Of a DNA stretch of 23,053 nt, positions 1-23,053 are shown one piece after another. The first letter of the stretch is position 1. Every line of letters starts with the position of its first letter. The notes under the pieces are model-generated. The model was not told where the DNA came from. It searched no databases and saw only the letters and a program-made list of their open reading frames with translations. The stretch is taken from positions 1-23,053 of the IMG/VR virus record IMGVR_UViG_3300042691_001688; one strand, given 5' to 3'. Made by a program: the position numbers and the translations under genes. Origin of the DNA: a virus.

Positions 1-1
1 A

Positions 2-754
2 ACCGATTATGAAGGTAAGGCGGTATTCCTATCCACGCCCAGGGGCAAGAACTTCTTTTACTCAATGTTTATGAAGCAGGGCGAGAATGATTGGCAAAGT
101 TTTAAATTCAGTACCTATGACAATCCATATATCAATACAAGGGAAATAGACGAGGCACGATTGCAGTTACCGGAGGTTGTATTTGAACAAGAGTATTTAG
201 CAAACCCTTCGGAGAATAGCGCAAACCCATTCGGGAACGCCTATATTAAAAATTGTATCCGTCCTGTATCAAGTCAGCAAATCGTATCATACGGGATTGA
301 CCTTGCGAAGTCAGTTGACTTCACTGTTATCATAGGGCTTGATAATGGGGGCAACGTGGCTTATTTTGACCGCTTTCAAATGGATTGGCATAATACTAAG
401 GAAACAATTAGAAGGCTCCCTATTGCGCCTATTTTAGCGGATAGCACGGGCGTTGGCGATCCTATCCTTGAGGATCTAAAAAGGGAGGGCATAAACATAG
501 AGGGTTTAAAGTTTACAAGTCAATCGAAGCAACAATTAATGGAGGGATTAGCGCAAGCAATCCAGCAGGGCAAGATAGGCTATCCGGAGGGGGTAATTGT
601 TGACGAGTTAGATATATTTGAATATCAATTCACGGCTAACGGGGTTCGGTATTCCGCGCCTTCAGGATTCCACGATGACTGCGTTATGGCTTTGGCTTTA
701 GCTTGGCAGAATCATAACCTTAAAAGGGGATCAGGGCGTTACGCTTTTGCTTAA
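2..754 (+). CDS. terL: Phage terminase large subunit, C-terminal part (5'-truncated by window edge)
   Basis: This is the C-terminal 250 residues of the packaging motor that translocates DNA into the prohead and cuts it. The reading frame is already open at base 2, so the internal ATG at 65 is not the start. The piece begins near the end of the ATPase domain with an STPRGKN motif, the ATPase coupling motif of large terminases. The RNase H-like nuclease domain follows: a first acidic strand (YGIDLAKSVDFTV), a second acidic site (ADSTGVGDP) and a final acidic pair in HDDCVMALALA. These are the metal-binding positions expected of the headful or cos nuclease. The Walker A and B motifs would lie upstream of the window. 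The next structural gene is not the portal, which lies about 11 kb downstream. The family call is secure; the packaging type cannot be told from this part. Confidence 0.93.
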   Translation, partial: TDYEGKAVFLSTPRGKNFFYSMFMKQGENDWQSFKFSTYDNPYINTREIDEARLQLPEVVFEQEYLANPSENSANPFGNAYIKNCIRPVSSQQIVSYGIDLAKSVDFTVIIGLDNGGNVAYFDRFQMDWHNTKETIRRLPIAPILADSTGVGDPILEDLKREGINIEGLKFTSQSKQQLMEGLAQAIQQGKIGYPEGVIVDELDIFEYQFTANGVRYSAPSGFHDDCVMALALAWQNHNLKRGSGRYAFA

Positions 755-824
755 TTACATAACTATTTCATTTTCAAAGGCTTATAAAATTTAACATTTT
801 ATTTAGAAAAAAGGGGGATTATAT

Positions 825-856
825 GTATAGAATATGTATAAAAGGTATATATTTGT
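825..856 (+). promoter_or_regulatory. Promoter-like element with TATATTTG core, copy 1 of a shared 32-nt sequence
   Basis: A TATATTTG box at 848-855 fits the Bacteroidetes -7 consensus TAnnTTTG and lies 22 nt before the ATG at 877. At the -33 position (825-828) there is GTAT, not TTTG. The 32 bases match 21529-21560 at 27 of 32 ungapped positions, including the stretch ATAAAAG between the two boxes. The shared sequence suggests a promoter class distinct from that at 18540-18570. Activity is inferred. Confidence 0.55.
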
Positions 857-876
857 ATAACAAAACCAAAACAACT

Positions 877-1023
877 ATGAAAAAAGCATTTAAAATTTAC
901 AAGCAAGGTACTACTCAAGATTGGGTTACAATCTTAATACCAAGTACAGAATTTACTAAAGAATTATTGCAATTTAAAATTGACAAGTATTTATCTTTAG
1001 GTTACCAAATTGAAATGATATAA
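877..1023 (+). CDS. Small hypothetical protein, first gene of a small-gene cassette
   Basis: A 48-residue protein with no family I recognise. It begins with a Lys-rich stretch (MKKAFKIYKQG) and contains alternating hydrophobic residues typical of a small alpha/beta fold (WVTILIPS, then a helix LLQFKIDKYLSLGY). The start at 877 is preferred over an in-frame ATG at 823 because the promoter-like core at 848-855 would lie inside the longer version, and because 877 follows the A-rich leader seen before other starts here. It is the first of three small genes that end at a hairpin at 1364-1430. No function can be assigned. Confidence 0.6.
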   Translation: MKKAFKIYKQGTTQDWVTILIPSTEFTKELLQFKIDKYLSLGYQIEMI

Positions 1024-1042
1024 TAAACCAAAACAAACCAAT

Positions 1043-1171
1043 ATGAACAGATTAAAATCCTTACAGGAAAAAAGAAACGAGCAATACAAAGCTGAAAGCC
1101 TATCCGGAAAATGGTTCTGGTATATAATGGGCAGCGCTTTATTACTAACGGCTTTAATAGAAAATTTATAA
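1043..1171 (+). CDS. Small single-pass membrane protein, hypothetical
   Basis: A 42-residue ORF. The first 20 residues are highly charged (Lys, Arg, Glu, Gln). Residues about 24-40 form one hydrophobic segment (FWYIMGSALLLTALI), so it is probably a small inner-membrane protein with its basic N-terminus in the cytoplasm. It lies 19 nt after the previous gene and 3 nt before the next, which fits co-transcription. The start is preceded by an A-rich tract. Small membrane proteins in such positions can be superinfection-exclusion or host-modifying factors, but nothing in the sequence shows this. Confidence 0.55.
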   Translation: MNRLKSLQEKRNEQYKAESLSGKWFWYIMGSALLLTALIENL

Positions 1172-1174
1172 ACT

Positions 1175-1357
1175 ATGCCATATTCAACCTGCTGCGGCGC
1201 GCATACAAACTTTGATGAAATTGACATTTGTCCTGATTGCTTAGAGCATTGCGATTGGGAAGACGAGGACGAGGACGAGGAAACGCCTCAAGACGAATTA
1301 CAACAAGATAGGGAAACCGATTCTTTAATCGAACAAGACAAACTAAAGGCATTATAA
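1175..1357 (+). CDS. Small Cys-rich (zinc-finger-like) acidic protein
   Basis: A 60-residue protein. The N-terminal half has CC at 6-7, H10, then C19, C22, H25 and C26 in the motif CPDCLEHC. This spacing fits a small zinc-binding knuckle. It is followed by a run of Asp/Glu (about residues 28-37) and a polar helical tail. Short proteins with a CCGA...CPxC pattern are common in Bacteroidetes phages and are of unknown function. It ends just before the hairpin at 1364-1430, so it is the last gene of the first cassette. Zinc binding is inferred from residue spacing only. Confidence 0.65.
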   Translation: MPYSTCCGAHTNFDEIDICPDCLEHCDWEDEDEDEETPQDELQQDRETDSLIEQDKLKAL

Positions 1358-1363
1358 ACTTAC

Positions 1364-1430
1364 GCCGCCTGAAGCAATTAAATATTTAAAACAATAAATA
1401 GTAATTACTGGAAACTTTGGGCGGCTTTTT
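1364..1430 (+). terminator. Terminator-like hairpin with long AT-rich loop containing two palindromes
   Basis: GCCGCCTGAAG (1364-1374) pairs with CTTTGGGCGGC (1415-1425) in an 11-bp stem with two G-T wobbles, followed directly by TTTTT. The 40-nt loop is unusually long. It holds a perfect 12-nt palindrome (TTAAATATTTAA, 1378-1389) and a perfect 10-nt palindrome (AGTAATTACT, 1400-1409), which may fold as small inner hairpins. It closes the 877-1357 gene group. Confidence 0.6.
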
Positions 1431-1442
1431 AAAACCTATTTT

Positions 1443-1616
1443 ATGACTAAGAACAATTATTTGATGGGGCAAGAATATATGCTTCGCCTTGAAAATGAGT
1501 TACTTATTGAAAGGATTGCAAAGATTGAAAAGGAATTAGGATTAAAAGAAAAGGAAGTAAAAGATTTGAAGATCCAATTAAAAATGGTTAATTTAGCAAT
1601 GGCGGACGTTTCTTAA
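1443..1616 (+). CDS. Small coiled-coil hypothetical protein
   Basis: A 57-residue ORF. From about residue 14 to 52 it is a continuous amphipathic helix rich in Leu, Ile, Glu and Lys with heptad spacing, so a dimeric or trimeric coiled coil is likely. It has no Cys, membrane segment or signal peptide. It follows the hairpin at 1364-1430 and comes 10 nt before the winged-helix-like gene. The function is unknown; it could be a small partner of the neighbouring DNA-binding candidate. Confidence 0.55.
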   Translation: MTKNNYLMGQEYMLRLENELLIERIAKIEKELGLKEKEVKDLKIQLKMVNLAMADVS

Positions 1617-1626
1617 AACTTATATT

Positions 1627-1986
1627 ATGATAACTAACTTTGAGGAAATAACAAAGGAAATGACAGAGGACGAAAAGAAACTTGTCCCTGTAATTATCAA
1701 GGGCTTAAGTACTAAGACAAAAGACAATCCAATCAAGGGCGCGGATATTGTAAGCGCGATCAATAGCCAAAGGGATAAATTAGGCATCAAGCTATTCAGC
1801 GAGCCACGTCTTCGGAAAATAGTTAATTTTATCAGGACAGAAAGCATCCTGCCTTTAATGGGTACGTCAAACGGATACTATTGCACAAAGGATCGGGCGG
1901 AATTAGAAAGCCAGATTGAAAGCCTTACGCAAAGGGCGGAGGCAATAATGACAAGCGCAAACGGACTAAAAAAATTTATAATATGA
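1627..1986 (+). CDS. Putative winged-helix DNA-binding protein
   Basis: A 119-residue protein. Residues about 14-87 read as a winged-helix fold: a first helix (DEKKLVPVIIKGL), a second helix after a turn (KGADIVSAINSQRDKL), a recognition-helix candidate (SEPRLRKIVNFIRTE), and a beta wing ending in SNGYYC. A C-terminal helix (about 90-110) could dimerise. The pattern 'helix, helix, NGYY' resembles phage and prophage regulators that sit among small accessory genes. It overlaps the next gene by 4 nt (ATGA). It could be a regulator of late genes or of the small-gene cassette, but no operator is evident. The fold is inferred from the sequence pattern. Confidence 0.6.
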   Translation: MITNFEEITKEMTEDEKKLVPVIIKGLSTKTKDNPIKGADIVSAINSQRDKLGIKLFSEPRLRKIVNFIRTESILPLMGTSNGYYCTKDRAELESQIESLTQRAEAIMTSANGLKKFII

Positions 1987-2111
1987 AACCAAAATTTAAA
2001 TTAATTTGTGATGCTGGAATGTACGAAGCCGATACCTTTTTTGCTTTAGTTATTGAAGTATTAAAGCACAGATTTTGGCATCTTAGAAAGCACGGCAAAT
2101 GGATTGATTAA
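1983..2111 (+). CDS. Small hypothetical protein
   Basis: A 42-residue ORF that overlaps the upstream stop by 4 nt (ATGA), which fits coupled translation. The protein has a hydrophobic middle (FFALVIEVL) and a basic, aromatic C-terminus (KHRFWHLRKHGKW). I do not recognise it. It could be peripheral to a membrane or nucleic acid. Gene position and overlap are the main support for its being real. Confidence 0.45.
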   Translation: MKPKFKLICDAGMYEADTFFALVIEVLKHRFWHLRKHGKWID

Positions 2112-2122
2112 ACTAAAATAAT

Positions 2123-2281
2123 ATGAAACAATTAATTAAACTTCGGGATTGGGTGGATCAGCAATGCAAGACAGGGCAGCCCTTTACTTGCGCAGACGTA
2201 CTTAATAAGATTGATGAAATGTTAGAATCCGACGATGATATTCAGGAACTTTTAGTAACTTCGTGCTATGAAATGGAATAA
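2123..2281 (+). CDS. Small acidic hypothetical protein upstream of tail chaperone
   Basis: A 52-residue ORF predicted to be mostly helical, with an acidic stretch (about residues 34-42). It overlaps the start of the next gene (ATG at 2268) by 14 nt, so the two are probably translationally coupled. The segment FTCADVLNKIDEML looks like a helix-turn-helix or EF-like element, but nothing secure can be said. It is the last of the small genes between the terminase and the tail module. Confidence 0.5.
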   Translation: MKQLIKLRDWVDQQCKTGQPFTCADVLNKIDEMLESDDDIQELLVTSCYEME

Positions 2282-2936
2282 CATTAGCGTTTGGCAATAT
2301 CAGAATATTGTAAAAACCCTTGCAAATAAAGAGGACGAAATAGAAAAGTCCTATAAACTTATAGGCATTGTTTACAATATGACTGAAAACCAAGTCGATA
2401 GCTTAACGCAAGCGGAATATAAGGCAAAGCTAAATGAATTGGATTTTTTAAATACGATGCCAGAAGGAAAGCCCATAAAAGTTTTAAAGGTAAACGGCAA
2501 AAGATACCGACTTATTTATGATGTTACAAGGATGCCATTCGGGAGGTACGTAGAAAGCAAAGCATTCGTCGGGGATATATACGGGAACCTGCATAAATTA
2601 GGGGCTACAATGGTAATGCCACAAAAAAGGAATTGGCTTGGATTATGGGTTGATGATAAATACGACGCATCAATGCACGAAGATTATGCAGAAGATATTT
2701 TACAAGCTAATTTCCAAGACGTTTATTTTTCGCTGGTTTTTTTTTATCAAGTATTCAGAAATTGGATCGAGGTTACAAGGGATTATTTGGTAGCCAAGAT
2801 GATGATGACAGGGCAGACGAAAGCCCAATGCAGCCAAGTGGTAACAGATTTATGCAGTATTTTGGATGGCATTATTCAGCCAAACTTATTGCCGACCACG
2901 AAAATATCAGAGTTGAGCAAGTTTACAACAGATTAA
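2268..2936 (+). CDS. Putative tail assembly chaperone (zero-frame product)
   Basis: A 222-residue protein that I read as the short chaperone that coats the tape measure before tail-tube assembly (the role of lambda gpG). It opens with ISVWQYQNIVKTL, has a compact alpha/beta middle (VNGKRYRLIYDVTRMPFGRYVE) and a helical part with FQDVYFSLVFFYQVFRNW. The strongest evidence is the ORF arrangement: at 2738-2744 the zero-frame codons read T TTT TTT, a perfect slippery heptamer, at a point where the -1 frame is open to 3013. Dual-frame chaperones of this kind are near-universal in long-tailed phages. They usually lie directly before the tape measure gene, but here four kilobases of tail genes intervene. 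The zero-frame tail after the slip site is 63 residues, longer than usual. Confidence 0.6.
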   Translation: MKWNNISVWQYQNIVKTLANKEDEIEKSYKLIGIVYNMTENQVDSLTQAEYKAKLNELDFLNTMPEGKPIKVLKVNGKRYRLIYDVTRMPFGRYVESKAFVGDIYGNLHKLGATMVMPQKRNWLGLWVDDKYDASMHEDYAEDILQANFQDVYFSLVFFYQVFRNWIEVTRDYLVAKMMMTGQTKAQCSQVVTDLCSILDGIIQPNLLPTTKISELSKFTTD

Positions 2937-3013
2937 CAATAGAGGCTTTAAATACATTGTCTTATTTAAAAGCAAAGGCGGATTACGATCGGGAATTACA
3001 TAGGCAATTATAG
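2711..3013 (+). CDS. Tail assembly chaperone -1 frameshift extension (GT-like C-terminal part)
   Basis: This is the -1 frame segment, open from 2711 (after a TAA at 2708-2710) to the stop at 3011-3013. If ribosomes slip on T TTT TTT at 2738-2744, the product has residues 1-159 of the 2268 gene fused to 89 new residues, 248 in all. The new part has an acidic linker (SQDDDDRADES) and then a globular helical domain (MQYFGWHYSAKLIADHE, then NTLSYLKAKADYD). This looks like real protein, not an out-of-frame shadow. The T-domain of such fusions normally binds the tail tube protein. Independent initiation, for example at the TTG at 2762 or an internal ATG (MQPSGNRFMQ), is the alternative. Confidence 0.6.
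   Translation, partial: FPRRLFFAGFFLSSIQKLDRGYKGLFGSQDDDDRADESPMQPSGNRFMQYFGWHYSAKLIADHENIRVEQVYNRLTIEALNTLSYLKAKADYDRELHRQL
2738..2744 (+). other. Programmed -1 ribosomal frameshift site (T TTT TTT)
   Basis: Nine consecutive T occur at 2737-2745. In the zero frame they are split GTT TTT TTT TAT, giving the canonical X XXY YYZ heptamer with X=Y=Z=T at 2738-2744. The -1 frame is blocked at 2708-2710 and stays open to 3013, so slippage here joins two coding segments. No obvious strong downstream pseudoknot was found by eye. Confidence 0.6.
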
Positions 3014-3024
3014 TTTTGTGGTTT

Positions 3025-3052
3025 ACCCCTGCCGATATGGTGGGGGTTTTTT
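3025..3052 (+). terminator. Rho-independent terminator after tail chaperone gene
   Basis: ACCCCTGCC (3025-3033) pairs with GGTGGGGGT (3039-3047) in a 9-bp stem (two wobbles) with a 5-nt GATAT loop, followed by a run of T to 3052. No clear promoter is seen between it and the ATG at 3089, so it may be partial and lower expression of the tail genes that follow. Confidence 0.8.
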
Positions 3053-3088
3053 GTGCGGTATATTTAAGACGTTTGTCTATTTATTGAT

Positions 3089-3760
3089 ATGAGTATTAGT
3101 CAAGCACAGGCAAAAGCGATAGCAGACGGATTTTTAGCCACATTAGGGCAACAAAAGACTACGACACCTGATATGCCCGTAATTGAAGCAATGCTTCTAA
3201 AATATGGCGCAGAGTTCCAGCAACAGGCTATCGATAATTTGAATAAAAATAATTCGATTGCTTCGGGTAATATAGAGAATAACTTAGCTTTTGAGGTTAC
3301 TCAATTTGGCAAGACTTATACCTTGACAATGGGTTATCCTAAAAATACCCCTGCATCTAAGTATTGGGATTTTGTGAATCAGGGCGTAAAGGGAACTAAA
3401 AACATAAAGGCAGATGTTAAAACGCCATACGCTTTTAAGAGCAATAAAAAAGCTATTCCGATTTCAGTAGTCGAAGGATTTTTAAAATATAGCAAGAAAA
3501 AAGCAGTACAAATTAAAAAATATACTAAGCTGGGCGTAGAACTGAAAGCAACAGAAGGGACGAAAAGTTTAAAATATGCAATAGCAAGAAAAATACATAG
3601 GGACGGATTAAGATCTACGAGGTATTTTGACAACGCAAGGGATAGCGTATTTGGCAATGAGTTCCAAAAGGTTATGAATGCAGCATTAGGATTTGACGTT
3701 GAAATAAAAATTACACAAATAGCAAACGAAATAAAAGATGGCAATAACAATACAAAGTAG
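3089..3760 (+). CDS. Putative neck / tail-completion protein (HK97 gp10-like)
   Basis: A 223-residue protein. The N-terminal 75 residues are helical and Gln/Asn-rich. The C-terminal half (about 150-210) has the pattern LKYAIARKIHRDGLRSTRYFDNA and then a helix and a short beta strand (GFDVEIKIT). That arrangement resembles HK97 gp10-like minor tail or neck proteins, which have an 'R...PFFRPA...' element before the final helix. Such proteins join the head connector to the tail. It follows the terminator at 3025-3052, and its 3' end overlaps the next gene by 23 nt. The call rests on pattern and context. Confidence 0.45.
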   Translation: MSISQAQAKAIADGFLATLGQQKTTTPDMPVIEAMLLKYGAEFQQQAIDNLNKNNSIASGNIENNLAFEVTQFGKTYTLTMGYPKNTPASKYWDFVNQGVKGTKNIKADVKTPYAFKSNKKAIPISVVEGFLKYSKKKAVQIKKYTKLGVELKATEGTKSLKYAIARKIHRDGLRSTRYFDNARDSVFGNEFQKVMNAALGFDVEIKITQIANEIKDGNNNTK

Positions 3761-4964
3761 CCCAGCAACTTATAGCAGTATGCACGACGACCTTTGGTTT
3801 GTAGCGAGTTCTACAAATGTGGGCGAAACTTCCTTTAAGTTTATTTATGATATATTCATAGATGGCGCACAGGTTAGCAGAACAAAGATATATCCAGCAC
3901 CAAGCGCAGAGGGTAGTTACGGGATTTACAATTCAAGTCCTGTGGTTAGGGCATACGTTCAAAACTATTTTGAGCCTTCAGGCAATTCAATCCTTGTAGC
4001 TACTAACAATAAGATCAAGGTCGATTATCAAGTAAGGATAGGCGAGGAGTATCTTAACGCTTCAGGATCAATCAGCAACTATAATTTAGCTTCCGGCAAT
4101 TTAAGTGCTTATAATTACTACCCACCTTTATTTGCGGATATTCTATTTGTAAATAATAACACGCCTTTGGTTTTATCTGACTATTACGATAATTTACTTT
4201 TAGAAAATTACACGGATGATTGGTTGACAGAAAGGGACACTGATAACATTGTCTTAGAATACGGCGATAATTTTTATGCTACTTATTTAAAAATAACTGC
4301 GGGAACTTATAATGCGATTGTAGATGTTGTAAATGCAAGCGGTGCGGTTATCGATACGGCAAGCGGAAGCGTAACCTTGACAGGGCAGATGAATCTATTT
4401 AATTGTCAAGCGGGGCATATCAATACTTTTGCAGGCAGAACATTAGTAACAGAGAACACATATGGGTACAATGTTTATTTAAAAATAGGGGCGGCTGAAT
4501 CAAGAAAGCTAAAGTTTATTCAAAAGTGCTATCCTAAGTTTAAGCAATACAATTTACATTTCCTTAATAGATTAGGCGGCTGGGATACTATGAAATTTGC
4601 ATTGGTCAATAAAAGGTCAAGCCAATTTAAAAGGGCTTCATACAGGCGTAATGATTGGCAGCTAACAGGCAATCAAATGACTAATAACGACGTTTACAAT
4701 AAGTACAATGAAACGACTTTAAACTACGCTATTCAGCATACGGATAAATACAAGCTAATAAGCGATTGGGTTAGCCAACAGGATTATGAATGGCTTGCGC
4801 AATTAGTAGCGAGCAGTATTTGTTATATGGAGGTGCAAGGTGCTTATTTCCCTGTAACGATAGCAGATACAAATTATGAATATAAATTAGAAGTAAGCGA
4901 TAAGCTATTTAATTTTGAAATTGAAATAGAAGTAGGCAAATACACAAATAGTCAATTTAGATAA
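3738..4964 (+). CDS. Putative tail tip / distal tail structural protein
   Basis: A 408-residue, beta-rich, Asn/Tyr-rich protein without signal peptide or membrane segment. The N-terminus (SSPATYSSMHDDLWFVAS) and the C-terminal part (YNLHFLNRLGGWDTMKFAL, about residue 275) match a pattern I associate with large tail proteins of Bacteroidetes phages. In that pattern, a domain reading 'LNRLGGxDxxxF' recurs before a long beta-rich tail. Its position, directly before the 675-residue protein and tape measure gene, supports a distal-tail or baseplate role. The start at 3738 lies inside the upstream gene. It ends in a TAATG overlap with the next gene. Confidence 0.5.
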   Translation: MAITIQSSPATYSSMHDDLWFVASSTNVGETSFKFIYDIFIDGAQVSRTKIYPAPSAEGSYGIYNSSPVVRAYVQNYFEPSGNSILVATNNKIKVDYQVRIGEEYLNASGSISNYNLASGNLSAYNYYPPLFADILFVNNNTPLVLSDYYDNLLLENYTDDWLTERDTDNIVLEYGDNFYATYLKITAGTYNAIVDVVNASGAVIDTASGSVTLTGQMNLFNCQAGHINTFAGRTLVTENTYGYNVYLKIGAAESRKLKFIQKCYPKFKQYNLHFLNRLGGWDTMKFALVNKRSSQFKRASYRRNDWQLTGNQMTNNDVYNKYNETTLNYAIQHTDKYKLISDWVSQQDYEWLAQLVASSICYMEVQGAYFPVTIADTNYEYKLEVSDKLFNFEIEIEVGKYTNSQFR

Positions 4965-6991
4965 TGATTAGTACCGAAATATACATAGAAGATTATAGAC
5001 TTGATTTAGTTCAAGATATTAGTACAGAGTTTACATATACGATTGATGATATTACTGACTTTGGCAGTAAAAACACAAATTATAGTAAAACAATATCCAT
5101 AACGGGTACGGCTACAAACAATAAAATATTTGGCTTTATTTTTGATTTAGGAAATGCGAATGATACGGACGATAATTTACCAAATGTTAACTACAATTTC
5201 AATGCTTCGAAACAAGCTAATTGTAAAATATTTATTGATAAAATCCAAATATTTAAAGGAACTTTAAGGATATTGGAAATAGTAATTGATGATAAAACTA
5301 TTGAATATCAATGTTCTGTGTTTGGGGAATTGGGCGGTTTTATGACTGCATTAGGAAACAAAAGATTAACAGACTTAGATTTTAGCGAATACGATCACGT
5401 TTATAATGTAGCTAATATTAAAGCAAGTTGGGATAGCGTTGCAGGATCAGGATATTTTTACCCATTGATTGATTACGGAAATGTAAGCACGGACAAAGTA
5501 AACTTTCAAGTAACGGCATACCGCCCGGCTTTATATGTAGCTGAATATTTAGAAAAGATATTTGCGGGAACCGATTATTCTTATACGTTAGATTTATTAG
5601 CAGGGGATCAAGAACTATTTAATAGGCTTATAATTCCGCATAATCAAAAGAGTTTAACCAAGACTACAAGCAATTTTCCGGTAGCTACAAGGACAACAGA
5701 CTTCGAAATTACAGGAACAAGTCTTTATAGATTTACAACAGTTACAGGATCGGGATTAGTTGCAAGTTCATCAAATAGCGTATTTACTTACGTAGGCGCA
5801 ACTTCTATAAACTTAAAAATGATTTATTCATTTTCAGGGGACGCAACAAGCGGTAATTTTTATATATTAAAAAATGGCGCAAGCGTTTATTCAGAAAGTT
5901 TTTCAGGTGGAGTTGGCGTCGGTGGTGAGTTTGAATTATTAATTGTAACAAACGATGCAATTAGTTTTAGGTTTACCAATACGGCACCTAATAGAGACGA
6001 TCCACCTATCACAATAACAGAGGGCGAAGTTTCTTTTTTCTCGGATTCTTTTGTGCCGGTAAACGTAGCGTATGGGGATGCATTATTTGTTAATGATACA
6101 ATTCCAAAAGGTATTTTTCAAAGAGACTTCTTTTTAAGCATTACAAAAATGTTTAATTTGTACGTCTATGAAGATACTTGGGACGATAAAAAGATATTGA
6201 TAAAACCATTTATTAACTTTTATCCAGAAACAAGTGCAACGGCATTGGATTGGTCTAACAAAATAGATAGGGCTAAACCTTTGAGCATCAAGCCAATGAG
6301 TGAATTAAACGCAAGATATTTTCATTATAAGTTCAAAGAGGATAACGATTTTTACAATGAAAACTACAATAAAAAATATCAAGAAAGCTACGGGGATAGG
6401 ATCTATGATACTAATTATGATTTTAGCAAAGAAACAGAAAGTTTAAGCGTAATATTTGCGCCAAGTGTTTTATACCAAAAGACCGGAACGGATAAAATAT
6501 ATCCTGCTATTTATAAGGTATCAGATAACAATACTAAAGAGAATTCAATGGATTGTGTTATCAGGATAATGCAAGCTAAAAAGATAACAGGCAGAACAAG
6601 TTATAATATTTTAAATAGTTTATCAGTGCTTGATAGTGTTACAACCTATGGATATGGGGGGCATTTAGACAATCCATTTACGCCTACGAATGATATTAAT
6701 TTCGGGGTGCCATTTGAAATACAATTTAATATCAATACATATCCTACGACTAATGTTTTTAATGCGTATCATAGCGAATATATAGCGGAAATAACAAGTA
6801 AAGATTCAAAGCTATTAACTTGTTCGGCTTTATTAGATACAGTTGACATTATGAATTTAGACTTTAGTCAGTTTTATTGGATTGACGGGGTATTATTTAG
6901 GCTTAATAAAGTAGACGGGTTTAACCCAATGGAATACAAGACAACAAAAATTAGTTTATTAAAGGTTATTGAAACAAAATATTTTTTATAA
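4964..6991 (+). CDS. Putative baseplate / tail-associated structural protein
   Basis: A 675-residue protein with no membrane segment, rich in Asn, Asp, Tyr and Phe. The first 110 residues contain a distinctive element: DITDFGSKNTNYSKTISITG, then NNKIFGFIFDLGN, then FNASKQANCKIFIDKIQIFKG. I know this arrangement from tail proteins of Bacteroidetes phages and prophages, where it probably forms a beta-rich baseplate or tail-hub domain. The middle has a Ser/Gly-rich jelly-roll-like region (about 240-365). It is joined on both sides by TAATG overlaps to the 3738 gene and to the tape measure gene, so it is part of the tail block. The exact place in the tail is inferred. Confidence 0.5.
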   Translation: MISTEIYIEDYRLDLVQDISTEFTYTIDDITDFGSKNTNYSKTISITGTATNNKIFGFIFDLGNANDTDDNLPNVNYNFNASKQANCKIFIDKIQIFKGTLRILEIVIDDKTIEYQCSVFGELGGFMTALGNKRLTDLDFSEYDHVYNVANIKASWDSVAGSGYFYPLIDYGNVSTDKVNFQVTAYRPALYVAEYLEKIFAGTDYSYTLDLLAGDQELFNRLIIPHNQKSLTKTTSNFPVATRTTDFEITGTSLYRFTTVTGSGLVASSSNSVFTYVGATSINLKMIYSFSGDATSGNFYILKNGASVYSESFSGGVGVGGEFELLIVTNDAISFRFTNTAPNRDDPPITITEGEVSFFSDSFVPVNVAYGDALFVNDTIPKGIFQRDFFLSITKMFNLYVYEDTWDDKKILIKPFINFYPETSATALDWSNKIDRAKPLSIKPMSELNARYFHYKFKEDNDFYNENYNKKYQESYGDRIYDTNYDFSKETESLSVIFAPSVLYQKTGTDKIYPAIYKVSDNNTKENSMDCVIRIMQAKKITGRTSYNILNSLSVLDSVTTYGYGGHLDNPFTPTNDINFGVPFEIQFNINTYPTTNVFNAYHSEYIAEITSKDSKLLTCSALLDTVDIMNLDFSQFYWIDGVLFRLNKVDGFNPMEYKTTKISLLKVIETKYFL

Positions 6992-8796
6992 TGGCACAAA
7001 ATTTAGATCTTAATATAAATGTAAATACCGATCAAGCGGATAGGTCAGTCGGAACACTTAAAAAACAATTAAGGGAAGCGCAGGCAGAAGTAGTCGCGTT
7101 ATCTGAAAAGTTTGGTGCTACATCAAAGGAAGCTATTGAGGCGGCAAAAAGAGCAGCAGTATTAAGGGACAGGATTGGTGATGCAAAAGCATTGGTTGAC
7201 GCATTTAATCCAGATGCTAAGTTTAAGGCATTAACCGCTTCACTATCAGGGGTTGCAGGTGGCTTTGGCGCAGTTCAAGGTGCAATGGTTTTATTCGGAA
7301 AGGAATCGGAAGACGTACAAAAAACTTTATTAAAGGTTCAGTCTGCTATGGCAATTTCGCAAGGATTGCAAGCGGTCGGCGAAAGTATTGATTCATTTAA
7401 GCAATTAGGCGCGGTAATTAAAACACAGGTTGTAAGTGCATTTAGTACATTAAGAGGTGCAATTATAGCAACGGGAGTAGGTGCATTAGCAATTGGAGTA
7501 GGTTTATTGATAGCTAACTTTGAGAAAGTAAAAGAAACTTTAATTAATTTATTTCCAGGCTTAGTTGAGTTTGGCAATAAAATTAAAAATATAGTACAAG
7601 GAATTACTGATTTTATAGGAGTTACAAGCGAAGCAGCAAGAGCGCAAGATGAATTAAAATTCGCTTTAGAAACTTCTAATAAGGCAATAGATAATCAAAT
7701 TAAGATTTTAGAAGCGCAAGGTGGCAAAGAAAATGAAATATATGAGCAAAAGAAAATAAGAATTAGCAATCAAATTAAGTTAGTAAAAGGTTCAACGCAA
7801 GAGGAATTACAAGCCAGAGCTAATTTAAATACAGAGTTGCAAGTATTGGAATTAAACGAAGCTAATAGAATTAAAAAAGCAAATGAAGCTGCGGCTAAAG
7901 AGAGAAAAGATGCAGCAGATAAAAGAGCAGCAGATGAAAAGGAAAGGCTTGAGAAAGCTAAAGCAGATGCTAAGGCTTACGAGGAGTTTGATACTCAACT
8001 GCAACAAAGGTTAATGGAAATTGACGAGGAGAAGGCAAAGAAAAAAAAGGAATTAGATTTCCAAAATATGCAGAATTTAATTACAGATTTAGATTATAAA
8101 AATGAACTATTAGATTTTGATTTTGAAGACGACCAACAAAGACTTGCAAATAAGGAAGCATATATAGCAGAACAAAAAGCAATAGAATTATCTAACTTAG
8201 AACTTACTGAACAAGAAAGGTTAGAAATTATTGCTAAGTATGCAAAGCAAGAACAAGATATTGATAAGGATATTACTGCAAGTAAAAAAGCAGAGAAGGA
8301 TGCACAAACTGCAATGCAATTACAATATATTGGGTTTGCAGAACAAGCGGGTAATTTATTGGGACAAATTGCAGGCAAGAATAAGACAGTAGCAATAGCT
8401 GGGTTATTAATCGAAAAGGGTGCTGCCATTGCTAAGATTATTACACAAATGAATAGCATCCCACCAATATTGCCGCCAAGTATTCCAAACCCTGCATATA
8501 TACCAGCAAGAATAGCAGGTGCATTATCAATCGCTTCTGTTATTGCGGCATCCGCACAAGGTATCCAGCAAATTAATTCAGCGGGAAATGGTGGCACAGG
8601 ATCAAGTTCTGCACCTTCAATTTCAACGCAAGCACCAATGATTCCGCAATTACCACAAGCACAGACTACAAATATAAGCAGACAATCAATTAATGATTTA
8701 GGAAATCAAGCAGTCAGGGCATACGTAATTGAAACAGACGTAACAGGTAACCAACAAAGAATGGCAGCTATAAGACAAAGAGCAAGATTTAGTTAA
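6991..8796 (+). CDS. Tape measure protein
   Basis: A 601-residue protein with the layout of a siphovirus tape measure. Residues 1-75 are a charged coiled coil (LKKQLREAQAEVVALSEKFG). Residues about 80-180 are Gly/Ala-rich with a hydrophobic segment at 157-176 (AIIATGVGALAIGVGLLIAN). Residues about 215-445 are a Lys/Glu/Ala-rich helix with heptads. Residues about 460-535 are a second hydrophobic Ala/Ile/Gly part, followed by a Ser/Gln-rich tail. Tape measure length sets tail length, and 600 residues in an extended helix would span roughly 90 nm. The start is fixed by a TAATG overlap. The usual chaperone neighbour is 4 kb upstream, not adjacent. Confidence 0.8.
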   Translation: MAQNLDLNINVNTDQADRSVGTLKKQLREAQAEVVALSEKFGATSKEAIEAAKRAAVLRDRIGDAKALVDAFNPDAKFKALTASLSGVAGGFGAVQGAMVLFGKESEDVQKTLLKVQSAMAISQGLQAVGESIDSFKQLGAVIKTQVVSAFSTLRGAIIATGVGALAIGVGLLIANFEKVKETLINLFPGLVEFGNKIKNIVQGITDFIGVTSEAARAQDELKFALETSNKAIDNQIKILEAQGGKENEIYEQKKIRISNQIKLVKGSTQEELQARANLNTELQVLELNEANRIKKANEAAAKERKDAADKRAADEKERLEKAKADAKAYEEFDTQLQQRLMEIDEEKAKKKKELDFQNMQNLITDLDYKNELLDFDFEDDQQRLANKEAYIAEQKAIELSNLELTEQERLEIIAKYAKQEQDIDKDITASKKAEKDAQTAMQLQYIGFAEQAGNLLGQIAGKNKTVAIAGLLIEKGAAIAKIITQMNSIPPILPPSIPNPAYIPARIAGALSIASVIAASAQGIQQINSAGNGGTGSSSAPSISTQAPMIPQLPQAQTTNISRQSINDLGNQAVRAYVIETDVTGNQQRMAAIRQRARFS

Positions 8797-8830
8797 ACGA
8801 TAAATATTCACAAATAAACTATTTAAAGAT

Positions 8831-9424
8831 ATGAATACAGAGATACCTATTTATATGTTGGACATTACGGATAGCATAGAAGATGATTCACAAGTGGATT
8901 TTATTGCTTTAGTAGATCGTCCTGCAATACAAAAGAATTGGAACGCATTTAATAAAACCCAAAAATTTGAGGTAATAAATGAAGATCGTCGCATTATTTC
9001 GGGCGCTATTATGTTGGCTGACACGCCTATTTTTAGGTCTGACGCTACTTACGGCGATTACTATGTTGCTTTTAGTCGCGACACTATTCTTAAGATTGTT
9101 CAAAAATTCTTTAAAAAAGGATTCCAAAGCAATGTAAACTTAATGCATAATTCAAGCGCACAATTTGAAGGAGTAACTTTATTTGAAAGTTTTATTTCCG
9201 ATACTACAAGAGGCATTATGCCAATGAAAGGATTTGAGGATGCACCGGAGGGAAGCTGGTTCGGATCTATGATTGTGGATAATGACGAGGCTTGGGCTAA
9301 AGTAAAAAGTGGCGAAATTATGGGTTTCAGCGTAGAGGGATTATTTACCTACAAACCGAAGGAAGTGAACAAGGTTGCGTCTATGGTTGATGCAATCAAA
9401 AAAATATTGTCACAGGTTAAGTGA
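8831..9424 (+). CDS. Prohead protease, XkdF-like (peptidase S78-related)
   Basis: A 197-residue putative serine protease that would trim scaffold and capsid proteins inside the prohead. The sequence follows the XkdF pattern: VDFIALVDRPAIQKNW at the N-terminus, RIISGAIMLADTPIFR, then YYVAFSRDTI. The catalytic region has H106 (NLMHNSSAQFEGV), E119 (LFESFISD) and S167 (MGFSVEGLF), as expected for His/Glu/Ser of this group. The element FGSMIVDNDEAWAKVKSGE just before the serine is also typical. Its place directly before a scaffold-like gene and the major capsid gene fits. The length is normal for the domain alone. Confidence 0.85.
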   Translation: MNTEIPIYMLDITDSIEDDSQVDFIALVDRPAIQKNWNAFNKTQKFEVINEDRRIISGAIMLADTPIFRSDATYGDYYVAFSRDTILKIVQKFFKKGFQSNVNLMHNSSAQFEGVTLFESFISDTTRGIMPMKGFEDAPEGSWFGSMIVDNDEAWAKVKSGEIMGFSVEGLFTYKPKEVNKVASMVDAIKKILSQVK

Positions 9425-9461
9425 TAAACTATTTATTTTTTAACTATATAATAAAAAAAGT

Positions 9462-10076
9462 ATGAACGCACAGGAAGCAATTTTAAAAATTAAGGCTTTG
9501 TTTGAAGACAACGCTGCGCCTGTTAAAGAAGACGAAGCTAACAATCCTATGGTTGACGAGACTAAGGTTGAAATGGCAGAATATTCTTTAATGGACGGAA
9601 CTAAGGTTGAAATTTCAGCTTTAGAGGTTGGCGGAGTAGTAACTATTGAAGGACAACCAGCACCAGCAGGAGACCACGACTTAATGGACGGAACACAAAT
9701 TACCTTAGACGAGAACGGAGTAATTACTGCAATCGAAGCTAAAGAAGTTGAAGCAAGCCCAGAGGTGGATACAGAAGTTGAAGCAGGAGCAGATTACAAA
9801 GATAAAAAGATGGCAGATATGGCAGAACAATTTGAAGCAAAGATTGCTGAATTGGTTGAAGCTAAAAACGCATCTGACGCAAAAGTTTTGGATTTAGAAA
9901 ATAAGGTTAAGCAAGGATTTGCACAAGTAGCTGAATTAATCGAAGCACTTTCAAATACGCCAAGCGAAGATCCTATTAAAAAACCAAATAGCTTTAATGA
10001 GTTTGTAAATACAAAAGGCATTAAAGAACAAAGATTAGAAAAATATAGAAACGCAATTTTAAACAATAAAAATTAA
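9462..10076 (+). CDS. Putative capsid scaffolding protein with duplicated LMDGT element
   Basis: A 204-residue, very acidic, Ala/Glu-rich protein between protease and capsid genes. Residues 41-93 contain a duplicated beta element: LMDGTKVEI at 43-51 and LMDGTQITL at 74-82, joined by GGVVTIEGQPAPAG. Residues about 115-165 form a coiled coil (MAEQFEAKIAELVEAKNA), and a short basic C-terminal tail (about 185-204) could bind the capsid protein. Position, acidity and coiled coil all fit a scaffold degraded by the upstream protease. The ATG follows a run of A, the A-rich leader typical here. The DGT repeat is a recognisable Bacteroidetes phage feature; its function is unknown. Confidence 0.7.
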   Translation: MNAQEAILKIKALFEDNAAPVKEDEANNPMVDETKVEMAEYSLMDGTKVEISALEVGGVVTIEGQPAPAGDHDLMDGTQITLDENGVITAIEAKEVEASPEVDTEVEAGADYKDKKMADMAEQFEAKIAELVEAKNASDAKVLDLENKVKQGFAQVAELIEALSNTPSEDPIKKPNSFNEFVNTKGIKEQRLEKYRNAILNNKN

Positions 10077-10081
10077 ATAAA

Positions 10082-11035
10082 ATGGGATTTGACGTATCAA
10101 CATTAGCCGCTTATACAGAGCAAAACGAAGCCTTATTGGTAACTGATTCTGTATTAGGTGCAAAGACTGCAGCCTTAATTAAGAGTGCAGGTAACGTGAT
10201 GGTAGGCGTAAAGAGCGCTGAAACTATCAACAATATGGACACAGACGCGATTTTCCAAGCAGGTGGATCTTGCGGATTTACTGCATCTGGTTCTACAACT
10301 TTTACTCAAAGAACAGTAACAGTTGGTAAAATTAAAGTAAACGAATCATTATGTCCTAAAGACTTAGAATCTAAGTACTTACAAAAGGCATTACCAACAG
10401 GATCAATGTATGATTCTATTCCTTTCGAGCAAGAATTTGCTAATAAGAAAGCAAAAACAATCGCTGAGCAATTAGAAGTTTCTTTATGGCAAGGTGATAC
10501 TACAAGCGTTAACGTAAACTTGAATAAGTTTGACGGCTTAGTAAAATTAATCGGTGCTGCTTCTGGAGTTGTAGCTGCTAACGCTTCTACTTACATTTCA
10601 GGTGCGCCTTTAAGTTCTATTACTGCTGCGAATGTAATCAGCATTTTTGATGGCGTATATCAAGCAATCCCTGCGAAAGTAGTAGCTGCTGATGATATGA
10701 CTATTTTCTGCGGTCAAGATTTATTCCGTACTTACACAATCGCGCTTAAAAATAGCGGTTCATTCTTTTACCAAATTGACGTAAAAGCTGATAGCGAGTT
10801 CGTATTACCAGGTACTATGATTAAAGTTGTAGCACTTGCAGGCTTGAACGGAACTAACAAGGTTTACGCAATGCGTTTATCTAACTTGTTCTTAGGAACA
10901 GATTTGTTGAACGAAGAGGAGAAGTTTGAAATTTTCTACGCAAAAGAAGCTGATCAAGTTCGTTTTGTAAGTGAGTTCAAAATGGGTGTAAACGTAGCGT
11001 TCCCTGACGAGATCGTTAAGTTTATCTTAGCATAA
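10082..11035 (+). CDS. Major capsid protein (HK97-fold, inferred)
   Basis: A 317-residue protein with the size and position of a major capsid protein, directly after protease and scaffold. It has a helical N-terminus, a beta-rich central part with SCGFTASGSTTFTQRTVTVG, and a long P-domain-like segment with IFDGVYQAIPAKVVAADDMT followed by GQDLFRTYTIALKNSGSFF. That last pattern is frequent in capsid proteins of Bacteroidetes siphoviruses. Codon use is richer in C-ending and GGT/GCT codons than in its neighbours, as expected for a highly expressed gene. A strong terminator follows the stop by a few bases. The fold assignment is by family and context. Confidence 0.85.
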   Translation: MGFDVSTLAAYTEQNEALLVTDSVLGAKTAALIKSAGNVMVGVKSAETINNMDTDAIFQAGGSCGFTASGSTTFTQRTVTVGKIKVNESLCPKDLESKYLQKALPTGSMYDSIPFEQEFANKKAKTIAEQLEVSLWQGDTTSVNVNLNKFDGLVKLIGAASGVVAANASTYISGAPLSSITAANVISIFDGVYQAIPAKVVAADDMTIFCGQDLFRTYTIALKNSGSFFYQIDVKADSEFVLPGTMIKVVALAGLNGTNKVYAMRLSNLFLGTDLLNEEEKFEIFYAKEADQVRFVSEFKMGVNVAFPDEIVKFILA

Positions 11036-11039
11036 TTAT

Positions 11040-11066
11040 AAGGGGGTGAAATATCCCCCTTTTTTA
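11040..11066 (+). terminator. Rho-independent terminator after major capsid gene
   Basis: AAGGGGG (11040-11046) pairs with CCCCCTT (11055-11061) in a 7-bp stem with an 8-nt loop, followed by T to 11065. It lies five bases after the capsid stop codon and probably sets the capsid transcript level relative to downstream genes. Confidence 0.85.
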
Positions 11067-11087
11067 AAAATATTAAATTAATTTACA

Positions 11088-11606
11088 ATGGCTTGTGCAT
11101 TAACATCAGGATACACTTTAGATTGCCGCGATAGTTTAGGCGGTGTTACGGAAGTGTATTTTATAGAAGCAGCAAACGTAACTGCGACAACCGAAGCAAG
11201 CGGAGTAATTACTACATTAACAAAAGCAACAGGTAAAAGATTCTACAAATACGAGCAAGTGAAGGATACATCAATGATGAATCAAACAATCACTACAAAC
11301 GTACAAAATGGAACTGTATTCTATGCTCAAGAGTTAATGGTAGTCTTGAATAAATTACAAACTGCTACAAGAAACGAAATTTTATTACTTGCACAGAATA
11401 CTTTGATTGCAGTAGTAAAAGATTCAAACGGCAATTATTGGTATCTTGGTAAAACAAGAGGATTGGATTTAACTGCTGGTACTGCTGGCACGGGTACTGC
11501 TCAAGGTGACAGAAGCGGATTTGCTTTAACCTTTACAGGATCGGAAGCTGCATTAGCACCAAGCGTTGCACAAGCGGTTTATTCTGTCTTGACAACTGCT
11601 GGATAA
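11088..11606 (+). CDS. Major structural protein, tail tube candidate
   Basis: A 172-residue protein rich in Thr, Ala and Gly. The first part (MACALTSGYTLDCRDSLGGV) and the later NGNYWYLGKTRGLDL and GTGTAQGDRSGFALTF are a conserved layout that I recognise from Bacteroidetes phage genomes, where this gene lies next to the capsid gene. The beta-rich sequence, size and its own flanking terminators suggest an abundant virion protein, most likely the tail tube subunit; a head decoration protein is the alternative. No upstream promoter is evident, so transcription probably reads through the hairpin at 11040-11066. Confidence 0.5.
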   Translation: MACALTSGYTLDCRDSLGGVTEVYFIEAANVTATTEASGVITTLTKATGKRFYKYEQVKDTSMMNQTITTNVQNGTVFYAQELMVVLNKLQTATRNEILLLAQNTLIAVVKDSNGNYWYLGKTRGLDLTAGTAGTGTAQGDRSGFALTFTGSEAALAPSVAQAVYSVLTTAG

Positions 11607-11630
11607 GTTTTTTCATAGGTTTATAGGTTT

Positions 11631-11665
11631 GCCGCCGTTCCTTCATTGGTTCGGCGGTTTTTTAT
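11631..11665 (+). terminator. Rho-independent terminator after putative tail tube gene
   Basis: CCGCCG (11632-11637) pairs with CGGCGG (11652-11657), with a 14-nt loop that has a small inner CC/GG pairing, followed by TTTTTT. Together with the terminator at 11040-11066 it isolates the 11088-11606 gene between two hairpins. Confidence 0.82.
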
Positions 11666-11684
11666 TAAGGCATATGCAACAAAT

Positions 11685-11698
11685 TAGCTTTTTAGCTA
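11685..11698 (+). promoter_or_regulatory. Small inverted repeat upstream of 11708 gene
   Basis: TAGCT and AGCTA flank TTTT, giving a 5-bp hairpin nine bases before the ATG. It could be an operator half-site pair or an RNA stem affecting initiation, but it is short enough to be chance. Confidence 0.2.
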
Positions 11699-11707
11699 TA
11701 TAGTTAT

Positions 11708-12082
11708 ATGATTAGGTTAACAAAGGGACAAACCCAAAGCATTATTTTAACATTAACTGAAAAGCAGTTGCTAACAAATCCTAACTATCTTTTTGTATTT
11801 ACAAATAGAAGTGCCAATACAGAAGTAAAGTTTATTCAATTAAACAATACAGACGTAAGTCAATATAAGGACAGATACAATGAATTTAGTATCGTTACAA
11901 ATACTAACTTTGCTACTGCTTTGAATGGTCAATATGATTACGATATATATGAACAGGCAAGCACGTCTAATCTTAACCCTGCTGGTTTAAATTTATTAGA
12001 ATCAGGGATAATGGAATTAGTCGGAACGCCTTTCAATTTCACGGAATATACTACAACGGACACTTATAAAATAAGACAATAA
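11708..12082 (+). CDS. Conserved structural-module protein of unknown function
   Basis: A 124-residue protein with beta-rich sequence and no membrane segment. Its pattern (YLFVFTNRSAN, then YKDRYNEFSIV, then GQYDYDIYEQAS and NLLESGIMELVG) is one I associate with Bacteroidetes phage structural modules, between capsid and portal genes. The order of short strands suggests an immunoglobulin-like or jelly-roll domain. It ends in a TAATG overlap with the portal gene, so it is probably translated together with it. It could be a head decoration or a connector part; there is no catalytic motif. Confidence 0.55.
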   Translation: MIRLTKGQTQSIILTLTEKQLLTNPNYLFVFTNRSANTEVKFIQLNNTDVSQYKDRYNEFSIVTNTNFATALNGQYDYDIYEQASTSNLNPAGLNLLESGIMELVGTPFNFTEYTTTDTYKIRQ

Positions 12083-13881
12083 TGGATTTAAGAGTACTAA
12101 CATTTGCAGAAGCCAAGCAGCCTGAATTTAAAGAAAAGAAAGGCGAAGGATATATTCAGTATGGCGATCGCAACGATTACCCGAATTACTTAGTTGAACT
12201 TTTTAACAAGTCAGCAAAGCATAACGCTATCATAAAAAGCAAGGTTCACTACATTACTGCAAATGGTTGGTCAGGAAGCGAGCAAGCAAAGCCTTTTATT
12301 GACAAAGTTAATAGAATGGAAAGCCTTGAGGATCTAACAAGGAAGGTATCTTTGGATGCCGAGTTATTTGGAGGTTATTATTTGGAAATTATATTTTCAG
12401 TAACAGGTCAATTAAGCGAAATTTGGCATTGTGATTATACAAAGATTCGTACTAATAAAGACAATACACAATTTTGGTATAAAGAGGATTGGGCTGATAG
12501 GGCAGAAAAGGCAGAGGTTTACCCCGCTTTCAACCCTACTAATCCATACGGCAAGCAAATCCTTTACATAAAAGAATACCGCCCAAATATGGGTTACTAT
12601 TCATTGCCGGGTTACTTTGGTGCGCTTAATTACATTGAATCAGATATTGAAATATCTAAGCACGTATTAGGCAATGCACAGACAGGATTCAGCGCAAGTA
12701 AATTAATTACTTTGCCAAATGGCGAGCCTTCGGACGATGAAAAGCGTAACATTGAAAAACGTTTCACAAATAGATTTAGCGGATCAGACGGCAAGAAGTT
12801 TATTTTAGCTTTCGTAAATGATAGCGCAAGAAAGCCTATCGTTGATGATTTAGGAACTTCAGATATTACAAAAGAGGACTTTGGGCGCGTGGATTCTTTG
12901 ATTCAAACTAATATCTTTTCAGGGCATCAGATTACAACGCCATCTATTTTTGGTATTGCAGAGGCGGGTAAATTAGGCAGCCGTTCGGAAATGCGCGACG
13001 GGTACGAAATATTTAAAAATACTTACGTTAATAGTAAGCAGATGCACCTTGAAAGTGTATTCAATATGTTATTTAAGTACAGAGGTATTGAGGACGCGGA
13101 ATTACATATTATCCCAACGGAGCCGATCGGGTTTGAGTTCACAGAAAACCTTTTAAAGGAAATTGCACCTAAAGAATGGTTGCTTGAAAAGGCGGGAATC
13201 GATATGACTAAATACCAAGCCCCAGAGGAACCGGTTACAGTTGTCCAATCTGCGCAATTTAAGGACGATTTTAGCGTGTTCTTTGAATTTGGCGAGGACA
13301 AGGGTAATTATAATATTTGGAAGTCTAAAACGCGCTTTAATGACGATTCCGAATATCAGCTATTTGCAGAGGTAAACCAATTACAGGCTAATGTATTAGA
13401 TTTAATGGCAAAGGATAAAAGAATAACGCCTCAAGTCTTAGCTACAACCTTAGATCAAAGCGTGGATACTATCAATCAAGTGATTAAAACATTGATTGAT
13501 AACGGGCATATCCAACCCAACCAATACACAATAGGTACAGGCATTGACGAAAATGTAATTACGGAGCATACATTGACCGAGCCATTGAAGGATATTTTAG
13601 AAAAGATTAAACCACAGACAACGGAATTGATGATTAGATATTCCTATGAATGGAAAGCGGGATTTAGTCAATCGGATATTGATACAAGCCGTCCTTTTTG
13701 TGTGGCTTTATTAGAAGCAAACAAGGTTTATAGCCGTTCCGAAATAGAGTTAATGAGTGCAAGATTAGGGTATTCGGTATGGGATCGTAAAGGCGGTTGG
13801 TACACAAAGCCGGGAACAAATGATCACGAACCAAGTTGCAGGCATCAATGGGTTTCAAACATAGTAACAAGAAAAAAATAA
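12082..13881 (+). CDS. Portal protein with winged-helix-like insertion and MuF-like C-terminus
   Basis: A 599-residue protein. Residues 1-380 follow the portal pattern: GDRNDYPNYLVELFNKSAKH near the start, IKSKVHYITANGW, SLDAELFGGYYLEI, IWHCDYTKIR, the stem/clip helix region with LGNAQTGFSASKL, and FGRVDSLIQTNIFSGHQIT then GSRSEMRDGYEIF. Two extra parts follow. Residues about 425-485 look like a winged helix (ANVLDLMAKDKRITPQVLA, then TINQVIKTLIDNGHIQ). Residues about 520-595 (DTSRPFCVALLEANKVYSR, WDRKGGW, SCRHQW) resemble the Cys/His end of MuF-type head morphogenesis proteins. Portals form the dodecameric DNA entry ring. It lies about 11 kb from terL, an unusual position. Both TAATG junctions support the limits. 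Confidence 0.82.
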   Translation: MDLRVLTFAEAKQPEFKEKKGEGYIQYGDRNDYPNYLVELFNKSAKHNAIIKSKVHYITANGWSGSEQAKPFIDKVNRMESLEDLTRKVSLDAELFGGYYLEIIFSVTGQLSEIWHCDYTKIRTNKDNTQFWYKEDWADRAEKAEVYPAFNPTNPYGKQILYIKEYRPNMGYYSLPGYFGALNYIESDIEISKHVLGNAQTGFSASKLITLPNGEPSDDEKRNIEKRFTNRFSGSDGKKFILAFVNDSARKPIVDDLGTSDITKEDFGRVDSLIQTNIFSGHQITTPSIFGIAEAGKLGSRSEMRDGYEIFKNTYVNSKQMHLESVFNMLFKYRGIEDAELHIIPTEPIGFEFTENLLKEIAPKEWLLEKAGIDMTKYQAPEEPVTVVQSAQFKDDFSVFFEFGEDKGNYNIWKSKTRFNDDSEYQLFAEVNQLQANVLDLMAKDKRITPQVLATTLDQSVDTINQVIKTLIDNGHIQPNQYTIGTGIDENVITEHTLTEPLKDILEKIKPQTTELMIRYSYEWKAGFSQSDIDTSRPFCVALLEANKVYSRSEIELMSARLGYSVWDRKGGWYTKPGTNDHEPSCRHQWVSNIVTRKK

Positions 13882-14477
13882 TGAGCAAGAACACTTTATT
13901 TATATCAGTTCAGTCGATTAAGGACAGAACAGGATTGCACGCCAACGTCGATGAAAAATTAGTATTGCCTGAAATTAAGACGGCGCAAGATATGTATATT
14001 TTGCCTGCTTTAGGATCAGCGCTTTATAATGAATTACAAACGGCGGTCGATACCAATACATACACAAATTTACAGACGACTTTATTAGACGATTATATTG
14101 TGGATACATTAATCTATTTTGTAATGTCGGAATTACCACAGGGGTTGTCTTTTCAGTTTTATAACAAAGGGCTTTTAAGAAAGTCAGGCGAGAATCAGGA
14201 AAACCCTTCGATGCAAGATATGATCGACGTTGCAAATAGATACAAGGCAAGAGCAGAATTTTACAAGCAAAGGTTAATTAAATATCTAAAACAAAACAAT
14301 GCTTTGTATCCTAATTACTTAAACTTTGGATCGGGCATTGATTCAATCAAACCGGATAATGAAGGGTACACAGTTTCAATGTATTTAGGAGATGCTTGTT
14401 GCAATGATGATGATTACGATGGCAAACGTAAAAGAACTTTCGAGGAAAGGTATCAAGGTAATATTGGATGCTGCTAA
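13881..14477 (+). CDS. Head-tail connector (adaptor) protein
   Basis: A 198-residue protein from the ATG at 13881, which overlaps the portal stop in TAATG; an in-frame ATG 45 nt upstream lies inside the portal gene and is less likely. The first part (NTLFISVQSIKDRTGLHANVD, then IKTAQDMYILPALGSALY) matches a Bacteroidetes phage family that I recall as DUF6712. It has helices like those of gp6-type adaptors that sit under the portal ring. The C-terminus has an acidic stretch and vicinal Cys pairs (about residues 172-173 and the last two residues). Location after the portal gene agrees with the connector role. Confidence 0.65.
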   Translation: MSKNTLFISVQSIKDRTGLHANVDEKLVLPEIKTAQDMYILPALGSALYNELQTAVDTNTYTNLQTTLLDDYIVDTLIYFVMSELPQGLSFQFYNKGLLRKSGENQENPSMQDMIDVANRYKARAEFYKQRLIKYLKQNNALYPNYLNFGSGIDSIKPDNEGYTVSMYLGDACCNDDDYDGKRKRTFEERYQGNIGCC

Positions 14478-14478
14478 T

Positions 14479-14607
14479 ATGAGTAAACAAGTAACTATAA
14501 AAAACCAAAATAAGCTAAAAGTTTATTTGGAAAAAGCAAAAAAGAATGACATTAAACCAAATAGTCAACGAACTGACAAAGATAGGAAACGACCACGAAC
14601 AAATTAA
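14479..14607 (+). CDS. Tiny very basic ORF
   Basis: An ORF of 42 residues with about one third Lys or Arg, starting one base after the previous stop codon and overlapping the next gene by 62 nt. The C-terminus is Lys/Arg/Asp-rich and probably disordered. An in-frame start further upstream exists but would lie inside the connector gene. It could be a small nucleic-acid-binding virion protein, or a spurious ORF that happens to be open. Placement directly behind a stop codon is the best argument for it. Confidence 0.35.
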   Translation: MSKQVTIKNQNKLKVYLEKAKKNDIKPNSQRTDKDRKRPRTN

Positions 14608-14995
14608 TTTTGTTTATTTTGGCGATGTCTGGGAACGATTAAGCAATGGCGAGGTTACTTATCCTGCTATGTTTTTTACGTTAACAGGTGCAACGATAGG
14701 TGCTAAGGAAATAGACTACAATTTAAGTTTTTACTTTATGGATAGGATGCTATCAGAGGAAACAAACGAAACGGAAGTTTTATCAGATCAAACATTAGTT
14801 GCACAAGATTTTATTGCGCAGTTAAGATACCCACAGGACTATGGGATAGTTACTTGGACGTGCGGGGATAATATTCCAATTACATATTTTACGGAATCCG
14901 ATCCCGATTTTTTAGCAGGTGTCAAGTGTGATATTACTTTGAATCTACCATTTATAAACAACAGGTGTCAAGTACCTACAAATTATACTTATTAA
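14546..14995 (+). CDS. Putative neck / tail terminator protein
   Basis: A 149-residue protein. It starts with a helix (LNQIVNELTKIGNDH), then strands (FVYFGDVWERL, YPAMFFTLTG), then DYNLSFYFMDRMLSEETNETE, and closes with DITLNLPFINNRCQVP. This helix-then-sheet order and position between connector and fibre genes fit the small ring proteins that cap the tail. I recognise the pattern 'FMD...NETEVLSD...LPFINNRCQ' from Bacteroidetes phages, where its function is not experimentally settled. It ends in TAATG with the fibre gene. A head-closure role is the main alternative. Confidence 0.5.
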   Translation: MTLNQIVNELTKIGNDHEQINFVYFGDVWERLSNGEVTYPAMFFTLTGATIGAKEIDYNLSFYFMDRMLSEETNETEVLSDQTLVAQDFIAQLRYPQDYGIVTWTCGDNIPITYFTESDPDFLAGVKCDITLNLPFINNRCQVPTNYTY

Positions 14996-17900
14996 TGGAA
15001 TCAAAAAAAATTAATCAGTTAGCGACAAATGTTGCGCCGCAATCTACTGATTTAACAATTATAGGCGATCCGATTACAGGGGTAAGTAAAAAAATTACTT
15101 GGTTACAAGTTTCTACTTTAATAGGTACTGCTGCAAACTTACAACAGGTTACAGATAACGGAGCAACTACAACTAACCCAATAGCTATCGGGGGATTGAC
15201 AATTACAGGATTAGCAACAGGAGTTTTAAAAAGCAATAGCGGGGTAATAGCTTCCGTTCCTTTTGGTGCTGCTAATGGAGTAGCTACATTAGGAGGCGAT
15301 GGCAAAGTGCCTTCAAGTCAATTACCTTCGTATGTTGACGATGTTGTAGAGGTTGCTAATTATGCTGCTTTGCCTGCGATAGGCGAAACGGGTAAAATAT
15401 ATATAACTTTAGATAACAATAAGGTTTACAGATGGACGGGTTCTATTTATGTTGAAATAGCTGCTAATAATGCAGTATGGGGTGCGATTACAGGAACATT
15501 AAGCAATCAAACGGATTTACAGAATGCGTTAAATACTAAATTAAGTTCTGTTGGACTTTCAATGCCGAGTGCTTTTACTGTTACTAATAGCCCTTTAACG
15601 GCTAACGGAACGATTGCGGTAACGGGTGCGGGTACAACGGCTCAATATGTAAGGGGTGATGGCTCTTTAGCTACATTCCCAACTGTTGCAAATGAAGCTG
15701 AAAGATTAATTACAGAGGTTTATAATGACTCTGGAGCAACTTTAACAAAAGGAACTGTTGTTTATATCAATGGCGGTCAAGGTAATTTACCAACTGTTGC
15801 TAAAGCCTTAGCGACTGGAGATGCAACTTCTGCTCAAACTTACGGAGTAGTGCAAACGGATATTACCAATATGAATAACGGATTCGTTGTTGTAATTGGT
15901 TCTTTAACGGATTTAGACACTCAAGCATATGCGAATGGTACACAACTTTATTTAAGTTCTACTGTTGCGGGTGCTTGGACTTCGGTTAAACAATATGCAC
16001 CAGCACATTTAGTATATGTTGCTATTGTAACAAGGTCGCATCCAACTCAAGGTGTGGTTGAAGTAAGGATTCAAAATGGATTTGAAATGGACGAGTTGCA
16101 CAATGTTGCGGCTCAAAGTCCGTCTAACGGAAGTTTATTACAATACGTTAGTTCAACTTCATTGTGGACTGCCGTTGCTGGTACTACAACAAACATAGCA
16201 GAAGGAACTAATCTTTACTTTACAGATACAAGAGCAAGAAACGCTATAAGTTTAACTACAACAGGAACAAGCGGAGTAGCAACGTATAGTGGAGGAGTTT
16301 TAAATATTCCTAACTATGGTTCTGCTTTAAGTGGTTACGTTCCTTATACAGGAGCAACTACTAACGTGGATTTAGGTATTTATAATATGTCTGCGGCTTA
16401 TTACAAATCAACAAATGGTTATGTAATGGGTCAAGGTTCAACAGTAGGACTAAGCGGAGCATTTACTGTTATTGGTGCAACTCCAACAAGTTTAAATATT
16501 GTAATATCTAACACAAAGACATTTTTACTTACTTTCCCATCAACAAGTAGGACTTACACTTACCCAGATGCAACAGGTACTTTAGCATTGACAAGTGATT
16601 TAAGTGCTTACTTGCCTTTAACAGGAGGTACTTTAAGCGGTGCATTAAACATCAATCTAAATAGCGGAACAGGTTTAAATGTATCAACTGAAAATGTAGT
16701 ATTTAGATCATCACCAACTTACGGATCACCAAGACAATTAGTTTTCTCAATGGGTAGTGGACCAACCACAACTTTAGAGGCAAAAGGATATGGAGCAAAT
16801 TATATTACTGATTTTAATATTAGAACTTATAATTCAAGTGGTACAGGCTTTGATGTATTTTTTGGTTCAAGTGATGGTAATGTTGGAATAAATAATACAA
16901 GTCCAACTTCTCCTTTAGATGTTATTGCTAACAATAGTACTGCAATACATTTAAGATTAAGAGGTAGAGCAGCTGATAGCGTTGGTCAAATGGAGTTTTG
17001 GAATAATGCTCAAAGCACAAGATATGGTTATATAGCAACTGATAGTTCCTCTATGGGTATTGTTACAACACAATCAATTCCTTTAGTATTAGGCACAAAT
17101 AGCGCAGAACGTTTACGCATTACAAGTGAAGGAGATATGGGACTTGGAACGACAAGCCCTTTTAATCCAGGCGGTAGTGGTCAAACATCTTTTGAAATGT
17201 CTGGAAGTAGTTATTCAACTATATTTATTTCAGCAAATAGTGCAACTGTTAGAGGTCAGTTTTCAGCAGACAACCCGAACTCTTGGGTAGAAATGGGAGC
17301 AAGAACTAATCATCCGTTATTGTTAATTACTAACAATACGGAGCGTATGCGTATCACAAGCGGTGGCAATGTTGGAATTGGAACTACAAGTCCAGCTGCA
17401 AAATTATCAATCGCAAATCCTTCTTGTGTTGTAGATATTACTTCAACGACATCAACTTCTTTTAATGCTTTAGAATTAAAAAATGGTAGTGGTTCTTTTT
17501 ATGTTGGTCAAGATAATAGTGCTGGTTCTTTTTATGGTGGTGCATCTTATGCGGGTAGTTTATATCTTAGTGGGGCATATCCACTAATAATGTTTACAAG
17601 CGGTACCGAAAGAATGAGGATAACAAGTGGGGGTGAAATAAAAGCATTAGGAAGTGATAATACAATTATTGCAAATTGGAGAAGTACAAATGGTATGATT
17701 CAATTTTATCCATATTATAGCACATATAATGGTCCAATTATACAAGCTTTAAATGGTTCTGGAGCAAGTTATGTTCCATTAAGAATTGAATGTAGTACAA
17801 TGACCGTTGCAGGTAATCAAACTGTTACAGGAACTAAGTCTTTTGCAATAGAGCATCCTTTAGATAATACTAAAACTTTATTACATTATTCAACTGAAAG

Positions 17901-18222
17901 CCCAAAAGCTGATTTAATTTATAGAGGAAAAGTAAATTTAGTAAATGGTAAAGCACAAATTAATATAGATTTATCATCTAAAATGACAGAAGGAACATTT
18001 ATTATTCTTTGTAGGGATGTTCAATGTTTTACTACTAATGAAACAGGGTGGGATATGGTTAAAGGAAAGGTTATAGGTAATATTTTAACTATTGAAAGTA
18101 ATAATGAAAATTCAAGTGATGAAATAAGCTGGATGGTAATAGGAGAAAGATACGATGAATCTATTATAAATTCTAATATGCTTGATGAAGATGGTGATTT
18201 AATAGTTGAAAAATTAAAATAA
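14995..18222 (+). CDS. Tail fibre / receptor-binding protein
   Basis: A 1,075-residue fibre-like protein, probably trimeric, for host recognition. The start at 14995 is fixed by a TAATG overlap; an upstream in-frame ATG would cover the previous gene. The N-terminus (MESKKINQLATNV, then SKKITWLQVSTLIG) is the part expected to attach to the tail. A Gly/Thr/Ala-rich shaft follows, with collar-like elements (YVPYTGATTNVDLGIYNMSA, then TYPDATGTLALTSD). At 628, 705, 783 and 872 there are repeats of the ER(L/M)RITS and GIGTTSP type. The C-terminal domain (about 948-1075) reads TKSFAIEHPLDNTKTLLHYS, YRGKVNL and SWMVIGERYDE. That domain recurs in fibres of many environmental phages, possibly as a self-chaperone or tip. 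Confidence 0.85.
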   Translation: MESKKINQLATNVAPQSTDLTIIGDPITGVSKKITWLQVSTLIGTAANLQQVTDNGATTTNPIAIGGLTITGLATGVLKSNSGVIASVPFGAANGVATLGGDGKVPSSQLPSYVDDVVEVANYAALPAIGETGKIYITLDNNKVYRWTGSIYVEIAANNAVWGAITGTLSNQTDLQNALNTKLSSVGLSMPSAFTVTNSPLTANGTIAVTGAGTTAQYVRGDGSLATFPTVANEAERLITEVYNDSGATLTKGTVVYINGGQGNLPTVAKALATGDATSAQTYGVVQTDITNMNNGFVVVIGSLTDLDTQAYANGTQLYLSSTVAGAWTSVKQYAPAHLVYVAIVTRSHPTQGVVEVRIQNGFEMDELHNVAAQSPSNGSLLQYVSSTSLWTAVAGTTTNIAEGTNLYFTDTRARNAISLTTTGTSGVATYSGGVLNIPNYGSALSGYVPYTGATTNVDLGIYNMSAAYYKSTNGYVMGQGSTVGLSGAFTVIGATPTSLNIVISNTKTFLLTFPSTSRTYTYPDATGTLALTSDLSAYLPLTGGTLSGALNINLNSGTGLNVSTENVVFRSSPTYGSPRQLVFSMGSGPTTTLEAKGYGANYITDFNIRTYNSSGTGFDVFFGSSDGNVGINNTSPTSPLDVIANNSTAIHLRLRGRAADSVGQMEFWNNAQSTRYGYIATDSSSMGIVTTQSIPLVLGTNSAERLRITSEGDMGLGTTSPFNPGGSGQTSFEMSGSSYSTIFISANSATVRGQFSADNPNSWVEMGARTNHPLLLITNNTERMRITSGGNVGIGTTSPAAKLSIANPSCVVDITSTTSTSFNALELKNGSGSFYVGQDNSAGSFYGGASYAGSLYLSGAYPLIMFTSGTERMRITSGGEIKALGSDNTIIANWRSTNGMIQFYPYYSTYNGPIIQALNGSGASYVPLRIECSTMTVAGNQTVTGTKSFAIEHPLDNTKTLLHYSTESPKADLIYRGKVNLVNGKAQINIDLSSKMTEGTFIILCRDVQCFTTNETGWDMVKGKVIGNILTIESNNENSSDEISWMVIGERYDESIINSNMLDEDGDLIVEKLK
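16876..17646 (+). repeat. Four fibre repeats of GNVGI/ERMRITS type
   Basis: Within the fibre gene, segments coding for GNVGI...TSP or ER(L/M)RITSxG occur at 16876, 17107, 17341 and 17608. The amino-acid motifs are close, but the DNA differs at many third positions, so these are old protein repeats, not recent duplications. They are spaced about 230-270 bases apart. Confidence 0.75.
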
Positions 18223-18227
18223 ATAAT

Positions 18228-18554
18228 ATGAAATATTGGTACATTAATCAATTAGACTGCGTTCCACAAGACGGAAGCCTAACCGACTTTGTCGTAAATG
18301 TTCATTGGAATCGTAACGCTAAAGAAACAATTAACGAAGTAGAATACTTTGCAAGTGTTTACGGCGCACAATCCTTCTCAAAGGATGACGTTGCTAACTT
18401 TATACCTTACGAGGACTTAACCTATGACATCGTTTGTGGTTGGTTAGATTCAACAATAGATACAGAGGCTTTAGACCTAAACTTAGATGCTCAAATAGAG
18501 AATCAAGTTAACCCACCTATTGTGGTTTTACCTTTGCCATTTGTTAATCCGTAA
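18228..18554 (+). CDS. Small tail-fibre-adjacent protein
   Basis: A 108-residue protein starting six bases after the fibre stop. It has the pattern KYWYINQLDCVPQDGSLTDF, VVNVHWNRNA, EYFASVYGAQSF, FIPYEDLTYDIVCGWL, and a Pro-rich tail (NPPIVVLPLPF). The same layout of Asp-Cys-Pro near the start, VYG, 'PYEDLT', a Trp helix and a Pro-rich end occurs in small proteins beside fibre genes in many environmental phages. It is of unknown function and could assist fibre assembly or attach to it. There is no signal peptide or membrane segment. Confidence 0.65.
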   Translation: MKYWYINQLDCVPQDGSLTDFVVNVHWNRNAKETINEVEYFASVYGAQSFSKDDVANFIPYEDLTYDIVCGWLDSTIDTEALDLNLDAQIENQVNPPIVVLPLPFVNP

Positions 18555-18570
18555 CAAATAACTATATTTG
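18540..18570 (+). promoter_or_regulatory. Near-consensus Bacteroidetes promoter for lysis cassette
   Basis: TTTG at 18540-18543 and TATATTTG at 18563-18570 are separated by exactly 19 bases, the spacing of the consensus TTTG-N19-TAnnTTTG read by the Bacteroidetes primary sigma factor. The start at 18589 lies 18 nt after the -7 box. The -33 box sits in the last codons of the preceding gene. It is the best promoter match in the window. Confidence 0.72.
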
Positions 18571-18588
18571 TGAATAAAATAAAATAAT

Positions 18589-18732
18589 ATGATTACGTTA
18601 AACGAGCAACAAGTAAAAGAATTAGAGCAATTTATCAACACAATCCCGACTGCGTATGGCTTGCCATTATTGCAGTTCTTAGGTAAATTAGCGCAAGAAC
18701 AAAATCCACCAACAGAAGTAACAGAAGATTAA
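18589..18732 (+). CDS. Small hypothetical protein at head of lysis cassette
   Basis: A 47-residue ORF from the first ATG after the promoter at 18540-18570. It is predicted helical (QQVKELEQFINTI, then LPLLQFLGKLAQEQ) with an acidic C-terminus and no membrane segment. The stop is directly followed by the ATG of the next gene (TAAATG). As the first gene of the lysis transcript it may be a regulator or antiholin-like partner, but I do not recognise it. Confidence 0.55.
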   Translation: MITLNEQQVKELEQFINTIPTAYGLPLLQFLGKLAQEQNPPTEVTED

Positions 18733-18912
18733 ATGACACAAGATAGCAGCCAAGCCTTAGTAAACACGGCAGTTTCAATGACCGCCGCAACTTTAACTAT
18801 TACCCAAGTACAACCTTTTGTGACCTTAGTTGCAGGCTTGGTTGCCATCGTATCAGGTGCAATGGCGATCCGTTATTATTACAATGCGACTAAAAAAGTA
18901 AAAAATGATTAA
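18733..18912 (+). CDS. Small membrane protein, possible holin-like
   Basis: A 59-residue protein with a soluble N-terminus (about 25 residues, Thr/Ser/Ala-rich), a single hydrophobic helix at about residues 29-46 (FVTLVAGLVAIVSGAMAI) and a basic tail (RYYYNATKKVKND). The size and charged C-terminus fit a class III-like holin or an accessory lysis protein, and it lies in the lysis cassette. It overlaps the next gene by 8 nt. A second candidate holin follows at 19450, so which of the two makes the lesion cannot be decided. Confidence 0.55.
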   Translation: MTQDSSQALVNTAVSMTAATLTITQVQPFVTLVAGLVAIVSGAMAIRYYYNATKKVKND

Positions 18913-19447
18913 GAATATAGCCATAGCGGTTTTATTGTTTATTATAATTTTGTTTTTAATTAACGCGCCTTCATATACAAAAAATGAGGTTGTAACTAAA
19001 ACGGATACAGTTTACCAACAGAAAACTTTTACTAAGTATAAAAAGGGGGCATCGATCCCTTTTGTAGTTTTAGATACTGCCTATCTTACAAATGAAATTC
19101 ACGATACAATTACGATCGTAAAAGACTACAACCAAGTAAAAGTCTATTCCGATACTATGCGCATAGATTCATTAGGATACGCATATATACAAGACACAAT
19201 CAGTCAGAACAAAATACAAGGCAGATCGGTTGGGGTAAATATTAAGGAAAAAACTATTTATATTACAAACACGATACAACCTAAGAACAAGACTGCCCTT
19301 TATTTAGGCTTTTTAGGCGATATGCGACAGGATAATAGGCAAATGGGTGTAGGTATCGGAATGGCGATTAAAACGGCTAATAAGGGCGTAATAACCCTAA
19401 ATGCTACGACTTTAAATTATTCTTTAGGGTACTATTTAAAATTTTAG
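18905..19447 (+). CDS. Spanin-like envelope protein with OMP-like C-terminus
   Basis: A 180-residue protein. It has an N-terminal membrane anchor or uncleaved signal (residues about 4-20), then a periplasmic beta-rich Thr/Asp/Tyr region (KTDTVYQQKTF, VVLDTAYLTNEIHDTITIV). The last 50 residues (ALYLGFLGDMRQDNRQMGVG to NYSLGYYLKF) have alternating strand-turn character and end in Phe, as many outer-membrane beta proteins do. In the lysis cassette this could join inner and outer membranes as a spanin does. No Cys lipobox is seen, so it is not a classical u-spanin. Families of this kind, with an N-terminal anchor and Gly-rich beta C-terminus, are common beside Bacteroidetes phage endolysins; the function is inferred. 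Confidence 0.55.
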   Translation: MIKNIAIAVLLFIIILFLINAPSYTKNEVVTKTDTVYQQKTFTKYKKGASIPFVVLDTAYLTNEIHDTITIVKDYNQVKVYSDTMRIDSLGYAYIQDTISQNKIQGRSVGVNIKEKTIYITNTIQPKNKTALYLGFLGDMRQDNRQMGVGIGMAIKTANKGVITLNATTLNYSLGYYLKF

Positions 19448-19449
19448 GT

Positions 19450-19638
19450 ATGCGTCAATTTTTTACAGAGGAAAATAATCGACTAAGTATGAAGCGACTT
19501 TGTGGCTTTTTATGTACGATTGCCCTTTGTGTAAAGTTAATCCATACGCCTACGGAGGCACTTGTTTATTCTGTGGCTGCTTTAGCAGGCGCGGCATTTG
19601 GTTATACAATGGCAGAAAAAATATTTAAAAAGGATTAA
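19450..19638 (+). CDS. Putative holin, two membrane helices
   Basis: A 62-residue protein with two hydrophobic segments: about 17-31 (LCGFLCTIALCVKLI) and about 38-55 (LVYSVAALAGAAFGYTMA). They are joined by a short loop, and the protein ends in a charged tail (AEKIFKKD). That is the form of class II holins, which let the endolysin leave the cytoplasm. It begins two bases after the previous stop and ends two bases before the M15 peptidase gene, so it is in the expected position. It has no motif that proves the role. Confidence 0.65.
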   Translation: MRQFFTEENNRLSMKRLCGFLCTIALCVKLIHTPTEALVYSVAALAGAAFGYTMAEKIFKKD

Positions 19639-19640
19639 AT

Positions 19641-20105
19641 ATGAAACTATCAGAACATTTAGATCTTAGCGAAATTATAAGAAGCGAAAGCGCAAAACGT
19701 AATGGGTTATCAAATATGCCTATCGAATCGCATATTGCTAATTTGAAACTATTAGCTGAAAATATATTCCAGCCTATCAGGAATAACTTTCGTTGCCCGA
19801 TTCATATTTCAAGCGGGTACAGATCCATTGAATTAAATAGGGTAATCAAAGGTAGTTTAACTTCGCAGCATTGCACAGGCGAAGCTATTGATATTGATAT
19901 GGACGGATCGCCTAACGGAGTTACTAACAAAATGGTATTTAATTTTATAAAAGATAACTTGGAATTTGACCAGCTTATATGGGAATTTGGAACGAATGAG
20001 AATCCGGATTGGGTTCACGTTTCATACGAAAGCACAGGGAAGCAAAGAAAACAAGTATTAAAAGCAATAAGAACAAACGGATCGACACAATATAAAACCT
20101 ATTAA
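19641..20105 (+). CDS. Endolysin, peptidase M15A-type zinc peptidase
   Basis: A 154-residue cytoplasmic protein, probably an L-alanoyl-D-glutamate or D-Ala-D-Ala-type peptidase that cuts peptidoglycan stem peptides. The zinc site is complete: H77 and D84 in SQHCTGEAIDID, and H126 in DWVHVS with D123 as likely catalytic acid; SSGYRS at 57-62 is the usual upstream element. There is no signal peptide, so export should depend on a holin. The full length is normal for a single-domain M15 lysin without a separate cell-wall-binding domain. The gene is tightly packed with the holin candidate. Confidence 0.88.
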   Translation: MKLSEHLDLSEIIRSESAKRNGLSNMPIESHIANLKLLAENIFQPIRNNFRCPIHISSGYRSIELNRVIKGSLTSQHCTGEAIDIDMDGSPNGVTNKMVFNFIKDNLEFDQLIWEFGTNENPDWVHVSYESTGKQRKQVLKAIRTNGSTQYKTY

Positions 20106-20840
20106 ATGCTAAAAACCAAACGCAGAAGGCTATTTTTTGACATAGAAACTTCGCCTAACATAGGCTTATTTTGGGAAGCAGGCTACAAAAAAAATATCGA
20201 TTATTCAAACATAATTCAAGAACGTGCAATTATCTGTATCTGTTATAAGTGGGAAGATGAAAAGGAAGTATATGCTTTACAATGGGATGCGAAGCAGAAT
20301 GATAAACGTATGCTTGAACAATTTATTGAGGTTGCAAATGTTGCTACTGAAATGGTTGGGCATAATGGGGATAAATTCGACTTGGCTTGGATCAGGACAA
20401 GGTGCTTGTTTCACAATATCCAAATGTTCCCAAAATATACAACTATTGATACCCTAAAGGTAGCGCGTCAAAAGTTCAGGTTTAATTCAAATAGGCTTAA
20501 TTACATAGCGGATTTTTTAGGCATAGGACAAAAGATTAAAACAGAATATAGTCTTTGGAAAAACATTCTTTTGCATAAAGACAAGGTGGCAATGGAGGCA
20601 ATGATTAAGTATTGCAAAAAAGACGTTGTATTGCTTGAAAAGGTTTTTAAACTATTAAGCGCTCACATAGAGCCTAAAACCCATTATGGAGTTATCTTTG
20701 GAGCAGACAGGGGTTCTTGCCCTGAATGTGGATCAGATGATTTAATCAAGAATAACAAGGTAGTAACGGCAACAGGATTAACCAGGATTCAATATAAGTG
20801 CAAAACTTGTAATAAATTTCATTCTAAAACTGATAAATAA
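20106..20840 (+). CDS. DnaQ-like 3'-5' exonuclease with C-terminal zinc ribbon
   Basis: A 244-residue protein. Residues 1-185 form an RNase H-like exonuclease domain: Exo I FFDIET (D12, E14), Exo II GHNGDKFDLAWI (D92), and Exo III Y169-C-K-K-D173, all four acids present. Residues 205-235 form a zinc ribbon (C205, C208, C232, C235). The pairing resembles phage exonucleases whose zinc ribbon guides nucleic acid contact. It may act in DNA repair or recombination, or in degrading host or viral DNA ends. The gene is adjacent to the endolysin, not to the recombination genes at 22085. It ends in TAATG with the next gene. Confidence 0.78.
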   Translation: MLKTKRRRLFFDIETSPNIGLFWEAGYKKNIDYSNIIQERAIICICYKWEDEKEVYALQWDAKQNDKRMLEQFIEVANVATEMVGHNGDKFDLAWIRTRCLFHNIQMFPKYTTIDTLKVARQKFRFNSNRLNYIADFLGIGQKIKTEYSLWKNILLHKDKVAMEAMIKYCKKDVVLLEKVFKLLSAHIEPKTHYGVIFGADRGSCPECGSDDLIKNNKVVTATGLTRIQYKCKTCNKFHSKTDK

Positions 20841-21043
20841 TGTCCAGAATTTTATATAATATTATAGATGATTTGTTAGCGCGTGAGGAGAAAGGATTAA
20901 AGGAATACGGAACGACTATGGACAGAACGGATCTCACAGAATTAGAGTGGCTGCAACACGCTTACGAGGAATCATTGGACTTGTCAATTTATTTAAAAAA
21001 ACTTATAAAAATTAAAACTAATGAGAATGCCAAAAGGATTTAA
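20840..21043 (+). CDS. Putative MazG-like small protein
   Basis: A 67-residue all-helical protein. It contains EEKGLKEYGTTMDRTDLTEL and the motif WLQHAYEESLDLSIYLKKLI, with paired Glu (E43, E44) and Asp (D47) on one helix face. This looks like the core of small phage MazG-like NTP pyrophosphatases, a metal-binding helix of acidic residues. Full MazG families usually carry further acidic helices that this short protein lacks, so it may act as a dimer or have lost activity. It overlaps the upstream stop (TAATG) and overlaps the next gene by 23 nt. Confidence 0.5.
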   Translation: MSRILYNIIDDLLAREEKGLKEYGTTMDRTDLTELEWLQHAYEESLDLSIYLKKLIKIKTNENAKRI

Positions 21044-21209
21044 TAAATGGACGCTACAACAGCAAGAGGAATTTTTTATTAAAAAACTAAGCGAATTATA
21101 TGATATTGAAAAGGGAATAAAGCAAATGTTGGCAAAGATTCGTGGCGGCAATAGAATGGAGTTTAAGGAAATAGAACGACCTGATGAAATAATTTTAAAA
21201 GATTTATAA
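21021..21209 (+). CDS. Small hypothetical protein
   Basis: A 62-residue, charged, helical protein (MPKGFNKWTLQQQEEFFIKK, then LYDIEKGIKQMLAK). The ATG at 21021 is inside the previous gene; an in-frame ATG at 21027 is also possible. The C-terminal half has ERPDEIILKDL, an acidic strand-like end. I see no family. It overlaps the next gene as TAATG and is likely co-translated with it. Confidence 0.5.
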   Translation: MRMPKGFNKWTLQQQEEFFIKKLSELYDIEKGIKQMLAKIRGGNRMEFKEIERPDEIILKDL

Positions 21210-21457
21210 TGTCAGACGAAAAACAATCAGAAGTAAGCGAGGAAATAGAATGGGAAGACGCAGAAACTACAACCCGAAGCGATTTGATTAGTTGCGCCTA
21301 TTATGCAATATCAGCCGTAGAGGATATTGATTTGACTTTAGTATCTAAGATGGAGGCTAATAGGATCAAGACAATTAGAAGGCAGTCTTTGGATATTATT
21401 GCCAACGTAATAGGGGAAATGCACGCTGAAATCTTTGACGTTGAGGATGATATATAA
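21209..21457 (+). CDS. Small acidic hypothetical protein
   Basis: An 82-residue, strongly acidic helical protein. Its first 25 residues are Glu/Ser/Asp-rich (SEEIEWEDAETTTRSD), and the remainder reads as two helices (LISCAYYAISAVEDIDLTLV, then RIKTIRRQSLDIIANVIGEM). It ends 24 bases before the terminator stem at 21482-21508 and so closes the transcript that starts at the lysis promoter. No known function; acidic small proteins in such places are sometimes DNA mimics, but that is only a possibility here. Confidence 0.55.
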   Translation: MSDEKQSEVSEEIEWEDAETTTRSDLISCAYYAISAVEDIDLTLVSKMEANRIKTIRRQSLDIIANVIGEMHAEIFDVEDDI

Positions 21458-21481
21458 ATAAATAATTATATATAATCTATT

Positions 21482-21508
21482 GCCGCTTATAATAAGTGGC
21501 TTTTTTTT
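21482..21508 (+). terminator. Rho-independent terminator ending lysis/exonuclease operon
   Basis: GCCGCTTA (21482-21489) pairs with TAAGTGGC (21493-21500) in an 8-bp stem (one wobble) with a TAA loop, followed by eight T. It separates the 18589-21457 transcript from the module starting at 21594. Confidence 0.85.
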
Positions 21509-21528
21509 GTAAAATAATTTAATAAAGT

Positions 21529-21560
21529 GTATATATTATGGATAAAAGTTGTATATTTGT
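21529..21560 (+). promoter_or_regulatory. Promoter-like element with TATATTTG core, copy 2 of a shared 32-nt sequence
   Basis: TATATTTG at 21552-21559 lies 34 nt before the ATG at 21594, between a terminator and the ERF module. At the -33 position there is GTAT, as in the copy at 825-856, not TTTG. The two copies match at 27 of 32 bases without gaps. The position right after a terminator supports a real promoter for the early-type genes that follow. Confidence 0.6.
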
Positions 21561-21593
21561 CCTGTCGTAATAAAACCATACGGCATAAATACT

Positions 21594-21803
21594 ATGAAAA
21601 AATTTGAATTTGTTTCGGAAACAAAATTTAACAAACCCAATGATCCTTATTTTTACACAAAAGAAGATGGATATTTTGTATCGGATTCTGGTAGCTATGA
21701 CAAGGATCAAGCCTATGAAAAGTTTTTATTGTTAGCGCAGGGCGGATCTTTAAAACCGACTACCCAAGTACTTGAGGAAATAATTTTAGAAACCAAAGAT
21801 TAA
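21594..21803 (+). CDS. Small hypothetical protein, first gene of ERF module
   Basis: A 69-residue protein. The start at 21594 is chosen because the promoter core at 21552-21559 lies inside the longer in-frame version that starts at 21549. It contains a Tyr/Asp-rich part (PYFYTKEDGYFVSDSGSYD) and a helical C-terminus with Glu clusters. No family is recognised. It is followed by a gene three bases downstream and is presumably the first of an early-type transcript. Confidence 0.55.
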   Translation: MKKFEFVSETKFNKPNDPYFYTKEDGYFVSDSGSYDKDQAYEKFLLLAQGGSLKPTTQVLEEIILETKD

Positions 21804-21806
21804 ACA

Positions 21807-22061
21807 ATGAATACATTACACGAACTATCAAACCTTCAGGACAGAGTAAGGTATTACGAATGGCTATTTGATGTGAGCAATAAATTTAATTCAGAAAATC
21901 GTTACAATCTTTTAAAACAAGCGCGTGCTGATTTAAAGAGTTTTAAAGCTATTTATTATCCGCATTTATTAGAAAGACCTAAAAACCCATTTCCAGCAAT
22001 ACCTTTTACTCCTATGTCTGAATGGACAGAAAAATTTGAGGAGTACGGGGATATGTATTAA
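21807..22061 (+). CDS. Small hypothetical protein
   Basis: An 84-residue, helical, aromatic-rich protein. The first helix (LHELSNLQDRVRYYEWLFDV) and second (RYNLLKQARADLKSFKAIYY) suggest a small helical hairpin. The C-terminus is Pro-rich (ERPKNPFPAIPFTPM) and ends with WTEKFEEYGDMY. It lies 3 bases after the previous gene and 23 bases before the ERF gene. No function can be assigned; it may be an accessory to the annealing protein. Confidence 0.5.
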   Translation: MNTLHELSNLQDRVRYYEWLFDVSNKFNSENRYNLLKQARADLKSFKAIYYPHLLERPKNPFPAIPFTPMSEWTEKFEEYGDMY

Positions 22062-22084
22062 ATTTATAAACCTAAAATAAATCT

Positions 22085-22636
22085 ATGAAATTAGTAAAAA
22101 TTCAGGCGGAATTAAAAGCGCCTAAAAACCAAGTAAATTCCTTTGGCAAATATAAATACCGAAGCGCAGAGGATATAATCGAAGCAGTAAAGCCAATACT
22201 TTTCAAGTATGAAACCGCCCTTCTTATTAGTGATGAAATAGTACAAGTAGCCGATCGAGTTTATGTAAAGGCAACTGCTATGCTAATAGACGAAACCAAT
22301 GAAGAAATACCTGTAAAGGTTTACGGATGGGCGCGCGAGGAAGACGTTAAAAAAGGAATGGACGCTGCACAGATAACAGGATCAGCAAGTTCATACGCCC
22401 GTAAGTATGCTTTAAACGGATTATTTGCAATAGATGATACAAAGGACGCAGATAGTACGAATGAACATAAAGACGAGGTGGGCGAGGAAAAACGTATGAA
22501 GTTAATTACCTTATTAGAGAATACTATTTGGGATGAAAGTCTTAAAAGTAAAACGGCAATAAAGATTAGCGCATACACTACGAATGAGCAGTACGACAAG
22601 GCTCATAGAATCATATTAGCTAACCAAAAACAATAA
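22085..22636 (+). CDS. ERF-family single-strand annealing protein
   Basis: A 183-residue recombinase of the ERF type, which anneals complementary single strands in phage recombination and may help circularise or repair the genome. The N-terminus reads LKAPKNQVNSFGKYKYRSAE, and residues about 91-123 hold the core GMDAAQITGSASSYARKYAL followed by NGLFAIDDTKDAD. Both are the most conserved parts of the family. The start at 22085 follows an A-rich leader. It is usually partnered by a nuclease and SSB; the window ends before those would be seen, although a small protein with an SSB-like look begins at 22852. Confidence 0.88.
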   Translation: MKLVKIQAELKAPKNQVNSFGKYKYRSAEDIIEAVKPILFKYETALLISDEIVQVADRVYVKATAMLIDETNEEIPVKVYGWAREEDVKKGMDAAQITGSASSYARKYALNGLFAIDDTKDADSTNEHKDEVGEEKRMKLITLLENTIWDESLKSKTAIKISAYTTNEQYDKAHRIILANQKQ

Positions 22637-22637
22637 G

Positions 22638-22850
22638 ATGCAAGAAACCTATCAAGACTTAGAAAATGGGATGCAAAAATTGCTACCTATGGAACGTCAA
22701 ATGTTATTAGCTGAAGTATATCATTATTGTTGGTATTCAACAGAAGCTTATAACGAACTAAAAGGATTCCTGAATAAATGGGAAGCGGGATGCCAAGTAA
22801 AAGCAGTATTTTTTAAACCGGAATCAGAGGATTCCACAAATCAATTATAA
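22638..22850 (+). CDS. Small hypothetical protein downstream of ERF
   Basis: A 70-residue helical protein (LENGMQKLLPMERQMLLAEV, then TEAYNELKGFLNKWE) with an acidic C-terminal end (FFKPESEDSTN). It follows the ERF stop by one base and is 1 base before the next gene, so it is certainly in the same transcript. It has no recognisable domain and no membrane segment. Confidence 0.5.
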   Translation: MQETYQDLENGMQKLLPMERQMLLAEVYHYCWYSTEAYNELKGFLNKWEAGCQVKAVFFKPESEDSTNQL

Positions 22851-22851
22851 A

Positions 22852-23053
22852 ATGTCAGAAAAAAAAGAATCAATCGGGGCTTGGAAAAACCAAACCAAAG
22901 ACGGCAAAGAGGTAATTAAATTTTCAATTAACGGGCAGCGTTACAATATGTGGGTTAATTCTTATAAGGATAAACCAGCGCAACCTGATTATAAGATTTA
23001 TGAAGATAATTACGTTGCACCTACGGAAACAAAATTAGCTAATGACGATTTAG
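22852..23053 (+). CDS. Putative small nucleic-acid-related protein (3'-truncated by window edge)
   Basis: The first 67 codons of a protein that runs off the window. It reads MSEKKESIGAWKNQTKDGKE, then VIKFSINGQRYNMWVNSYKD and PAQPDYKIYEDNY. The order of short strands (IGAWKNQTKDGK, VIKFSING) and 'KDKPAQPDYKIY' is a pattern seen in small early proteins of Bacteroidetes phages that resemble OB-like folds. It follows an ERF gene, where single-strand binding functions would be expected. Whether it binds DNA cannot be decided from this part. Confidence 0.5.
   Translation, partial: MSEKKESIGAWKNQTKDGKEVIKFSINGQRYNMWVNSYKDKPAQPDYKIYEDNYVAPTETKLANDDL

Follow-up and report, generated by a model that had tools for sequence, protein, structure and literature searches.

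Can one phage gene end in two different long tails, and does a run of nine T's (T9) join the second of them to the shared start? The question is raised by the gene that follows the terminase in the window, i.e. the whole stretch of 23,053 bases (35.5% GC) that we analyzed, in which this T9 is the sole run of at least nine T's on either strand. An earlier reading, made from the sequence only, had noted an in-phase T TTT TTT within the run and a -1 frame open from 2711 to 3013, and had proposed that about 200 bases, including a zero-frame tail of 63 residues, are read in two frames. The in-phase site and the overlapping open -1 frame are confirmed: the codons at the site are GTT (2736) TTT TTT TAT, so that the heptamer T_TTT_TTT is in phase with the zero frame, and the -1 frame extends from behind a TAA at 2708-2710 to a TAG at 3011-3013. 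The doubly read part comes to about 190 nt (2745-2936), and both of its frames are constrained among relatives. The elements of the gene are as follows.

2268-2936, + strand: zero-frame open reading frame of 222 amino acids, the predicted G-like product (shared N-terminal part plus zero-frame tail); homologues in more than 80 contigs and, remotely, gp38 of Nonlabens phage.
2268-2736, + strand: N-terminal part common to both predicted products; selection in the zero frame only.
2737-2745, + strand: T9 run with in-phase T_TTT_TTT (2738-2744), the predicted -1 slip site; of 269 distinct sequences, 266 have T9 and 3 have T10.
2745-2936, + strand: zero-frame tail of 63 codons plus stop, doubly read (about 190 nt); open for 52-88 codons in nearly all relatives, with -1-synonymous changes suppressed.
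2744-3013, + strand: -1 frame tail of 89 codons plus stop, which would give the frameshift product its T-like C-terminal domain; invariant residues begin at the slip site, and past the zero-frame stop selection is on the -1 frame only.

We think it probable, with moderate confidence, that this is a G/GT-type tail-assembly chaperone gene of a Bacteroidota siphovirus-like phage, in which ribosomes slip by -1 at T_TTT_TTT and about 190 bases are dual-coding. Most ribosomes would read 2268-2936 straight through, producing the 222-residue G-like protein, and a minority would slip back one base at the heptamer and end in the -1 frame at 3013, producing a GT-like fusion of about 248 residues that shares its first ~159 residues with the short form and ends in a different, helical C-terminus. 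If lambda is a guide, the tape measure would be bound by the shared part and tail-tube subunits recruited by the -1 tail. We infer that slippage occurs, at what level and by which agent; the site, both tails, selection in both frames and the gene order come out of the comparisons that follow.

Since several other in-phase heptamers in the window also enter open -1 frames, the heptamer by itself is weak evidence, and it is the conservation across relatives that raises the T9 site above chance. The first close relatives, obtained by protein-level searches of IMG/VR, all carry G-T9-A at the same codons, and a degenerate pattern with free third codon positions (FFYQV[FY]-x-NW) recovered T9 in 79 of 79 readable loci. 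Using gp38 of Nonlabens phage P12024S as a query yielded 63 distant relatives, with the slip site in all of them. In a separate search relatives were chosen by profiles and peptide patterns lying solely upstream of the site, so that their selection was independent of it; T9 or T10 was present in 77 of 77 contigs with the site sequenced, one deletion (contig L413) aside. A pooled set collected by upstream profiles comprised 273 distinct homologous ORFs, namely 266 with T9, three with T10, three fragments at contig edges, for which T9 was visible in other searches, and L413. In the latter an internal deletion within 2489-3025 takes out the slip site together with the neighbouring stretch of each frame, which is either a real loss or an assembly join.

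Altogether T9 or T10 is found in phase at the same codons in 269 of 269 distinct sequences, in family members down to ~25-30% identity. In profile comparison the near and far groups matched both in their zero-frame products (probability 98.2, E 6e-14) and in their -1 tails (probability 93.8, E 2e-7), and their slips fell at the same place. A relative with a disrupted T run and both ORFs intact had been named in advance as grounds for abandoning the frameshift, and there was none among the 269, all of which keep T9 or T10. At least ~580 IMG/VR contigs make up the group, a large family of aquatic Bacteroidota phages.

The nucleotides of the slip site are kept beyond the demand of both proteins. 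The eighth T closes a Phe codon in the zero frame and opens a Leu codon (TTA/TTG) in the -1 frame, and its change to C is silent in both frames, save in a few sequences with another fourth codon. This T stays T in all 269 sequences (57-101 lineages) and the doubly silent C was never found; for comparison, TTT makes up 1454 of 1984 upstream Phe codons (73-77%). With lineages taken as independent, the chance of such invariance lies between ~6e-8 (57 lineages at 75%) and 5e-12 (101 lineages at 90%), indicating selection on the run as such. Less can be learned from the first and ninth T's: the middle T of codon 1 follows from its always encoding V, L, I or F, and codon 4 begins with a base that is also the middle one of a -1 Leu/Phe codon.

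Both products could also arise if RNA polymerase slipped on T9, some mRNAs carrying two U's more or one U less (+2 U or -1 U) and being translated normally into the -1 frame. The frame change does coincide with a homopolymer of at least nine, always T9 or T10, as in programmed transcriptional slippage; seven T's would do for the ribosomal heptamer, yet no run has fewer than nine, and the run remains a pure homopolymer over deep divergence. Homopolymers of nine A or T are reported to make bacterial polymerases slip, and E. coli ribosomes shift less readily on U_UUU_UUU than on A_AAA_AAG (PMC5009743). A stimulatory RNA structure after T9 was considered and rejected, as no stem-loop or pseudoknot is conserved downstream and z-scores scatter around zero over 30 relatives. 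As downstream RNA structure is not seen, polymerase slippage is a serious rival, which we hold to be possible while leaning against it. The two T's beyond the heptamer can be explained by the amino acids at codon 1 and by the -1 Leu/Phe codon at codon 4, and a one-U insertion would also yield a wasteful third-frame product. Ribosomal slippage is our preferred reading because the chaperone frameshifts so far studied are described in that way. A more tentative proposal is that T9 acts at RNA polymerase, or at both machines, in a widespread Bacteroidota chaperone family, where two selected, partly overlapping C-terminal domains might compete at the tape measure instead of one domain being simply added. 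Since T9 is invariant and RNA structure is not seen, ribosome and RNA polymerase can be told apart by direct tests, for which the cultured phage P12024S is available.

That the frameshift would serve a tail-assembly chaperone, as the sequence-only reading had proposed, is a claim of two parts. The frameshift architecture is supported by the relatives, and short and extended forms on a shared N-terminus, produced by a predicted -1 frameshift, are seen by comparison. The chaperone name rests on architecture and position, and no profile or structure match bears it out. Sequence and fold searches of both products against Pfam, PHROG and PDB gave no named chaperone or other assignment, the fold match to a named chaperone being weak (E 0.46 over 59 columns), and hhalign against lambda gpG and gpT showed no similarity (probability below 1%). 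G and T proteins are hypervariable. Our literature searches found no paper on the T9 slip site. The gp10 of Flavobacterium phage 6H, whose fold matched weakly (E 9e-4), was rejected as a relative since it has no comparable slip site or -1 tail.

The position of the gene is seen from its neighbours.

2-754, + strand: C-terminal part of the terminase large subunit (TerL), the upstream neighbour; the chaperone candidate comes after it family-wide.
3089-3760, + strand: tail-completion or neck-type protein, homologue of Nonlabens phage gp42, which matches phrog_5 (tail completion or Neck1) with E 4e-4.
6991-8796, + strand: tape-measure candidate of 601 amino acids, matching Nonlabens gp49 (E 8e-5), which itself matches phrog_58 tape measure (E 2e-4).

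The order TerL, T9 gene, tail-completion protein, two further genes and tape-measure candidate is found in near relatives and in a Chitinophagaceae-binned contig (L188), and is kept in outline from TerL to tape measure in P12024S. Chaperone genes usually, if not by strict definition, lie between the major tail protein and the tape measure and adjoin the latter, whereas the T9 gene is separated from the tape measure, which starts at 6991, by about 4 kb and three genes. The sequence-only reading had called this gap unusual; the gap is real, but it is conserved in the family and is therefore a trait of the lineage, not an oddity of the window contig.

The odd location beside the terminase and the absence of homology to named chaperones would also suit a frameshifted structural or assembly protein other than a tail-assembly chaperone. 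We consider this improbable, as the size of the gene and its short-plus-extended design with a helical extension match G/GT, and so does its location, ahead of the tape measure in the head-tail module; no second conserved cassette of this kind was seen near the tape measure. At 6982-6991, with three codons to go before its stop, the gene preceding the tape measure has an in-phase T_TTT_TTA; the -1 frame there is the tape-measure ORF, open for 604 codons, which possibly reflects a fusion or just an overlapping start. A similar arrangement is found at the end of the portal gene (13872-13881), where an in-phase A_AAA_AAA stands three codons before the stop and the next gene lies in the -1 frame, open for 201 codons. 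The portal protein (12082-13881) is extended at its C-terminus by a long segment, and a winged-helix-like match there (HTH_24, E 5e-4) falls short of the curated cut-off. A capsid candidate, a small tail-tube-like protein (11088-11606, phrog_19091, unknown) and the portal all lie downstream of the tape measure at 10082-13881, an order that is unusual for a siphovirus-like module.

Comparing codon-level selection in both frames across relatives had been suggested as a check, and we sorted substitutions by their effect on both frames in two clades of 20 (clade 1) and 41 (clade 2) sequences, with rates calculated pairwise and shared ancestry not fully corrected. Upstream of the site the zero frame alone is constrained (dNN/dSN 0.17-0.18) and -1 constraint is absent, and past the zero-frame stop the constraint is on the -1 frame only. 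The zero-synonymous rate is 0.128 in the overlap versus 0.470 upstream in clade 1 and 0.139 versus 0.535 in clade 2, and the -1-synonymous rate is 0.105 in the overlap versus 0.423 downstream and 0.180 versus 0.492, respectively. Changes that are silent in either frame are thus 2.7- to 4-fold rarer in the overlap than in the single-frame flanks (bootstrap P <0.001 for each drop, equality being reached in no replicate). Conservation of one tail only had been named beforehand as evidence against the frameshift, and here both tails are kept and both frames of the overlap are constrained. These substitution patterns point to purifying selection on each tail and, within the overlap, on both frames.

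The two frames hand over within the overlap, the zero frame being more constrained in the first ~30 codons and the -1 frame in the rest, where the direct zero-frame dNN/dSN is about 1 or above. It is conceivable that recoding is real and the -1 tail alone matters, the long zero-frame tail being a tolerated by-product, as that distal ratio and the 16-25 codons that suffice in two Nonlabens-type lineages would suggest. We regard this as quite unlikely. The zero frame is strongly constrained over its first 30 codons, and in the distal overlap, where its case relies on continued openness and on a lowered -1-synonymous rate, that rate is 0.095 versus 0.423 (P 0.0015) in clade 1 and 0.206 versus 0.492 (P 0.007) in clade 2. 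The frame is open for 52-88 codons in nearly all relatives (mostly about 160-260 nt from slip to stop), and such openness is rarely expected by chance given the -1 protein alone (P between 0.003 and 0.037 for single sequences, and no higher than 0.001 in a third clade, which served in this test only, since its upstream regions were compared ungapped and indels have probably inflated their rates, NN 0.27). In an unrooted tree of 49 lineages, zero-frame tails of 55-85 codons occur in both deep branches and tails of 16-25 codons only in the Nonlabens pair, suggesting that the long tail is probably ancestral and was lost once. Mean slip-to-stop distances in chaperones are 26 nt (SEA-PHAGES) and 36 nt (phages of Xu et al.) (PMC10885494). 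Predictors favouring such short distances would overlook the T9 family, which offers a large natural data set on how long stretches downstream of a frameshift site are read in two frames.

Conservation of the -1 tail begins with the first residue past the slip (FFLSS.QKLDR or FFLSFR.RL); an AlphaFold model of this tail alone was poor (pLDDT 52). Two plain overlapping genes without recoding, with the -1 ORF translated from its own internal start, would agree with GenBank, where gp39 of P12024S begins at an ATG near the gp38 stop, and with the ATG found inside the -1 frame in clades 1 and 2. Nevertheless, initiation of this kind leaves the invariant T9 and the conservation from the slip site itself unexplained, and it was rejected as very improbable because eight lineages (L314, L322, L327, L329, L331, L333, L344 and L269) have no ATG, GTG or TTG between the slip and the conserved core. 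As for a homopolymer sequencing or assembly error splitting one continuous gene, nine-T runs are error-prone in some chemistries, but the run recurs in 269 distinct sequences, taken from many metagenomes and from isolate genomes, and both frames of the overlap are under selection, which already refutes such an error and leaves it a negligible probability.

Among known systems, transcriptional slippage on runs of nine A or T is described, for example, for dnaX of Thermus and for type III genes of Shigella (PMC5009743). The T9 gene is like them in having an invariant homopolymer of at least nine and no RNA structure. We know of no phage tail chaperone among such genes. In lambda G/GT, as predicted for the T9 gene, a short N-terminal product is accompanied by a minority -1 fusion that is extended at its C-terminus, and the tape measure is encoded further downstream. 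In contrast to the T9 gene, from which the tape measure is separated by three genes, lambda G and T lie directly between the major tail protein V and the tape measure H, and the T frame is entered near the end of G, whereas ~63 zero-frame codons remain here past a slip site that is T9; sequence homology between the two is not detectable. The E/E+E' pair of P2 is likewise a -1 frameshift chaperone pair within the tail module, but its slip is annotated at 19685 and the E stop at 19705, leaving ~20 nt as opposed to ~190 nt of dual coding, and the tape measure follows immediately. Unlike in lambda or P2, the ordinary product of the T9 gene would keep a long C-terminal tail of its own.

Counterparts also exist in gp38-gp39 (PHROGs 32199 and 38404) of Nonlabens phages P12024S and P12024L, remote homologues of both halves that have T9 in the same codons, the same place after the terminase and the same neighbours. 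In P12024S, which we reached by a structure-based lead, gp38 directly follows the terminase and reads ATA CTT TTT TTT TAT CAT at the site, with the -1 frame leading into gp39. Their zero-frame tail, however, is only 25 codons long, and the halves are annotated as two separate hypothetical proteins; the annotated start of gp39 omits the conserved first part of the -1 tail. Measured against these systems, the variant seen here is a large chaperone-like family, so far unnamed, whose T9 is invariant and whose dual coding is unusually long. By the same homologies PHROGs 32199 and 38404, both of unknown function, are the two halves of one gene with a predicted frameshift, and thus phrog_32199 and phrog_38404 gain a putative name and mechanism.
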